From assembly GCF_900103485.1 (NCBI RefSeq), contig NZ_FNHW01000001.1, positions 2,439,057 to 2,503,056 of the forward strand: 64,000 bases of DNA, given 5' to 3'. A program made the position numbers and the translations under genes. The stretch's first letter is position 1; every line of letters starts with the position of its first letter. This stretch comes from Fictibacillus solisalsi. GTDB taxonomy: Bacteria; Bacillota; Bacilli; Bacillales; Fictibacillaceae. The notes beneath the pieces were generated by a model. That model saw only the letters and a list, made by a program, of their open reading frames with translations, was not told where the DNA came from and searched no databases. This document shows, one piece after another, positions 1 to 64,000 of the stretch.

Positions 1-883
1 ATGCGTTTTCATCGTGTACTTCTCCCCACACCATGCCTCTGTTAATATAAGGTTCATATTCGGTTGCGGCAATTCTTGGCTTCAAATAAGCCGGAGGGTT
101 GTACATCGTATCCTTCATCTTCAACGGGCCGGTTATGACTTCTTTCACATATTCATCCAGACGTTTACCGGAAAGCCGCTCGACCAGCACCCCGAGGGTA
201 ATCATGTTCAAGTCACTGTATGTATAGGTAGTTCCAGGCGCATTTTTAAGCGGATAGGTTAAAATAATATGCAGCCGGTCTTCCCGGTTTGTTCCCATCT
301 TGTAGACCGGGATAAACGGCTCGAAACCAGATGTATGTGTGAGAAGCTGGCGGATGGTCACCTTTTCTTTTCCGTTTTCCTTAAATTCAGGAATATATTT
401 GTATACAGGATCATCCAGTTGAAATTTTCCTTGTTCGTACAGCTTCATGGCAGCCGTCGTTGTAAAAATTTTGCTGATAGAGGCTAAATCAAATATTGTA
501 TCTTTCCTCATGGGAACCGGATGTTCCAACTCCGTGTACTGATCGTCGGTATAACGGGAAGCATAACCATAAGCATCCCACTTGGCAATGGCTCCTTTTC
601 TCGCGATTAAAACCACCCCGCCGGGAAACATCTTTGTTTCCATCGCTTTATTCATGGTCGTGTCAATACTGTTCAACGCTTCCGGATAAAGCCCGGCACT
701 TCTTGGTGTGCCATTGTGGATAACAGGTGATGAGGAGCCAGGATAATTCCAGTCACCCGGCTTAAAAAAGCTGATCGGGCTGCTTTGCTCTTGCTTGCCT
801 TGGGCGAATACTGGTGTCCCTGCCGACAAAATCATACTCAGGCCAACGATCACTACAGCCGGCTGTTTCCATTTTTTCATCAT
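1..883 (-). CDS. Serine hydrolase, class C beta-lactamase family, C-terminal part beyond window
   Basis: About 294 codons read leftward and run off position 1 without a stop. The N-terminus is a signal peptide (MMKKWK, a hydrophobic core, then VFAQ with cleavage near residue 27), so the protein is exported. The serine-hydrolase motifs are visible: SxxK as SISK at residues 135-138, LTHTSGF near 181-187, and YSD at 222-224. This fits the EstB/PBP4*/YbbE group, which act on cell-wall peptides or esters; substrate cannot be told. The start ATG at 881-883 has GGAGG six bases upstream. Exact subfamily is unresolved because the third catalytic motif lies outside the window. Confidence 0.85.
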   Translation of the reverse strand, partial: MMKKWKQPAVVIVGLSMILSAGTPVFAQGKQEQSSPISFFKPGDWNYPGSSSPVIHNGTPRSAGLYPEALNSIDTTMNKAMETKMFPGGVVLIARKGAIAKWDAYGYASRYTDDQYTELEHPVPMRKDTIFDLASISKIFTTTAAMKLYEQGKFQLDDPVYKYIPEFKENGKEKVTIRQLLTHTSGFEPFIPVYKMGTNREDRLHIILTYPLKNAPGTTYTYSDLNMITLGVLVERLSGKRLDEYVKEVITGPLKMKDTMYNPPAYLKPRIAATEYEPYINRGMVWGEVHDENA

Positions 884-1107
884 TGCATTCCTCCATTTTC
901 AGAAAATTCAATCCTTTATTAAAGAGTAGCAACGATATACTGAAAAAGCCATGGAACGAAGGTCCCGTTCTCATTCTAGTCCTTTCCTATCTTTTGGAAG
1001 CCCCCTGTCGGAAAATCTAGTAAGCTGTAATCATTACCAAACTTTTTTCCTCCCCACAAATCAATAAAGCACGACTATTGTACCTGTTTTTTTTTAACTT
1101 TCCATAC

Positions 1108-1113
1108 TATAAT
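1108..1113 (+). promoter_or_regulatory. Possible -10 element for the sigI-like gene
   Basis: A TATAAT hexamer lies about 50 bases upstream of the sigI-like start. The sequence 17 bases further upstream (TGTTTT) is a poor -35, so sigma-A recognition is uncertain. I see no clear copy of a SigI-type promoter. The rest of 884-1163 shows no gene. Confidence 0.35.
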
Positions 1114-1163
1114 CTGAGAGTTATTATTTTCTAAATATAGTACAGGAGAAATGGAGGGTGGTT

Positions 1164-1574
1164 ATGATCAGCTGGCTTAAACGGAGAAAAACGAATATCA
1201 AGACCCATTCATCACCTGACATTGCTTCCCGTTCTTCTGCTGCAGCTCATCTGCAAACGAAATCCATTTCACCAGATAAGGAAATCGAACATTACAAAAG
1301 CAGACTTTTGCAATTTGGCATTAAAGTTTACGAGATGCCAAAGTTAACTCCCCAATCGAAGAAAAGCAGACTCGATGCCTACACCATAGCCTCATACGTA
1401 GCAAACAATACAGAACTTAAATCTCTTTTTCTTACAAAAAAAGGTCTGCCTGCATCCCAGCTTTCAGAAAAATTTCCAAGCAAGTCCATTAAACGATACA
1501 CCCCTTATATTATTGCTGTTGCTCTCATTATTATTGAAGATTATGACTATCTTAAAGGCTATTTGCCGGAATAG
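1164..1574 (+). CDS. Stand-alone SigI C-terminal domain (no sigma-2 region)
   Basis: A 136-aa protein whose residues from about 38 to the end align by eye with the C-terminal domain of the stress sigma factor SigI: an EIEHYKSRL segment, FGI, LTPQSKKSR, LFLTKKGLP, then KRYTPYIIAVALII and DYDYLKGYL. SigI of B. subtilis is about 250 aa; the N-terminal half carrying the sigma-2 domain (core binding and -10 recognition) is absent here and upstream DNA holds no trace of it. The ATG at 1164 is preferred because GGAGGG at 1153-1158 is well spaced for it; the GTG at 1158 would overlap that site. The gene is followed 12 bases later by an RsgI-type anti-sigma gene, as sigI is by rsgI. It could be half of a split sigma factor, a decoy for RsgI, or a decayed sigma gene. 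Confidence 0.8.
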   Translation: MISWLKRRKTNIKTHSSPDIASRSSAAAHLQTKSISPDKEIEHYKSRLLQFGIKVYEMPKLTPQSKKSRLDAYTIASYVANNTELKSLFLTKKGLPASQLSEKFPSKSIKRYTPYIIAVALIIIEDYDYLKGYLPE

Positions 1575-1586
1575 GAGGCCCTTACG

Positions 1587-3374
1587 ATGACAAAAGGAAT
1601 TGTGGTAGAAGTCAAACGGCACCACATCATCGTTCTATCTGAGGGCGGTGTGTTTCGCAAGGTGAAGAACAATGGACAGCTTTACGCGGTAGGAAGTGAT
1701 ATTCTCCTGCCTAATGAACCGAACCGAAACTCAATGTTCAGCCTTCCCGTGTTTAACTGGAAATCTGCAAGCGTGTTTACCTTTGCCATCCTCTTATTAT
1801 TTTTCCAGCTCGCACCTAATACTGGTCAAGGGGTTTACGCTTATGTAGGCATAGAGATGAACCCAAGCATCGAATTGTCCATCGATGATGACATGAGGGT
1901 TCAGCAAATTACTGCCTATAATTCGGACGGTAAAAAACTAGTTGCACTACTGGAAAATTACCATGGGCAGCCTCTTGAGAAAGTGACTGAGGAAATTTTC
2001 AGGATCTGCCGTGCCAAAGGGTTTATTAAGCCCGATCAGGAAGTAATTGTTACCACTACTCTAACAAAGGACGTTAGTAAAGAAACACAGCAGAAAATTG
2101 AGCAGAAAATCAATTCCTTAATGGAACAAAAAGCGTTGGAAAACAAAATAGACATGACTTCATTGATCATTTCCAACAAAGAAAGAAAACGGGCCAAAAA
2201 AAGCGGCCTTACACCTGCGAAATATGCTATCCTCATGGCGGCAAAAGAAGCAGGAATACCCATTAAGCAGAACGATATCAAGAAAAAAAGCATTCAGGAA
2301 TTATCAGATAAAGTTGGACCAATCAGCGACCTGCTTTCCACTACACCTCTTGGAGAATATCAACATGTCTCTGTTTTTGTTCATAACGAACCTTCCCCGG
2401 ATGACAAAACAGAAACCTCCTCTATGGTTACTGCCGATCCAGTCCTTATTCTAAAGGATGACGAAGACGTGAAAAGCAGTGGGCCAACGGAGACTGCGGT
2501 TGTTCAAACCACTCCAGTAAAGATGGAAGCAGAAAGCAGCATGAATAAACCAGCATCTGCCGAATTCCCTGCTCAGGCACAATCCGGACAATCAGTATCC
2601 GGGAATAACAGCACCAAAAAAGCTATAACAGAGAATCAGCCGGTTTCTTCTCCCGTTTCTGAACCAGCTGCTGAGCCGGTAAAACAAAAGGCTCCGTCAG
2701 AGACACAGGCACCAGAAAGGAAAACAGACAAACCTTCATCGGCCTCTGCCAATGAAGAAGCAAAAGGACCTGCCACTGTCACACTTCCTAAGGAAAAGGA
2801 TCAAGAAGAAAAAACTGCTCCTGCCCCTGTTTCGGTTTCAAAAGAAGAAGGAAAACAGACAAGCCCGAAAGGCTATGAGGAAAGTAAGGGCTCAGATAGA
2901 CCCCAAGCACCAGCAGCATCTGCCAATGAAGAAGCAAAAGGGCCCGCCACTGTCACTCTTCCTAAGGAAAAGGATCAGGAAGAAAAAACCTCTCCTACTC
3001 CTGCTTCGGTTCCAAAAGAAAAAGCGAAACAGGCAAGCCCGGAAGGCAGTGAAGAAAGTAGGAATACGGATAAACCTAAACCCGCAGGGCAAGGCAGCGC
3101 AAAACAACCAGCAAACAGTGATGGTGTTGAGCGATCTCGGACAAATGAGCCGCAAGAAGAAAAGACTGATCCGGTCAGTGAAAAGAAAGGCACCACTCTT
3201 TCAGAGACATCAACGGATTCGGACTGTTCCGGGGTTATTCACAACGAACAAGAACCAGCCGAGGTTGACTCCGCCCCTGTTCGGGAAGGCTCCCTTCCAG
3301 ACACGGAACAGGAAAATGAACTGCCCTCAGAAGAAGTCAATACACCTGCACCCAATGTAGATGATGCAGCATAA
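1587..3374 (+). CDS. rsgI: RsgI-type transmembrane anti-sigma factor with long disordered tail
   Basis: A 595-aa membrane protein with RsgI architecture. Residues 1-45 form the cytoplasmic RsgI N domain (TKGIVVEVK...) that binds SigI. Residues about 60-76 are one membrane span. Residues about 84-230 are the conserved outer domain, including VYAYVGIEMNPSIEL, whose Asn-Pro (92-93) matches the place where RsgI proteins are reported to self-cleave. From about 250 to the end the chain is Pro/Lys/Glu/Ser-rich and looks disordered; in B. subtilis RsgI a disordered outer region is needed to sense cell-wall defects. Two 58-residue units repeat within it. AGGAGG precedes the ATG. It is most likely co-transcribed with the SigI-C gene and should control it or a full-length SigI elsewhere. 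Confidence 0.85.
   Translation: MTKGIVVEVKRHHIIVLSEGGVFRKVKNNGQLYAVGSDILLPNEPNRNSMFSLPVFNWKSASVFTFAILLLFFQLAPNTGQGVYAYVGIEMNPSIELSIDDDMRVQQITAYNSDGKKLVALLENYHGQPLEKVTEEIFRICRAKGFIKPDQEVIVTTTLTKDVSKETQQKIEQKINSLMEQKALENKIDMTSLIISNKERKRAKKSGLTPAKYAILMAAKEAGIPIKQNDIKKKSIQELSDKVGPISDLLSTTPLGEYQHVSVFVHNEPSPDDKTETSSMVTADPVLILKDDEDVKSSGPTETAVVQTTPVKMEAESSMNKPASAEFPAQAQSGQSVSGNNSTKKAITENQPVSSPVSEPAAEPVKQKAPSETQAPERKTDKPSSASANEEAKGPATVTLPKEKDQEEKTAPAPVSVSKEEGKQTSPKGYEESKGSDRPQAPAASANEEAKGPATVTLPKEKDQEEKTSPTPASVPKEKAKQASPEGSEESRNTDKPKPAGQGSAKQPANSDGVERSRTNEPQEEKTDPVSEKKGTTLSETSTDSDCSGVIHNEQEPAEVDSAPVREGSLPDTEQENELPSEEVNTPAPNVDDAA
2745..3092 (+). repeat. Two tandem 174-bp coding repeats in rsgI
   Basis: Two adjacent in-frame units start at 2745 and 2919, a period of 174 bp or 58 codons. 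Each begins SANEEAKGPATVTLPKEKD and is followed by a more diverged Pro/Lys/Ser stretch. The first about 70 bases are nearly identical, so the duplication is recent or kept homogeneous. Copy number could vary between strains and would change tail length. Confidence 0.85.
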
Positions 3375-3375
3375 A

Positions 3376-3414
3376 AAAATCCTGTCTGAACAACATGTTC
3401 AGCAGGATTTTTTA
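3376..3414. terminator. Bidirectional terminator between rsgI and cotH
   Basis: AATCCTG and CTGAACA pair with TGTTCAG and CAGGATT, flanked by A and T runs on both sides, serving the convergent rsgI and cotH genes. Confidence 0.85.
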
Positions 3415-4500
3415 TTGAAGGCGATGAAGCCGTTTTTTTAAATATTTATTTCTTTTCTTAACGAAGGCAAGAATGTATTCTGGCTCCTGATCGAATTTGG
3501 ACAGGGAGTAGTGCTTATACGGATCTTTAATGATATGAGGCCGTATGGACGCATAAAGTTTTTCAATTTTCCCTTCCATGGAGTCTATTGTGAGTGCTTC
3601 TTCAAGCAATTGTTCCATCACGCGTCTGTATTGTCTTCGATAATTCCCGTGAAGCAGCAGGCGTGCTGTCAACGTATTGTACCCTTCGATCGGTACATAC
3701 TTGTTCTCCATCACATCTCCGTGAATATCCCTTCCCCATGTGGCATCATAATCCCATGGCATGATTTCAAACTGGCCGGTCTTCCCATTTCTGTAAAGTG
3801 AATAGTTGTGAATAAACCCATCAAAATTTTGTGTACAGACCGCACCGCCAAGCCATCGAAAATAACTTTCCAGATTCAGCAGAGATTCAATTTTTGATGG
3901 AAATTCTTTATCCGTAGAAGTCAGCACGCAATTCAGCAGCTTTCTTAAGTGATGAAAAGAATGTTCGGGATCATACTTAATTTCATATCCTGATGTGACT
4001 GACCGTTTCGCTTTCCCGGTTGTAGGATTGTACTTTGAGAAATTGGCATTTTCTGAAATAGCATAATAGATACTGCCATCAGGGAGCCCTCTTTTTTTCA
4101 AAAATAGCTGGTCGACGGATTCCAATTGAAGATAAACACCTTGATATAAGCCATTGATGTACAATGTGACATGGTTTGCTTCCGGCGACAATACGCCAAT
4201 ATCGCGAAAAAAGTCCATGGACAGCTTATTCCTCATTAAGGAAGGATCATTGTACTCGGCATTCATATGAACCCTTTTAGCTCCTGTAAACATCCTCGAA
4301 GATGGAAAAACAAAATCATATGATTTTTTGGGAAACTTGCGGATGTGTGCTCCTCTGTATTTTACAGTGGTTTCATACGATTGATTTTCGGTTTTTAATG
4401 TACCTTTAACTGGTTGGCTGGCCCACCTTCCCTTTTCTATTGTCTTGGCCCCTTTAATGGGGACAGAGAGACGATACTCAGGCAACATACCTTTAGACAT
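3412..4500 (-). CDS. cotH: Spore coat protein kinase CotH
   Basis: A 362-aa protein, the same length as B. subtilis CotH, an atypical protein kinase in the forespore-surrounding mother cell that phosphorylates coat proteins CotB and CotG. The family's metal/ATP-binding signature is present: QNFDGFIHNYSLYRN (D227) and MPWDYDATWGRD (D250, D252). An N-terminal beta region (residues 1-130) contains KYRGAHIRKFPKKSYDF, also typical. An AGGAGAG site lies nine bases before the ATG. The gene is divergent from the CotG-like and CotB genes, its expected substrates, reproducing the cotB-cotH-cotG neighbourhood. Expression is presumably under late mother-cell sigma control; I could not identify a convincing sigma-K promoter. 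Confidence 0.92.
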   Translation of the reverse strand: MSKGMLPEYRLSVPIKGAKTIEKGRWASQPVKGTLKTENQSYETTVKYRGAHIRKFPKKSYDFVFPSSRMFTGAKRVHMNAEYNDPSLMRNKLSMDFFRDIGVLSPEANHVTLYINGLYQGVYLQLESVDQLFLKKRGLPDGSIYYAISENANFSKYNPTTGKAKRSVTSGYEIKYDPEHSFHHLRKLLNCVLTSTDKEFPSKIESLLNLESYFRWLGGAVCTQNFDGFIHNYSLYRNGKTGQFEIMPWDYDATWGRDIHGDVMENKYVPIEGYNTLTARLLLHGNYRRQYRRVMEQLLEEALTIDSMEGKIEKLYASIRPHIIKDPYKHYSLSKFDQEPEYILAFVKKRNKYLKKRLHRLQ

Positions 4501-4632
4501 GATTCTTCAATCTCTCCTTAGGTTGATACTTATCTCTATGTTAAAAGGAAGGTAAGCGCCACAAATCAATGCTAAAAAGGGCCTCCTTTCTGTGACGTTT
4601 ATCCAAGCAGAACGTAAAAACTTACGTACATT

Positions 4633-4671
4633 ATATGTGAAAAGAAATAATACTCCGTTCTTTTCACATAT
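4633..4671. promoter_or_regulatory. Perfect 14-bp inverted repeat upstream of cotG-like gene
   Basis: ATATGTGAAAAGAA at 4633-4646 is exactly mirrored by TTCTTTTCACATAT at 4658-4671 with an 11-base loop. It lies just upstream of the ribosome binding site of the CotG-like gene and about 130 bases from the cotH start. It has no T-run, so it is more likely an operator or 5' leader hairpin than a terminator. It also lies in the divergent promoter region. Confidence 0.7.
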
Positions 4672-4692
4672 TAGAGTATTGGAGGTCTACTC

Positions 4693-5067
4693 ATGAGCGT
4701 ATGGCATAATGATCCACGTGAAGAAAGCTCAAGCTCAAGCTCAAGTTCCTGCTCCAGCTCGAGCTCAAGTTCTAGTTCCTGCTCCTGCTCGAGCTCAAGC
4801 TCAAGAAGAAGCAGACGTTCCAGCAAGAGATCTGGAAAACGTTCCAGCAAAAGATCTAGCAAACGTTCCAGCAGAAGATCTGGAAAACGTTCTGGCAAAA
4901 GATCTGGAAAACGTTCTGGCAAACGTTCTGGTCGTTCCAGTCGCTCTGGACGTACTGGAAGAAGATCCAGCAGTTCCAGCAGTTCCAGCAGTTCAAGTTC
5001 GAGCTCAAGAAGAAGAAGAAGAAGAAGAAGAACCAGAAGAACACGCCACTCCCGCAGATCGAGCTAA
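4693..5067 (+). CDS. cotG: CotG-like Ser/Arg-repeat spore coat protein
   Basis: A 124-aa protein of almost only Ser, Arg, Lys, Gly and a few Cys. After MSVWHNDPREE come poly-Ser runs broken by single Cys (residues about 12-37), then a tract of RSGK/RSSK/RSGR units (about 38-90), a second poly-Ser run and a poly-Arg tail. This is the composition of CotG, the Ser/Arg/Lys-rich coat protein phosphorylated by CotH. GGAGG lies eight bases upstream of the ATG. An alternative overlapping frame starting at 4709 is also open but lacks a ribosome site. Assignment rests on composition and position next to cotH and cotB, not on alignable sequence. Cysteines could allow crosslinking. Confidence 0.75.
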   Translation: MSVWHNDPREESSSSSSSSCSSSSSSSSSCSCSSSSSRRSRRSSKRSGKRSSKRSSKRSSRRSGKRSGKRSGKRSGKRSGRSSRSGRTGRRSSSSSSSSSSSSSSRRRRRRRRTRRTRHSRRSS

Positions 5068-5089
5068 TCAGTTAATAGAGTACTCTTTT

Positions 5090-5119
5090 ACAGATAGAGC
5101 TCAAGCTCTATCTGTTTTT
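5090..5119 (+). terminator. Terminator after cotG-like gene
   Basis: ACAGATAGAGCT and AGCTCTATCTGT form a perfect stem with a very short loop, followed by TTTTT. Confidence 0.8.
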
Positions 5120-5248
5120 ATGTCGATTAGGCAAGCGTTGTTTTTCATGGAAAAAGGCGCTTGTACCAGCGCCGAACGATGGTTGTCTACATATATTTTT
5201 ACTATGCAACAACAAAATCGAATCTACGGTTCTGAAAGGAGAACATGA

Positions 5249-6181
5249 ATGTCTGATTTTCATATCAACTCAATGGTTGGCAAAAGGATTAATGTCAATA
5301 AAGGAGGTCCCGAAGCCAAAGCTGGACAACTGCTTCATTCAGGCTATAACTATATGGTTGTTGGAACGGATGAGGGAGTCGTCTATTATGCGGCACGTCA
5401 CTTAAAAAGTGTCGGAGAAGACCTTCAAAGCGACAACAACGGTGAGAAAAGTGGAACTGGGGAATTTTATGACTATCTTACACCGAGCTGTTTTTCCGCC
5501 ATTATGGACAACATGATTGGCCAAAATGTAAAGGTTAATCGCGGTGGCCCCGAATCCAGACAAGGAGTCCTTCTGTTAAGCACATATGATTATATTGCGC
5601 TAGCCACGGAGAAGGAAGGTGTCGTTTACTACAAGACCGATCATGTGAAAAGTGTAAGCGTTATTCAGGAACAGAAAGAAAACGAGGCAAATACGGATGA
5701 ATCTGAAAGTGGAAGCCGAACCGGACGCGGTTCTGGTCGGGGGACGGGACGTGGCACCGGCAGAAACGAAAGTCCAGTGAAGGGACGCGGTACCGGCAAA
5801 GGTACTCGTCGTGGTAGTAGTCGTGGTAGTAGTCGCGGTACCGGTAAAGGCACTGGTCACGGTACTGGCAAAGGTACTGGTCGCGGTACTGGCAAAGGCA
5901 CTGGTCGCGGTACTGGTGGATGCACCACTGAACGCATGACAGGCAGAACAACCGGCCATGGTCCAGCCGCTGCCGCAATGGATGTAACGTATTATCGGGA
6001 ATATGGGTTCAACAGTTTATTTGACCGTCTGGCAATGAGAAAGGTTAAAATCAACCGTGGAGGCCCGGATGCCATCGAGGGTGTCCTAACTGAATGTGCC
6101 AATGGCTATGTTGTAGTCCTTGCGGACAATGTAATTCACCGCATCCTGACTAAACATGTTAAAAGCATTAGTGCATTGTAA
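5249..6181 (+). CDS. cotB: Spore coat protein CotB with Gly-Thr-Gly-Arg/Lys repeats
   Basis: A 310-aa outer spore-coat protein. Three homologous domains of about 48 residues are visible: residues 8-57 (NVNKGGPEA...GVVYYAARHLKSV), 89-140 (KVNRGGPES...GVVYYKTDHVKSV) and 263-310 (KINRGGPDA...ILTKHVKSISAL). Between the second and third lies a repeat tract (about 155-230) of GTGR/GTGK units with some GSSR. In B. subtilis CotB the equivalent basic repeats are Ser-rich, C-terminal, and phosphorylated by CotH; here Thr replaces most Ser and the tract is internal. AAGGAG precedes the ATG at 5249; an ATG four bases earlier opens only a three-codon frame. A terminator follows. Confidence 0.88.
   Translation: MSDFHINSMVGKRINVNKGGPEAKAGQLLHSGYNYMVVGTDEGVVYYAARHLKSVGEDLQSDNNGEKSGTGEFYDYLTPSCFSAIMDNMIGQNVKVNRGGPESRQGVLLLSTYDYIALATEKEGVVYYKTDHVKSVSVIQEQKENEANTDESESGSRTGRGSGRGTGRGTGRNESPVKGRGTGKGTRRGSSRGSSRGTGKGTGHGTGKGTGRGTGKGTGRGTGGCTTERMTGRTTGHGPAAAAMDVTYYREYGFNSLFDRLAMRKVKINRGGPDAIEGVLTECANGYVVVLADNVIHRILTKHVKSISAL
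5740..5930 (+). repeat. Short tandem repeats coding GTGR/GTGK in cotB
   Basis: Units such as GGTACTGGCAAA and GGCACTGGTCGC recur in phase every 12 bases, encoding alternating Gly-Thr-Gly-Lys and Gly-Thr-Gly-Arg. Such arrays are prone to length change by slippage. Confidence 0.8.
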
Positions 6182-6196
6182 TTTTACAGTTAACGC

Positions 6197-6233
6197 AAAA
6201 AGAAGCTGCTCTTGTCCGAACAGCTTCTTTTTT
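6197..6233 (+). terminator. Terminator after cotB
   Basis: AAGAAGCTG pairs with CAGCTTCTT across a 12-base loop, followed by a T-run. Confidence 0.8.
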
Positions 6234-6295
6234 GCTGGTTTTACTCCGTAAATTTCCGGGCATAATGGTAAATAAATTGCCCAAGGATGTGCACT

Positions 6296-7075
6296 ATGAA
6301 ATTTGAGGAGTTTATTTTTTCATATCTTCGTCTGCCTATGCTCATTCGGCTTTTCAGCATTATAGGCTCACTTATGATCTTGTTTGGCATACTTATTCAT
6401 TTGATGGAGCCAGGCAGTTTCCCTACTATATTTGAAGGCATTTATTGGGCAGTAATGACTGCTGCAACCGTTGGGTTTGGCGACTTTGTTCCCAAAAGCT
6501 CTTACGGGCGTTTTGTGGCCATTATTTTGGTTTTTATTGGAGGTTCCTTTATTGCCTTTTTTACTGTCAATGCAGCCTCAGCTGTCATTCAGGTTCAAAA
6601 TAAGTACAGAGAGGGGAAACTGATGTTTAAAGGAAGCGGACACCTTATCATTGTGGGATGGAACGAACGGGCCAAAACCACCATTCTCACCCTGCAGAAG
6701 GAACAGACCGGACAAAAAATCATTCTTGTAGATGCCTCTCTTAAACAGAATCCCTTGAATGATGAAGGTGTGCTTTTCATAAAAGGAGATCCTGCAGCAG
6801 ATGACACCTGGCAAAAAGCCAATCTGACCGAAGCCAAAACCGTGCTGTTGACAGCGGATCAAAACCTAAAGGAATCGGAGGCAGACATGCACACCATTTT
6901 ATCGATCATTACCATAAAGGGCATTTATCCTTCAATCCCAGTCGTGGCTGAAATTTTGACCTCCGAGCAGTTGAATAACAGTTTAAGGGCGGGAGCAAAT
7001 GAACTGATCAAAACCACTTCCTTGGCAGGTGAAACAATGGCTCAAATCTGTCACCGTTCATTGCAAAAGGAGTAA
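6296..7075 (+). CDS. yugO: YugO-like potassium channel with RCK domain
   Basis: A two-helix potassium channel subunit of about 259 aa. Helices lie near residues 15-37 and 70-95, flanking a pore loop with the selectivity filter TVGFGD. From about residue 112 an RCK/TrkA-N Rossmann domain begins (HLIIVGWNERAK) that gates the channel by ligand binding. In B. subtilis YugO carries the potassium efflux used in biofilm electrical signalling. B. subtilis YugO is somewhat longer. The ATG at 6296 is chosen because AAGGA at 6283-6287 is eight bases away; the in-frame ATG at 6287 overlaps that site. It converges with yugN, the same neighbour as in B. subtilis. Confidence 0.88.
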   Translation: MKFEEFIFSYLRLPMLIRLFSIIGSLMILFGILIHLMEPGSFPTIFEGIYWAVMTAATVGFGDFVPKSSYGRFVAIILVFIGGSFIAFFTVNAASAVIQVQNKYREGKLMFKGSGHLIIVGWNERAKTTILTLQKEQTGQKIILVDASLKQNPLNDEGVLFIKGDPAADDTWQKANLTEAKTVLLTADQNLKESEADMHTILSIITIKGIYPSIPVVAEILTSEQLNNSLRAGANELIKTTSLAGETMAQICHRSLQKE

Positions 7076-7093
7076 GGATTTCCCCTTACTCCT
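7068..7093. terminator. Hairpin at convergent yugO/yugN ends
   Basis: GGAGTAAGG pairs with CCTTACTCC; the stem spans both stop codons. There is no long T-run, so termination strength is uncertain. Confidence 0.5.
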
Positions 7094-7493
7094 GCAACAA
7101 CTGGCTCTCGGCTTTTTCCACTAGCGTTTTTCCAATGCTAATCCATTTATCGTCAATGGGGGCATCAGGGTCCCTCGGTTCCGCGAACTGATTAAAACTC
7201 CCTTCAACAGCCCCCACGTTGGCATGATCATCGAGTCCGATTTTGTATTTATGCGTTAACAGGAAAGGCTCTCCAACCGTCACTAAAGAACCTTGCTGGT
7301 CAATCTCCTTTTCATAAGCTGTAAAAGGAACTCTTACAAACGTATATCCTGCCTCATCGTCAAGTTTATAATCAAAATACCCATGATTATAATCCCAGTT
7401 TCCTCCGATGGTAAATCCCAGCTCTTTCAGCTTATCCTCGAGCTCATTAAATGCAAATATCTCATTTTCAAGCTTGCTTTCCAAAGGAATCAT
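7086..7493 (-). CDS. yugN: YugN family protein
   Basis: A 135-aa acidic cytoplasmic protein beginning MIPLESKLEN, recognisable as YugN, a family of unknown function found in Bacillaceae next to yugO and pgi. No membrane span, signal peptide or catalytic motif is visible. A GGAG-type site precedes the ATG. Identification rests on sequence memory plus synteny. Confidence 0.82.
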   Translation of the reverse strand: MIPLESKLENEIFAFNELEDKLKELGFTIGGNWDYNHGYFDYKLDDEAGYTFVRVPFTAYEKEIDQQGSLVTVGEPFLLTHKYKIGLDDHANVGAVEGSFNQFAEPRDPDAPIDDKWISIGKTLVEKAESQLLQE

Positions 7494-7605
7494 GGCTTCG
7501 CTCCTTTTCTTTGGTTTTATTTTATGCTTATCATCCCCAAAAGAAAAAAAATAAGCCCTGAAAGGAATGAAAAAAGATGACCCCCATCGAGGTCATCTCA
7601 CAGAA

Positions 7606-8955
7606 TTATAAACGTTTTTCCAGTTCTTCTTTTTCCTTTTCAAAACCTGGTTTGCCAAGCAGTGCAAACATATTTTTCTTATATGCTTCAACTCCCGGCT
7701 GGTCGAATGGATTTACTCCAAGAAGGTATCCGCTGACCGCGCATGCTTTTTCAAAGAAATACACCAGATAGCCAAAATGATATGGCGTTAATTCAGGAAT
7801 GTTAACCACCAGGTTAGGAACGCCGCCATCGGTATGAGCAAGAAGTGTGCCTTGGAATGCTTTTTTATTTACAAAGTCCATGGTTTGTCCAGCCAGGAAA
7901 TTCAGCTTGTCGAGGTTTTGCTCGTCCTCTTCAATCGTGATTTCCTCGCGTGCATTCTCCACATTTAGCACGGTTTCAAAAAGGTCGCGTCTTCCTTCTT
8001 GAACATACTGACCCATGGAGTGAAGATCAGTTGAAAAGTCAACGGACGCTGGATAAATACCTTTATTGTCCTTACCCTCACTTTCACCGTACAATTGCTT
8101 CCACCATTCGGATACATAGTGAAGACTTGGCTCGTAGTTCACCATTAACTCGATGGTTTTTCCTTTATTGTACAACGCGTTTCGCGCTGCAGCATACTGG
8201 TATGCTTCGTTTTCAGCAAGTTCCGGAGAAGAATACGCCTTGCTCGCATCTGCTGCACCGCTCATCATTTCTTCAATATTCACGCCGCTAACCGCGATTG
8301 GAAGAAGTCCTACTGCGGTCAGGACGGAGTAACGTCCTCCTACATCATCAGGAATAACAAAGCTTTCATAGCCTTCTTCATCCGCCAGGGTTTTCAATGC
8401 ACCTTTCGCACGGTCGGTTGTCGCATAAATGCGTTTGCGGGCTTCTTCTTTTCCATACTTCTCTTCTAGCAGCTTGCGGAAAATACGGAACGCAATAGCC
8501 GGTTCGGTTGTTGTTCCTGATTTTGAAATGACGTTTACCGAAACATCTTTGCCTTCAATCAATTGAAGCAAGTCCTTCATATACGTAGAAGAAATATTTT
8601 GCCCTGCAAAGATAACCTGTGGAGCTTTGCGTTCTTCTTTGGAAAGCATGTTAGAGAAGGAATGGTTCAACATTTCAATCGCTGCCCGTGCCCCCAGATA
8701 AGAACCGCCAATACCAATGACGATCAATACATCGGAATCATTTTTAATTTTCTCTGCGCTTTTTTGAATGCGGGCAAATTCTTCTTTGTCGTATTCGGTC
8801 GGAAGATCCACCCATCCTAAAAAGTCACTGCCTGCGCCTGTTTTATTATGGATTTGTTCGTGTGCGGCTTTAACCAATGCTGACAAATTCGTTACTTCAT
8901 GGTCTCCTAAAAAAGGTAAAGCTTTGCTGTAATCAAAACGTAGTTTGCTGGCCAA
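7606..8955 (-). CDS. pgi: Glucose-6-phosphate isomerase
   Basis: A 449-aa enzyme interconverting glucose-6-phosphate and fructose-6-phosphate in glycolysis. Length matches Gram-positive PGI. Family signatures are intact: [13 protein letters not shown] (about 75-87), [29 protein letters not shown], and [17 protein letters not shown]. Start [13 protein letters not shown] is preceded by a GGAGGCG-like site. It stands alone between yugN and the alcohol dehydrogenase, as in B. subtilis. Confidence 0.97.
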
Positions 8956-9093
8956 TGTACACGCCTCCGTTTTTTGTAGTAGTCTTCTTTACTTTACAGA
9001 ACGAAAAAGTACAATTCAAGAAAACCGTTAGGAAACGGTTCTCCTGATTTGTTTTGAAAAATAAAGCCGGTCATCTGTTACTTTCCCTATCCT

Positions 9094-10257
9094 TTATAGG
9101 GACATGCGTAAAATTTCAAGCACATCTTCTTTATTTAATTTTTTAAAGTTTCCAAACTCGCCATTGGCCATTGCTTTATCAGCAATAAGGTCAAGCTTCG
9201 AGTCATCAATATCATAATCCGCAAGACGGTTCGGAGCACCAATGGAAGTCCAGAATGCAGACAGCTTATCAATTCCTTCAAGAGCGACTTCACGGTCTGA
9301 TTTACCTTCAGCGTCCACATTGAACACTCGAACAGCCAGCTGCTTTAAGCGGGCAGGATTTTCGTCCAGAACATGTCTAAGCAGATTAGGAAACAAAATA
9401 GCCAATCCTCCGGCATGAGGAATATCATATACAGCAGAAACGGCATGCTCAAGATTATGGGTAGCCCAGTCACCCTGTACACCCATTGCGATCGTTCCGT
9501 TCAATGCCATTGTTCCGTTATAAAGGATCGTTTCGCGAAGATCATAGTTCTCAAGATCTTCCACCATTTTTGGTGCTGTTTCAATTACCGTTCTCAAAAT
9601 GGATTCAGCAAAACGGTCCTGAAGAAGCGCATTCTCTGTATGGTTGAGATACGTTTCAAGTACGTGGGACATCATATCAACCATGCCATAAATGGTATGG
9701 TCTTTTGGCACAGTAAAAGTGTTTACTGGATCAAGAATTGAAAACCGAGGGAAAACAAGCGGGCTTCCCCAGCCATACTTTTCATTGGTTTCCCAATTGG
9801 TAATAACCGATCCGGAGTTCATTTCAGAACCTGTTGCAGCAAGTGTCAGTACGGTTCCAAATGGGATAGCTTCTTTTGGTGTACTTTTTTTCGTGACGAA
9901 ATCCCAAACGTCGCCGTCGTATTTGGCCCCCGCCGCAATAGCCTTGGTACAGTCAATAACACTTCCGCCACCAACGGCCAAAATGAAATCAATATTATTT
10001 TCCTTGCAGATTTCCACACCTTTTTTAACGGTGGTTAATCGTGGGTTAGGCTCGACTCCGGAAAGTTCATGAACCTCAGCTCCCATTTTTTCCAGTTCAC
10101 TTGTTACCTGATCATACAGGCCGCTTCTCTTAATGCTTCCACCGCCGTAAACAAGCAATACCTTTTTGCCATACGGCTCCATTTCATTGGAGAGCTGGCT
10201 GAGTTGTCCCTTCCCGAACACTAATCGAGTTGGGTTATAGTACGTAAATGAATTCAT
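9094..10257 (-). CDS. yugJ: NADH-dependent iron-containing alcohol dehydrogenase (YugJ/BdhA type)
   Basis: A 387-aa group III, iron- or zinc-dependent alcohol dehydrogenase. The nucleotide-binding GGGS motifs occur at about 39-42 and 96-99 ([13 protein letters not shown]). Metal ligands are Asp and His in [11 protein letters not shown] and two His in [21 protein letters not shown]. The family reduces aldehydes such as butanal; the true substrate is unknown. B. subtilis has two neighbouring paralogues (yugJ, yugK); only one is present here. GGAGG precedes the ATG. Confidence 0.9.
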
Positions 10258-10496
10258 AATTTTACCTCCCAGTGATCCAATACTTCGTTAGTATTATCCA
10301 TCATGCCGATTTTAAAAGTAAAGAAATTGGCTTGAATCCAATATAATGTGTACAAATATTAAACAAGATACTAAACAAAGGTTACATACAAGTGGAAAAT
10401 GGGTTTATTCTTCTCGTCTATGTGGAAATGTATAAATGTAACAAAAAGAAGTCATCCTATTACTGCAATTAATTTCATTTTTAAGGAGGTAATACC

Positions 10497-10733
10497 ATGA
10501 ATGGATTACAACGTACTGCATTAGCTTTGGTCATTATCGGTGCAATCAACTGGGGTCTTATTGGTTTCTTCCAATTCGATCTCGTGGCGGCCATTTTCGG
10601 CGGCCAGGATGCAGCACTTTCCCGAATCGTTTATGGATTGGTTGGACTTTCCGGATTATATTGCCTGACTCTTCTTTTCAAACCCTCTCATGAAGTTGAA
10701 CGTGAAGACCGCGTTGAAACCAATCGCGTATAA
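10497..10733 (+). CDS. yuzA: DUF378 small membrane protein (YuzA)
   Basis: A 78-aa protein with two hydrophobic helices (about 5-33 and 42-62) and a polar charged tail. The NWGLIGFFQFDLVAAIFG segment is typical of DUF378/YuzA. Function unknown. A perfect AAGGAGG precedes the ATG. It shares a terminator with the convergent yugI. Confidence 0.88.
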   Translation: MNGLQRTALALVIIGAINWGLIGFFQFDLVAAIFGGQDAALSRIVYGLVGLSGLYCLTLLFKPSHEVEREDRVETNRV

Positions 10734-10744
10734 TACACCGCTAC

Positions 10745-10780
10745 AAAAAAAAGCTCTTCCCAAGAGGAAGAGCTTTTTTT
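10745..10780. terminator. Bidirectional terminator yuzA/yugI
   Basis: AAGCTCTTCC pairs with GGAAGAGCTT, with A and T runs on both sides. Confidence 0.9.
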
Positions 10781-10782
10781 AT

Positions 10783-11181
10783 TTATTTCTTAAGACGTTT
10801 GTTAAGTTGAGCTTGACGGTCTGTAGATTCTTTCAACCATTCTTTAAGCTTAGCTTCAAGTGTGTTGAAGCCTTTGGAAGAATCTTGAGCCGCTTGCTTC
10901 TTAGGTGCCGGACGACGGTCTTTTTTAGGAGCTTGAGCTGGCGCTTCCTGAGTTTGACGAATGGAAAGAGAAATCTTTTTGGAATCTTCGTCAACAGAAA
11001 GGATTTTTACCTGTACGATATCCCCCACTTTTAATACGTCGTTAATATCTTTAACAAAGCTATGAGAAACCTCAGAGATATGAACCAATCCCTGAACTTC
11101 GTCGTTTAAAGCGACGAAAGCACCAAACGGTTTAATTCCAGTTACTTTACCTTCAACGATGCTACCTACTTCAAAATTCAT
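10783..11181 (-). CDS. yugI: S1-domain RNA-binding protein YugI (general stress protein 13)
   Basis: A 132-aa protein. Residues 1-72 are an S1 RNA-binding domain (VGSIVEGKVTGIKPFGAFVAL, then GLVHISEVSHSFVKDI). The remainder is a lysine-rich linker and tail. B. subtilis YugI/GSP13 is a ribosome-associated stress protein. The order next to yuzA is conserved. AGGAGTG precedes the ATG. Confidence 0.92.
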   Translation of the reverse strand: MNFEVGSIVEGKVTGIKPFGAFVALNDEVQGLVHISEVSHSFVKDINDVLKVGDIVQVKILSVDEDSKKISLSIRQTQEAPAQAPKKDRRPAPKKQAAQDSSKGFNTLEAKLKEWLKESTDRQAQLNKRLKK

Positions 11182-11361
11182 GAAAACACTCCTAACTATT
11201 TTTTAACCTATTAAGTATAACACACACGGGGAATAAAAGAAAATGAATGTAACAAAGATAAAACCTATTGATCCTGACCAATTTCAAGCAAATAGGGCAT
11301 AAGTTTGAGTTTCACCTCATTCCCATACCCATATTTGGCGTTATTGGAAACTTTTTTCTCG

Positions 11362-12744
11362 TTAAACCAACCGTTCAGGATTTAGCAATGTTTCTGCCTC
11401 TTCTTTAGTAACATATCCTTTTTCTATGGCAATTTCCTTGACCGTCTTACCTGAGCTGAAGCTTTCTTTCGCCACTTCAGCAGCTTTTTCATAGCCTGTT
11501 TTTGGATTCAGTGCAGTCGCGATGGCCAGACTCTGCTCCATTAATTCTTTAATCCGGTCTTCATTGGCTTCCAAGTCCTTAAGGCAGCGCTCCGTGAAGG
11601 TCCTCATCCCTGAAGAAAGAATTGTAATGGAATGAAGGAGGTTGAGACCAATCACCGGCATCATGACATTGATCTCCAACTGGCTCCCAATTCCCGCGGT
11701 TGTCACACACGTATCATTGCCAATAACCTGAGCACAAATCATATATAAATTTTCAAGAATGACCGGATTCACCTTTCCTGGCATGATCGAAGAACCAGGC
11801 TGTACCGCTGGCAACAAGATTTCTGCAATGCCCGTTCTCGGTCCGGAACTCAGCAATCGCAAGTCCGAGGTAATTTTAATAAGATGGATGGCCAATTCCT
11901 TTAAATGTCCGCTGACCTGGATCGCTGCGCCATTATTTTGCATGAAACGGAAGCGGTCGGTTGGCTGTGCAAACGGAAGACCGGTACGCTTTGCCACCTC
12001 ATTAATTGCCTTTTCACTATACTCGGGATGCGCATTGATACCTGTGCCGACTGCGTTTCCTCCCAGGCCAATTTCAAACAGAAAGGGTTCACTTTGCTTA
12101 AGCGCATCTTGCACTTTTTTAAGACTTTCCGCGTAACCGCCAAACGACTGGCCAAGCCTCATCGGAACGGCATCCTGTAGATGAGTCCGGCCGGATCGGA
12201 TGATGTCATGAAATTCCTCTTGTTTTTTTCGGAGAACTGCAATGGTTTCTTCAAGAGCAGGATACAGGTTTGCATACAGTTCCTGTGCAGTACTGATGTT
12301 GATGGCCACATGAATCGTATCATTCGTGGATTGTGCCATGTTCACATGGTCATTAGGATGGACGTTGCTCCAATCCCCTTTTTCACCGCCAAGAAGCTCG
12401 GATGCACGGCTTGCAATAACTTCGTTCGCATTCATGTTCTGCGAAGTACCTGCTCCTGCCTGATAAGCATCTACCACAAATTGATCGACAAACTTACCTT
12501 CCATCACTTCCTCCGCTGCCTGAATAATAGCGTTGGCTTTCTTCTCATCCAGTTCCCCGCAGTCCCGGTTTGCGGCGGCTGCACTCGCTTTAATGATCGC
12601 TTGTGCTTTTACAAAAGCAAAAGGAAGCCGTTGCCCGCTGATCGGGAAGTTTTCCACAGCCCGCTGGGTTTGAGCCCCATAATATGCCTCTTTTGGCACC
12701 TGAACTTCACCTAGCGTATCTTTCGCTGTTCTGTATTCCGTCAT
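11362..12744 (-). CDS. fumC: Class II fumarate hydratase
   Basis: A 460-aa TCA-cycle enzyme hydrating fumarate to malate; B. subtilis CitG is almost the same length. The fumarase/aspartase signature GSSIMPGKVNPVILE is intact, as are TNDTIHVA and SGRTHLQDAVP. The ATG at 12744 (MTEYRTAKDT) is chosen because GGAGA lies about eight bases upstream; the frame stays open to 12783 but has no comparable site there. Confidence 0.96.
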   Translation of the reverse strand: MTEYRTAKDTLGEVQVPKEAYYGAQTQRAVENFPISGQRLPFAFVKAQAIIKASAAAANRDCGELDEKKANAIIQAAEEVMEGKFVDQFVVDAYQAGAGTSQNMNANEVIASRASELLGGEKGDWSNVHPNDHVNMAQSTNDTIHVAINISTAQELYANLYPALEETIAVLRKKQEEFHDIIRSGRTHLQDAVPMRLGQSFGGYAESLKKVQDALKQSEPFLFEIGLGGNAVGTGINAHPEYSEKAINEVAKRTGLPFAQPTDRFRFMQNNGAAIQVSGHLKELAIHLIKITSDLRLLSSGPRTGIAEILLPAVQPGSSIMPGKVNPVILENLYMICAQVIGNDTCVTTAGIGSQLEINVMMPVIGLNLLHSITILSSGMRTFTERCLKDLEANEDRIKELMEQSLAIATALNPKTGYEKAAEVAKESFSSGKTVKEIAIEKGYVTKEEAETLLNPERLV

Positions 12745-12971
12745 AAATGCATCTCCTTTCATCACTTTACGGATAGTCCGCATATCGTCATTTTCTGTAT
12801 TCCCTCTTTTTTCCCCTTTTATGGTTTATCTTTTCAGAGCCTGTCCATACTGATAAGGCAGCATTCAATATCCCCTTTTTCTTCGCAGGTATGCCACCAC
12901 ATACCTGCTTTTTTTATCCAAAAATCTGTTTTTATTCCACCAAAAAAAGCCTCTATGCAAGAGACTTAAGG

Positions 12972-13298
12972 CTAGCTTGATTCAATAGATGCCAGGTTAT
13001 CCCTTTCCTTATGTAAAGAGATGACCACAGCTGGAGATTTTTTTATTTTTCGGTGTTCTGTCCGGAATCCGGCCTTTTTCTGTTTCAAGTAGGTCGCTTT
13101 TGAAATGGGACGGGGGCGGGACCACGAAATAGACTCAGGATTTCTCCAGGAATCATGGGTAATCAGCTCGGTTTTGTAATAATAACAATTGCCGCTTAAG
13201 TATTCTTCACATATATATATTACGGTATGTTTGCTATGCATTCGCCGATCGCTCCATTTTTTTGATACATTATCCCCTTTTTCGCCAGCTTTATTCAT
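12972..13298 (-). CDS. Hypothetical small basic protein
   Basis: An open frame of up to 108 codons, rich in Lys, Arg, Ser and His, with no signal peptide or membrane span. The first start (MNKAGEKG) has only a weak ribosome site; an internal ATG giving MHSKHTVIYICEEYL (about 89 aa) has GGAG nine bases upstream and may be the true start. I do not recognise a family. It lies between fumC and the YjcZ-like gene, all leftward, and may be a lineage-specific gene. Confidence 0.45.
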   Translation of the reverse strand: MNKAGEKGDNVSKKWSDRRMHSKHTVIYICEEYLSGNCYYYKTELITHDSWRNPESISWSRPRPISKATYLKQKKAGFRTEHRKIKKSPAVVISLHKERDNLASIESS

Positions 13299-13352
13299 GG
13301 AAAGGGCCTGAAGCCCGAAACTTCAAGCCCTAACTTCAAGCCCTTCACATCC

Positions 13353-13517
13353 TTATCTAAAGAACCACCATAGACCTCCAAAGATAAGGAGAAGTATAAA
13401 TATGATAATCAATACGGCCCAAACCCAGCCGAAACCATATCCGCCGCCACCACCGGCTACGCCATAGCCATAACCATAGCCATAGTATGGAAAACCGCCA
13501 CCATAAGGATATGCCAT
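13353..13517 (-). CDS. YjcZ-family sporulation protein
   Basis: A 54-aa protein: a Gly/Tyr-rich head (MAYPYGGGFPYYGYGYG...) and one C-terminal membrane helix (WAVLIIIFILLLIFGGLWW). This is the YjcZ/SscA-like family of short hydrophobic proteins made in sporulation. The ATG at 13517 is chosen because a strong GGAGG is nine bases upstream; earlier in-frame ATGs have none. Confidence 0.82.
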   Translation of the reverse strand: MAYPYGGGFPYYGYGYGYGVAGGGGGYGFGWVWAVLIIIFILLLIFGGLWWFFR

Positions 13518-13690
13518 ATTACAAACCTCCTTCATCTGATACGTCCTCACATTAATAAAATATGTTAGAGCGGGGTAAAGAGGAAGAGAGGCAAATGCGG
13601 ATTTTGTGCCTGTTCAAGGAAATTATTTCTTTCGTAAAGAAAAAAGGATGGGGCAAAGTAAATAAGACGAAAAGATGATGGAGGAATGCA

Positions 13691-14569
13691 ATGGAAACGA
13701 AAAAAACGCCGCTGCTTACTCCGGCATTTCGGAAAAGGATCGGCGATGTTACGATTCATTATGAAGATTTTCATCAACCAAATTCTGATGCACAGGTTCT
13801 GATCCTGATTCATGGATTTTTGTCTTCGACCATCAGTTTTCGCCAGCTCATCCCCTATTTGACTGATCAGTACCATGTGGTGGCCATCGATCTCCCGGGA
13901 TTTGGCAAAAGTGAAAAATCAAAGCAATTTACGTATTCACTGGCGAACTATGGAAAGCTGGTATTGTCGTTCATTAAGGAAATGGGCTGGTCCAATGTGG
14001 TGCTCGTTGGCCACTCGATGGGAGGCCAGGTAGCTTTGCACGCCTCCCGCCAGGACGGTAAACTCATTGATAAGCTCATTCTTATTGGCTGCTGCGGTTA
14101 TATTAAGCGGGCCGGCACTCCCATTATTTGCTGCTCTTATCTTCCTTTCTTTTCTTGGGGATTGAAGCAATGGGTATTGAAAAAGGATATCAGGAATGAT
14201 CTTAGCGGCGTCCTTCATAATATGAACCTGGTGACAGATGAACTCATTAAAGATTACAGGGAACAATTTTTGGAGAAAGGGTTCTTCGACAGTTTAATCC
14301 GTCTGCTTCGGCACCGTGAGGGAGATTTAAAACCCTTCGAACTCAATTCCATAATGCATCCCATTTTGCTGATACATGGAGATGACGACCGGGTAATACC
14401 ACTTTCGACAGGGAAACGGCTAAATAGTGATTTGAAAAATTCCAGGCTAATCGTATACAAGGATACCGGACACTTAATTATGGAAGAAAAACCAGAAGAA
14501 CTGGCACAGGATATAAAAAACTTCCTTTCACAACCTGACAAAAAAGAAGCGATCCAGACTCCGGTCTAA
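13691..14569 (+). CDS. yugF: Alpha/beta hydrolase (YugF-like)
   Basis: A 292-aa cytoplasmic alpha/beta-hydrolase. Visible elements: oxyanion HGF at 41-43, DLPGFGKS, nucleophile elbow GHSMGG with S109, acid loop HGDDDRVIP, and catalytic His in DTGHLIMEEKPEEL. Substrate unknown. B. subtilis yugF sits in the same chromosomal arc. GGAGG is well placed before the ATG. Confidence 0.85.
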   Translation: METKKTPLLTPAFRKRIGDVTIHYEDFHQPNSDAQVLILIHGFLSSTISFRQLIPYLTDQYHVVAIDLPGFGKSEKSKQFTYSLANYGKLVLSFIKEMGWSNVVLVGHSMGGQVALHASRQDGKLIDKLILIGCCGYIKRAGTPIICCSYLPFFSWGLKQWVLKKDIRNDLSGVLHNMNLVTDELIKDYREQFLEKGFFDSLIRLLRHREGDLKPFELNSIMHPILLIHGDDDRVIPLSTGKRLNSDLKNSRLIVYKDTGHLIMEEKPEELAQDIKNFLSQPDKKEAIQTPV

Positions 14570-14580
14570 GATCGCTTCTT
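14544..14580. terminator. Bidirectional terminator at convergent yugF/cvfC ends
   Basis: AAGAAGCGATC pairs with GATCGCTTCTT across a 15-base loop; the yugF stop codon lies inside the hairpin. Confidence 0.75.
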
Positions 14581-14586
14581 AATCGT

Positions 14587-15723
14587 TTATTGATTTTCTC
14601 TGCTTCTCATCATCTGCTGCCAGACAGAACCGGCCGCCTCTTCTCCACTTTGGATTCGCTCAAGCGCAATTTTAGCCTGCAGCCGAACCTCAAATTCAGG
14701 GTCATCCTCTGCCACTTTAAGAGCCGGAACAGCGGTTTCATCTCCTGCTTCAAACAGGAATCGTGCCGCCCGCCATCGAACCAGTTTATTTTTATCCTCC
14801 AATGCTTCACACATGGCAGGAATTGCTTTTGGATTTCCCAGGTCTGACAGACAGTCTCCTGCAGTTCGTCTTACAGCAACATTCTTGTCTTTTAATCCTG
14901 CATATAACAGCGGAAGAACAGCTTCATCTTCAATCATGCCAAGATATACGACGGCCAGCCGGCGTATGGAAGGCTTTGGATCCTTAAGCGCCTGTTTCAG
15001 TACCATAATATCGTCTACTGTTGGATTCATGCGTTCAAGAGCCGCATACCGTGTTTGCCAGTCTTCATCTCGCATTTTTTCTGCTACTTCAGTGGAGGTT
15101 ACGGTCTCCTCTGGCGCTTTTTTCCCTTCCTCGCTGATAAACGCCTGCTTCACAAGTTTCTGTACCCGTTCTTCATCATATGCAGCTGAAATCTCATCGA
15201 CAACTTCCTGACCGATTTGCTCAAAAGTTCCATAACGGACACCCTGTTCTTCCCACTTTCGCTCCATGACCAGGTTGTCTGATGCTTTTTGTGCTTCGAG
15301 AGCAGCCTTCATGAACCGTTCAGGCAAACCGGCACGGCGCTCTTCCTTGTCTGTTTTTAATTTAACCTGCATCGGCAATCCTCGGAACATTTGAATCAAC
15401 ACGGTAATTTCGAGATACTCATCGTCCTTTTTCTCTTCAGCGTTATTCTGTTCAGCTGTTGATTCTGAATCTCCAAATACTTCCCTTACGCCTGCGAGTA
15501 CATCCTCCCAATCGGCACGCGGATGGCGGTCGAGGGCGATAAAGTCTGCCACATGATATACACTTTTAACCCCTTCTACCTGAAAAATTTCTTTAATGTA
15601 ATCAGGTGCGCCCTCCAGGTTATCCTTTGTATAGTTGTACCTTTCGTTTCCCGGCAGGCTTTCATCCATATTTATTTTCATGGAGTTTGGACTTGGCGTT
15701 GGTTCAATGCCTTTAATTCTCAT
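14587..15723 (-). CDS. ypgR: NifU-N/HEAT-repeat protein, conserved virulence factor C type
   Basis: A 378-aa protein with an N-terminal Nfu/NifU-like domain (residues about 1-90, MRIKGIEPTPSPNSMKI) and a C-terminal set of HEAT-like repeats (about 225-370, e.g. SIRRLAVVYLGMIEDEAVLPLL and similar units). This is YpgR/CvfC; the staphylococcal member affects virulence gene expression, biochemical role unknown. Its NifU-like domain shows no clear CxxC. GGGAGTG precedes the ATG. It is 12 bases downstream of a small gene in the same direction. Confidence 0.85.
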   Translation of the reverse strand: MRIKGIEPTPSPNSMKINMDESLPGNERYNYTKDNLEGAPDYIKEIFQVEGVKSVYHVADFIALDRHPRADWEDVLAGVREVFGDSESTAEQNNAEEKKDDEYLEITVLIQMFRGLPMQVKLKTDKEERRAGLPERFMKAALEAQKASDNLVMERKWEEQGVRYGTFEQIGQEVVDEISAAYDEERVQKLVKQAFISEEGKKAPEETVTSTEVAEKMRDEDWQTRYAALERMNPTVDDIMVLKQALKDPKPSIRRLAVVYLGMIEDEAVLPLLYAGLKDKNVAVRRTAGDCLSDLGNPKAIPAMCEALEDKNKLVRWRAARFLFEAGDETAVPALKVAEDDPEFEVRLQAKIALERIQSGEEAAGSVWQQMMRSRENQ

Positions 15724-15735
15724 GCTATCACTCCC

Positions 15736-16023
15736 TCAAATCAATTTCTGTTCGGTAATAAAATCCAGCATTTTCTTCTTTTCGGTATCCGTGAATTTAT
15801 ACTCACTGTCTACCCCTTCATCATGGACAATAAAATCATGTACCTCGCCATCCTGATCAAACACAACCAGTGCGCTTGGATCAATCAGATCAGCCGGCAG
15901 ATTCGTGTCTTTTGAAAACTCGAAGTTCAGATACACATTGATCCAGTGTCCTCTTTGCATGACTTCAGGAAAAAATGCAGTAAAATTCGCTTCGAAGTAA
16001 TTTTGAAACCCATACTTGTACAT
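15736..16023 (-). CDS. Hypothetical 95-aa acidic protein
   Basis: Begins MYKYGFQNYFEANF and ends DFITEQKLI; Asp/Glu-rich, with no membrane span. The ATG at 16023 is chosen for the G-rich site (CGGGGGAA) just upstream; the frame is open to 16125 with a weaker start. Probably forms an operon with the downstream NifU/HEAT gene. Family not recognised. Confidence 0.6.
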   Translation of the reverse strand: MYKYGFQNYFEANFTAFFPEVMQRGHWINVYLNFEFSKDTNLPADLIDPSALVVFDQDGEVHDFIVHDEGVDSEYKFTDTEKKKMLDFITEQKLI

Positions 16024-16163
16024 CGTGTTCCCCCGTATGACATTTTGCTCACCTCTCATTATAAACAATCCATGTTCAGGAAACAAAGATGGCGGGTTGG
16101 GAACCTTTTCATAAAAAAAAGACACCGGCGCATCAGAAACAATGCACCAATGTCCAGGTTGAT

Positions 16164-16784
16164 TTACCGGCTTAATACCGCACGTACCGGGCTGCCGTCC
16201 CCTTCTTTTAAGGGAAGAGGCAGCGCCATGAGATGGTATTTTCCAGGCTCGATATCGTCGAGCACAAGCCCTTCAAGGATATGAATTCCTTTGCCATGAA
16301 GCGCATGGTGAGCAGGCAGCTCTTTGCTGTCAAGGGGATCCACTGAAGGCACGTCAACTCCAATCAGACGAACTCCCTTTTCAAATAAATAAGGGGCAAG
16401 GGATTCATGGAGACAGGCGATCCTTACCGGAAACACGCTTCGATCCTTCCATGAATTGGTTTTAAGCAGCACCCTCTGAGTACCGTCAAGACGTTCGCTT
16501 TCCAAATCTTCCGGCCTTACACAGTCTCTCCCGCTGACGTCAACAACGAGCGCTGTTCCCGCGTATAAATCAAGATCTAATTCCAACACCCGTTCTCCTT
16601 GGCTGTCAAAGTGAAAGGGGGCATCAATATGTGTGCCTGTATGGGTACTCATTGTAATTTGGCCAACGTTTACAGAACCTGATTCTTCTTTCGTCCATGT
16701 CAATTCATAGGCAAATAGCGTATCACCAGGCCAGATAGGAACAGTTGAACTTAACGGCATGGAAACATCGATCAGTTTTCCCAT
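16164..16784 (-). CDS. kynB: Kynurenine formamidase (arylformamidase)
   Basis: A 206-aa metal-dependent hydrolase converting N-formylkynurenine to kynurenine. The bacterial KynB/cyclase motif HTGTHIDAPFHF is at about residues 49-60, supplying metal ligands. Its ATG overlaps the kynU stop by one base (TAATG), so the two are translationally coupled. Confidence 0.93.
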   Translation of the reverse strand: MGKLIDVSMPLSSTVPIWPGDTLFAYELTWTKEESGSVNVGQITMSTHTGTHIDAPFHFDSQGERVLELDLDLYAGTALVVDVSGRDCVRPEDLESERLDGTQRVLLKTNSWKDRSVFPVRIACLHESLAPYLFEKGVRLIGVDVPSVDPLDSKELPAHHALHGKGIHILEGLVLDDIEPGKYHLMALPLPLKEGDGSPVRAVLSR

Positions 16785-18049
16785 TATGCAATCACCTCTC
16801 TTACATTGGGGAATTTCTCATACTGCTTTTCACTCATGATTTTCTTCAAACGTGCGATTGTATCATGCACATCTTGGAATGAAGTATAAAGAGGAACCGG
16901 CGCCAGCCGAATCACGTTCGGCGCCCGGAAATCTGGTACAACTTGATTTTCCTTTAATGCTTTGCAGATTCTTGCTGCTTCAGGGTGTTCAAGACATACA
17001 TGTCCTCCGCGGCGTACATCTTCTCTTGGATTGCCAATGTGAAAGCCAAAAGAAGATAGCTCCGATTCGATCAATTCCATCATAAACCGGGTAAGCTGAA
17101 GAGATTTTTTCCTTAAGCGATCCATTCCTGCTTCTGCAAAAAGTTCCAATGATCCAATTAGTGGTGCTGTGCTCAATACATGAGGTGTTCCCATTTGGTA
17201 TGCGCCCGCCGAATCTGACGGCACAAATTCATGAGACATATCAAACTGCTTCTCTTTATTTGAACCAAACCAGCCGGCAAGACCGGGGGCTGTTTTAAAA
17301 TGTTTGCGGTTTACATAGAGTCCGGCAACACTGCCCGGTCCTCCGTTTAAATATTTGTAATTGCACCAAAAAGCGAAGTCCACCTCCCAATGGGACAGTC
17401 CATGAGGAACGGCTCCAATGGAATGACATAAATCAAAGCCAATCAAAATTCCCCTTTTGTGTGCTTCTGCTGTCAGTTGCTGGATATCGAGTAGTTGTCC
17501 GCTACGGTAGAGTACAGAAGGAAGCACAATGAGGGCTATCTCCTCTGTCATCGCTGAGATAATATCCTCTTCCTCTATGAGTCTGCCATCCCGGCTTTTT
17601 ACGGATATCAGATGATCAGCGGGACTTAAACTTTTTAGCTGGAGCTGGCTTTTTAGCGCATAAATGTCCGATGGAAATGTCAGTTCATCGGCCAGAATTT
17701 TGGTTTTGGTGCCAGCAGGCTGAAAAAAGGTAGATACAAGCTGGTGAAGGTTTCCGGTCGTTGACCCGGTAACAATTACTTCATCGTTATGGGCACCAAT
17801 AAGCGGTGCCATTTTTCCTCCCAGTTCTTCGCTAAGTGTAAACCAGGGATGTTTACCAGCCATCCAGCCATCAATACCATATTCCTTCCAGTCGTTTAAA
17901 ACCTCTGCAAGCGCCTTCTCTGCATTTTTCGATAGTACCCCTAATGAGTTGCCGTCCATATACAAGACACCTTTTTTGACATAAAATTCTTCTTTAAAGT
18001 GCTTGAGCTCATCTTTTCCGTCCATTTCAGTCGAATATGCCTGTTTCAT
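16784..18049 (-). CDS. kynU: Kynureninase
   Basis: A 421-aa PLP enzyme splitting kynurenine to anthranilate and alanine. The PLP lysine lies in [28 protein letters not shown] supplies the Asp that holds the cofactor ring. First gene of a kynU-kynB unit. Many Bacillus have kynA (tryptophan 2,3-dioxygenase) alongside; it is not present in this window. Confidence 0.95.
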
Positions 18050-18132
18050 TGGTTATGCGCCCCTTTTTTTATTTCTCCTTCTATCTTAAACAATTAAATG
18101 CCTCCACTCAATGCAATCGCTTTCCGTTTAAA

Positions 18133-18150
18133 TGTTACAATTATGTAACA
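18133..18150. promoter_or_regulatory. Palindrome upstream of kynU
   Basis: TGTTAC and GTAACA flank six bases, a perfect inverted repeat 84 bases upstream of kynU and 186 upstream of sinI. It resembles the TnrA/GlnR box (TGTNA-N7-TNACA) but the spacing is one base longer. Likely an operator; the factor is unknown. Confidence 0.5.
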
Positions 18151-18335
18151 GTCAAATTACGACATAATTTCTGAGGAAACCCATTTATAATAAAAACTAT
18201 GAAAAACGAACTACTATTTGGAGAAAAATGTATAATATGCATAGTTTCTTTCACTACGTAAAAATGACAAGTTTGTTTACCATTGAGAACGCTGGGAACT
18301 GACGATAATGAAGAAAGCAGAAAGAGGAGGAAATT

Positions 18336-18491
18336 ATGATGACAAGTAAAGATTACTTGGACCAAGAGTGGATTAATTTGATCCTGCAAGCTAAAAAAAT
18401 GGGATTAAGTATTGAAGAAATCCGTTTATACCTGCGAAAGACCTATATCACTCCTCCTGCGAAATCTTACATAAAAGCGACGTCCTTGTGA
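18336..18491 (+). CDS. sinI: SinI-like antirepressor
   Basis: A 51-aa protein: MMTSKDYLDQEWINLILQAKKMG continuing into LSIEEIRLYLRK. This matches SinI of B. subtilis (EW...LM..AKE...SPEEIRKYL), the antagonist that binds the SinR dimerisation helix and frees matrix genes. AGAGGAGG lies five bases before the ATG. sinR follows 79 bases later. In B. subtilis sinI is activated by phosphorylated Spo0A; an imperfect 0A-like TGACGAT occurs about 35 bases upstream. Confidence 0.92.
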   Translation: MMTSKDYLDQEWINLILQAKKMGLSIEEIRLYLRKTYITPPAKSYIKATSL

Positions 18492-18570
18492 TGCCGCTTT
18501 CCTTCTATTTACATGATGCTGGCCTTAATTTATAATATAATTAAATTCGTAGTAAAAAAGAGGGATAATA

Positions 18571-18897
18571 GTGATTGGTGAACTTGTAAAAAAGTACCGA
18601 AAAGAAAAAGGCCTTTCTTTATCAGCATTAGCAGAACGAGCAGGTATCGCCAAGTCCTATCTCAGCTCTCTGGAACGAAATATTCAAACCAATCCATCTG
18701 TGCAATTGTTGGAAAAATTATCAGCAGTACTCGATATTCCAGTAGAGAAGCTTTTGAATGAAAAATCAGAAGTCAATGAGAATGAACTTGATTATGAATG
18801 GGCGGAACTTGTAAAAGAAGCCATGGATTCAGGAGTCAGCAAGGATCAGTTTAAAGAGTTCCTTGAGTTCAATAAATGGAGAAATAATCAAAGTTAA
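18571..18897 (+). CDS. sinR: Master biofilm repressor SinR
   Basis: A 108-aa DNA-binding protein nearly the length of B. subtilis SinR (111). Residues 1-63 are an HTH_3 domain (KYRKEKGLSLSALAERAG, SYLSSLERN); residues 75-105 are the SinI/SinR dimerisation helices (YEWAELVKEAMDSGVSKDQFKEFLEF). It represses tapA-sipW-tasA and exopolysaccharide genes. Starts with GTG; GAGGGA lies upstream. Confidence 0.95.
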   Translation: MIGELVKKYRKEKGLSLSALAERAGIAKSYLSSLERNIQTNPSVQLLEKLSAVLDIPVEKLLNEKSEVNENELDYEWAELVKEAMDSGVSKDQFKEFLEFNKWRNNQS

Positions 18898-18925
18898 GCC
18901 GACATTAGTACATGTCGGCTTGTTT
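18896..18925. terminator. Terminator after sinR
   Basis: AAGCCGACAT pairs with ATGTCGGCTT; it also overlaps the end of the convergent 77-codon gene. Confidence 0.75.
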
Positions 18926-19157
18926 AAATAGATACATCAATAATGGGGACAAATTCTTTATATTCATAGTGTTTATAATAAGCGGGTGCCATTTTTTTCT
19001 CTTGTTGATAAAGTTTCTGCCTGACATAATCAAAGGGGGCTATTCCTTTATAAACGTTATTGAGGTAGATTTCACAAACATTTGCCCCTTTGTATACAAT
19101 CTCTACTGTATTTCCCTGTAGCCAACTCAGGTAAATTCCATCTTCAAACCGAATCAT
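18924..19157 (-). CDS. Unknown 77-aa protein coupled to SinR-like regulator
   Basis: Begins MIRFEDGIYLSWLQGNTVEI; rich in Tyr, Val and Ile, with no membrane helix; probably a small beta-rich domain followed by a helix (PFDYVRQKLYQQEKK). Its start lies 14 bases inside the regulator gene before it, with GGGG upstream, so the two are translationally coupled. I do not recognise the family. The position suggests a modulator of the regulator or of matrix production, which is inference only. Confidence 0.7.
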   Translation of the reverse strand: MIRFEDGIYLSWLQGNTVEIVYKGANVCEIYLNNVYKGIAPFDYVRQKLYQQEKKMAPAYYKHYEYKEFVPIIDVSI

Positions 19158-19485
19158 CTGTCATACCCCTCGTTTTGATTTTCCAGCTTTCATAAGCCAA
19201 AAACTCTCTGATTTCCTCACGATCAATCCCAATTTCCTTCGCTTGCACGATTAGCTCTACCCAACCATGATCAAGGGTATATTCATTATTATTCACTAAT
19301 TTTTCCACCGGTACCTCCAAGGCTCTGGCAACCTTCATAATCATTTGCGCAGATGGATTTGTTTTATGGTTTTCAATACTGCTGACATACCCTTTGGATA
19401 CGCCGGAGCGTTCTGCTAACTTAGTGATGCTCCATCCCTTTTTTTGCCGCATGCGTTTGATTTGTTTTCCGATGAAATTTTCCAA
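19144..19485 (-). CDS. Second SinR/SlrR-type regulator
   Basis: A 113-aa protein with the two-part layout of SinR: HTH_3 at residues 5-62 (RMRQKKGWSITKLAERSG, GYVSSIENHK) and a SinI-type interaction segment at about 72-100 (LDHGWVELIVQAKEIGIDREEIREFL). That segment resembles SinI more closely than SinR does, as in SlrR, which binds SinR and reprograms it. Start is TTG with AAAGGAAG about eight bases upstream. It sits between sinR and tasA, a position empty in B. subtilis, where slrR is remote. Confidence 0.88.
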   Translation of the reverse strand: MENFIGKQIKRMRQKKGWSITKLAERSGVSKGYVSSIENHKTNPSAQMIMKVARALEVPVEKLVNNNEYTLDHGWVELIVQAKEIGIDREEIREFLAYESWKIKTRGMTDDSV

Positions 19486-19585
19486 GTCTTTGACTTCCTT
19501 TGCTGAAACTCTAAAAAGCTGCTAGCCTTTACCTCTGGTTGTAAAAAGGAAAGGTGAGAATAAATTCCCACCTTTGCCTCAATCC

Positions 19586-20167
19586 TTACTTGGCTTCTCC
19601 AGCACCTTGTTGTGCATTGAACGTCCATTTCAAAGATAAAGAATCTCCCTGGAACTGATTTTGGTCTTCTCCATTATCCACAAATGTGAACATTACAAGC
19701 ATTTCATCGCTAGTTCCTGCTTTAAGACCCTTCTTCTCACCCATCCATCCTTTAGCTACTGCATCCGGGTTTTTCATATCTTTAAGATCAGCCAACGTCG
19801 TGCTGTAAATCACATCGTTATCTTTGTCAGAGTTGTAAAGGAAATCAACCTGGATGTGTTTTCCAAAGTCATCCGAGTTATTTTTATTCGCATCAGTTAC
19901 TGTGTAGTCAGTATCCAAAAGGACTTTCTTAATATCAAGAGTTCCATCATTCTTAAGGTCGAATGAACGGAGGATATAATCTCCCGGCTTTAGATTTGAA
20001 AGGTCAACAATGGTTGATGGATCTGTATTGATATCCAGTGTACCTGCTGCAAATGTGCTGGAAGCCTCTGCAGAATCACTGAAATATGCATATGTACCTC
20101 CACCGATTAAAGACAGTCCTAATGCTGCTGATGCTACACCCAGTCCTAATTTCTTTTTCAAACTCAT
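19586..20167 (-). CDS. tasA: TasA/CalY family biofilm amyloid fibre protein
   Basis: A 193-aa secreted protein. Signal peptide MSLKKKLGLGVASAALGLSLIG is followed by TYAYFSDSAEAS, the SipW-type cleavage region, and TFAAGTLDINT, the hallmark of the TasA/camelysin family. Shorter than B. subtilis TasA (261 aa) and closer to B. cereus CalY (about 197). It forms the matrix fibres; camelysin was described as a surface protease. The ATG at 20167 has GGGAGG upstream; longer frames lack a site. Confidence 0.92.
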   Translation of the reverse strand: MSLKKKLGLGVASAALGLSLIGGGTYAYFSDSAEASSTFAAGTLDINTDPSTIVDLSNLKPGDYILRSFDLKNDGTLDIKKVLLDTDYTVTDANKNNSDDFGKHIQVDFLYNSDKDNDVIYSTTLADLKDMKNPDAVAKGWMGEKKGLKAGTSDEMLVMFTFVDNGEDQNQFQGDSLSLKWTFNAQQGAGEAK

Positions 20168-20264
20168 TTCTAATCCTCCCTCTCCCATGTAATGGGATAT
20201 CACATTTTATATATTGAACCTGCAAAGATAATCAGTGCAGTGAACAATCGGTCAGTGTTTCATG

Positions 20265-20822
20265 TTAGAGAGTACTTTCTTTTTTTGAGATTTCGATTTC
20301 CCGGAGGGCTCTCCAAATCGTGATGGCAGAATAGATGAGCAGCAGGATTCCTGGGACGATCATAAGTAACATAGTTCCTTTTTTGGATTGGGCAAATTCC
20401 ATTCCATACCCGATATAAGGGATGGTAAAGCCGTTATACTGGGCAACAACATTGGCTGACAGAACCGGTTCTGGGTCCGGCGCGTTGTTGTTGTCACCCT
20501 TTGTGATATATCTGACGTTATCACCCTTGCCCTCCACCTTATAAATGCGGTGGGTAATCAATTTATTTTCAGAAGCCTTAAAGGTGATGACATCCCCTTT
20601 TTGAAAACGGGTCATGTCTCCACCAGGCTTTACTGCAATGATTGAACCGGTTTGAATACCAGGCTCCATGGAACCGGATAAGACGGTTTTCAGCTGGTAC
20701 CCGTTGAAGGCGGGTTCTCCACCGGAAGCTTTCGATGAAATAACGACGAACAACATAAATAGCAAGGTAATAAAAAGGACACCTGTAATCAGATTACTGA
20801 TCCATTTTCTTAGGGCTGCCAT
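20265..20822 (-). CDS. sipW: ER-type signal peptidase I SipW
   Basis: A 185-aa membrane signal peptidase. The nucleophile is in VLSGSMEPGIQTG and the general base is His in LITHRIYKVEG, the eukaryote-like Ser/His arrangement specific to SipW. Membrane spans lie near residues 10-30 and 155-175. It cleaves TasA and TapA. The ATG at 20822 is chosen for AAGGAGTGG upstream; an in-frame GTG at 20834 overlaps that site. Confidence 0.95.
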   Translation of the reverse strand: MAALRKWISNLITGVLFITLLFMLFVVISSKASGGEPAFNGYQLKTVLSGSMEPGIQTGSIIAVKPGGDMTRFQKGDVITFKASENKLITHRIYKVEGKGDNVRYITKGDNNNAPDPEPVLSANVVAQYNGFTIPYIGYGMEFAQSKKGTMLLMIVPGILLLIYSAITIWRALREIEISKKESTL

Positions 20823-20863
20823 CAGCTGCACCACTCCTTATTAAAGGAATAAAGGCGGGATAA

Positions 20864-21457
20864 TTAGGGTTTCTCCGTCCCTTCACTCCCTGTTGATTGG
20901 TCTTGCTTCACTTCTTCCTGCTTTTGCTCTTTAGCCTGGACAGATTGGCTGGAATCGGCATGATCAGTCGTTTCGTCTGTTTTTTTATCCGGTTGATCTT
21001 CTGGTGTTTTTTCTGGTTTCGGTTCTGGAGTAGTTTTGGAAGCTGGCTTCGTTTCTATTTTGGTTTCCTGTTGCTTCTGTGTTGGGGCTACCGGTTTGGC
21101 CGGTTGCTTTTTGTCAGCCTGATCCTTTTTTTCTGCTGGTTTTTCTTGCTTGCTTTTCACTTCCTGTTTTTTGTCTTTACTGTCCTCTTTCTTATCAGCT
21201 GGTTCACCGTCTTTGTCACAGGAGGCTTTTTTGTCACTTTGAGAAGAAGATTTTTGCTGCTCTTTCTCTGTGACACATTCGGCAGAGTCCATCACTTTTG
21301 CTGTGATTGTCCCGATAACTACTTCCCTATCATTGAAGGAAGCGTTCGTAGGCGAATACAAATGGATAAAGGTAAAAACGATACTATAACAAATGATTGA
21401 CAGTTTTATAGTCAACTGCAAAAACCAACTGCTGTATGGAGAACGTTTGATGTTCAT
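20864..21457 (-). CDS. tapA: TapA-like amyloid fibre assembly/anchor protein
   Basis: A 197-aa exported protein, first gene of tapA-sipW-tasA. Residues about 10-40 form a signal anchor (FLQLTIKLSIICYSIVFTFIHL) ending in SPTNASFNDREV, matching the ASFND/AAFHD segment after the TapA signal peptide. From about 75 on the chain is Lys/Glu/Pro/Gln-rich and disordered, like the TapA C-terminus. It is shorter than B. subtilis TapA (253 aa), with much of the folded domain apparently missing. AAGGAGGAAG precedes the ATG at 21457. Confidence 0.82.
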   Translation of the reverse strand: MNIKRSPYSSWFLQLTIKLSIICYSIVFTFIHLYSPTNASFNDREVVIGTITAKVMDSAECVTEKEQQKSSSQSDKKASCDKDGEPADKKEDSKDKKQEVKSKQEKPAEKKDQADKKQPAKPVAPTQKQQETKIETKPASKTTPEPKPEKTPEDQPDKKTDETTDHADSSQSVQAKEQKQEEVKQDQSTGSEGTEKP

Positions 21458-21490
21458 CTTCCTCCTTACAAACAAAATGTTTAATCTTCC

Positions 21491-21506
21491 GTTCTCTACT
21501 AAGAAC
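21491..21506. promoter_or_regulatory. Putative SinR operator 1
   Basis: GTTCTCTACTAAGAAC is a perfect GTTCT-N6-AGAAC inverted repeat whose left arm matches the SinR consensus GTTCTYT. It lies 34 bases upstream of tapA. Confidence 0.65.
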
Positions 21507-21568
21507 AACATTCTTCCATAGTATGGCATGTTTTATTGAGAGAAGAAAACGTTAATTTACGGATATAT

Positions 21569-21575
21569 GTTCTTT
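21569..21575 (+). promoter_or_regulatory. Putative SinR half-site
   Basis: GTTCTTT matches the SinR consensus GTTCTYT exactly, between the two inverted-repeat sites in the tapA/capA-like intergenic region. Confidence 0.45.
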
Positions 21576-21651
21576 TTAACAGACATAATTTCCATTTTTC
21601 TCTATTTATCGCGATTTATCGCAATCTTTCGTAATATCCATAACTAATTTT

Positions 21652-21667
21652 GTTCATTTTATAGAAC
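21652..21667. promoter_or_regulatory. Putative SinR operator 2
   Basis: GTTCATTTTATAGAAC has the same GTTC-N8-GAAC layout and length as operator 1. It lies 65 bases before the divergent capA-like gene, so that gene may also be SinR-controlled. Confidence 0.5.
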
Positions 21668-21731
21668 AACCAGTAAAATTATTCTTGAAATTCAAACAAA
21701 ATCCCCTACTATGTAGGTAGGGGGACAATTA

Positions 21732-22895
21732 ATGATGAAAAAAACAGTAATTTATGCAGGAATTGCCATGATCATTTTGCTGGCCATTTTTTTTCCGTTT
21801 TATGCAAATAAAACGGAAGCGCCTTCAGAAAATGAAAAAGAACAAACAAGCGGCCATAAAACAAACGACAATAACCAAAAGGTTCCCGCACCGCCAGAGA
21901 AGCCAAAAACCATTACTCATGAGGCCACCCTTGGAGCAGTCGGTGATATACTGATTCACGACCGGGTTTACAATAAAGCCAAAACAAAGAACGGTCCGTA
22001 TGATTTTAATCCGATGCTAAAAGAGGTTAAGCCTTATTTGGAGAAACCCGACATAACCGTAGCCAATCAGGAAACAATGATCGGCGGGGAAGAAATCGGG
22101 TTATCTTCTTATCCTTCCTTTAATTCACCCCAGGAAGTAGGTGATGCGTTGAAGGAAAATGGCGTGGATTTGGTGACCTTGGCAAACAATCACACTCTTG
22201 ACCGAGGGGAAAAAGCCATCCTTAGTGCCATTGAGCACTGGAACAAAATTGACATGCCTTATACCGGGGCATATAAATCCGCAGAAGATCAAAAAACCAT
22301 TCGAACCTTAAAGCGCAATGACATTACGTTTTCATTCTTGAGCTTTACCTTTGGCACAAATGGAATTCCTGTACCCAAGGATGAACCCTATCTTGTCAAT
22401 TTGATTGATGAGACTAAAATAAAAGAAGGAATCCAACAGGCGGAAAAGATATCTGATGTAGTCGTGCTGAGTCTGCACTTTGGTAATGAATACGAACGGA
22501 TGCCCAATGAGGAACAAAAGAAGCTAACCCGTATGGCCGCAAATGCCGGGGCGGATATTATCATCGGCCATCACCCTCATGTCCTGCAGCCTGTTACCTG
22601 GATTAAGAAAAAGAACGGAGAGCGCGCCTTTGTCGCTTATTCTCTTGGCAACTTCTTTTCGGGACAAACCGGTCCCTATAAAAATATCGGGGGCATGATG
22701 GAGATTCAGGTAAAAAAGACAGTAACAGGGAAAAAGAAAAAGATTACGTTGGAGAAGCCATCCTTTTTGCCAACATGGGTTGACCGCTCCTGGCATGTGC
22801 ATCCGATGGAGCAAGTTCCTTCACAGCAACAGAAATACAAAGAAATCAAAAAACATATGAACCAATATGTACCCGAATTGCAATTTTCGTTTTAA
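21732..22895 (+). CDS. CapA/YwtB-like poly-gamma-glutamate capsule protein
   Basis: A 387-aa membrane-anchored protein. An N-terminal helix (residues 4-24) precedes a polar linker and a CapA metallophosphatase-like domain from about 65: LGAVGDILIHDR, ANQETMIGG, LVTLANNHTLDRG, IIGHHPHVLQP and AYSLGNFFSG. Family members act in poly-gamma-glutamate synthesis or transport, but no capB/capC genes are adjacent. AGGGGGA precedes the ATG. It diverges from tapA across a region with SinR-like sites, suggesting a matrix role. Confidence 0.85.
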   Translation: MMKKTVIYAGIAMIILLAIFFPFYANKTEAPSENEKEQTSGHKTNDNNQKVPAPPEKPKTITHEATLGAVGDILIHDRVYNKAKTKNGPYDFNPMLKEVKPYLEKPDITVANQETMIGGEEIGLSSYPSFNSPQEVGDALKENGVDLVTLANNHTLDRGEKAILSAIEHWNKIDMPYTGAYKSAEDQKTIRTLKRNDITFSFLSFTFGTNGIPVPKDEPYLVNLIDETKIKEGIQQAEKISDVVVLSLHFGNEYERMPNEEQKKLTRMAANAGADIIIGHHPHVLQPVTWIKKKNGERAFVAYSLGNFFSGQTGPYKNIGGMMEIQVKKTVTGKKKKITLEKPSFLPTWVDRSWHVHPMEQVPSQQQKYKEIKKHMNQYVPELQFSF

Positions 22896-22902
22896 TACCA
22901 AG

Positions 22903-22944
22903 AAAAAAAGGAGGTCCCGACACATGTGCCGGGACCTCCTTTTT
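22903..22944. terminator. Strong bidirectional terminator after capA-like gene
   Basis: AAAAGGAGGTCCCG pairs with CGGGACCTCCTTTT. It overlaps the stop of the convergent 50-codon gene. Confidence 0.9.
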
Positions 22945-23095
22945 ATGCCTCACCTTTTGATTTCGGACTTTGGGTATCACGTGTTGGCAGATCATCCACA
23001 AACTTATCATCAGAGAATTCGATGTCTGTCATACTTTCCGTCGGGGTGTGATTATTCTTTGCAGCGGCGTCCTTGGACTGTTTCCGTTTAGCCAT
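22943..23095 (-). CDS. Hypothetical 50-aa hydrophilic protein
   Basis: Begins MAKRKQSKDAAAKNNHTP with an acidic middle (DIEFSDDKFVDDL) and a polar tail ending SKGEA; probably unstructured. GAGGAGG lies about nine bases before the ATG and the gene ends in the shared terminator, which supports expression. Composition recalls minor spore proteins, but I recognise no family. Confidence 0.65.
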   Translation of the reverse strand: MAKRKQSKDAAAKNNHTPTESMTDIEFSDDKFVDDLPTRDTQSPKSKGEA

Positions 23096-23162
23096 AATTT
23101 TATTTCCTCCTCATTGATCTTGTTTATAGTGTGTGAAAAAAGTGTCTATCTGATTCCAAAAG

Positions 23163-23189
23163 AAAAAGCATTCCGGTTTGGAATGCTAA
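23163..23189 (-). terminator. Terminator of the zinc-ribbon gene
   Basis: On the minus strand AGCATTCC pairs with GGAATGCT, followed by TTTTTC, starting inside the stop codon of the gene before it. Confidence 0.75.
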
Positions 23190-23338
23190 TCGCCAATGGC
23201 TTTACTGACACAATGGTCGCAAATGGATATTTCTTTTTCTTCCCAGCTCGAAAGCTCATTGTTGCATACCATGCAGTACTCTGACTGGGCCTTAAGATGA
23301 TCGGCCGTATGGTTTTCTTCATTATTCACAAAATCCAC
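23186..23338 (-). CDS. Small zinc-ribbon protein, 50 aa
   Basis: Starts with GTG (VDFVNNEENHTADHL). Two CxxC knuckles, YCMVCNNEL and ISICDHC, are 16 residues apart, a treble-clef or zinc-ribbon pattern. GGAGG lies upstream of the GTG and a dedicated terminator follows. Function unknown. Confidence 0.65.
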   Translation of the reverse strand: MDFVNNEENHTADHLKAQSEYCMVCNNELSSWEEKEISICDHCVSKAIGD

Positions 23339-23465
23339 GGAACCCGCCTCCTTCTCTCCTAGTATATTCTAAAAAGAAGACTGCTTATTCTTTACTATTG
23401 TTAGATATTTCTGACAAAAATCCTTCTTTCTTTTTTTACTTAATTTTTGTTTTCACCATCATTCT

Positions 23466-23480
23466 TTGAAAGCGTTTTCT
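23466..23480. promoter_or_regulatory. Near-consensus CcpA cre site
   Basis: TTGAAAGCGTTTTCT matches WTGNAARCGNWWWCA at all but the last base. It lies about 130 bases upstream of the zinc-ribbon gene start; the target is unclear. Confidence 0.4.
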
Positions 23481-23549
23481 TTAAATGAATTATAAAGATT
23501 TCTTCCTCTTTAAACAAGAAAGAAGATTATAGGTTTTTGGTTGATATTT

Positions 23550-23726
23550 TTAAGTTCGAATTCCTTCCTTCTTCTTCTTCAGCTCATTCAGCTCCTGACG
23601 GAATTAACCAACGACACGATCGAGATAACTGGAAGCAGTATTACAAGAAACATACAATTGTTTCTTAACCCTTTCCAACTGGTCGAAATTGGTTTATATA
23701 GATATTGATCCACAGGGACTTTCCAT
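23550..23726 (-). pseudogene. Possible decayed small coiled-coil gene
   Basis: One minus-strand frame reads a plausible protein, NFDQLERVKKQLYVS then SSYLDRVVG, stop, FRQELNELKKKKEGIRT, interrupted by two in-frame stops. No ribosome site is clear. The remainder of 23339-23741 shows only the cre-like site. Confidence 0.3.
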
Positions 23727-23741
23727 TTTTTAATTTACCGT

Positions 23742-24338
23742 CTAGTCCCAGCTAAAGCGTTCTTCTTTCCATGGATCTCCATACATATGATATCCGTTTT
23801 TCTCCCAGAAACCGGGTGCTTCCAAAGGCAGAAACTCAATTCCACGGAGCCATTTGGCACTTTTCCAAAAATACAGATGCGGAACAACCGCCCTCAGAGG
23901 ATATCCATGTTCCGGTGTCAGGGATTCGCCATTATGTGTATGGGCGAGGAGACTGCTTTCCTTTAAGAAATCTTCTAGTGGGAGATTCGTCGTCCAACCC
24001 TCTTCGGCATGCAATAGAACGTATTTAGCAGATGGATGGATTCGTACATCTTTTACTACATCCTTAACTGCTACACCTTCCCAAACATTATCAAGCTTTG
24101 ACCAGCCGGTGACACAATGGATATCATTCTGTACAGTGGCTCTTGGCAAGGCAAGAAGTTCATCGTATGTGAAGGTCGTTGGATTCTCCACCATACCATA
24201 AATTTTTAAATTCCAGTCTGTCAGGTCCGGATAGCAGGGAACATTACCGACATGAAGCACCGGCCATTTCGTTGTGACATTTTGATTTGGCGGTATCCGG
24301 TCATTATCTTTTTTAACTTTAGGTTTTCCAAAAAACAT
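23742..24338 (-). CDS. yuiH: Molybdopterin-dependent sulfite-oxidase-like protein YuiH
   Basis: A 198-aa cytoplasmic protein of the oxidoreductase molybdopterin-binding (SUOX) fold. The Mo-ligand Cys is in NDIHCVTGW; ALPRATVQND and WEGVAVKDV are family-typical. It lacks a Tat signal and a dimerisation domain, so it is a minimal version. Substrate unknown. Adjacent to bioY as yuiH-yuiG are in B. subtilis, but divergent here across a BirA-like box. Confidence 0.88.
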   Translation of the reverse strand: MFFGKPKVKKDNDRIPPNQNVTTKWPVLHVGNVPCYPDLTDWNLKIYGMVENPTTFTYDELLALPRATVQNDIHCVTGWSKLDNVWEGVAVKDVVKDVRIHPSAKYVLLHAEEGWTTNLPLEDFLKESSLLAHTHNGESLTPEHGYPLRAVVPHLYFWKSAKWLRGIEFLPLEAPGFWEKNGYHMYGDPWKEERFSWD

Positions 24339-24362
24339 GTTCGTTCCTCCATCGGATTTTAT

Positions 24363-24394
24363 TTGTCAACTTAACATAAAAATTAAGTTGACAA
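24363..24394. promoter_or_regulatory. BirA operator
   Basis: TTGTCAAC and GTTGACAA are separated by 16 bases inside a 12-bp perfect inverted repeat. This is the layout of the Firmicute BirA box (TTGTNAAC-N14-16-GTTNACAA), placed 61 bases before bioY. Biotin repression of bioY, and possibly yuiH, is expected. Confidence 0.8.
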
Positions 24395-24454
24395 TAGATG
24401 TACCCCTGAATTACCATCAGGATAGATCAATTATTTACTTTTGGGGTGAACAAT

Positions 24455-25048
24455 ATGAAATTTAAAGCGAGCGATTTAACCCTTGCAGCCATGTTTGCGG
24501 CATTAATGGCCGTGGGTGCAAACATTACTTCCTGGATTCCTGCACTGGCTTTCGGATCGGTGCCGATTACGCTGCAAACCTTCTTTTGTATCCTAGCAGG
24601 GCTTCTCCTCGGCAGCCGTCTGGGTGCCGTTTCAATGATTGTCTACATGCTGGTCGGACTCGCGGGTGCTCCTGTGTTTGCCAAGTTTTCAGGCGGCATA
24701 TCCACCATCTTCAGTCCGTCATTCGGCTTTATTTTATCATATATTGTCGCAGCTTATGTTGCTGGAATGGTGCTTGAAAAAGCAAAGAAGCCTGGCTTTC
24801 CTGTTTTCCTAGCTGCCTCATTTATCGGCTTGATTGTTAACTATGCTGTTGGAACGACCCTCCTATATCTTGCACTCACCAACTGGGCAGCAATTGAAGG
24901 AGTAACCTACCTTGGAACATGGAAAGGAATGCTGATTTTTCTCCCGAAGGATATCCTTCTGACGGCTGTTACGGCGGTTATTTCCCCACGAATCTATAAC
25001 GCTGTCTCAAAAAATAGAAAAAGCCGGTACAATCACAACGCAGCTTAA
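24455..25048 (+). CDS. bioY: Biotin ECF transporter substrate-binding subunit BioY
   Basis: A 197-aa integral membrane protein with about six helices, the S component that captures biotin. FGSVPITLQTFFCILAGLLLG and YMLVGLAGAPVFA are signature segments. The ATG at 24455 is chosen because GGGG is eight bases upstream; an in-frame GTG at 24446 overlaps it. No energising EcfA/T genes are adjacent. Confidence 0.93.
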   Translation: MKFKASDLTLAAMFAALMAVGANITSWIPALAFGSVPITLQTFFCILAGLLLGSRLGAVSMIVYMLVGLAGAPVFAKFSGGISTIFSPSFGFILSYIVAAYVAGMVLEKAKKPGFPVFLAASFIGLIVNYAVGTTLLYLALTNWAAIEGVTYLGTWKGMLIFLPKDILLTAVTAVISPRIYNAVSKNRKSRYNHNAA

Positions 25049-25049
25049 C

Positions 25050-25095
25050 AAAGAAGAGGCAAACCCTTTTGAATTAGGGTTTACCTCTTTTTTTT
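25050..25095 (+). terminator. Terminator after bioY
   Basis: AAGAGGCAAACCCT pairs with AGGGTTTACCTCTT, then a T-run. Confidence 0.85.
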
Positions 25096-25098
25096 ATG

Positions 25099-25197
25099 CT
25101 ATAACACCATTGCGGCAATAATTTTAAAAACAATTAACGGAAAATCACAGGGCAGGAATGTTGGTATACAGACTGCAATAACTACAGAATTCACCAT
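25099..25197 (-). CDS. Possible 32-aa hydrophobic peptide
   Basis: Begins MVNSVVIAVCIPTFLP and ends VFKIIAAMVL; probably one membrane helix with two Cys. AGGAGG lies five bases before the ATG. It ends against the bioY terminator. Family unknown; it could be chance. Confidence 0.4.
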   Translation of the reverse strand: MVNSVVIAVCIPTFLPCDFPLIVFKIIAAMVL

Positions 25198-25330
25198 ACC
25201 TTCCTCCTGATGTTCATCACAGCTATACTTTATCTAGATAAATCACTAATGTGCTAAACCTATAACAAATTAACATGAACAGCAAAGGCTGTCAATGTAA
25301 ACAAGAAGAAGTTTGTCGAACGCAAACATA

Positions 25331-25388
25331 TTGACTTAAAAATAAAATTTGGATTATATTATAACCAGTGGTTAGTAACCAATGGTTA
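25331..25388 (+). promoter_or_regulatory. Promoter and tandem operators of tetR
   Basis: TTGACT (25331-25336) and TATATT (25355-25360) form a sigma-A promoter with an 18-base spacer. Immediately after lie two near-palindromes, TAACCAGTGGTTA (25362-25374) and TAACCAATGGTTA (25376-25388), one per 14 bases, covering the transcription start. This is the arrangement of an autorepressed TetR gene. Confidence 0.7.
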
Positions 25389-25402
25389 GGGATGTGATCA
25401 AC

Positions 25403-26056
25403 TTGAAGTCTAAGCAGGAACGATCAGAAGAAACAAAGAAAAATATTCTAAACGCGGCCAAGAAGCTTTTTATGACCTACGGCTATGAAAGTGTCACCAT
25501 ACGGCAAATTGCCAAAGAAGCAGGGTGCTCACACACGGCCATCTACCTTTATTACAAAGATAAAGAATCCCTGCTGCATCATTTGGTCATGCCGCTTTTA
25601 CAACTGCTATCCCAGCAGATGAAAAACATCATCCAGTTAAATGAGATGGATGATTGGACTAAATTAAAAAGATTGTGTTCCTCCTTTATCACTTTTTGTC
25701 TTCATCATAAGAGCATGTACTCAACCTTCATGACAGCAAGTGCCTCGAGAGTGGATGAAGAAGACCCAAGACTGCAGATCAATAACGTGAGAATTGAAAT
25801 ATTCCAACTTTTAATGCAGACATTGGAGAATGCTCTTGGGCTTTCAGACCCAAGACAATCGCTTGCCTTTGCCCGCGTTCTTTTTTATAACCTGCATGGG
25901 GTTATCAGTACCTATATCGATAATAAGGAACCGCTGGAAGATCTGACTGAACGCCTTTCTTCAACATTTGATTTGAGTGTGGAGGCTATGCTTCTGGGTC
26001 TTAGGGAAATAAAGAAACAAGGAGGAAAAAAGGATGAAAGTCGAACAAATTTCTGA
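25403..26056 (+). CDS. TetR family transcriptional regulator
   Basis: About 217 aa with an N-terminal TetR HTH (TKKNILNAAKKLF, VTIRQIAKEAGCSHTAIYLYYKDKESLLHHL) and a helical ligand domain. The TTG at 25403 is preferred: the upstream ATG at 25382 lies within the operator and has no ribosome site, while AGGGATG lies before the TTG. The gene overlaps the MBL hydrolase gene by 23 bases, so it probably controls it. Ligand unknown. Confidence 0.87.
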   Translation: MKSKQERSEETKKNILNAAKKLFMTYGYESVTIRQIAKEAGCSHTAIYLYYKDKESLLHHLVMPLLQLLSQQMKNIIQLNEMDDWTKLKRLCSSFITFCLHHKSMYSTFMTASASRVDEEDPRLQINNVRIEIFQLLMQTLENALGLSDPRQSLAFARVLFYNLHGVISTYIDNKEPLEDLTERLSSTFDLSVEAMLLGLREIKKQGGKKDESRTNF

Positions 26057-26699
26057 GCATATTTGGAGTTTACAAACGTGGATGCTTATTCCTGTTCATA
26101 TATGGGTGGTAAAAGACGGATCCGGAGTTACTCTCGTTGATGCAGGAATTCCATTAATGGCAAAGGGTATTTTAAAAACGGTCCAGGATTTGAATGCGGG
26201 CTCCTTAGAGCGGATTGTGCTTACACACGGCCATTCCGATCATACCGGTGCCATCAACAAAGTTAGACAAAACTATTCTGTCCCCGTGTTTGCCCATTCG
26301 ATTGAGATCCCCTATCTGGAAGGAAAACTTCCCTATCCGCGTCGAAAAAAAGCAGCGGAAACCGTTGTACCCGGATTGACACAAGCGTTAGTATCCAATA
26401 ATCAGGGTGATTTATCCTCGATTGGCGGACTAAAGCCGTATCTCACTCCAGGACACTCTCCTGGTCATGTTGTCTATTACCATGAAAAAGATCAGGTTTT
26501 ACTGGCCGGAGATTTGTTCACATCGAAAAATGGAAAGCTGAAAAAGCCCATGCCGATGTTTACGGCCAACATGGAAGAAGCATTGCAAAGCGCCGAAATT
26601 GTCAGCCAGCTGAATCCAAAACGGCTGGAGGTATGCCACGGCAACAGTGTGCTTAATCCAAGAGAGCAAATGGAAGCCTATCGAAAGAGTATTCAATAG
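26034..26699 (+). CDS. Metallo-beta-lactamase-fold hydrolase
   Basis: A 221-aa cytoplasmic protein with the metal motif THGHSDHTG (HxHxDH) at about 62-70, then GHSPGHVVYY, LLAGDLF and a distal His in EVCHGNS. The set is complete, so it is probably an active dinuclear zinc hydrolase of the glyoxalase II or lactonase-like group; substrate unknown. GGAGG lies inside the tetR 3' end. Confidence 0.88.
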   Translation: MKVEQISEHIWSLQTWMLIPVHIWVVKDGSGVTLVDAGIPLMAKGILKTVQDLNAGSLERIVLTHGHSDHTGAINKVRQNYSVPVFAHSIEIPYLEGKLPYPRRKKAAETVVPGLTQALVSNNQGDLSSIGGLKPYLTPGHSPGHVVYYHEKDQVLLAGDLFTSKNGKLKKPMPMFTANMEEALQSAEIVSQLNPKRLEVCHGNSVLNPREQMEAYRKSIQ

Positions 26700-26714
26700 T
26701 GGAGAAGATCAAAT

Positions 26715-26749
26715 AAACCAGCCTTATTTGGCTGGTTTCCTCTTTTTCT
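26715..26749 (+). terminator. Terminator after MBL hydrolase
   Basis: AAACCAGCC pairs with GGCTGGTTT, followed by a T-rich tail. Confidence 0.75.
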
Positions 26750-26849
26750 ATTGAAAGCAGGCTCTCCTGCTTTACTGCCCAGTTTGGAACATATACTGGC
26801 GATAATTGAAGATGTGGTGACCAAAATCAATTTTACTGGCCAGATAGCT

Positions 26850-26860
26850 CCCCCCCCCCC
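26850..26860. repeat. C11 homopolymer tract
   Basis: Eleven consecutive C on the plus strand, two bases beyond the stop of the small membrane gene. Such tracts are slippage-prone; an assembly or read error in length is possible. Confidence 0.8.
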
Positions 26861-26862
26861 GA

Positions 26863-26973
26863 TTAAAAGATATACCTAAAAATAGCGACGATGGAAAACA
26901 CAATAATCAAAATCGGTATAAGGAGAATGATCCCCCACAGAATTTGCGCTCCGATGGATTTTTTTTCGTTCAT
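26863..26973 (-). CDS. Small membrane protein, 36 aa
   Basis: MNEKKSIGAQILWGIILLIP continues into one hydrophobic helix ending AIFRYIF. AAAGGGG lies before the ATG. Positive N-terminus then helix is the usual small membrane protein layout. Family unknown. The stretch 26974-27216 upstream shows no other convincing gene. Confidence 0.55.
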   Translation of the reverse strand: MNEKKSIGAQILWGIILLIPILIIVFSIVAIFRYIF

Positions 26974-27216
26974 AATAAACCCCTTTACAGTAAAACAATT
27001 TGTTTTTATTTTAAAGGGAATCGTTCCTCTTGTCTAATGAATTTCTTTCTCCCCTTTTGCTTCGCCCAGGCCATTAAGCCTATAAACAACGCCCGCATAC
27101 ACAGTAAGAGAGGTAAAATTTTCCTATTCTTTCGACAATTGATAGTTTATTCAGGAATACAGCATCCAAATATGGTATTTTTTGAATAATCAAATAAATT
27201 ATAGAAAGAGGTTTCT

Positions 27217-29196
27217 GTGCCTATGGTGAGAAAAAAGTCCTTTGTTTTTCCCCTCTCGTTTCTCCTGCTAATGTCTGTTTCTGCCCCTGCCTATGCGGAT
27301 CAGCCTGGATTAAAAACGTTCCCTGAACCCGTGGACAAGGAGTCTTGGAAGCTCCCCCGTGACATGACCTGGAATGATTATCGCCCTGTACCCGGAATAG
27401 ACTGGAGAAATTCAGATATCAAACCGGAAAGGGTACTGAAAGGGGCATTAATCATCGTTGACTTTCCAGATCGTGAATTTATGCTGAGTCAGCCTGAAGG
27501 CTCTGAAATTGCTGGTAATCCCATCAAAACAGGAAATATACCACGTGATAAAATGGGACAATTTTGGCTCGATTTTCTAAACAAGCCTCAAGCGCTGAAT
27601 AACTACAGAACAATCAATGAATATTGGAGAGAAAACTCCTTTGGTAAATGGGCTGTGGACCTCGATGCTTTTGGTACATACCGCATGGATTTCAATGAAT
27701 TTCAATATGGACTGAACGAATTTAACCAAATGCAAAATATGCCTCCAGGTTTTTCAGGCAAAAATCTTCGCTCTGAAGCCATCCAGAAAGCACAGGCAGA
27801 CATCGATGCTTCTGGTGAAAAGTACGATTTTAAGTTTGTGGTTCACGCCGGCTATGACGAATCTGGAGTATGGCAGGAGCTTGGCGAAATGATGTTCCAG
27901 AATCCAGAAAGCGTGACAGATGCTTTCGGCCCGCCTGATCCTGCTATGCCAAATTCTGCGGTCACCCGCTATGTGCCATGGACGTCCTGGTATGCGGCGA
28001 AAGGCATCTGGTCGAGCGCAGGAGGCGGAACGTCCATACAGGGGGAAAATGACGGCATGGGGACGTTCGCCCATGAATTCGGTCATATCATGGCCCTTGG
28101 CGACAATTATAACAACCCATATGGAAAGCCGGTATCCCGCTCGTATTCCGGTCCATGGGAACTGATGAGCCGTGGAAGCTTCAACGGCCCGGGAGGCCCT
28201 CACACCCGCTGGATGGTTCCCGGAACTCTTGGTGCCTCGGCTCCTTCCCACCACATGCTCAGAAACAAAATTAAACAAGGATTTTTATCCGAAAATCAGT
28301 ACTTGAACATTGATCGTGATGAACTTGCGCAGACAGGTCCTGCTTTTGCAAATATATTAGCCCGCGAAGTGCCAAGCGGAAAGGAATTCAGCAGGCAGGG
28401 CCTGTATGGCATCAACATTAAAATGGAAGATTTAACGCCACCTAATTCGCTAGAGGATGACTGGCGTGCGGATATGCAGCGGGGAGCCAAATGGTATAAC
28501 AATTACACGCTCGAAGTCGTTGACCGTGTCGGCTATGACTCCTTTGTGCCAGACTCCGGTGTGTTGCTTGCCAAAACAAAAAATACAGAAGCGGCCCCGA
28601 ATATCTGGGTGGTTGATTCCCACAAGGAGGACATTAATCAAACCGACTTTAAACGGCCAGACGGATCAACGGCCATGCTGTCCAAAGGAGATTTCCAGCA
28701 GCTTGCCGACTCCCTTTTTAAAGCCGGAACAGGTGACGGGGTCGTCAGTGAGTATGAAGATTCCTATAACCGGCTGCATTTTTACATCCTGAAAAAGAAA
28801 ACCGATGATCAGGGCGCGCTCACCTACCGTGTGGCTGTCAGAAATCTGGATGGTGCAGGACCGTATGCACGGGGTGTCAAAGCCCAAAGAGGTTCTTATC
28901 AGTTTGCCGCTCCTGGGCGGGTTGCAGAATACAAGTATGTTGTAACCAACACAGGGGAAGCAAAAGACTTGATTCGTCTTCATGCCAAAACAGAAGCAGG
29001 ATGGGAGGTTCAGTTACAAAACAATGTCATAGAATTAGCGCCTGGAAAAAGCGCCCAGATTCCTGTTTATGTTAAAATCCCAGACGGAAAAGACAACCCA
29101 AAACCGACAAGACTTACCTTTACAAGCACATCAGAGACTGACCAACACCAAAGCTCCACGGTTGTCCAGACCGTTGGGCCGGGAAATAAAAAATAA
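27217..29196 (+). CDS. Secreted M6-type metalloprotease, immune inhibitor A-like
   Basis: A 659-aa secreted protease. A signal peptide ends at SAPAYADQ (about residue 28). The zinc motif HEFGHIMALGDNY begins at about residue 286, with a Met-turn-like SGPWELMSRGSF following. The C-terminal about 120 residues (AAPGRVAEYKYVVTNTGEAKD) form a beta-sandwich resembling NEW3/alpha-galactosidase-associated domains. The family digests host or environmental proteins. GTG at 27217 and ATG at 27223 are both possible starts; AGAGG is nearer the GTG. No regulator is adjacent. Confidence 0.85.
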   Translation: MPMVRKKSFVFPLSFLLLMSVSAPAYADQPGLKTFPEPVDKESWKLPRDMTWNDYRPVPGIDWRNSDIKPERVLKGALIIVDFPDREFMLSQPEGSEIAGNPIKTGNIPRDKMGQFWLDFLNKPQALNNYRTINEYWRENSFGKWAVDLDAFGTYRMDFNEFQYGLNEFNQMQNMPPGFSGKNLRSEAIQKAQADIDASGEKYDFKFVVHAGYDESGVWQELGEMMFQNPESVTDAFGPPDPAMPNSAVTRYVPWTSWYAAKGIWSSAGGGTSIQGENDGMGTFAHEFGHIMALGDNYNNPYGKPVSRSYSGPWELMSRGSFNGPGGPHTRWMVPGTLGASAPSHHMLRNKIKQGFLSENQYLNIDRDELAQTGPAFANILAREVPSGKEFSRQGLYGINIKMEDLTPPNSLEDDWRADMQRGAKWYNNYTLEVVDRVGYDSFVPDSGVLLAKTKNTEAAPNIWVVDSHKEDINQTDFKRPDGSTAMLSKGDFQQLADSLFKAGTGDGVVSEYEDSYNRLHFYILKKKTDDQGALTYRVAVRNLDGAGPYARGVKAQRGSYQFAAPGRVAEYKYVVTNTGEAKDLIRLHAKTEAGWEVQLQNNVIELAPGKSAQIPVYVKIPDGKDNPKPTRLTFTSTSETDQHQSSTVVQTVGPGNKK

Positions 29197-29200
29197 CAAA

Positions 29201-29236
29201 AAAAGGGTCCTTCATGAAAATGAAGGACTCTTTTTT
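29201..29236. terminator. Bidirectional terminator protease/czcD
   Basis: GGTCCTTCAT pairs with ATGAAGGACT, flanked by A and T runs. Confidence 0.85.
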
Positions 29237-30173
29237 ACGTTTTTTGTGCTTCTAAAAACTGCTTTCCGTATTCCCCGTGATGGTGAATCGTCGCATGTTC
29301 AATCTGTACAGTAGTATGCTTCAATTTGTACTTTTCTTTCAGCATTTCATTAATGGCGAGAATCACACAAAACGGTTGAATATGCTCATTGATAAAAACA
29401 TGGGCAGTCAGAGAATGGTGATCAGTTGTAACTGTCCAGAGATGCAGTTCATGGACATCCTCGACCCCTTCCACCTTGGCAATGTCAGTGCGGATTTCGT
29501 CCAAATTCAGCCCTTCCGGAACAGACTCCATCAATATTAAATACGATTCTCTTAAGATTTTGAAGCCACCAGTAAAAATAATGGCTCCTACGATCAGGCT
29601 GATCAATGGGTCAAAAAAGTAAAAATTGGTCAATTTTATCAGAATGGCAGCCACAATAACTCCAATTGAACTCAGAAGGTCACCAATAAAATGCCAGAGC
29701 GCACTTTTTACATTTAAATTTTCTTCTTCCTTCATGCTGCGGCTCAAAACAATGGTCAACACAATATTGACAACCAAACCAATGAAAGCAATGATAAGCA
29801 TAAGTTGGAAGTTAATGGCTTCCGGATGGATAAAACGCTTGATGCCTTCGATAAATATACCAAGTGCGATAACAACAAGTGCAAGACCATTTAAAAATGA
29901 AGCAATAATTTCAAAACGCAGAAATCCAAACGAAAACTTGGCGTTCGGCTGTCTTGTCGCAAGGTAAATGGCAAGCATACTCAAACTCAAAGCAAGTACG
30001 TCGGAGACCATGTGGGCTGAATCGGATAAAAGCGCCAGCGAGTTGGAGATCAAACCGCCGATCACTTCAACGACAGTAAAAAACAAGGTTAACAGCAAAG
30101 TGATCCACAGCGTCTTCTTTGAGCGATTTTGCACTTTGACATGAGGGAGGTGGTGATAATCGTATTCAGCCAT
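29235..30173 (-). CDS. czcD: Cation diffusion facilitator, CzcD family
   Basis: A 312-aa six-helix metal/proton antiporter exporting zinc, cobalt or cadmium. Zinc-site residues appear in ALLSDSAHMVSDV (helix 2) and HFIGDLLSSIG (helix 5). The C-terminal cytoplasmic domain (EGVEDVHELHLWTVT) binds metal. GGGGA precedes the ATG. An AT-rich inverted repeat lies just upstream, consistent with metalloregulator control. Confidence 0.92.
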   Translation of the reverse strand: MAEYDYHHLPHVKVQNRSKKTLWITLLLTLFFTVVEVIGGLISNSLALLSDSAHMVSDVLALSLSMLAIYLATRQPNAKFSFGFLRFEIIASFLNGLALVVIALGIFIEGIKRFIHPEAINFQLMLIIAFIGLVVNIVLTIVLSRSMKEEENLNVKSALWHFIGDLLSSIGVIVAAILIKLTNFYFFDPLISLIVGAIIFTGGFKILRESYLILMESVPEGLNLDEIRTDIAKVEGVEDVHELHLWTVTTDHHSLTAHVFINEHIQPFCVILAINEMLKEKYKLKHTTVQIEHATIHHHGEYGKQFLEAQKT

Positions 30174-30200
30174 AAACGAGTCCCCTTTCTCTCTTTTTAA

Positions 30201-30224
30201 AATTATTATAAAGTAATAATAATT
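30201..30224. promoter_or_regulatory. AT-rich inverted repeat upstream of czcD
   Basis: AATTATTAT and ATAATAATT flank six bases, 28 bases before czcD. Possibly a CzrA/ArsR-type operator; A/T-rich chance symmetry is also possible. Confidence 0.35.
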
Positions 30225-30313
30225 ATATTATAGTACAGTATTCTACTTACCGCAATCCTTTTCTTGCCTATTTTATGTAAAAAAGCATGACGTGTGCCAT
30301 GCTTTTTAAAACG

Positions 30314-31819
30314 TTATTCTTCTTCTCTATTGGCTTGAAAATTCATGGCTAAACCTGCTAACGTCCTCACCATTACTCCTGTAGCCCCTTTGGGTCCCAG
30401 TGCAGATGGCTTGGATGAGTAGGCGGTTCCTGCGATATCCAGGTGAACCCATGGGGTCTTTCCCGCGAATTCCCCTACAAAAAGACCTCCAGTTATCGCA
30501 TGGCCCAATCGTCCGGTGGAATTATTCAAATCTGCTACATCACTTGAGCGCAGCATTTCTCTAAAATGAGGATGGCTGGGCAATTGCCAAAGATATTCTC
30601 CCTCATGATCCGCTGAGGCCCTGACCTGCTGGAAGAATGCTTCATTATTGGTCACTGCTCCTGTCGTAGTATCACCTAAAGCGACGACTACTCCTCCTGT
30701 CAGTGTCGCCACATCGACCAGATAATTGGCCCCCATCTCTTTTGCATATGTTATAGCATCAGCAAGGATCAGCCTTCCCTCCGCATCCGTGTTTCTTACT
30801 TCAATCGTTTTACCACTGAGTGAGGTAAAAACATCCCCCGGTTTCATCGCTTTCCCGTTTATCAGGTTTTCACTCGAGGGAATGACAAAAAGGATATTCG
30901 TTTGTGGTTTCAGCTGTCCGACAATCTCCATTGCGCCAAGGACTGCCGCGCTGCCTCCCATATCACTTTTCATCTCATGCATATTAGATGCCGGTTTGAT
31001 CGAATAACCGCCAGAATCAAACGTAAGACCTTTTCCAACCAGGGCCAGCACATGATCCCATGTGTCCCTCCCCTTGTATTTGACCGTAATTAATTTTGGC
31101 GGTTCATCTGATCCTTGTGAAACAGCAAGAAGTGCCCCCATTCCAAGCCGCTCCATGTCTTCCCTCTCAAGAATCTCATAGTCCATTCTGTATTTCCTGG
31201 CAATCCCCATAGCAGCCTGTGCCAAATCGGTGGGGGTCATCAGATTGCCTGGTGTATTGATGAGGTTGCGTGCCGTATTAATTCCTGTTCCAAAGGCGTA
31301 ACCGGTCGAAAGCCCTTTCCTCGTCTGGCTGTCGGAACTGTACACACTGATCTCTGTCAGCTTTTTGTCCCGCTCGTTGGTCCGCTCTTTGTAATTTTCA
31401 AATGCGTAGCTTGCTGCAGTAACAGCCTCAGCCAAAGCATGTGCGAGCCTTTCAGGAGGAATCCGCTCATTTTCAAAGGTTTCCATAACAATGGCCGCCT
31501 TTTCCCGCTTTTCCCGGGTTAGCTGTCCAACCGCTCTTCCAAATGCCTCTCTCAGTGTTTCATACTTTGCTTCATTCCGGCGTCCTAACCCTATAAAGTA
31601 GATTCGCTTGGCTCCGACGATTCCGAATGTATGGACCTTGGTCACAGCCCTGGCATGTGTCTGTATATCCCCTTCACGCAAAAGCTGTGTAATGTGGCCG
31701 TTGAACACTTCATCCAGCTCTGCAGGAATGCCTTCCAATTTCTTGTGATCTGCCCAAAGCCCGACAAGCAGTGCTTCCTCTGTATCTGCTTTCTTCCAGT
31801 TTTCTTTTACCGTAAACAT
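30314..31819 (-). CDS. pepA: Leucyl aminopeptidase (PepA/YuiE)
   Basis: A 501-aa M17 dinuclear-zinc aminopeptidase removing N-terminal residues from peptides in the cytoplasm. The signature NTDAEGRLILADA is intact; GLTFDSGGYSIKPA and KSDMGGSAAV supply further metal and catalytic residues. Length is standard. AAAGGAGG precedes the ATG. Same neighbourhood as B. subtilis yuiE. Confidence 0.95.
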   Translation of the reverse strand: MFTVKENWKKADTEEALLVGLWADHKKLEGIPAELDEVFNGHITQLLREGDIQTHARAVTKVHTFGIVGAKRIYFIGLGRRNEAKYETLREAFGRAVGQLTREKREKAAIVMETFENERIPPERLAHALAEAVTAASYAFENYKERTNERDKKLTEISVYSSDSQTRKGLSTGYAFGTGINTARNLINTPGNLMTPTDLAQAAMGIARKYRMDYEILEREDMERLGMGALLAVSQGSDEPPKLITVKYKGRDTWDHVLALVGKGLTFDSGGYSIKPASNMHEMKSDMGGSAAVLGAMEIVGQLKPQTNILFVIPSSENLINGKAMKPGDVFTSLSGKTIEVRNTDAEGRLILADAITYAKEMGANYLVDVATLTGGVVVALGDTTTGAVTNNEAFFQQVRASADHEGEYLWQLPSHPHFREMLRSSDVADLNNSTGRLGHAITGGLFVGEFAGKTPWVHLDIAGTAYSSKPSALGPKGATGVMVRTLAGLAMNFQANREEE

Positions 31820-31855
31820 GCAAATCCTCCTTTTGCGAGGTGTGTTAAACTCAGT

Positions 31856-32242
31856 TTATTCTTCTTCGTTCTCTTTTAGTAGCAGGATCAGCTCCGGCAG
31901 TTCCGGTAAGGAATCCACCTTTTCAAACGAAACCCTGTCAATCTCTTTCGGCATTCTCCGCAGACACGCTTCAATAAAACTACAGACACGCTCCAAATCG
32001 ATTCCCCAATGAAACGGGCGATAGTCGGTCAAATAAGTACGGGCAGCCTCCATCATGACTCGTGCTCCCTTTACATTTCCATATTCGTAATGATACACAG
32101 CCACTGACAATTGCAGCAGCCCCTTCAAAAAATAATTGCTTTTATCCGTCATCCACATTTCCTCAAGGAGATCATGGCAGGTATAGTAGTCTCCTTCATT
32201 GAATGATATAAAAAACTGATAGTATTCCATTGGATATTCCAT
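31856..32242 (-). CDS. DUF309 protein
   Basis: About 128 aa, helical, with the DUF309 motif FNEGDYYTCHDLLEEMWM and KGLLQLSVAVYHYEYGN. Function unknown. The start is uncertain: MEYPMEYYQF at 32242 has G-rich sequence directly before it; ATGs at 32230 and 32260 are alternatives. It lies 36 bases upstream of pepA in the same direction. Confidence 0.8.
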   Translation of the reverse strand: MEYPMEYYQFFISFNEGDYYTCHDLLEEMWMTDKSNYFLKGLLQLSVAVYHYEYGNVKGARVMMEAARTYLTDYRPFHWGIDLERVCSFIEACLRRMPKEIDRVSFEKVDSLPELPELILLLKENEEE

Positions 32243-32407
32243 TCCCCCACCTGCTTTCATTCCTATCATACCAAATTGCCCCTGCATCACCTTATTTTTT
32301 CCCGAAAGAACAACAAGATTGCAGACGGGGAAAAAAGGGTATTATGAGAGCATTAGAACAAACTTATCTCGATACATTGAAGATAAAAGGCTGCGAGGAG
32401 ACGATCT

Positions 32408-32890
32408 ATGGACCTGTTTTTTAATTTTCCTTTACTTGCTTCCTTATTAGGAATATTAATGGCTCAATTTTTGAAAATACCAATTACGTACCTGGAGACA
32501 AAACAAGTGAGATGGGATTTGTTTATCAGTACAGGAGGGATGCCAAGTTCACACTCTGCCGCCGTTACCGGGCTTGCAACTGGAGTTGCTCTTAGAGAAG
32601 GCCTGGGCAGCTCGATATTCGCCGTCGCTTGCATGTTTGCCATCATTGTCATGTACGATGCAAAAGGAATACGGTGGCATGCAGGAGAACAAGCAGCCGT
32701 ATTGAATAAGTTAGTAACTGATTTTCGCGAGCATGTGGAAGTCAGCGAAGCAATGAAAAAAACCGACGTAAAAGAAAAGCACAAGCAATTAAAAGAGCTT
32801 CTTGGACATCAGCCAGACGAAGTATTTTACGGCGCCTTGCTTGGGATTGTCCAAACACTGATTGTCTACTGGCTTTTCTTCGTTCTTTAA
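32408..32890 (+). CDS. yuiD: YuiD, DUF212 acid-phosphatase/VPO-related membrane protein
   Basis: A 160-aa membrane protein with about four helices. The phosphatase-like STGGMPSSHSAAVTGLA motif sits near residues 40-56. It resembles PAP2-type phosphatases but is short; activity is unproven. GGAGA precedes the ATG. A 26-codon open frame beginning at 32344 overlaps its start. Confidence 0.88.
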   Translation: MDLFFNFPLLASLLGILMAQFLKIPITYLETKQVRWDLFISTGGMPSSHSAAVTGLATGVALREGLGSSIFAVACMFAIIVMYDAKGIRWHAGEQAAVLNKLVTDFREHVEVSEAMKKTDVKEKHKQLKELLGHQPDEVFYGALLGIVQTLIVYWLFFVL

Positions 32891-32903
32891 GGGGTGAAGA
32901 TTC

Positions 32904-33698
32904 ATGAGATTAGTGTCTATTTGTCCGAGCAATACTGAGCTTGTTGATTATTTGGGGTTAACGGAACAGCTGGTGGCTGTTGACGATTTTTCCGACTGGC
33001 CGGAACGGGTCCGGACGCTGCCGAAATTGGGCCCTGATTTGTCGATCAATATGGATATGGTGGAAGAATTAAAGCCGGATCTTGTGATCGCTTCCCTAAG
33101 TGTTCCTGGAATGGAAAAGAACATCGCTGAGCTGGAACGCCGCAACATTCCGCATGTCGTGTACAACCCAAACACGCTCGAAGACATTGCAGAGGATCTA
33201 AAAGACCTCGGCCGACGAACAGGTGTCGAAAAGCGTGCGGATTATCTTGTTTCTCAATATAAGGAATTGATAAATGAATACAAAACGTTCGCTGCAGGCG
33301 TAAAGGAAAAGAAAAAGCTTTACTGGGAATGGTGGCCAAAACCCGTATTTACACCAGGAAAGCAAAATTGGCTGACCCAGATCTCCCACTTGGCTGGTGC
33401 TGTTAACGTATTTGAGGATATGGAGCAGCCAAGCATCCAGACCACCTGGGAAGACGTAATTAAACGCGATCCTGACGAGATTTGCATCGCTTGGGTGGGA
33501 GTAACAAAACAAAAAGTGAAGCCGGAAGTATTGGAAAAACGTCCAGGCTGGTCAGAACTCCGGGCGGTCAAAGCGAATAAGGTACATATTCTTGAAGAGC
33601 ACCTTTTTTGCCGGCCATCTCCCCGTCTGATCGACGGACTTCAAAAGCTGCATCAAGTATTATGGAAGCAGAAGCAGCCCACCCAAACGGCCAATTAA
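32904..33698 (+). CDS. Cobalamin-binding (BtuF-like) protein without signal peptide
   Basis: A 264-aa protein of the periplasmic-binding-protein fold: IVSICPSNTELVDYLGL-type start, LGPDLSINMDMVEELKPDLVIA, and the long linking helix typical of BtuF. It starts at once with the first beta strand, with no signal peptide or lipobox, so it is cytoplasmic and not a conventional transporter subunit. No BtuC/BtuD genes are near. Possible roles are intracellular corrinoid binding or sensing. GGGGTG precedes the ATG. Confidence 0.8.
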   Translation: MRLVSICPSNTELVDYLGLTEQLVAVDDFSDWPERVRTLPKLGPDLSINMDMVEELKPDLVIASLSVPGMEKNIAELERRNIPHVVYNPNTLEDIAEDLKDLGRRTGVEKRADYLVSQYKELINEYKTFAAGVKEKKKLYWEWWPKPVFTPGKQNWLTQISHLAGAVNVFEDMEQPSIQTTWEDVIKRDPDEICIAWVGVTKQKVKPEVLEKRPGWSELRAVKANKVHILEEHLFCRPSPRLIDGLQKLHQVLWKQKQPTQTAN

Positions 33699-33701
33699 AG
33701 G

Positions 33702-33736
33702 AAAAAGCTTCAAGCCATCGTGCTTGAAGCTTTTTT
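33702..33736. terminator. Bidirectional terminator btuF-like/yuiC
   Basis: AAAAGCTTCAAGC pairs with GCTTGAAGCTTTT. Confidence 0.9.
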
Positions 33737-34430
33737 AATATAATTGTTTACGGTAGTGCTGGATGTACTTCTGTTCGTTCCATGTTTTAAGTTCCTTTTC
33801 GGTTAGTTTGCCGGACCCTTTTTGGACGACATACACACTCAAAGTTTTTTTGCCCCACTTTTCGTAAACATCCTTGATGGTTTCAAAATACAAATCTATC
33901 TTTTTGCCCTTAATGGCCGAACCGGTATCAGCGACCACGCCAAAACCGTAGCCCGGTATGAACAGAATGGTGCCAATAGGAAAAATATTCGTATCCGCTG
34001 CGATTGTAGAATAAAGGTCCCGCTTGACCCGGAGCCCAGATTTAGTGATTCCGTAAGCAGGATGCGCCTTGCTTTTACCGGTGGACTCCACCCCGGCAGT
34101 ATAACCGGTCGCCGTTACTTTAACAGATGGATAAGGTGAAACGTCAAATTGATCCAAGACTTTCGTTTTCGGGTCCAATGACTCCGCATTCACCTTAAAT
34201 TCATGCCCCCATATACCGGAAGTCTTTTCCATGGCTTGAGACAAAACCAGAATTGTTTTTGTTCCTGCACACTCGAAGATATGCTTTTGCGGTTCCTGCA
34301 AACGCGCGGCTGCCCAGTTTGAGACATCTGCTGCCTCTACTCCTGAAATCGAAGACAATGTAGCAAGCATTGCCCACACCAATAGCATAGTCATCATTAG
34401 CCTTTTGGCACTCTTTATAAGATAACGCAA
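33735..34430 (-). CDS. yuiC: YuiC, secreted 3D-domain protein
   Basis: A 231-aa protein with an N-terminal signal ([21 protein letters not shown], cleavage near VEAAD) and a C-terminal 3D domain ([52 protein letters not shown]). The three Asp of the 3D fold are present. Members are Sps/MltA-like murein lytic or stationary-phase survival factors. Start is TTG at 34430 with GAGAGGAG upstream; longer frames lack a site. Confidence 0.88.
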
Positions 34431-34530
34431 ACCCTCACTCCTCTCTTCACGTAGTATTTTCCAAGAGAAGTAAATTTTATACTGCGATAGGAGGCACAAA
34501 AAAAGAACCTTCCTGTATAAACAGAAGATT

Positions 34531-34848
34531 CTAAAACATTTGATATCCCCTTACCCGCAGCATACGGATAGCGACTCCGGCCATCAGGGCACCAATCATC
34601 CCGCATGCCAATATAGCGATATCGACAGCTTGCAAATGAATAAAGTCCTGTCCAAGCTGGGAAAAGCTTTTGGCTGGACTTGAGAAATATGTAAAGAATT
34701 TAACATGATCCACAATCATGACAACGACAACGGGATAAATCACAGCCATTACCCATGTCGAGCGCAACAGCATGTTTAAAAGGAAACCGATTCCAAAGAA
34801 CAGCACAATAAATAAAAGCATGGAAATAAACAACTGCGGTAAATACAT
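34531..34848 (-). CDS. yuiB: YuiB membrane protein
   Basis: A 105-aa protein with three hydrophobic helices (about 7-27, 32-47 and 74-96), recognisable as YuiB of unknown function. Upstream neighbour of yuiC as in B. subtilis. Confidence 0.85.
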
Positions 34849-34910
34849 CTCTTCACCCCCGTATTCAAAGCTAGTTTACTGAAACAGGCGGTTAAAGTCA
34901 ATATAAGGAT

Positions 34911-34950
34911 AATAAAAGAGGAGCATCACGAGGTTGCTGATGCTCCTTCT
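34911..34950 (-). terminator. Terminator after yuiA
   Basis: GGAGCATCA pairs with TGATGCTCC, with T-rich DNA after it on the minus strand. Confidence 0.75.
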
Positions 34951-34956
34951 TCTTTA

Positions 34957-35091
34957 TTATGCTTTTCTCTTTTTACCGCTGCCGCAGCACTCTTCACAAG
35001 TCTCAGAGCCACCTAATAAAAGTTGGAAATAGCCTTTCCCCTCACAGTATTGGCACTTCTCTTGTGTTTTTGTACGAGTTGATGTTGTCAT
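34957..35091 (-). CDS. yuiA: YuiA, small zinc-finger protein
   Basis: A 44-aa protein with two DnaJ-like zinc knuckles, CQYCEGKGYFQ and CEECCGSGKK (CxxCxGxG pattern). Begins MTTSTRTKTQ; GGGGAG precedes the ATG. Matches YuiA; function unknown. The frame is open further upstream but the ribosome site fixes this start. Confidence 0.85.
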   Translation of the reverse strand: MTTSTRTKTQEKCQYCEGKGYFQLLLGGSETCEECCGSGKKRKA

Positions 35092-35233
35092 TAGACGGCA
35101 CTCCCCTTGTTTGAATTTTCTGATAATATAACAGGAAATGAAAAACTTGAAAAGGGAGCATTTTCGTTCATATCGCTTATGTAAGCGCAAACATCCAATA
35201 ATATCTGAATCTTTGTACGATTTTCTTACAATA

Positions 35234-35716
35234 TCAACGGTTATCAAATATTTTATAAGAAGTGTATCCAAAAATATCACCTGGGTTGATGTGCTCCAGC
35301 AGGGTTGCCTCCTTTTCATTTAAAAAATGGTGGACCATTACAGAAGTTGCCGGATCCTCCCGCAGTTCCTCAGGACTCAAAAATTGCGCCTCCTGGATTT
35401 CTCTATCCTGCGGAATAAGGGATCCTCCTTCAGGTTCAAGAAGAAAAATAATCATGTTGTCACTGATTTCATCATTAATCACCCCTGTTCTTATTCCCAA
35501 GATTCCAACAGGCCTGCTTGCAATTCCTGTTTCCTCTTTTACTTCACGGACTGCTGCTTCATCCACTGTCTCTCCAGCGTTCACAAATCCTGCCGGAATG
35601 GACCACTTTCCTTTAAGCCCTCCATAATTCTTTTTAACCACCAGCCATTTTCCATCTTGGATGACCAGTCCGGCTGCTGCGAGCCACACACTGCCCCTGT
35701 CTTTCTTTTTACTCAT
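35234..35716 (-). CDS. Nudix hydrolase
   Basis: A 160-aa enzyme with the Nudix box: [17 protein letters not shown] then KEETGI, at about residues 42-65. It cleaves nucleoside diphosphates linked to X; substrate unknown. AGAGGAAGGG precedes the ATG. It lies between yuiA and yumB in the same direction. Confidence 0.92.
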
Positions 35717-35810
35717 GTCCCTTCCTCTCCTTCACCATGCCTTTATGCTCAATTATATAAAAAAACAGAGCTCCGAAGGGAACTCTGCTTTAATCTGTTA
35801 TTTCTACTAA

Positions 35811-37013
35811 TTAAAATAATTTAAGCTTACCTTTTTTAACGACCATTGGTACGCCACCAAGTAAGAAGAGGTAACGGTTATCAATGACTTTTTTCATTGC
35901 AGAAGCAGTGGAACCGAACAACTTCTTGTTTCCGACTACTCCAATCGCTTCACCTTTACCAAGAGAAGCTACTGTACCTTTGTTGTCGAACGTGAATTCT
36001 TCCATCTTTCCTCCACCGTTGATCAACGTTTTCAGGTTGCGAGCGAGCGTATATGCCTGCTGGATCGCAATCTGTGCAGTTGGAGGATATGGGCGGTTGA
36101 TTTCTTCATTAATAATTAACGCACAGTCACCAACTACGAAGATGTAGTCATAACCAGGCATGCGAAGGTCTTTGTCCACTTTTACACGTCCGCGCATGGT
36201 TTCAAAGCCGGCTTCTTCAACAAGATGGTTACCGCGTACTCCACCCGTCCAAACAACAGTTGCAGCTTTAATTTCTTCACCAGATGCCAGAAGTACTCCG
36301 TCTTCGTTACACTCTTTAATCGGAGTGTTCACAAGAAATTCCACACCACGGCGTTCAAGGTTGTTAATTGCGTATTCCACAAGTTCTTCATCAAATCCTG
36401 GCAGTACGTTTGGTGCTGCTTCAATATTGATGATGCGTACTTTTTCGCGTGGAATATCGTATTCCTTGCAGAGTTCAGGAACACGGTCTGCCAATTCACC
36501 GACAAACTCGATACCAGTGAAGCCAGCTCCCCCGACTACAATATTGATGAGTTCCTGTTTTTGTCCTTCATTGTTGTATCGTGCGAAATTATAATCGATA
36601 TGCTCGCGGATTTCACGAACAGAGTTAATGCTTCGAATGCTCATTGCATTTTCCTTAAGGCCTTGGATACCAAATGTTTCCGGATCAGATCCAAGCGCAA
36701 TAACAAGGTAATCGTATGTTAATTCACCATTTTGGAGAATAACTCGCTTTTCATCTTTTTTGATTTCAACTACTGTATCTTGTACAAAGTTGATTTTATT
36801 TGTATCAATGATGTCATCGATCATGATACGTGTTCGGTCATGGTGCAACGTACCGGCTGCGTTCTCGTGCAACCATGTTGTTTGGTAGTGATAGTTGTGC
36901 TTGTTTACAAGCGTAATCTCAGCATTGTTCAATCCAAGCTCTTTCTCCAGGCGTACAGCGGACATCATACCGCCATATCCTCCACCAATAATCAAAATTT
37001 TTGGCTTACTCAT
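35811..37013 (-). CDS. yumB: Type II NADH dehydrogenase-like YumB
   Basis: A 400-aa flavoprotein with FAD-binding GGGYGGM at 10-16, a second Rossmann motif [16 protein letters not shown] for NADH, and [11 protein letters not shown] near the FAD end. NDH-2 enzymes pass electrons from NADH to menaquinone without pumping protons. An amphipathic C-terminus (KGKLKLF) may bind membrane. A Rex-like operator lies 72 bases upstream, expected to repress it when NADH is low. Confidence 0.9.
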
Positions 37014-37084
37014 ATGATCACTTCCACTTCAGATTTTTTTTAGTTTGACCTAACATGGATTGAAATATGAAAGGCCAAAAAAGT

Positions 37085-37102
37085 TTGTGACGTATTTCAC
37101 GT
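37085..37102. promoter_or_regulatory. Rex-like operator upstream of yumB
   Basis: TTGTGACGTATTTCACGT agrees with the Rex consensus TTGTGAAATATTTCACAA at 14 of 18 positions, counted by eye. It lies between yumB and the divergent yumC. The remaining intergenic DNA, 37103-37360, shows only a weak hairpin at about 37241-37270. Confidence 0.5.
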
Positions 37103-37360
37103 AGTAGGATAGATAAAGACGAAAATTGTCACAATTTCACCATATTTTCCTCTATAATCTTATTCCTTTTCCGGCCAAGTTTCAACCGTTTTTAAGAAAA
37201 TTTTAAGAAACGATGCGCATATTTTTGAAATAAGAAAGATAAAAGCCCTTTCAAGTCCCATAAGGGTTTTGATGGAATGCTGAATATGGTTTTATCCTTT
37301 CTTTTCATACTCTTTCTATCTATAATGAAGAGAGAGTAAATTTACCCCGGGGGTGGAAAT

Positions 37361-38341
37361 ATGACGAAAGAAAATCTGTATGATATCACAATAATCGGCG
37401 GCGGTCCCACCGGTATGTTTGCGGCATTCTATGGGGGGATGCGGCAAATGAAGGTTAAAATTATTGAAAGCATGCCGCAGCTTGGCGGACAGCTTTCCGC
37501 GTTGTACCCTGAAAAATACATCTATGATGTGGCTGGTTTCCCTAAGGTACTGGCTCAGGATTTGGTGAATAATCTTAAAATCCAGGCTGAACAATTTAAT
37601 CCTGAAGTGGTGCTTGAAGAATCCGTTCAGACTGTGGAGAAAAAAGAAGACTACTTCGAATTGACAACTGATAAAGACACGCATTATTCAAAAGCGGTCA
37701 TCATCACAGCAGGCGTTGGGGCTTTTCAGCCAAGACGAATTGAACTGGAGAACGCCAAACAGTTTGAAGGAAAATCACTTCTTTACTTTGTAAACGACCT
37801 CCAAGCCTTTGCCGGAAAAAAGGTTCTAGTGGCTGGCGGCGGTGATTCTGCACTCGATTGGTCTCTTATGCTTGAGCCAATAGCTGAAGAGGTGACACTG
37901 ACCCACAGGCGTGCCAAATTCCGTGCTCACGAGCACAGCGTGGAGCAGCTCTTCAATTCATCCGTGAAGGTGAAAACACCGTATCAGATCAAAGAATTGA
38001 TCAATGATAATGAAAAGATCACCCATGTGCTTTTGGAAAACGAAGATGTGGAAGAAAAAATTGAAGTGGACGCTGTGATAGTCAACTATGGCTTCGTGTC
38101 CTCTCTTGGTCCAATTAAGAACTGGGGCCTTAATATTGAACGCAATTCCATCATTGTCAATTCCAAAATGGAAACCAATATTCCGGGTATTTATGCTGCC
38201 GGTGATATTTGTACGTATGATGGCAAAGTTAAACTGATTGCTGCCGGATTTGGGGAAGCTCCTACCGCTGTTAACAATGCAAAAACGTATATTGATCCAA
38301 AAGCAAAAACACAGCCGCAGCACAGCACAAGCTTGTTTTAA
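37361..38341 (+). CDS. yumC: Ferredoxin/flavodoxin-NADP reductase, thioredoxin-reductase-like
   Basis: A 326-aa homodimeric flavoenzyme passing electrons between NADPH and ferredoxin or flavodoxin. FAD motif [17 protein letters not shown] at about 13-29, NADPH motif [13 protein letters not shown], and [16 protein letters not shown] near the end. It lacks the CxxC of thioredoxin reductase, as expected for this type. GGGGGTGG precedes the ATG. Confidence 0.95.
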
Positions 38342-38343
38342 TT

Positions 38344-38372
38344 TCCGAGCCGGTTACGCCGGCTCTTTAATT
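38344..38372 (+). terminator. Terminator after yumC
   Basis: GAGCCGG pairs with CCGGCTC across five bases, then TTTAATTTT. Confidence 0.75.
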
Positions 38373-38503
38373 TTGGTTTTTTTCTAAAATTGCGGACCCC
38401 ACCCTGTGGAAAGCGGACAACCTGAAGCAGAAAGCAATCTATTCCGAAGTACGACAGGGATAAAAAGATCAGCCTTTAATTTGCGAAAAGGAGGAATGAC
38501 AAT

Positions 38504-38674
38504 ATGAACCGCCAATGGACCGAAGAGGAAATTGAAGTGGCTGAGCTGCTCCAGGAGCTACAGCAGAATACCGCCTCTCTACACATTACCGACGAATCAT
38601 TTCTAGAAGATGTGAAAGAAGCACTGCCCAAGCTGAAGCAACTGCTGGATGAAATTGGGCGCACACTGGAATGA
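38504..38674 (+). CDS. Hypothetical 56-aa acidic helical protein
   Basis: MNRQWTEEEIEVAELLQEL continues with an all-helical, Glu/Leu-rich chain ending EIGRTLE. AAAGGAGG lies nine bases before the ATG. No family recognised. The heptad-like leucines suggest a coiled coil. Confidence 0.65.
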   Translation: MNRQWTEEEIEVAELLQELQQNTASLHITDESFLEDVKEALPKLKQLLDEIGRTLE

Positions 38675-38682
38675 GTTAACAG

Positions 38683-38711
38683 TTGGTATCATGGAAAGTG
38701 TATGTTATACT
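38683..38711 (+). promoter_or_regulatory. Sigma-A promoter of a short RNA
   Basis: TTGGTA (38683-38688) and TATACT (38706-38711) with a 17-base spacer. Transcription should begin near 38718. Confidence 0.65.
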
Positions 38712-38717
38712 ATTTTT

Positions 38718-38780
38718 AGCAGACAAGTGCTGCTCATAAACCCATAACGATCACCCGGTGCTGGCACACCGGGTTTTTTT
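38718..38780 (+). ncRNA. Candidate small RNA or leader ending in a terminator
   Basis: About 63 bases from the predicted start to a T-run. Contains a small hairpin (AGCAG/CTGCT) and an intrinsic terminator (ACCCGGTG pairs with CACCGGGT, six-base loop, seven T). The next gene's ribosome site follows only 11 bases later, so it may be an attenuator for that gene or a free small RNA. No known riboswitch class recognised. Confidence 0.5.
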
Positions 38781-38802
38781 ATTGAAAAAGGAGTTTGCCT
38801 GT

Positions 38803-38964
38803 ATGAACATCTTCATTATCATCGGTATTGTATGCTTTATCCTTGGAACAGGACTCATGATGGCCAGCAGCCGCCATGTTGGCCGAAAAAAGTGGTTGTA
38901 TGTGGGTGGCTCCATTCTTTCTGACTTGGTGGGCCTAGTGTTTCTTTTATTTTTGGGAAATTAA
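38803..38964 (+). CDS. Small two-helix membrane protein, 53 aa
   Basis: MNIFIIIGIVCFILGTGLMM, a positive loop (SRHVGRKKW), then a second helix (GGSILSDLVGLVFLLFLG). AAGGAG precedes the ATG. Family unknown. Expression depends on read-through of the hairpin terminator just upstream or on a promoter I cannot see. Confidence 0.7.
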   Translation: MNIFIIIGIVCFILGTGLMMASSRHVGRKKWLYVGGSILSDLVGLVFLLFLGN

Positions 38965-38968
38965 TCAT

Positions 38969-39235
38969 TCACGTTTTCATATAGGTTGTAAGTAATAGAC
39001 TGAAAATGGTTTTTCCCTTTTCATTCCGTTTGCGGACAAGGATTTCTTTTTGATACTGTTCTACACTATATGTGACGGTTTCATAATCCACTTGACCTTC
39101 CTGACCTTTTACATAATCATCATAAACCGTTTGAATGTAGGCTTCGGCTTCTCCTTGTGTTGGAAACTCAATTTCAACAGCAAGGCCCGGCCTGTTTTTT
39201 GATTGTCTTCTCACTTCAACAACATATTTTGTCAT
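38969..39235 (-). CDS. Hypothetical 88-aa protein
   Basis: Begins MTKYVVEVRRQSKNRPGLAV and ends LLTTYMKT. Alternating hydrophobic beta-type segments, no membrane span, no Cys. AAAGGAGG lies before the ATG. Possibly a YuzF-like Bacillaceae protein, but I am not certain. Confidence 0.65.
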   Translation of the reverse strand: MTKYVVEVRRQSKNRPGLAVEIEFPTQGEAEAYIQTVYDDYVKGQEGQVDYETVTYSVEQYQKEILVRKRNEKGKTIFSLLLTTYMKT

Positions 39236-39298
39236 TCCCGCTATGCTTCCTCCTTTAATGATACAAGGGTATTCAAAACGGCATCAAAAGGTTCACAC

Positions 39299-39326
39299 AA
39301 AAAACCCCTGGATTCGGGGTTTTTTA
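39299..39326. terminator. Terminator, probably the original one of yutM
   Basis: AAAAACCCC pairs with GGGGTTTTT across seven bases. It lies just beyond the degenerate yutM tail. Confidence 0.75.
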
Positions 39327-39342
39327 ATGTATATGAAGGGGT

Positions 39343-39405
39343 TTAGCACTCTTCAGGAATTCCGGCATTGACGGTTGTACGGAATGAAGATCCGTGTTTT
39401 CGCAA
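39343..39405 (-). pseudogene. Detached fragment of the yutM 3' end
   Basis: Minus strand reads KHGSSFRTTVNAGIPEEC and a stop, matching the last 18 residues of the intact yutM at 40843. The first 55 bases match at 48 positions. The conserved Cys before the fragment is lost. Confidence 0.85.
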
Positions 39406-39480
39406 AAAAGACGCCCCAAAAGAGACGTCTTTTTTTTGCTCGTATTTCACTGAAGAACGCTGACGGCTAAATTTTATCAG

Positions 39481-40347
39481 TTAGCAATCGCCCCGGACCT
39501 TTTTAGTGGTAAGCACGCTTAAGGCATCCCTTACTTTCCTTGCAAAGGCCAGTGGTTGATCAATTAATTCGAAATGCATAAACATAAGCCGGGGACTTTC
39601 AAAGAGCCAGTGATTATGAACGGCAGTAACTATAATCCCATGTTCACGTAATTTACTAATAAAGGGATTAATTTCTTCTTGAAGGATTACAGTTTCCCCA
39701 CTACAAAGCGCACGACCATCTTTTGTCATGGACTCAAAGGTAAACATTTGAGGAATGAGTAAAAATGACCTTCCTCGTCTTCCAAGGACAACAGGTTTTA
39801 TATTGTTACGCAATTTCATTACCGTACAAATGCCATTTTCAAAGGTGTGCATTGCCCCACCAAGAATGTCATTGAATTCATCACAAAGACCTGGATTACC
39901 CATTATTACCTTCTTTTCGTACTCACAGTTACCATAAACATCTCGGGTAATTAAAACCTTCATCGCTTCTCTAACTTTTCTGGCAAATGCAAGTGGTTGA
40001 TCAATTGATTCAAAATGCATATACATAAGCCGTGGCTTATCAAAAAGCCAGTGATTATGAACAGCAGTAACAATAATACCAAACTGGCGAAGCTTGGTTA
40101 AAAATGGGTTGATTTCTTCTTGAAGAATAACAGTCTCCCCTAGGCATAGTGCATTCCCTTTTTTGTCCATATTTTCGAACGAAAACGCTTGGGGAATAAA
40201 CATAAAGGACTCCGCTTTTCTTCCTAAAACCACGGGATGAATGTTCGTGCGTGACCGCGTAGCCAAGCAAACACCATTAACTACACTAGGTGTGGAATTG
40301 AGGATCCTTGCAAATTCTATGCATAGATCTGATGGGTGCATGTCCAT
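39481..40347 (-). CDS. DUF1259 protein with two tandem copies
   Basis: A 288-aa protein of two DUF1259 copies, about 1-138 and 147-285. Each holds PVVLGR, F.FIPQ.F.FE, LGETVILQEEINPF and the hallmark TAVHNHWLF...RLMYMHFE, with His residues that may bind metal. No signal peptide, unlike mycobacterial LpqO. Function unknown. GGAGG precedes the ATG. It is the main cargo of a segment inserted at the yutM 3' end. Confidence 0.88.
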   Translation of the reverse strand: MDMHPSDLCIEFARILNSTPSVVNGVCLATRSRTNIHPVVLGRKAESFMFIPQAFSFENMDKKGNALCLGETVILQEEINPFLTKLRQFGIIVTAVHNHWLFDKPRLMYMHFESIDQPLAFARKVREAMKVLITRDVYGNCEYEKKVIMGNPGLCDEFNDILGGAMHTFENGICTVMKLRNNIKPVVLGRRGRSFLLIPQMFTFESMTKDGRALCSGETVILQEEINPFISKLREHGIIVTAVHNHWLFESPRLMFMHFELIDQPLAFARKVRDALSVLTTKKVRGDC

Positions 40348-40578
40348 GTTTCTAATTTGGAACTCCTCCTAAGATTATATTTATACTAAAATATGCTCAA
40401 GTCTGCTTTACGAAAGGTATATATGCCTGAAATCGAGATAAAATCCCCTTTCACACCAACGACATTCCAGATAGTAATATGCGAACACCTATAGCTCTAA
40501 AAAACGGCTTCCTGTCTATTGGATTGCCCCACATAAAAAGACACCCCTGTTAGGGACGTCTCTAAAATTTCAACCTTG

Positions 40579-40815
40579 TTAATCCGTGCTGCTGCTTTGC
40601 GTTCGTTTAACGCGTTTCGTTAACAGCATAAAAAATACGACCTCCTGGACGTTTATTCCGTCAAGAAAGTCGTAGTTATGAACCCTTATTGCGCCAAATC
40701 GGGGATGTGTGCCCGATTCGGGATTGTTTATCGTCATTTTTGTACTGGTATCCGCAACCCTCCGACATCCAGAAAAGTTGCAGATGAGATTAACGAAAGA
40801 ATATCCCGGACCCAA
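40579..40815 (-). CDS. Doubtful open frame within the inserted segment
   Basis: Up to 78 codons from TTG, including NNPESGTHPRFGAIRVHNYDFLDGINVQEVV, which looks protein-like. No good ribosome site exists. It may be the remnant of a larger gene brought in with DUF1259. The gap 40348-40578 shows a hairpin near 40535-40565 and nothing else. Confidence 0.3.
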   Translation of the reverse strand: MGPGYSFVNLICNFSGCRRVADTSTKMTINNPESGTHPRFGAIRVHNYDFLDGINVQEVVFFMLLTKRVKRTQSSSTD

Positions 40816-40842
40816 AAACGTTGATATATCGGGCTTTATCGA

Positions 40843-41199
40843 TTAGCATTCTTCAGGAGTTCCGGCATTGACCGCTGTACGGAAGGAAGATCCGCATCCG
40901 CAGGACGCGATGGCGTTCGGGTTGTTGATGGTGAATCCTCCACCCATCATGTTCTGCTTGAAGTCAACAGTAGTTCCGTTAAGAATTTTTGCGCTTTCCG
41001 CATCAACGACAATTTTCAGTCCATTGATTTCTTCTTCGTGATCTGTGCTTTGTGTTTCTTTATCAAACCCCATGCCATAAGAAAGACCGCTGCATCCGCC
41101 GCCTTTTACACCAACACGGAGAAATAGTCCTGTTTCCTCTTCAGCAGCCATCATTTCTTTAATTCGGCCGACTGCAGCATCAGTAAAGTTTACGATCAT
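40843..41199 (-). CDS. yutM: A-type Fe-S carrier protein (HesB/IscA, YutM)
   Basis: A 118-aa Fe-S cluster carrier. The three conserved Cys are in GGCSGLSYGMGF and SCGCGSSF. The start MIVNFTDAAV at 41199 has AAGGAGAG upstream; a GTG at 41208 overlaps that site. Its last 20 codons differ slightly from the displaced copy at 39343. Confidence 0.95.
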   Translation of the reverse strand: MIVNFTDAAVGRIKEMMAAEEETGLFLRVGVKGGGCSGLSYGMGFDKETQSTDHEEEINGLKIVVDAESAKILNGTTVDFKQNMMGGGFTINNPNAIASCGCGSSFRTAVNAGTPEEC

Positions 41200-41279
41200 T
41201 TTATCCACTCTCCTTCATCGAAGGTTTTATACTTATAGTATACAAGTGCTAAAGAAAACTCTCAAGGCATCTGCCTTTA

Positions 41280-41465
41280 TTAATATAGCTTTCCCTGTTC
41301 CAATTTTAAGATTAAATTGTGCGTCTCATCTATTTTCCGGCTGTAATTCAGTACTTGAGGGTGATTAAGGCCTAAGCTGTTGGCCGTATCAATCATTTGC
41401 TGGCGCAGGTGTTCGATCTGTTCATTATATTTATCAAGTCGTTCGCCATTCAATAACTTTGTCAT
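41280..41465 (-). CDS. Spo0E-like sporulation regulatory phosphatase
   Basis: A 61-aa two-helix protein with the Spo0E pattern LGLNHPQVLNYSRKIDETHN (conserved S-x-x-x-D). Family members dephosphorylate Spo0A-P and delay sporulation. GGGAGTG lies before the ATG at 41465. Confidence 0.85.
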   Translation of the reverse strand: MTKLLNGERLDKYNEQIEHLRQQMIDTANSLGLNHPQVLNYSRKIDETHNLILKLEQGKLY

Positions 41466-41655
41466 GTGCAACACTCCCTGGTTCGTTCCTTACGCTGCTC
41501 CATAATTTTACTCTAAGTTGAATATATTGACAATCATCTGGCATCCCTTTGTATTTTGCAATATTTTTTGATGTTTGTGGTTGCTCTTTCCAAAACGTAA
41601 ACAAGCCGTAACCTATGTTACATTCATGTGACAAAAGGGGGAAATGGTTCCTTTC

Positions 41656-41684
41656 TTGTCCTTCCAAATAAATGAGCGTATAAT
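41656..41684 (+). promoter_or_regulatory. Promoter of mqnE
   Basis: TTGTCC and TATAAT with a 17-base spacer, giving a start near 41691 and a leader of about 110 bases. Confidence 0.65.
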
Positions 41685-41690
41685 AGACTC

Positions 41691-41802
41691 CGTATTCGCC
41701 GGTCCCTGGGGGCTGTCGGAATACTTCTCATGTTTGAGTCAGCAGGTTCAGATCCTGCACAATAAAACATATATACATACCAATAGGAACGGGGGAAAAG
41801 TA
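41691..41802 (+). promoter_or_regulatory. Structured mqnE leader with tRNA-like hairpins
   Basis: Three stems can be drawn: GTATTC (41692) with GAATAC (41720) enclosing CCC/GGG; CTCA/TGAG; and GCAGG/CCTGC closing a seven-base TTCAGAT loop close to a tRNA T-loop. GGGGGAAAAG follows before the mqnE ATG. No known riboswitch recognised. Confidence 0.45.
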
Positions 41803-42897
41803 ATGGCCATCATTACACAGGATACAAAAATTCATGACATTGCTGAGAAAATCCGTCACGGTGAACGTCTTTCAATTGAAGACGGTTTGTTTTTATACGA
41901 AACGAACGATATTTTAGGTGTCGCTCAATTGGCAAACGAGGCTAACCTTCAGAAAAACGGCGATCGTGTTTATTTCATTGAAAATATGTATATTAATCCG
42001 ACGAATGTTTGTGAAGCTTCATGCAGCTTCTGCGGCTTTAAACGCAAGCCGGGTGAAGAAGGCGCCTATACAATGAACGAAGAACAGCTTCTGGAATATG
42101 TAGAAAAACGCTGGAACGATAACATCCGTGAATTCCACATTGTAGGCGGCCATAACAATGAAGTTCCGTTTGATTATTATTTGGACACCATTCGCGTTCT
42201 GAAGAAACATTATCCAAACGCTACAGTCAAAGCCTATACAGGAGCCGAAATTGAATTCTTCTCCCGAATTTCCGGTCTTTCCATGAAAGAAGTTCTCGAA
42301 GAGCTTGTCAAAGCCGGACTTGACACCCTGCCTGGGGGCGGAGCTGAAATCCTTACCGAGCGTTACCGTGAGAAAATGAGCCCTGACAAAGCCTCCACTG
42401 ATCAATGGCTTGAAGCACACGAGCTTGCCCATGGCCTTGGTCTCCGCACGCATGCAACCATGCTGTACGGCTCCATTGAATCTAAAGAAGAGCGTTTGAT
42501 CCATATGGACCGTGTGCGCCAGCTTCAAGATAAAACGAATGGATTTATGGTGTTTATCCCGCTTGCGATGCAGCCGCGAACAGCTGCAATGGGACTGACT
42601 CGCCGTACATCGGCTTATGATGATATGCGTACCATTGCCATTAGCCGTTTGATGCTGGATAACTTTGATCACATTAAAGCATACTGGATCAATATTGGCG
42701 TACAGTTAACACAAATGGCACTGTCTTTTGGTGCGGATGACATTCACGGAACACTGATCGAGGAGCGAATTTCCCATTCCGTTGGAGCGTTGACTTCCCA
42801 GGGAATTACTCGAAAAGAATTGGTTCACCTCATTAAAACAGCCAATAAAAAACCAGTTGAACGCGATACATTCTACAATGTCATCAAAGAATATTAA
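41803..42897 (+). CDS. mqnE: Aminofutalosine synthase MqnE (radical SAM)
   Basis: A 364-aa radical-SAM enzyme joining carboxyvinyloxybenzoate to SAM-derived adenosine in the futalosine route to menaquinone. The cluster motif CEASCSFCGF (CxxxCxxC) is at about 68-77; HIVGGHNNEVPFDYYL and TLPGGGAEI are MqnE-typical. Many Bacillus use the classical men pathway, so this indicates mqn genes elsewhere. A terminator follows. Confidence 0.93.
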   Translation: MAIITQDTKIHDIAEKIRHGERLSIEDGLFLYETNDILGVAQLANEANLQKNGDRVYFIENMYINPTNVCEASCSFCGFKRKPGEEGAYTMNEEQLLEYVEKRWNDNIREFHIVGGHNNEVPFDYYLDTIRVLKKHYPNATVKAYTGAEIEFFSRISGLSMKEVLEELVKAGLDTLPGGGAEILTERYREKMSPDKASTDQWLEAHELAHGLGLRTHATMLYGSIESKEERLIHMDRVRQLQDKTNGFMVFIPLAMQPRTAAMGLTRRTSAYDDMRTIAISRLMLDNFDHIKAYWINIGVQLTQMALSFGADDIHGTLIEERISHSVGALTSQGITRKELVHLIKTANKKPVERDTFYNVIKEY

Positions 42898-42902
42898 AAA
42901 GT

Positions 42903-42930
42903 AAACTGCCGGCCTTCCGGCAGTTTTTTT
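42903..42930. terminator. Terminator after mqnE
   Basis: AACTGCCGG pairs with CCGGCAGTT, then a seven-base T-run. Confidence 0.9.
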
Positions 42931-43162
42931 ATGATCTTAACTTCTCCTCTGTCCAAAAATAATCTTCATCAGCATTCAGTATTGTCAGCTTGCTGTGGCA
43001 GCAGGGCATAACAAGCAGCTGCTTGATCCCTTCCTTTGCATTGTTCAGCTTTTCTTCCGAAAATGCGGTCAGAACATTGGACGTGTGGCAGTAGGGGCAT
43101 TCATTTATATATATATCATCCATCATTTTTTCATAGGGCCAAGAATGTTCGAAGTTTAGCAT
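42929..43162 (-). CDS. Hypothetical zinc-binding protein, 77 aa
   Basis: Two metal-type motifs, CPYCHTSNV (CxxCH) and MPCCHSKLTI, suggest a zinc ribbon. Start uncertain: MLNFEHSWPY has a GGAGG 34 bases upstream but the spacer can fold (CTGGC/GCCAG); an internal MMDDIYINECPYC start lacks a site. Function unknown. Confidence 0.65.
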   Translation of the reverse strand: MLNFEHSWPYEKMMDDIYINECPYCHTSNVLTAFSEEKLNNAKEGIKQLLVMPCCHSKLTILNADEDYFWTEEKLRS

Positions 43163-43387
43163 AACGACTGGCTTTTTTCTTACTTAGCCAGATTTCCCTC
43201 CTTTTATTTTTTATGTTCTTCTATTGTATACTACATGCCAACAATGCTGTGTGATTTCTTTTACCCAAGTCTCACATAAAAGTAACCTGCAGACTCAAAA
43301 ATCATCACTAAACTTTTGTAAGTCAAAATGGTTTCCAAAATCTTTTTTCTGCAGTATAATAATCACAGTATAAAAAAATAGCGATCC

Positions 43388-43651
43388 ATCTTCGGGGCAG
43401 GGTGAAATTCCCGACCGGCGGTATTTGAAGATTCCCTCTTCATCAGCCCGTGAGCTTTTAAGAAAAGCTACAGACGCCTCGCTAAGAGCCGACAAGCACT
43501 GGATCTCACTGACAAAAAAACGCTTTTTGTTTTTTGAAGGGAGTAAAGTGACTAGAGACTCTAGGCGTTTAGGCTAGACATTTTGGCATTTCTTATTTGC
43601 TGATCTGGTGTAATTCCAGAGCCGACAGTACAGTCTGGATGGGAGAAGATG
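43388..43651 (+). promoter_or_regulatory. FMN riboswitch with expanded internal arm
   Basis: Conserved RFN blocks are present in order: ATCTTCGGGGCAGGGTGAAA, CCCGACCGGCGGT, CAGCCCGTGAGC, then GATCTGGTG, CCAGAGCCGACAGT and GTCTGGATGGGAGAAGAT, closing P1. Between the second and third groups lie 146 bases (43456-43601) instead of the usual short variable stem. A TATAAT at 43355-43360 with a weak TTTCCA upstream is the likely promoter. Confidence 0.95.
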
Positions 43652-43755
43652 ACGGTGCACGGTTCGGTTGTTTTGTAATATGACTGAGCCCTCGCTCAGT
43701 ACGTTTTAAGGACTAACCACCTTAAAATGTTTATTTGACGATGCCTGACTACTCT

Positions 43756-43786
43756 CCCTTAGCGATCTGACCGCTAAGGGTTTTCT
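43756..43786 (+). terminator. Riboswitch terminator before ribU
   Basis: CCCTTAGCG pairs with CGCTAAGGG, then TTTTCT. Upstream CTGAGC/GCTCAG and a TTTTAAGG/CCTTAAAA pair are candidate alternative structures. FMN binding would favour this terminator. Confidence 0.8.
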
Positions 43787-43847
43787 ATTGTATCAGCGTG
43801 CACTGCATTTGAAATCAGAGATGGCGCAACAAAGGAGAGATTTCAAC

Positions 43848-44426
43848 ATGCACAGGGGAAAAGTGTATAAGATGGTGGCTGTTTCCATGCTAAGCAGCAT
43901 TGCGTATGTACTACAATTATTGGATTTTCCATTTCCGGGATTGCCTGCCTTTTTGCAGATTGACTTCAGTGAAGTTCCTGCATTGCTTGCAGCAATCGTA
44001 TTCGGCCCTCTTGCCGGCCTGGCAGTTGAGGGAATTAAAAACGTTCTTCATTATGGAATTGTCGGCAACCTGACCGGGGTGCCAGTTGGTGAAGTTGCGA
44101 ATTTTATCGCCGGAGCCATTTTCATCGTTCCTGTGTCCTACTTCTACCGAAAGCATCGTTCAACGAAAAGTCTTTCTGCCGGTTTAATTGTCGGTACAAT
44201 CCTGATGACGTTTATGATGGCATTACTGAATTATGTACTGATTCTTCCTGCCTACACCTGGTTCCTGAATTCCCCGCAAATGTCCGGGGAAGCGATGCTA
44301 AACCTCATACTGGTAGGTATTGCGCCATTTAATGTAATCAAAGGCCTGATCATCACTATCTTATTTGTGATCTTGTATTCAAGGCTCCAGCCTTGGCTGA
44401 ACAAACAATATCAACATTCATCATAA
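43848..44426 (+). CDS. ribU: Riboflavin ECF transporter substrate-binding protein RibU
   Basis: A 192-aa six-helix S component, close to B. subtilis RibU (190 aa). PAFLQIDFSEVPALLAAI and VGEVANFIAGAIF are signature segments. The ATG at 43848 is preferred for AAGGAGAG upstream; the frame opens earlier at 43788. Controlled by the FMN riboswitch. Confidence 0.94.
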   Translation: MHRGKVYKMVAVSMLSSIAYVLQLLDFPFPGLPAFLQIDFSEVPALLAAIVFGPLAGLAVEGIKNVLHYGIVGNLTGVPVGEVANFIAGAIFIVPVSYFYRKHRSTKSLSAGLIVGTILMTFMMALLNYVLILPAYTWFLNSPQMSGEAMLNLILVGIAPFNVIKGLIITILFVILYSRLQPWLNKQYQHSS

Positions 44427-44432
44427 ATAACA

Positions 44433-44465
44433 CAAAGCTGGCTCAATGGATGAGCCAGCTTTTTA
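44433..44465. terminator. Bidirectional terminator ribU/yuzB
   Basis: AAAGCTGGCTCA pairs with TGAGCCAGCTTT. Confidence 0.9.
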
Positions 44466-44471
44466 TTATGA

Positions 44472-44708
44472 TTAAAACATTGGATTTTCTTCAAGAAATT
44501 TATAAACATTTTCGACCAGCTCGTCCGGCGTCTCACCGCGCACAATATCACCATTAACCAATGCGAATAGAGAACGGGCACACTGACCACAATATCCAAG
44601 ACAGCCGTATTCAATCACATCGAGATCATAATCCTGTTCCAGTTTTTCAAGTGCACGCTGCGAACCGTTGGCCAGGTTGCTGACACAAAATTCAATAATC
44701 GGTCTCAT
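44472..44708 (-). CDS. yuzB: YuzB, DUF1450 protein
   Basis: A 78-aa protein with a thioredoxin-like/2Fe-2S-ferredoxin-like pattern: FCVSN near the start and [19 protein letters not shown]. Recognised as YuzB; function unknown. Divergent from yutJ, as in B. subtilis. Confidence 0.88.
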
Positions 44709-44798
44709 CTTTTCACCTCGCCTTATTTTTCTATCGTATATCGCTCCGACTTGTCCGTCAAACCCTTTTACTTCTTCCTTTTGTTTTTAGGAAAACAG

Positions 44799-44826
44799 TT
44801 GAGAATTTATAGTAAAATGCTATACT
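44799..44826 (+). promoter_or_regulatory. Promoter of yutJ
   Basis: TTGAGA and TATACT with a 16-base spacer, about 110 bases before yutJ. Confidence 0.55.
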
Positions 44827-44938
44827 AAGAAGTGTTTGAATGTGAAATCGCTTCCTGTGAAGCCTTATAAACTGCGGTATTACTGCTATTATTGTTGCCA
44901 TTATTTACACATAGTGCCATAGAAAGAAGGGAAAGACA

Positions 44939-46003
44939 ATGAAACACCTTGTATTGCTTGGCGGAGGATATGGAGGAATGCGAATCTTAAAGCGTCTGTT
45001 AAATTCGCCTGAGCTTCCATCCGACGTCCAAATTACCTTAATTGACAAGCAGCCTTATCATTGTTTAAAAACAGAATATTATGCACTGGCGGCTGGAACG
45101 ATTTCTGACCACCATATTCGTGTTCCTTTCCCGGAACACCCACAGCTTAAAATAAAATACGGAATCGTGACTGAACTTGATTTTAACAACAAACAAGTCC
45201 AGCTTGCAGACGACGAACCCGTGCCATATGATGAATTAATCATTGGCCTTGGCTGTGAGGATAAATACCATAATGTCCCTGGAGCCCAAGAATATACCTT
45301 GAGCATCCAAAGTGTGGACAAGTCTCGTGAAACGTATCAGGTTCTGAACAATCTTCCTCATAATGGAGTTGTGGGTGTGGTAGGCGCTGGCCTGAGTGGC
45401 GTGGAGCTTGCCAGTGAATTGCATGAAAGCCGTTCAGACCTTAAAATTATTCTGTTTGACCGAGGTCCAATCATACTTAATGGTTTTAAACCCCGTTTAA
45501 GCAACTATGTTCAGAACTGGTTCATTCAGCATGGCGTTGAAGTGGTTAACAATTCCAACATCACCCGTGTGGAAAAGAATGTTCTGTATAACCATGATAC
45601 AGCCATTGAATGTGATGCGATTGTTTGGACTGCCGGCATCCAGCCAAACAAGCTGGTTCGCGACCTTGATGTGGATAAAGATCCACAAGGCCGTGTTAAA
45701 TTGACGAAATACCACCACCTTCCAAATAACGAAGACGTGTATGTGGTAGGCGACTGTGCGAGCATGCCTTTCTCACCAAGTGCCCAGCTTGCTGAAGAAC
45801 AAGCAGAACAAATTTCAGATATTCTTCTTAAAAAGTGGAAAAATCAGCCGATGCCTGAACTTGAAGAAATCAAACTTAAGGGAGTTATGGGTTCTTTAGG
45901 GAAGAAGAGCGGCTTTGGAACCATGGGCGGCGCTTCACTGATCGGACGTGTGCCTCGTCTTTTGAAATCCGGTATTCTATGGCTTTATAAATATCAAAAC
46001 TAA
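44939..46003 (+). CDS. yutJ: NADH dehydrogenase-like protein YutJ
   Basis: A 354-aa NDH-2-type flavoprotein: GGGYGGMRI at about 8-16, VVGAGLSGVELASEL for NAD(P)H, and VYVVGDCASM near the end. Paralogue of YumB in this window, shorter and without its C-terminal tail. AAGGGAAAG precedes the ATG. Confidence 0.9.
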   Translation: MKHLVLLGGGYGGMRILKRLLNSPELPSDVQITLIDKQPYHCLKTEYYALAAGTISDHHIRVPFPEHPQLKIKYGIVTELDFNNKQVQLADDEPVPYDELIIGLGCEDKYHNVPGAQEYTLSIQSVDKSRETYQVLNNLPHNGVVGVVGAGLSGVELASELHESRSDLKIILFDRGPIILNGFKPRLSNYVQNWFIQHGVEVVNNSNITRVEKNVLYNHDTAIECDAIVWTAGIQPNKLVRDLDVDKDPQGRVKLTKYHHLPNNEDVYVVGDCASMPFSPSAQLAEEQAEQISDILLKKWKNQPMPELEEIKLKGVMGSLGKKSGFGTMGGASLIGRVPRLLKSGILWLYKYQN

Positions 46004-46012
46004 AAATGATTG

Positions 46013-46049
46013 AAAAAAAACCCCGCAGGGCTCAACCCTGCGGGGTTTT
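46013..46049. terminator. Bidirectional terminator yutJ/yuzD
   Basis: AAAACCCCGCAGGG pairs with CCCTGCGGGGTTTT across five bases. Confidence 0.95.
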
Positions 46050-46071
46050 CATATGATGGGTGAGACAATTC

Positions 46072-46392
46072 TCATCCTGCATCCTTATAACCGTTTAGTT
46101 CCATGATGGCATAAATATCCTTAAGCCTTGGGTTGCCTTCAGCAACAATTTCCTCATTAATAACAACTACAGGATAGAAGAGGTCTTCTTCTACAATTTG
46201 ATTGGCAAACTTCTGATTCTCCCCTTCAACCGGTGAAAAGATATCAATATACTCAATGGTAAAAAGTTGATCGGGATATTTACGTGAAATGGCCGCTTCA
46301 AGCCATTCCGCTGTTTCTTTGGAAGACGGCAAATTCACGCAGCTTGCACATTTCTGCTCACCGCCGAATACCTTGATCGTAATCTGTTTCAT
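46072..46392 (-). CDS. yuzD: YuzD, DUF1462 thioredoxin-like protein
   Basis: A 106-aa protein with a CASC motif (CxxC) near residue 15 and a thioredoxin-like layout (YPVVVINEEIVAEGN with a proline loop). Function unknown. The ATG at 46392 is chosen because GGTGAGG lies eight bases upstream. Confidence 0.87.
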   Translation of the reverse strand: MKQITIKVFGGEQKCASCVNLPSSKETAEWLEAAISRKYPDQLFTIEYIDIFSPVEGENQKFANQIVEEDLFYPVVVINEEIVAEGNPRLKDIYAIMELNGYKDAG

Positions 46393-46561
46393 GTCCATTC
46401 GCCTCACCCCAGCTTAAAAGTCCCTGCACGTTTTATTGTAATCGATTCCGGGAAGTTAATAAAGGTGAATTCTTTTTAAATGTTGTGATGCACGCACATG
46501 GATTTTTTGAATTAAAACCCGTATAATAAGGGTAAGTTGTTTATGAAAGGAGTTTTTTATT

Positions 46562-46801
46562 ATGGCTACTGAAGTTTCTATGCGTGAGCAAGTTGAAGAA
46601 GTTCTAGATAAATTACGCCCATTTTTGCTTCGTGACGGCGGAGACGTGGAGCTCGTTGACATTGAAGATGGAATCGTAAAAGTCCGTCTTATGGGTGCTT
46701 GCGGAAGCTGCCCTTCCTCCACTATTACACTAAAAGCCGGTATCGAACGTGCTCTGCTTGAGGAAGTACCTGGCGTTGTAGAATTGGAACAAGTATTCTA
46801 A
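46562..46801 (+). CDS. yutI: NifU-type Fe-S scaffold YutI
   Basis: A 79-aa NifU C-terminal domain: [19 protein letters not shown] and the cluster-binding GACGSCPSS (CxxC). It carries or assembles Fe-S clusters. AAAGGAG precedes the ATG. Confidence 0.94.
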
Positions 46802-46814
46802 AAATCGCCGATAG

Positions 46815-46844
46815 AAAACCCCTGTGCCTAGGCACGGGGGTTTT
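46815..46844. terminator. Bidirectional terminator yutI/thrB
   Basis: AAAACCCCTGTGCC pairs with GGCACGGGGGTTTT across two bases. Confidence 0.85.
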
Positions 46845-46846
46845 AT

Positions 46847-47758
46847 TTATGCTGGAAGACAAAGCTGCTGGACAAGAACGCCTTTCACATCTGGCAAAAC
46901 CGCCTTGCAATCATAGTCTTCAAACGCGTTGGCGATCTGCTCGCATACCCTTTCGCCTGAACCCGCAGGTACAAAAGAGACCATGGCAGGTCCCGCACCA
47001 CTGATAGCGGTCCCGTATGCACCGGCTTCAGCGGCTTTTTCTTTGATCCCTGTAAAGTCGGGAAACCACTGCTGACGGTATGGCTCGTGAAACCGGTCCT
47101 TATTCATCATCTTCCCTGCCGTTTTCCAATCGTCCCTGAGCAGTGAAGCTACCAATACATTGCTTACCGCACTGGCCTGAACAGCCTCCGGGTGCGCCAA
47201 ACTTGGGGGCAGTGCTTCTCTCGCCATGCTCGTGGCCAGCTCAAATGAAGGAATGGTGAGAACCAATTCAACTGATAAATCCGTGACATGAACCGTTTCC
47301 ACCTGATTTTCATCATACCAGCTGATCGCCAGTCCACCAGTTAATGAAGGCACTACATTATCGGGATGCCCCTCCATCTTGCAGGCAAAGAGCGCTTTCT
47401 CCTCCTTAGAGAGCGACAGAGAAAGCAGGTGGTTTGCCCACTCAATCCCTGCCACAATCGCTGCTGCACTGCTTCCCAGCCCTCTGGACAAAGGGAGCTC
47501 GCTTTCCACCTCAAGTGAACAGCAAGGCAGCTCTTTATCATAGGCATCGGCTACCATGGATGCCGCTTGGAGTATCAAATTATCCTTTGCACCATTCAGG
47601 CTTTCAAGCTCTTTGCCAAAGTATTTGATCTTCTGCTCGTGCGATGGAAAGACATTGACTGTTAAATACATCGAAAGCGCCATACCTACAGAATCAAATC
47701 CAGGCCCTAAATTAGCGGTACTACCTGGCACATGGATGGAAAATGGAGCAAAGGTCAT
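46847..47758 (-). CDS. thrB: Homoserine kinase
   Basis: A 303-aa GHMP kinase phosphorylating homoserine for threonine synthesis. Motifs: [13 protein letters not shown] near the start, the ATP loop [13 protein letters not shown], and [13 protein letters not shown]. The ATG at 47758 overlaps the thrC stop (ATGA), coupling their translation; a TTG at 47770 is an alternative. Confidence 0.95.
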
Positions 47759-48816
47759 TGCAATACACAACCCTTCATGGCCTCCCTCAAATCTTCCAGT
47801 TGATTGGATACTTTTACAGGATTGACCGTAACTGTGTCCATCGCTGTTTCCGGGTCTTTCAATCCGTTTCCTGTCAATACCGCTACAACTTTAGTTCCCC
47901 GGGCAAGCTGGCCGCTTTTGACGAGTTTCCATACACCTGCGATAGAAGAACATGAAGCCGGCTCTGCAAAGACGCCTTCCTTCCTGGCCAACAGATGATA
48001 AGCTTCCACAATTTCTTCATCGGATACGCTGTTAACACCACCGCTTGACTGCTCTACGGCTTCCAGCGCAAAATGCCAGCTGGCAGGGTTTCCAATACGA
48101 ATGGCAGTCGCAATGGTTTCAGGGTTCTTTACAACAGCATTGTTTACAATCGGTGCTGCTCCCTCTGCTTGAAATCCTTGCATACGCGGAAGCCCGCTTC
48201 CTAATTTTTCATGGTATTCTTTGAAGCCTTTCCAATATGCAGAAATGTTTCCGGCATTTCCCACAGGAATGGCAAGAACATCCGGAGCAGAGCCAAGCGC
48301 GTCCACAATTTCGAAGGCTGCAGTCTTTTGGCCCTCCAGACGGAATGGGTTTACTGAGTTGACCAGCGTTAATGGTTCTTCTTCACTCAACTTGCGCACC
48401 ATTTGGAGCGCTTCATCGAAATTCCCTTCGATCTCGAATACTTCAGCACCATACATTTTTGCCTGCGCCAGCTTGCCAAGGGCAACTTTTCCGGACGGAA
48501 TAACAACAAGACAGCGAAGTCCTGCTCTCGCCCCATACGCAGCCGCTGCTGCACTTGTATTCCCTGTTGAAGCACAAATGATCGCTTTGCTGCCTTCTTC
48601 TTTGGCTTTGGCCACGGCCATTACCATGCCACGGTCTTTAAAGGATCCTGTTGGATTGGCTCCTTCATATTTAACAAAGAGCTCAATTCCCCACTCTTTG
48701 GAAAGATGTTCAAGTGGAATAAGCGGTGTATTTCCTTCCTGTAAAGAAAGTTCCGGTGTTTTATCTGTAACCGGTAAAAAGTCCCTATACTTATGAATTA
48801 ATCCTTTGTAGCTCAT
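47755..48816 (-). CDS. thrC: Threonine synthase
   Basis: A 353-aa PLP enzyme converting O-phosphohomoserine to threonine. PLP lysine in [25 protein letters not shown] binds the phosphate. Its start overlaps the hom stop by four bases. Confidence 0.96.
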
Positions 48817-50111
48817 TGTGCTCCTCCTTCTACGCGGTAGTGGCTTTTAATTTGATTGACAACTCCGGAATCCCTGAGCTGCTGATAGATGTTGTCGTTT
48901 TGCTGCTTGCTGGTCGTATGTGTCACCAGGACCACCTCAGCCACACCATTATCTCCAACCGGCTTCTGAAGCAGCTTTTCCAAGCTTACTTCATGATTGG
49001 CGAAGATCGATGTCAGTGCAGAGAACGTGCCTGCTTCATCCTTCACATGCAGACGGTAAAAATACTTGCCTGCAATCTCATCGTCCTTCTTAAGCTGTTT
49101 ATCAAATTGGGGAGCTACAACGCTTTTGCCATTGACGCCCAATCGCATATTCCTTACGACAGCTACCAAGTCTGAGACAATGGAGGTTGCGGTTGGCAGC
49201 TGGCCGGCACCCGGGCCGAACAGCATGGTCTCTCCGACAGCCTCGCCATAAATGTAGACGGCATTGTATTCATTTTGCACGGAGGCAAGCGGATGTGTAT
49301 CCGGCAGCAGTGTCGGTTCTACACTCACTTCCACCTTGCCATTGTCTTTTTTGGCATTTCCAATAAGCTTCATTGAATAGCCAAACTGCCGGGCATATTC
49401 CAGGTCTTCGCTTGTGATGCTTGAAATGCCTTTTACCTCCACGTCGTCCAGATGAATGTTCATGGAAAAACCGAGGGAAGCCAGGATGGCCATTTTGCGT
49501 GCCGCATCTATTCCCTCCACATCAGAAGTGGGATCTGCTTCCGCATAACCAAGCTCCTGTGCTTCTTTTAATACTTCTTCAAAGGTTAAATTTTCCTTGT
49601 CCATTTTCGTTAATATATAATTGGTGGTTCCGTTAACGATCCCCATCATTTTCGTTATCCGGTCGGATGCCAGTCCATCCACCAGCGTACGGATAATCGG
49701 AATTCCACCGGCTACACTCGCTTCATAAAATAAGTCGCATCCATTTTCTTCAGCTGCTGATAAAAGTTCAGCGCCGTGGAGTGCCATCAGGTCCTTGTTG
49801 GCCGTGATTACATGCTTTTTATTGCTGAGTGCCTGCAGAATATATTCTCTGGCCCGCTCAATACCTCCGATCACTTCGATCACTACATCAATTTCAGGAT
49901 CACTAACGACCTCATCCGCCTTGCTCGTCAATAGCTCGGGGTTGATGTGGCATGACCGCTCCTTGTCGAGATTTTGAACAAGCACTCTTTTTATGTAGAC
50001 AGGACAGCCTACACGGTGGAGCAATTCTTCCTGATGCCCTTCCACCATTCTAACGACACCGCTTCCTACTGTCCCAAGCCCCAATAATCCTACTGATACG
50101 TTCTGAACCAT
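48813..50111 (-). CDS. hom: Homoserine dehydrogenase with ACT domain
   Basis: A 432-aa NAD(P)H enzyme reducing aspartate semialdehyde to homoserine. [13 protein letters not shown] at the N-terminus, [14 protein letters not shown] and [11 protein letters not shown] in the catalytic part, then a C-terminal ACT domain ([20 protein letters not shown]) for threonine feedback. The start at 50111 has GGAGTG upstream. First gene of hom-thrC-thrB. Confidence 0.96.
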
Positions 50112-50212
50112 TGCCAACACTCCTGTCCTTACTAGAAATACATTTGTTTTTATATTAAGGACAATTGTAGACGTAATTTACGCTTGGCACAACCAGTAGT
50201 TTTGTAAAGATT

Positions 50213-50228
50213 TTGAAAGCGTTTTCAA
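50213..50228. promoter_or_regulatory. CcpA cre site upstream of hom
   Basis: TTGAAAGCGTTTTCAA fits the cre consensus WTGNAARCGNWWWCA completely. It lies about 100 bases upstream of hom. Confidence 0.6.
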
Positions 50229-50314
50229 AAAGAGGTCAGACAAAGGCAGCTTAAACTAAAAGCTACCATTGTATCCTGTTTCTTTATCGGGTAAGCTCAT
50301 AAAAGATTTGCCCA

Positions 50315-51289
50315 TTATGCATCCTTGCCATTTACCGCCGCAGGAGGTGTAAGCCCCTGCAGAACATTCTCAATATTTTTGCACGCTAACCGGACCATTT
50401 GTATCCGCGTCTCCAGGCTTGCGCTACCAATATGGGGAAGGGCAACCAGATTGGCATGTCTTAATAGGAAATGATCAGGCTGAATCGGTTCTTCAACGAA
50501 TACATCCAGCCCTGCCCCTTTGATCCAGCCCTCTGTCAAGGCTCTGTCCAATGCTTTTTCAACCACTACTCCCCCGCGGGACGCATTGATAAACAAAGCG
50601 GAAGCCTTCATGGTTTGAAATGACTTTTCATCAAACAAATCTTTAGTCTCTTCGGTTAGGGGGGCAAGACAAACCACATAATCAGACGTTTTTAGCAAGT
50701 CCTCAAACGAACGGTAGGACAATCCGAGCTTTCGTTCCGCTTCTTCTTTCCGGCTGCGGTTGTGGTACAGAATGTTCATGTCAAAACCGGCCGCTCTTTT
50801 GGCAACAGCTTCCCCAATGCGCCCCATCCCCACAATGCCCAACGTTTTATGGTGAATATCTGTCCCAGCAAGCAGCAGAGGACTCCAGCCCGTCCATTTT
50901 CCTTCTTTTATATACTGTGCAGCCTCCGTAATCCTCCTCGCCGTGGCCATCATTAGAGCAAACGTTAAATCAGCGGTTGTATCTGTCAGAACATCTGGTG
51001 TATTACAGATTGTAATCCCTTTTTTAGCAGCATAAGGAATATCAATATTATCATAGCCGACTGCCAGATTGGCAACTACTTTAAGATTTCGCGACTGATC
51101 TATCAGCTCTGCATCAATTTTGTCTGAAAGCATGGTAAGCAGGCCGGTTGCTTTTGCTGCCTCTTTAAGCAGACGTTTACGGGGTACCGGCTTCATTTCG
51201 TCTTCCCACATGGTCACATAGGCAATCTTCTGTAATTCGTCCAAGGTTGCTTCAGGAATTTTTCTTGTAATGAAAATATACGGTTTCAT
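50315..51289 (-). CDS. D-2-hydroxyacid dehydrogenase (glyoxylate/hydroxypyruvate reductase type)
   Basis: A 324-aa NAD(P)-dependent dehydrogenase. NAD motif GIVGMGRIGEAVAKR, catalytic Arg in INASRGGVV, Glu in EEPI, and His in LPHIGSASLETR. Substrate may be glyoxylate, hydroxypyruvate or 2-ketogluconate. It stands alone upstream of the threonine operon. Confidence 0.9.
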   Translation of the reverse strand: MKPYIFITRKIPEATLDELQKIAYVTMWEDEMKPVPRKRLLKEAAKATGLLTMLSDKIDAELIDQSRNLKVVANLAVGYDNIDIPYAAKKGITICNTPDVLTDTTADLTFALMMATARRITEAAQYIKEGKWTGWSPLLLAGTDIHHKTLGIVGMGRIGEAVAKRAAGFDMNILYHNRSRKEEAERKLGLSYRSFEDLLKTSDYVVCLAPLTEETKDLFDEKSFQTMKASALFINASRGGVVVEKALDRALTEGWIKGAGLDVFVEEPIQPDHFLLRHANLVALPHIGSASLETRIQMVRLACKNIENVLQGLTPPAAVNGKDA

Positions 51290-51377
51290 TCTAGCACTCC
51301 AAGCGTTTTTCCTTATTTTCTCATGTTCCCGCTTTCATTTCAAAAGAAAAAAGCGCTCTTTAAAGAGAGCACTTTCA

Positions 51378-52412
51378 TCAGTTGGGGATCAGCCAATCCA
51401 CTACGGGGATCTGCAGACGGTCTGCAGGAAGACCAATCATTGGGAAAAAGGAGCGCAAAAATGCTTCGTTCTGCTCTTCCCTCAGCAAATACTCCGTAAA
51501 AGTATGCTGGGAAAGTTCTTTGCCAATCTCCCGTTCATTTTTGTAATGGTTTTCGATCATATCATAGTACCAGACAGGGAAAAGGAGCCTTCCGTACAGC
51601 AATCTCCACCCTTCTCTTTTTAACGGAGTCACCTTTTCATACTCATCCAGGAAGGTAGTCACACTTTCCGGGCTGAAGTTTCTTTGATACACGCATGAGC
51701 GGATCCATTCCGCCATATCACGGACAGGATGATCAAGCACCCAGCCGGTAGGAAGTTTTACATAATCGTTGTCATACTGCAGCCAGGAGTTCTCCTGAAA
51801 ACGTTCGTGCACGATGGAGGGCCCTTCTTCCTCCCTCATGGAATCCTCCAGGTTGTAATCAATAATGTACTGAATGGCATTTTCGGATAATCCTTCAAAA
51901 TACGGAAACGTGGTTAAAAACAAGGTATCAAACTCGTTTTTAACCGGTTTGGCAAAAACCTCCTGGTACCATTCCTTCGCCTGATCAACCCGGTTCATCC
52001 AAAGCACCGCCCAGCTTCCAAACAAATAACTTTCAGTCGGAACAGGTGGAGGAGGCAGGTCCTTACCGTTTCTGTGAAAAAGGGCCAGTTCCTCACCCAT
52101 TGGCTTTTTCTCTGAAGCATCCCGCTCTGATTGTTCAATCTTAAACAGCAGGATGGATTCGCCTTCAATGTTCGCGTTGGGCATGTTGGTCATCGTTGGA
52201 AAAAGCCCCGCAATTCCGCTTTCTCCCTTATATCTTAAATAGTCGCTGAAGTACATGATCTCTTCGATCCGGTCGATCGTGATCTTTTTTTGTGGAACAA
52301 CGAGGTACGGTTCCCCGCCAGAAACAAAATACCGGTATCCGCTGATGCTTCGTTTGCCTTCGCAATATAATTGATAATGATGATACACGTCTCTTTCGAA
52401 CACAGCCCTCAC
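51378..52412 (-). CDS. yutH: YutH, CotS-family kinase-like spore coat protein
   Basis: A 344-aa protein of the CotS/YutH group with a choline-kinase-like fold (PYLVVPQKKIT, SYLFGSWAVLWMNR, LPTGWVLDHPVRDMAEWIR). The usual HGD catalytic motif of this fold appears as LDHPVRD, so activity is doubtful. Expected in the spore coat. Divergent from yutG. Confidence 0.85.
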   Translation of the reverse strand: MRAVFERDVYHHYQLYCEGKRSISGYRYFVSGGEPYLVVPQKKITIDRIEEIMYFSDYLRYKGESGIAGLFPTMTNMPNANIEGESILLFKIEQSERDASEKKPMGEELALFHRNGKDLPPPPVPTESYLFGSWAVLWMNRVDQAKEWYQEVFAKPVKNEFDTLFLTTFPYFEGLSENAIQYIIDYNLEDSMREEEGPSIVHERFQENSWLQYDNDYVKLPTGWVLDHPVRDMAEWIRSCVYQRNFSPESVTTFLDEYEKVTPLKREGWRLLYGRLLFPVWYYDMIENHYKNEREIGKELSQHTFTEYLLREEQNEAFLRSFFPMIGLPADRLQIPVVDWLIPN

Positions 52413-52545
52413 CTCAAGTTCTTCAATAATTATAGTCTATGACCCAGCTGCACTGTTGGTTATTAATTTTTGGGTGGACTCATAAGTTAGGTATGGACAC
52501 ATATACTATAAAAACCCAAACGTCGCGGAAGATAAGGAGATTTTT

Positions 52546-53043
52546 ATGAGAGAGAAAAAGGTAGAGAATGTTGAGGAAACGGCCATGCGCCTGCTGACTG
52601 AGCGTGGCGTAACATTAAAGGATATCGCGGAGCTTGTTTATTTTCTTCAGGTACCTTACCATCCGGACCTGGAATTGTCCGTCTGTCTGCATAACGTGGA
52701 ACGGGTTGTTGCCAAGCGGGAAGTACAGAACGCCATACTGACTGGAATACAGCTTGACATGCTCGCCGAAAAAAAGTTGCTTGAGGGACCTCTTCAAGAA
52801 ATTTTGGAACGGGATGAAAGCCTGTACGGTATCGATGAAGTGATTGCACTATCCATTGTTAACATATACGGATCGATCGGTTTTACCAATTACGGATTTA
52901 TTGATAAACAAAAACCAGGCATTCTGGAAAAGCTGAATGATAAATCCAGCGGAAAAGTTCACACCTTTCTGGATGATATTGTGGGGGCGATTGCGGCCGC
53001 AGCATCGAGCCGGCTTGCCCACCGTGCAGCAAACGCTGAATAA
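52546..53043 (+). CDS. yutG: Phosphatidylglycerophosphatase A-related protein YutG
   Basis: A 165-aa PgpA-family protein (VTLKDIAELVYFLQVPYHP, HTFLDDIVGAIAAAASS). PgpA dephosphorylates phosphatidylglycerophosphate, but this soluble version lacks membrane helices. AAGGAG precedes the ATG. Confidence 0.85.
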   Translation: MREKKVENVEETAMRLLTERGVTLKDIAELVYFLQVPYHPDLELSVCLHNVERVVAKREVQNAILTGIQLDMLAEKKLLEGPLQEILERDESLYGIDEVIALSIVNIYGSIGFTNYGFIDKQKPGILEKLNDKSSGKVHTFLDDIVGAIAAAASSRLAHRAANAE

Positions 53044-53121
53044 AAAACAGCACCTTTTAGGAAGTTGCTTCCCATTGTTGAAAAACAATAGGACAGTATC
53101 CTTTTAGGGTGCTGTTTTTTT
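53042..53121. terminator. Extended bidirectional terminator yutG/yutF
   Basis: AAAAAACAGCACC pairs with GGGTGCTGTTTTTT; the 50-base loop also contains an inner CCATTGTTG/CAATAGG-type pairing. Confidence 0.7.
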
Positions 53122-53894
53122 TATTCAAAAGCTTTCCATTCATCCAGGCCATTGACGGTATAGGTCGGCTGAATCTCGACCTCAGTGAGATGTTCTTTCA
53201 GAGTGACCCCTGTATGGACAAGAAGAGTATCAAGACCGGAACGGACTCCGGCAAGTATGTCGGTATCGTAATTGTCGCCGATCATTAAGGTTTCCTCTTT
53301 GGATGTGCCTAGCTGTTCAAGCGCCATTTCCATTATGACCGCTTCAGGCTTGCCGATAAACACAGGCTCGGTTCGTGTGGAAACAGCAACAACTGAGGTT
53401 AGTGAACCGTTGCCAGGCAAAAGACCTCTTTCGGTCGGCAATGCAATGTCCCCATTGGTCGAAATAAAATGGGCGCCGCCTCTTACAGCCAGACAGGCCA
53501 GTGCCAATTTTTCGTAATTAATGGAGCGGTCGATCCCCATCACAACAAAGTCGGGTTGTTGAGAGGTCAAAGTGAAGCCTTTCTCTTCAAGAGCCTGGCG
53601 AATCCCTTCTTCCCCAATACAATATACGCTTGCTCTCGGTTTCAGCTTTTCAATGTAATTGGCCGTTGCCATGCTTGTCGTATATACATGTTCAGACGTT
53701 GCGGGGATATCAAAATTTTGGAGCACTCTTGCCACTTCTTCTTTAGTTTTGGAAGAATTGTTGGTTACAAACAGATACGGCAATTCTCTGCGGTTTAGTT
53801 CTTTTACAAATTCCACCGCTTCATCAATTCGTTCTTTTCCTCTGTACATGGTTCCATCTAGATCAATCAAATATCCTTTATAGCTTTTCATCAT
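53121..53894 (-). CDS. yutF: HAD-superfamily phosphatase YutF (NagD type)
   Basis: A 257-aa phosphatase: motif I LIDLDGTMYRG, motif II FVTNNSSKT, and MIGDNYDTDILAG at the C-terminal part, with a NagD-type cap. Substrate probably a sugar or nucleotide phosphate. The start at 53894 has AAAGGAG upstream. Confidence 0.92.
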   Translation of the reverse strand: MMKSYKGYLIDLDGTMYRGKERIDEAVEFVKELNRRELPYLFVTNNSSKTKEEVARVLQNFDIPATSEHVYTTSMATANYIEKLKPRASVYCIGEEGIRQALEEKGFTLTSQQPDFVVMGIDRSINYEKLALACLAVRGGAHFISTNGDIALPTERGLLPGNGSLTSVVAVSTRTEPVFIGKPEAVIMEMALEQLGTSKEETLMIGDNYDTDILAGVRSGLDTLLVHTGVTLKEHLTEVEIQPTYTVNGLDEWKAFE

Positions 53895-54036
53895 CTTGAC
53901 TCCTTTTTTATTAACGGCTTTAGTGTACCAAATATGAACGGTTTCTAACAAAGATTGAGATTGTCAAACCAAATATTTTCCTCATCATGTATATTTTCCC
54001 ATAAAATACACACTCTTTAAAAAAGGAGGTCATCAT

Positions 54037-54222
54037 ATGGCTAAAAATACAAACCAAACGGTTGTTCCAGGCGTACAAAATTCGCTGGATCAAATGAAAA
54101 TGGAGATCGCAAGAGAATTTGGCGTTAACCTTGGGCCGGATACGGCTGCAAGACAAAATGGATCAGTAGGCGGAGAAATTACAAAACGCCTCATTCAATT
54201 GGCAGAACAACAGCTTTCATAG
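54037..54222 (+). CDS. Alpha/beta-type small acid-soluble spore protein
   Basis: A 61-aa DNA-binding spore protein. Both signature parts are present: [14 protein letters not shown] containing the germination-protease site, and [22 protein letters not shown]. It coats forespore DNA against UV and heat and should be under sigma-G. AAAGGAGG precedes the ATG. Confidence 0.97.
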
Positions 54223-54264
54223 AAAAACAGGAGGGTAACTGAAGTGACCCCTCCTGTTTTTTTC
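54223..54264. terminator. Terminator after ssp gene
   Basis: AAAACAGGAGGGT pairs with ACCCCTCCTGTTTT, with T-runs. Confidence 0.85.
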
Positions 54265-54287
54265 TTTTCTTTGTTGGATGCGACGTC

Positions 54288-55595
<1,308 letters not shown>

Positions 55596-55638
55596 TCATC
55601 TCTCCTTCTTAATATGTATTTGTTTTTTAAGAGCCTAT

Positions 55639-55788
55639 AAAAAAGACCCCTTCCAAAAGAAGAGGTCGCAGTTTACACCGTCGGCTCTCATCTTTCAGAA
55701 CATACTGTTCTGCTGAAATTAGCACCATGCATAACTGCTGGTTGCCGGGTTTCATAGGGTCAGTCCCTCCACCTCTCTGGATAAGATA
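55639..55788 (-). promoter_or_regulatory. SAM-I (S-box) riboswitch of metY
   Basis: Minus strand reads CTTATCCAGAGAGGTGGAGG, GGACTGACCC, AACCCGGCAACC, GGTGCTAATTTC, then GATGAGAG closing P1, followed by a terminator (GACCTCTTC pairs with GAAGGGGTC, then T-run at 55639-55669). SAM binding should stop metY transcription. Confidence 0.96.
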
Positions 55789-55812
55789 CATCTGAATATT
55801 AAGTTAGTTTGA

Positions 55813-55841
55813 ATAATACTGAATTTTATCCTTCGTGTCAA
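55813..55841 (-). promoter_or_regulatory. Promoter of the SAM riboswitch
   Basis: Minus-strand TTGACA and TATTAT with a 17-base spacer, about 25 bases before the riboswitch. Confidence 0.85.
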
Positions 55842-55923
55842 TTGTTTTTTTACCAGCAAAAACGGACCTCTTTCTTTATTTACTACAAAAAATAAATCCC
55901 ATCGGCTGCATTGCCGTTAGGAT

Positions 55924-56565
55924 TTAAGCATTTTTATCTTCAGAAATCAGGTATTTGCAATAGGTGCCGCCTTTTGCCAAGCACTGTGTCCGTTCGACCT
56001 TCTCTGTTCCAAGCATTCTTTGGAACAGAGACAGTTCACAGGAACAGGCCTGTTGGTATTCATTCGCGACTTTGGCAATAGGGCAGTTAAACTCCTTTAG
56101 TTCAAACTGTCCGTCTGCGGTCTTTTCCCATTCCACCATATAGCCGGCTTCATTTTGGATCGCGGCGAGTTCGGCAACTTTTTCCTCGAAGCTTTTATTC
56201 TCCATCCGTTTTTTATACTTTTCATTCAAGCGGTTTTCCCGGCGTACAAACAGTTCGTGGACCGTTTCATCGCCTGCAATTTCCTGGATATCCTTCATAA
56301 ACTCCACTGTCAGACCGGAGTAATTGCGGGGAAACTGTTCATCCGCTGCTTCGGATAACTGATACACACTCAGCGGGCGGCCCATTGCCTGCCGAACAAG
56401 AGTGGATTCTATCAGTCGGTCTCTCTCTAATGTATTTAAATGGCGGCGTACAGCCATTTCGGTAATCCCGAGCTGGCCCGCCATTTCCGTAACGGTTAAT
56501 TTTCGATATCGCTTCAATAAATGAATGAGTTCTGAACGGGTAGAGGTGTTATTAGCTATAGCCAT
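55924..56565 (-). CDS. HTH regulator with C-terminal cysteine cluster (SufR-like)
   Basis: A 213-aa DeoR/ArsR-type regulator: winged HTH at about 15-65 (KLTVTEMAGQLGITEMAVRRHLNTL), a helical linker, and a C-terminal Cys cluster (FNCPIAKVA, CSCELSLFQ, QCLAKGGTYC) of the type that holds an Fe-S cluster in SufR. Its target is unknown; it neighbours the metY unit. Confidence 0.8.
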   Translation of the reverse strand: MAIANNTSTRSELIHLLKRYRKLTVTEMAGQLGITEMAVRRHLNTLERDRLIESTLVRQAMGRPLSVYQLSEAADEQFPRNYSGLTVEFMKDIQEIAGDETVHELFVRRENRLNEKYKKRMENKSFEEKVAELAAIQNEAGYMVEWEKTADGQFELKEFNCPIAKVANEYQQACSCELSLFQRMLGTEKVERTQCLAKGGTYCKYLISEDKNA

Positions 56566-56646
56566 AAACCATCACCTTCCTTACCCCTATCTTACAATAT
56601 CAATCATCAAAAGTACATTTTAAACAAAAATGTTTAAAAACGCTGC

Positions 56647-57096
56647 TTATTGTTGATCCTCCGGTAAAAACGCTGAAACAGGACCCAGTTCTTTTTCAAT
56701 GTAGCTTCGTACTCTGAAAGGGAAGTTCTTCAGTGGCTCTCTGTTGGCTGCCAGTATAGAATGGATGGCATCATGATCCACATTTGAGAACTCCTGCACA
56801 AGCATCTTCCTTAGTGAGATGACCTGTTTTAAACCTTTTGCGTCTGACGTGGTGATGACTTTCTCATCTTCCAAAATATCAAGGATGTCATCATAGCTGC
56901 CCGGGTCCCTCATAATAAATCCATCAATCATTGCATTCCCCACATCCATCATGCCTTCAATAATGACATGTGCCGATCGTTCCAATGCCAATTTCTCAAT
57001 GGAAGATCCGCTGGCTGAAAGTTCATCCAGATGCTTCAGCAAAAATTCAAGATATACCAGGTTTTGTTCGATTTTCTTTCTGTCTACAAAATACAT
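56647..57096 (-). CDS. yutE: YutE, DUF86/HepT-like protein
   Basis: A 149-aa helical protein (MYFVDRKKIEQNLVYLEFLL, GNAMIDGFIMRDPGSYDD). HepT toxins use RX4HXY; here the place reads RKMLVQEF, lacking His and Tyr, and no MntA antitoxin gene is adjacent. It is thus probably not an active toxin. The start at 57096 has AGGGTGG upstream. Confidence 0.87.
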   Translation of the reverse strand: MYFVDRKKIEQNLVYLEFLLKHLDELSASGSSIEKLALERSAHVIIEGMMDVGNAMIDGFIMRDPGSYDDILDILEDEKVITTSDAKGLKQVISLRKMLVQEFSNVDHDAIHSILAANREPLKNFPFRVRSYIEKELGPVSAFLPEDQQ

Positions 57097-57249
57097 AGCA
57101 TCCACCCTGCCTTGTTAATGTCCTTCCTTTTTAGTTTATCACAAAACGGAATACAAATTGGGTGAGCAGGCTGCTATTTGCAACTTTTAAGTTGTCTGCT
57201 ATGATGAAATGGAAAAGAAGCAACTGGCCGATGGCAAGGAGGGCTGAAC

Positions 57250-57519
57250 ATGGCAGAAGAACGTTTTTTTCTATACGACGATACAGAAAAATCAGAAACG
57301 CGATTTGTCAGCTTCATGGGTACAAACACGCGATTTGATCTAGCCATTGTCAAAACAGGAAGACACTATGGCAAGAGCTTAATCCTCGATATGCAAGGCA
57401 GCCGTTTTGCCATTATTGGAGAGGATGATCTGGATGAAGAAGGCTATCTTGAGCATGCCTACAATCTGACGGAGGAAGACGCTCAGGAACTTCGGGAATT
57501 TTTATATGAAACCCTATAA
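57250..57519 (+). CDS. DUF3055 protein
   Basis: An 89-aa acidic cytoplasmic protein beginning MAEERFFLYDDTEKSETRFV. DUF3055, function unknown, restricted to Bacillaceae. AAGGAGGG precedes the ATG. Confidence 0.82.
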   Translation: MAEERFFLYDDTEKSETRFVSFMGTNTRFDLAIVKTGRHYGKSLILDMQGSRFAIIGEDDLDEEGYLEHAYNLTEEDAQELREFLYETL

Positions 57520-57607
57520 TGGAAATTTTTAAAACCTGAACAAAAAAGCCATTCCGTGGGCAATGTAAGAAGGATGGAAAATTCCATCCTGATCCTGCCT
57601 GAAGGGA

Positions 57608-57901
57608 ATGGTTGTTTTGTATAACAAGGATGAAGAAACCTATACGGACTTTTCCAATGTTGAAACGGGAAGGCGCTATGTTCTTCCAGAAGACCTTCCG
57701 GAAGGGCCTTATGGCTCGCCCATCAATGCAAAACTTGGAAAATCAACACCATGGAAGGAAAACCAACGGACTTATAGTGCATTTAACTATGAGTACAAAA
57801 ATCTCCACGAAGGGCTGGAACGCCAATTTCCGGGTGCCCATCCAACGCATGATGATCCCGATGAAAATACAGAAGAACCATACCAAAACTTTAAGGCGTA
57901 A
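57608..57901 (+). CDS. Hypothetical cytosolic protein, up to 97 aa
   Basis: Reads MVVLYNKDEETYTDFSNVE, ends EEPYQNFKA; hydrophilic, Pro/Asn-rich, likely loosely folded. AAGGGA abuts the ATG, so a TTG at 57617 (LYNKDEE) with better spacing may be the true start. A GGATGGAA/TTCCATCC hairpin lies just upstream. Family not recognised. Confidence 0.65.
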   Translation: MVVLYNKDEETYTDFSNVETGRRYVLPEDLPEGPYGSPINAKLGKSTPWKENQRTYSAFNYEYKNLHEGLERQFPGAHPTHDDPDENTEEPYQNFKA

Positions 57902-57910
57902 GGCAATGCA

Positions 57911-57943
57911 AATAACCCCCTATTTACCGGGGGTTATTTTTTT
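57911..57943. terminator. Bidirectional terminator before yutD end
   Basis: AATAACCCCC pairs with GGGGGTTATT, with a T-run. Confidence 0.9.
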
Positions 57944-58201
57944 CAGGACAAAATAAGGACAGCCAAAATTGCAGTACTCATAAATGTATTCCGGAAGAGT
58001 GCTGATCTTTGTGTCATATGTCGCTTTATCATGGCCATCGTCAAAAAAGCCGCGCAGACGAAGCTGTTCATAGCCAATATCGCCAACCAGATAATCGTAT
58101 TTATGTAAAATTTCACTATACCTTGACTTCAACTGTTCCTCGTCAAAGGCCTCTTTGTTATTTTCTACCAGTTCGTAGCAATGCTCACCGATACAAATCA
58201 T
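57920..58201 (-). CDS. yutD: YutD, DUF1027 protein
   Basis: A 93-aa protein, MICIGEHCYELVENNKEAFDE, ending YEYCNFGCPYFVLKK. Matches YutD; a CxxxC lies near the end. Role unknown. GTGAGTT-type site precedes the ATG. Confidence 0.9.
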   Translation of the reverse strand: MICIGEHCYELVENNKEAFDEEQLKSRYSEILHKYDYLVGDIGYEQLRLRGFFDDGHDKATYDTKISTLPEYIYEYCNFGCPYFVLKKITPGK

Positions 58202-58312
58202 GAACTCACCTCACCCTTATAGTTTACCACGTCCGTTAAAAATACAGCCAACAATTTCTTTGTAAAAAGTTCATTATTGTGGTCACCCTAAGGGGAAGGA
58301 GGTGAAATCCAC

Positions 58313-58960
58313 ATGAAAAAGAAACTGGCTGCTCCCCTGATTTTTTGTATTGCTTTGTTAGCGGCCTGCTCAGATGATGATACAAGAAAAGAAACAACAA
58401 CCGGATATAAATTTTCCAATACCAATTATAAAAAGTACAAAAATGATAATGATACGATGGGAACCGACAGAAGATATGGGGATTTTGGCTATGTGCGCCA
58501 TGAATACAAAGGAGAAAACGCGAAACCCCTTTCCGCCAACCAAATACCGAAAATGGACCGCCAAAAATTGGCGGACATGATTACCGACATGGCCGTCCGC
58601 CTGCCGAACATCAAGGACATGGCTGTCCTGGTGACCGATGAAGAGGTTCTAATGGCCTATCAAACGACCAGCAAGAACAGAATGGCGATCGCCGACAACG
58701 TAAAAAGAACAGCTTTCTCAGTTGTCCCCCGCTATTACCATGTCTATGTGTCCGATAAAAAAGGGATGATCGGGAAGCTTGAACAGTACCGCTCCGTGAA
58801 CTACGACACCGACAATGCGGAAGGTATTATTGACCGGCTGATCAAAGAGATGAAGCAGTCACCACAAGGCTACAAAGTGAGTGATGGCGAGAATCCGAAT
58901 GGTGAAATGAAGGGTGAAAATGAAAATATGTCCAATACGGATATGAACAGAAATAAATAA
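58313..58960 (+). CDS. yutC: YutC, YhcN/YlaJ-type sporulation lipoprotein
   Basis: A 215-aa lipoprotein: signal with lipobox LLAAC (Cys20), then a YhcN/YlaJ domain (ITDMAVRLPNIKDMAVLVTDEEVLMAYQ...). Members sit in the spore inner membrane. AAGGAGG precedes the ATG. Confidence 0.9.
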   Translation: MKKKLAAPLIFCIALLAACSDDDTRKETTTGYKFSNTNYKKYKNDNDTMGTDRRYGDFGYVRHEYKGENAKPLSANQIPKMDRQKLADMITDMAVRLPNIKDMAVLVTDEEVLMAYQTTSKNRMAIADNVKRTAFSVVPRYYHVYVSDKKGMIGKLEQYRSVNYDTDNAEGIIDRLIKEMKQSPQGYKVSDGENPNGEMKGENENMSNTDMNRNK

Positions 58961-58990
58961 AAAAAAGCCGGATGCAAATCCCGGCTTTTT
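58959..58990. terminator. Bidirectional terminator yutC/lipA
   Basis: AAAAAGCCGG pairs with CCGGCTTTTT across 11 bases. Confidence 0.85.
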
Positions 58991-58992
58991 CT

Positions 58993-59886
58993 TTAGTTGC
59001 TTTGTACTGCTTTATTGGCTGCATTAACCTGCTCATCTGCATGATAAGAAGAGCGCACAAGCGGCCCAGCTTCACAGTGCTTAAACCCTTTGCTAAGCGC
59101 AATTTTGCGAAGTTCAGCAAACTCATCAGGGTGGTAGTACTTTTGAACCTTTAAATGTTTTTTGGTTGGCTGCAAATACTGCCCTACCGTTACGATATCC
59201 ACATTGTTGGCACGGAGATCGTCAAAAGTTTCAATAATTTCCTCCCACGTTTCTCCAAGTCCAATCATGATACTGGATTTTGTAGGAATGTTCGCGTTCA
59301 TTTCTTTTGCTCGACGCAAAAATTCGAGTGTCCGCTCATATGTCGCACGTGCACGGACTCTTGGAGTCAGGCGTTTGACGGTTTCAATGTTGTGGTTCAT
59401 GATATCGGGTTTGGCATCCATCAATGTTTCAAGATTCTCATAAACCCCCATCATGTCAGAAGGCAATACTTCAATAGAGCAGAACGGATTGCGTTTGCGG
59501 ATGGCCCGTACAGTTTCAGCAAAAACTGTTGCTCCGCCATCTTTCAAATCATCTCGTGCAACCGCTGTAATTACCACATGTTTTAATCCCATTTGTTCCA
59601 CCGATTCGGCCACGCGTTCCGGTTCCTGTAAGTCAAGCTCTGTCGGCAGTCCTGTTTTCACCGCACAAAAACGGCATGCACGCGTGCACACATCACCCAG
59701 TATCATAAATGTTGCTGTTTTTCTTACTGCCCAGCATTCATGAATATTGGGACATCTTGCTTCTTCACAAACGGTATGTAACTTCTTCTCGCGCATCATT
59801 TTCTTGAGGCCCTTATAGTTATCATTTGTGTTCAGCTTTATTTTTAGCCATTCCGGTTTCCGGATGTGCTCTTCCTTCTTAGCCAA
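58993..59886 (-). CDS. lipA: Lipoyl synthase
   Basis: A 297-aa radical-SAM enzyme inserting sulfur into octanoyl-protein. Both clusters' motifs are intact: [12 protein letters not shown] and CTRACRFC. The TTG at 59886 ([14 protein letters not shown]) has GGAG eight bases upstream; a GTG at 59895 overlaps that site. Needs Fe-S supply such as YutI/YutM here. Confidence 0.96.
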
Positions 59887-60080
59887 GATCCTCACTCCAA
59901 TTCTTCATCATCCAGCACAACAGATTTCAGTCATGCTGTAAAAGTAGAGATACATTAGAACTTTAACATACATGCGAAAAAAACTCCAATCACGGATATT
60001 TCCATCATTTATATAAAATGAAATTTCTTATAGCAACCAAACTAAAGGTATGATGCAGGAAAGGAGTTGATATACTCACC

Positions 60081-61082
60081 ATGAAAAAATGGCTAACATT
60101 TTTCTTAGTTGCTTCATGCATCGGGTTCATTCTGCCCGTTAAACAAGCACAGGCTGTGACTCCTTCATACAGTAAAGAAGACGTCCAGCGGCTCGCTCTT
60201 TATAAAAAAATGGAAACCATCACCAACATACCCTGGTACTACTTTGCAGGTGTTGACCAGTACGAAAGAAGTGTCCGGCGTGCAAGAACCGACCTGCCCA
60301 AAGTTTCAGGGCTAGTGGGCATTTATTTCTCCCCCATTCAGTGGTCCGGGCCTCTTAATCCCAATATGGATGATAAGAACCCTGGTTCCATCCGGATTTT
60401 TGGCGGAGCCGGCATGGACGGAAATAACGACGGAATTGCTGACCGTAATAATGATGAAGATTTGCTTTATACCTTTTCCGATTTCATTGGTAAATACGGC
60501 TTTGATGAAGAGAATTTTAAAATCGGCTTATGGGACTTTTACAGACGAGATAAAGCCGTCAGTATCATCATGGAAAACGCTAAAATCTATAAATCGTATG
60601 GAACGGTGGCACTCACCCGGCACGCGTTTGTTGTTCCTCTTCGCTCCAATTACAGCTTCAAAAATACTTGGGGAGACCGGCGGGGATATGGTGGTCTGCG
60701 CATCCATGAAGGCACCGACATTTTTGCCAATTACGGCGTTCCTGTTAAAGCAACCTCATATGGGGTTGTAGAAACAAAAGGATGGAACCGGTTTGGCGGC
60801 TGGCGGATCGGAATTCGTGATATCAACAATGTTTATCACTATTTCGCCCACCTTTCCAGCTTTAATAAAGGCATAAAAAAGGGAAGTATTGTTGAACCAG
60901 GGATGATCGTCGGTTATGTGGGAAGTTCCGGATACGGGCCACCCGGCACCTCCGGTAAGTTTCCACCTCATTTGCATTATGGCATGTATCGGGATAACGG
61001 CTATACCGAATGGGCATTTGATCCCTATCCTTACCTGCGTGCCTGGGAACGGCAGGAGCGACTAGCAAGCAGAAGCCATTAA
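60081..61082 (+). CDS. lytH: LytH-type L-Ala-D-Glu endopeptidase (YunA)
   Basis: A 333-aa secreted M23 peptidase. Signal ends at KQAQA. Zinc motifs: RIHEGTDIFA (HxxxD) and FPPHLHYGMY (HxH). In B. subtilis LytH trims spore cortex stem peptides to L-Ala under sigma-K. AAGGAGTTG precedes the ATG. Confidence 0.9.
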   Translation: MKKWLTFFLVASCIGFILPVKQAQAVTPSYSKEDVQRLALYKKMETITNIPWYYFAGVDQYERSVRRARTDLPKVSGLVGIYFSPIQWSGPLNPNMDDKNPGSIRIFGGAGMDGNNDGIADRNNDEDLLYTFSDFIGKYGFDEENFKIGLWDFYRRDKAVSIIMENAKIYKSYGTVALTRHAFVVPLRSNYSFKNTWGDRRGYGGLRIHEGTDIFANYGVPVKATSYGVVETKGWNRFGGWRIGIRDINNVYHYFAHLSSFNKGIKKGSIVEPGMIVGYVGSSGYGPPGTSGKFPPHLHYGMYRDNGYTEWAFDPYPYLRAWERQERLASRSH

Positions 61083-61120
61083 AAAAATCCACCCGGCATT
61101 TGAGACCGGGTGGATTTTTT
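61081..61120. terminator. Bidirectional terminator lytH/metS
   Basis: AAATCCACCCGG pairs with CCGGGTGGATTT, with a T-run. Confidence 0.9.
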
Positions 61121-61126
61121 TATTCG

Positions 61127-61234
61127 TTATCGGGATCGCCTGGAAACACGTACCACATTCAGAATACTTGCCACCAGTCCGCCCCAGATGATCACCATAC
61201 CAACAAGCATCATGATAATTGCACTTCCTGACAT
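61127..61234 (-). CDS. metS: MetS-type NSS transporter small subunit
   Basis: A 35-aa single-helix protein (MSGSAIIMMLVGMVIIWGGL, then NVVRVSRRSR). This matches the MetS family of small subunits needed by some sodium-dependent methionine/alanine importers. Its ATG shares one base with the metP stop (TGATG). Confidence 0.85.
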   Translation of the reverse strand: MSGSAIIMMLVGMVIIWGGLVASILNVVRVSRRSR

Positions 61235-62736
61235 CAGATGACCCCCCTTTTCTCTTCCTCTGCCTGTGATTTCCATCCTTTGATTGAGAAGAGGATCCCA
61301 ATAATAATAACAGCTGCAGCGACAAGCCAGCCTGCATAAGTCACAAGTTCAGTGGGATATTTGCCATAATTGGCTGCAATGTTTTGCTTGATGTTGTCAT
61401 ACATCATGTAGCCCAGAACAAAGGGTGTGATGATGCCGAGGCAGAATTTCCACCACCATCCTGTCCGGAGATCAGATACGTCGTTCGCATGGCTCTGTAA
61501 ACCTTTCAGTTGTTTGAAGAACCAGCCAACGAGGATGACTTCAACTAAACCAGCCATGGTGATACCAAAGTTATTAATAAAATAATCCACGATATCGAGG
61601 AAATACATGCCTCCGTTTGTCGCGTAAAGAAGCGAAATTGCGGTGGCGATAATGCCTCCGGCCAGTACTGCTTTTGTACGAGAGACATTAAACTTTTCCT
61701 GTACTGCAGCTACATACGTTTCACAGATGGAAATTAGAGATGTCATTCCGGCAAAGATAAGGGAAAGGAAGAACAAGATTCCGAACAGCCCATTTAGCCC
61801 CGGGAATTCATTGATAATGCTTGGAAACACTACAAAAGCAAGTCCAATACCGCTCTTTACCACCTCATCCACCGGCACGCCCTGCTGCATGGCCATGAAA
61901 CCTAATGCAGCGAACACACCAATCCCCGCTAGCAATTCAAATCCTGAATTCGCAAAAGCCGTAATAAATGCATTGTTATTGATATCCGACTTTTTCGGAA
62001 GATAACTGGAATACGTTACCATAATGGCAAAAGCAATGGATAAAGAGAAGAAAATCTGGCCATACGCGGCTACCCATACTTTCCCGTCTGCAATCTTACT
62101 CCAATCCGGCTTGAAGAATGCCTCCAGTCCCTGTACCGCTCCATCAAGGGTCAAGGCTCGGATGACAATGATTAAAAACATAATCACAAGTGATGGTATA
62201 AAAATTTTATTTAGTCGCTCAATCCCTTTGGATACGCCTCTATAAAGTACAAAAAGAGTAACCATCCAGACGAAAAGAAGCGGAACCATGATTCCTGGAA
62301 CCAAACCGCCAATTTCTCCCTGCTTTTCAGAAAGTTTTAAAACCTTTCCAAAGAAAAAGCCTTCTGTATCCGTTCCCCACTGGGTTCCGAACGAATAGAT
62401 ACAGAACTTTACCGCCCAAGCGATAATGACCGCATAATAGGTCGAAATGACAAAGGCAATCAATACCTGCCACCAGCCTACCCATTCTGCTTTTTTACTG
62501 ATTCTGAAAAAGGAAAGCGGTGCCGAGCCTCTAAACTTGTGCCCGATCGTAAATTCCAGAATCAAAATAGGAATCCCTGCTGTCAAGAGCGCAAATAAAT
62601 AAGGAAAAAAGAAGGCTCCTCCACCATTATCATAGGCTACCGCGGGGAATCTCCAAATATTACCCAGTCCAACAGCCGACCCTACTGCTGCGAGAATAAA
62701 GCCATATCTTGATCCCCATTGTTGTCTCTTTTCCAT
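61234..62736 (-). CDS. metP: NSS-family sodium-dependent amino acid transporter (MetP type)
   Basis: A 500-aa transporter of the LeuT fold with about 12 helices. Helix 1 GFILAAVGSAVGLGNIWRFP carries the sodium and substrate contacts. Coupled to metS, suggesting methionine or alanine uptake. The ATG at 62736 has AGGGGGC upstream. Confidence 0.92.
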   Translation of the reverse strand: MEKRQQWGSRYGFILAAVGSAVGLGNIWRFPAVAYDNGGGAFFFPYLFALLTAGIPILILEFTIGHKFRGSAPLSFFRISKKAEWVGWWQVLIAFVISTYYAVIIAWAVKFCIYSFGTQWGTDTEGFFFGKVLKLSEKQGEIGGLVPGIMVPLLFVWMVTLFVLYRGVSKGIERLNKIFIPSLVIMFLIIVIRALTLDGAVQGLEAFFKPDWSKIADGKVWVAAYGQIFFSLSIAFAIMVTYSSYLPKKSDINNNAFITAFANSGFELLAGIGVFAALGFMAMQQGVPVDEVVKSGIGLAFVVFPSIINEFPGLNGLFGILFFLSLIFAGMTSLISICETYVAAVQEKFNVSRTKAVLAGGIIATAISLLYATNGGMYFLDIVDYFINNFGITMAGLVEVILVGWFFKQLKGLQSHANDVSDLRTGWWWKFCLGIITPFVLGYMMYDNIKQNIAANYGKYPTELVTYAGWLVAAAVIIIGILFSIKGWKSQAEEEKRGVI

Positions 62737-62865
62737 TGAGTGCCCCCTAACTTGCAAGATATATGAAATAATTCAGATAATTTCGTCTCTAACTATACGC
62801 AGGTCTAGGCAAAAAGTCAAAGGTTTTTTGAATATTTTGTCGAATACCGCCCTTTATTACCTATA

Positions 62866-62904
62866 AAAAAGTCCTCCTTCCTGTGAGCGGAAAGAAGACT
62901 TCAT
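62866..62904 (-). terminator. Terminator after dfrA
   Basis: Minus strand AAGTCTTCTTTCC pairs with GGAAGGAGGACTT, then TTTTTT. Confidence 0.8.
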
Positions 62905-62908
62905 GATT

Positions 62909-63385
62909 TTAATTTTTTTCTAACGTGAGAAATTCATGCGGATATTTATTTTTTTCATCAAGAATCCCCGTTGTTCGGTCAATAATGTTCCATTCCGATT
63001 CATCATATTCCGGGAAGTAGGTATCGCCATCAAAAGACTCATCAATACGAGTAACGTACATACGCTCCACATAAGGCATAAATAGACGGAAGACCTCTGA
63101 CCCTCCAATTACGCAAAGCTCCGTGTCCTGCCTGTCCAGTGCATCCTGGACCGTGTGCAAAACGGTGCACCCCTCCGCCTGAAAGGATTCATCTCTTGTT
63201 AAGATAATGTTCTCACGTCCAGGCAGAGGTTTCCCAATGGATTCATAGGTCTTTCGGCCCATAAGAATAGGCTTGCCCATGGTTACTTTTTTAAAATGTT
63301 TCAAATCTGCGGGCAGATGCCATGGCAAATCATTCTGCTTTCCAATCAACCGGTTCCTGTCCATTGCGAACACGTAGGAAATCAT
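62909..63385 (-). CDS. dfrA: Dihydrofolate reductase
   Basis: A 158-aa enzyme making tetrahydrofolate. [28 protein letters not shown] carries the WHLP substrate loop; [16 protein letters not shown] and VIGGSEVF bind NADPH. Its start overlaps the thyA stop by four bases. Confidence 0.97.
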
Positions 63386-64000
63386 ACCGAAACCTCGCCC
63401 TTGATTTTAGGATGATGTTCATAATTCACAAGCTCAAAATCATCAATCGTGAAATCAAAAATGGACTTCACGTCAGGGTTGAGCTTCATGACCGGCAGTG
63501 GCTTTGGATCTCTTGTCAACTGCAGCTTTACCTGATCCAGATGATTTGAATAAATATGAGCATCACCGACCGTATGGATAAATTCTCCCGGCTCGAGGTC
63601 GCACACCTGCGCAATCATCAGGGTTAACAAGGCATATGACGCAATATTAAACGGCACCCCAAGAAAAAGATCCGCCGACCGTTGATAAAGCTGGCAGGAT
63701 AATTTTCCATCTGCAACATAAAATTGAAAAAGGGTATGGCATGGCGGGAGTGCCATATTTGGAACATCAGCCGGGTTCCATGCAGAAACAAGCAGCCGTC
63801 TGGAGTCCGGGTTATGTTTGATGTCATGAATCAGATTGGAAATTTGGTCGATCGTTTCCCCATTCGGTGCCTGCCATGAACGCCATTGATGGCCGTACAC
63901 CGGGCCGAGATCGCCATTTTCATCAGCCCATTCATCCCAGATGGTTACGTTATGTTCACGCAAATAGGCAATGTTCGTATCTCCTTTTAAAAACCAAAGG
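63382..64000 (-). CDS. thyA: Thymidylate synthase, N-terminus beyond window
   Basis: At least 206 codons, open to the right edge. Catalytic Cys in [36 protein letters not shown] and DAHIYSNH are intact. The frame continues past 63963 ([16 protein letters not shown]), so the true start is outside. Makes dTMP; paired with dfrA, which recycles the dihydrofolate. Confidence 0.97.

What the first reader, a model, noticed from the sequence alone, without database searches (positions are those of the whole stretch)
1164..3374. Half a sigma factor: stand-alone SigI C-terminal domain paired with an RsgI sensor
The 136-aa protein matches only the C-terminal half of SigI, with no sigma-2 domain and no upstream remnant, yet it keeps the canonical position before an apparently intact RsgI. 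Ribosome site, frame and domain are intact, so this is not obvious decay. It could be one half of a two-part sigma factor (B. subtilis SigO/RsoA shows that split sigmas exist), a decoy that titrates RsgI from a full SigI, or a DNA-binding adaptor. With a cell-wall-sensing RsgI it would be a new type of envelope stress circuit.
Basis: partly seen in the sequence, partly recalled or inferred. Interest (0 to 1): 0.8.

Follow-up and report, generated by a model that had tools for sequence, protein, structure and literature searches.

The report
Stand-alone half of a sigma factor
A bacterial gene for only the tail half of a transcription-starting protein (sigma factor SigI), paired with its membrane sensor, is kept and selected across the genus Fictibacillus but has lost key residues that read DNA, so it probably works by gripping partner proteins rather than by starting transcription.

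Summary
Window 1164-1574 encodes a 136-aa protein matching only the SigI C-terminal domain, directly before an rsgI with RsgI_N and RsgI_M domains (1587-3374). It is not strain-specific decay: a short SigI-C gene followed by rsgI is present in 25 of 25 sampled Fictibacillus genomes, with the same neighbours in the 6 genomes compared, dN/dS 0.10-0.31 and no sigma-2 remnant found. A full SigI lies elsewhere in 24 of 25; in G015 it looks broken.

The split-sigma idea is disfavoured. Residues that touch -35 DNA in solved SigI structures are lost in 22 of 22 aligned halves (H171, S213, R214, E218), and two of five genomes checked show no sigma-2-only frame. AlphaFold packs the half with the RsgI N-domain (pTM 0.71 and 0.69).

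Best explanation: a RsgI-binding SigI mimic (0.5). Function is untested.

The parts
1164..1574 (+). stand-alone SigI C-terminal domain gene (136 aa): conserved start motif (MI.W or MIRRW), about 30 residues predicted disordered, then the SigIC domain
1587..3374 (+). rsgI (595 aa): RsgI_N (residues 1-37), one hydrophobic membrane-type segment (by eye, about residues 60-77), RsgI_M (84-215), repetitive Pro/Glu/Lys-rich tail (by eye)
1071..1135 (+). conserved region before the gene: GACT, T-tract, TATAAT-type -10 (TACTATAAT in 10 of 11 aligned sequences), then GTTATTATTTTCT; promoter role inferred
1572..1586 (+). TAG stop and 12-base gap; half and rsgI are in the same frame here (used for the read-through fold)

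Best explanation
The gene encodes a SigI mimic: the SigI C-terminal domain without the sigma-2 domain and without key residues that read the -35 element. It lies directly before its own rsgI, most likely in one operon. The RsgI N-domain most likely holds it at the membrane through the surface that RsgI uses on full SigI. When RsgI is broken down, the freed mimic most likely acts by competing for proteins that bind the SigI C-domain, above all RsgI copies that hold the full SigI (anti-anti-sigma, as PhyR does to NepR). Shown: domain, gene order, conservation, selection, loss of DNA-contact residues, no sigma-2-only frame in two of five genomes. Predicted only: docking on RsgI-N. Inferred: one transcript, release, and competition with full SigI.
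For: Half + rsgI in 25 of 25 Fictibacillus genomes, same neighbours in the 6 genomes compared, no short form in the 9 other genomes of the family. A second RsgI appears with it: 2 RsgI_M copies in 24 of 25 Fictibacillus, 1 copy in 9 of 9 others. dN/dS 0.10-0.31 over 10 pairs. H171, S213, R214 and E218 lost in 22 of 22 aligned halves and present in 29 of 29 full SigI; H171S in SigI6 abolishes activity (PMC10575876, section 7 read). At >=90% retention 0 of 9 conserved DNA-contact positions but 13 of 22 other conserved positions are kept (Fisher p 0.004). AlphaFold of half + RsgI-N read through the stop: pTM 0.71; replicate with another species as query 0.69; top fold match 6ivu_B, SigI1C of the SigI1C-RsgI1N complex, E 5e-5. 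RsgI binds SigIC and competes with the RNAP flap-tip helix (PMC10575876, section 9 read). The genomes in which a stand-alone SigI-C was found also hold a second SigI match, of full length in most and broken in G015.
Against: No binding or expression data. Conserved non-contact positions look mostly like core residues that any folded domain would keep, and positions and sequences are not independent, so the test shows fold kept and DNA contacts lost, not RsgI binding kept. The RsgI-binding surface overlaps the RNAP flap surface, so sequence cannot separate the two targets. The stop was read through with a short linker, which may favour docking; the interface could not be inspected; in the replicate the helix-turn-helix region falls to pLDDT 65. 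The half sits with its own RsgI, not the RsgI of the full SigI; cross-binding is assumed. In G015 the full SigI looks broken while the half is intact, which does not suit a role purely on SigI unless it is a sequencing error.
Confidence: 0.5

Rival explanations
1. RNAP flap binder: freed from RsgI, the half binds the beta flap tip without reading a promoter and changes the activity or sigma occupancy of RNA polymerase.
For: RsgI and the flap-tip helix use the same SigIC surface (PMC10575876, section 9 read). Fold and many conserved positions kept.
Against: No direct evidence for flap binding; the flap interface is smaller than the RsgI interface in the solved pair (same section).
Confidence: 0.18
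2. DNA-binding regulator with changed specificity: the helix-turn-helix has been rebuilt (E218 to K, other bases) to read other sites.
For: Contact positions keep net charge +3 to +6; E218 is K in most members of three lineages.
Against: 1-2 residues deleted in the HTH turn of the 22 aligned Fictibacillus halves and a proline just before Y223 in 6 of them; first HTH helix only 4 residues long in one model and not assigned in the other; no single replacement at H171.
Confidence: 0.15
3. One half of a two-part sigma factor (as SigO/RsoA) that joins a sigma-2-only protein.
For: Half-sigma architecture; split sigma factors exist (SigO-RsoA in a table of PMC10141391, passage read). G001 has three short sigma-2 frames above cut-off (74, 84, 98 aa) that were not examined.
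Against: Four -35 contact residues lost in 22 of 22. No sigma-2-only frame by PF04542 in G003 or G024; in the window's genome the two short frames above cut-off look like a SigK N-half beside a masked stretch and a sigma gene whose region 4 lies in an overlapping frame.
Confidence: 0.07
4. Slow decay of a duplicated sigI, kept by hitch-hiking with rsgI.
For: Faster evolution than full SigI (dN/dS 0.10-0.31 against 0.02-0.05).
Against: Open frames with start codons in 24 loci; purifying selection; conserved upstream region; a frameshifted sigI looks different (G006).
Confidence: 0.05

Closest known systems
SigI-RsgI (sigma-I / anti-sigma-I) pairs
   Same: C-terminal domain fold, gene order, RsgI_N and RsgI_M domains
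   Different: no sigma-2 domain; minor-groove His and several major-groove residues lost; a full SigI-RsgI pair lies elsewhere in the genome
PhyR (sigma-factor mimic that binds the anti-sigma NepR)
   Same: works alike under the best explanation: a sigma-derived domain without sigma function that binds an anti-sigma
   Different: PhyR has an ECF-like domain with sigma2- and sigma4-like parts and a receiver domain (PMC4598750, passages read); this is one SigI C-domain with a membrane RsgI; no sequence kinship was tested
SigO-RsoA two-part sigma factor of B. subtilis
   Same: sigma parts carried on separate short proteins (PMC10141391 table, passage read)
   Different: no shared sigma-2-only partner seen and four -35 contact residues lost here; partnered with an anti-sigma

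Membership tests
SigI sigma factor | sigma-2 domain reading the -10 element | tested here: not met
SigI sigma factor | SigIC domain | tested here: met
   NCBIfam C-terminal matches, PDB 6ivu_B, fold match
SigI sigma factor | A-tract-binding His (H171) and conserved -35 contacts | tested here: not met
   H171, S213, R214, E218 absent in 22 of 22 aligned halves; R219 kept in most
SigI-RsgI operon | rsgI directly downstream with RsgI_N and RsgI_M | tested here: met
SigI-RsgI operon | RsgI periplasmic autocleavage (Asn-Pro as the site is recalled, not from a call) | tested here: inconclusive
   NP in the window and 4 of 5 same-genus named loci, DA in F. macauensis, DP in the 11 g2 loci read; cleavage itself not testable
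two-part sigma factor (SigO/RsoA type) | conserved sigma-2-only partner protein | tested here: not met
   PF04542 in 5 genomes; G003 and G024 have no short frame
sigma-factor mimic (PhyR type) | sigma-derived domain that binds an anti-sigma | tested here: inconclusive
   AlphaFold docking on RsgI-N only
sigma-factor mimic (PhyR type) | loss of promoter-reading function | tested here: inconclusive
   contact residues lost; activity not measured
sigma-factor mimic (PhyR type) | frees a sigma factor on a signal | not testable with these tools
   needs reporter assays

The most novel reading that the evidence does not exclude
Stand-alone SigI C-domains are a recurrent protein class of this bacterial order that arose more than once by loss of sigma-2 and converged on the same dismantled DNA-reading surface (H171 lost, E218 to K). 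They act as sigma mimics on RsgI. In Fictibacillus a second RsgI sensor stores the mimic and releases it to free the full SigI, a two-sensor anti-anti-sigma relay.
Probability: 0.25. Interest if true: 0.8.

Novelty: new variant of a known kind. Interest (0 to 1): 0.62.

Why it matters
If right, the SigI-RsgI sensing pathway has a protein-level input that no paper found in the searches made here describes, and a sigma-mimic logic that I know from alphaproteobacterial PhyR would have a second form built from another sigma domain. It also warns that naming proteins 'SigI' from C-domain matches can label proteins that are not sigma factors.

Tried and rejected
Sigma-2 remnant or sequencing error upstream: searched in all frames, not found. 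Strain-specific truncation: rejected by 25 of 25 genomes. Sigma-2-only partner: not shared by the five genomes checked; three short frames of G001 were not examined. Phage or defence origin: no PADLOC match for three halves, no PHROG match for the window half and one orphan half, one weak unnamed PHROG (E 3e-4) for another orphan. SigI-type promoter before the half: only a TATAAT-type -10 was seen, by eye. PDB match for RsgI-N by sequence: repeat-type or weak chance-like matches only. One common origin of all stand-alone halves: the free tree sets them apart, but one clade is not rejected (28 halves of three lineages plus L161, p-AU 0.062; for the first two lineages 0.21; long branches), so the number of origins is open. 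In a tree of 22 halves and 30 full-type domains the Fictibacillus halves lie apart from the full SigI of the same genomes (94/92). For the four halves of lineage HC the contact-loss test is not significant (p 0.25). The half + rsgI of G105 (L161) keeps H171 and E218 and occurs in 1 of 3 genomes held for its family. G162, G310, G387 and G405 show extra matches whose places were not listed; not followed up. Literature: searches gave no paper on stand-alone SigI C-domain proteins; I saw listings with starts of abstracts, sections of PMC10575876 and PMC12203970, and passages of PMC10141391, PMC6056542 and PMC4598750. A 2019 SigI-RsgI structure paper, looked up by a recalled DOI, is not held.

Full report
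What is there. Window 1164-1574 encodes 136 aa that match only the C-terminal part of SigI models and the SigIC domain of solved structures. It is followed after 12 bases by rsgI (1587-3374; RsgI_N and RsgI_M). The same genome holds a full SigI-RsgI pair about 80 kb away.

Conservation. The genome is placed in Fictibacillus by its nearest named relatives (16 loci, all titled Fictibacillus). A protein search of the 34 genomes held for the family found a short SigI-C frame in 25 of 25 genomes of genera g1 (7) and g2 (18), and only full-length matches in the 9 genomes of g3 and g4. Named loci of both g1 and g2 are Fictibacillus species. An RsgI follows directly in 24 loci read and in G007. Neighbours were compared in 6 of the 25 genomes (window's own, G001, G003, G007, G009, G017): all share an ion channel with TrkA-N domain, a YugN-family gene and phosphoglucose isomerase on the rsgI side. 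RsgI_M is found twice in 24 of 25 Fictibacillus genomes (G003 once) and once in each of the 9 others. NG86 dN/dS is 0.10-0.31 for the half (10 pairs), 0.06-0.12 for rsgI residues 1-215 (10 pairs) and 0.02-0.05 for full SigI (5 pairs): selected, but more loosely than full SigI. The region before the gene is conserved between g1 and g2, with TACTATAAT in 10 of 11 sequences.

Not decay. No sigma-2 sequence was found around the halves, while the same profile finds a frameshifted SigI in G006. That broken copy, also short in one frame (145 aa), is left out of all counts of halves.

What was lost. Li et al. 2023 (PMC10575876; abstract, introduction, three results sections and discussion read) list the SigI6 residues that touch the -35 element. 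Against 29 full SigI, the 22 halves of A1 lose H171, S213, R214 and E218 in 22 of 22 and have 1-2 residues deleted in the HTH turn. Conserved contact positions are kept (in at least 90% of halves) in 0 of 9 cases against 13 of 22 other positions (p 0.004); at 50% the split is 3 of 9 against 17 of 22 (p 0.04). In a second set (11 Fictibacillus halves with G007; 25 full SigI) the numbers at 90% are 1 of 10 and 14 of 24 (p 0.02); for 13 halves of family f21, 0 of 10 and 13 of 24 (p 0.005); for 4 halves of f2/f20, 2 of 10 and 11 of 24 (p 0.25). Because the other conserved positions look mostly like core residues, this shows a kept fold and a changed reading surface, no more.

Partner. By PF04542 the window's genome has two frames under 174 aa above cut-off: a fragment that looks like a SigK N-half beside a masked stretch, and a sigma gene whose region 4 lies in an overlapping frame (both readings by eye). 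G003 and G024 carry the half but no short sigma-2 frame (shortest 180 and 174 aa); G001 has three short frames and G009 one below cut-off, none examined further. So a sigma-2-only partner shared by all halves is not seen. AlphaFold of half and RsgI-N in one chain gives blocks of mean pLDDT 90-97 for residues 41-130 and 85-93 for the RsgI part up to residue 180, with pTM 0.71; with F. nanhaiensis as query pTM is 0.69 and the HTH block falls to 65. The first 31 residues are disordered; the conserved start motif is unexplained.

Elsewhere. Of 397 genomes of the order searched with the half profile, 15 outside Fictibacillus were listed with two or more matches. Rechecked, 9 of these 15 have a second match in a frame of 115-187 aa, 4 have two full-length matches and 2 have a broken one. 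With a mixed profile of stand-alone forms more appeared. Genus g24 of family f21: all 14 g24 genomes in the listed rows show two matches; 13 loci were read, each with a 111-116 aa protein and no rsgI within about 2 kb, near a HAD hydrolase and an RsbRD/STAS-type gene (families tested on one example each); dN/dS 0.05-0.17 over eight pairs, though the ribosome site looks weak by eye in 11 of 13. Families f2 and f20: orphan proteins of 119-124 aa in four genomes. Family f31: G105 has a half of 165-176 aa with rsgI that keeps H171. Tallies: H171 is kept in 25 of 25 full SigI, 0 of 11 Fictibacillus, 0 of 13 f21, 0 of 4 f2/f20 and 1 of 1 f31; E218 is K in 9 of 11, 13 of 13, 3 of 4 and 0 of 1. The genomes with these proteins also hold a second SigI match, full length in most; in G015 it looks broken. 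The free tree sets the lineages apart, but one origin is not rejected (p-AU 0.062).

Reading. The data speak for a domain kept for protein contacts and released from SigI-type promoter reading. Because RsgI binds this domain and shares its surface with the RNAP flap (PMC10575876), a RsgI-binding mimic is the simplest role, and PhyR is the closest logic (PMC4598750, passages read). Whether the mimic frees the full SigI, acts on RNAP, or has new DNA sites is not decided. The RsgI signalling steps (autocleavage, RseP, ClpXP) are taken from PMC12203970 (abstract and introduction read) for C. thermocellum and were not tested here.

Noticed in passing
window 1587-3374 and half-linked RsgIs (L085-L100, L161): The Asn-Pro motif of the RsgI middle domain is NP in the window and four same-genus loci, DP in the 11 g2 loci read, DA in F. 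macauensis and NF in L161, so autocleavage may be relaxed in half-linked RsgIs.
   Followed up: partly
L128 (G006:C12:36000-43000); G015:C11:462618-462967: G006 carries a third sigI copy, frameshifted, in a region with a transposase-like gene (by eye); G015 has a full SigI that looks broken beside an intact half.
   Followed up: partly
L026 (G000:C4:1921500-1924500): A sigma-2 fragment that looks like the N-half of SigK lies beside a stretch withheld as N, reminiscent of the skin-type split of sigK (recalled).
   Followed up: no
L117 (G000:C4:3413307-3413504): A sigma gene with region 2 in one frame and region 4 in an overlapping frame (129 and 72 aa); a 190-aa frame in G001 may be its relative.
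   Followed up: no
window 3412-6181: A CotH kinase gene (Pfam E 9e-86) beside low-complexity Ser/Lys/Arg-rich ORFs (cotG/cotB-like by eye) sits between rsgI and the ion channel in the window and in G001, but not in the F. macauensis locus or the three g2 loci read.
   Followed up: partly
L162, L202 and other f21 loci: The orphan SigI-C gene of f21 lies tail to tail with an RsbRD/STAS-type gene, a possible link to the stressosome pathway.
   Followed up: no
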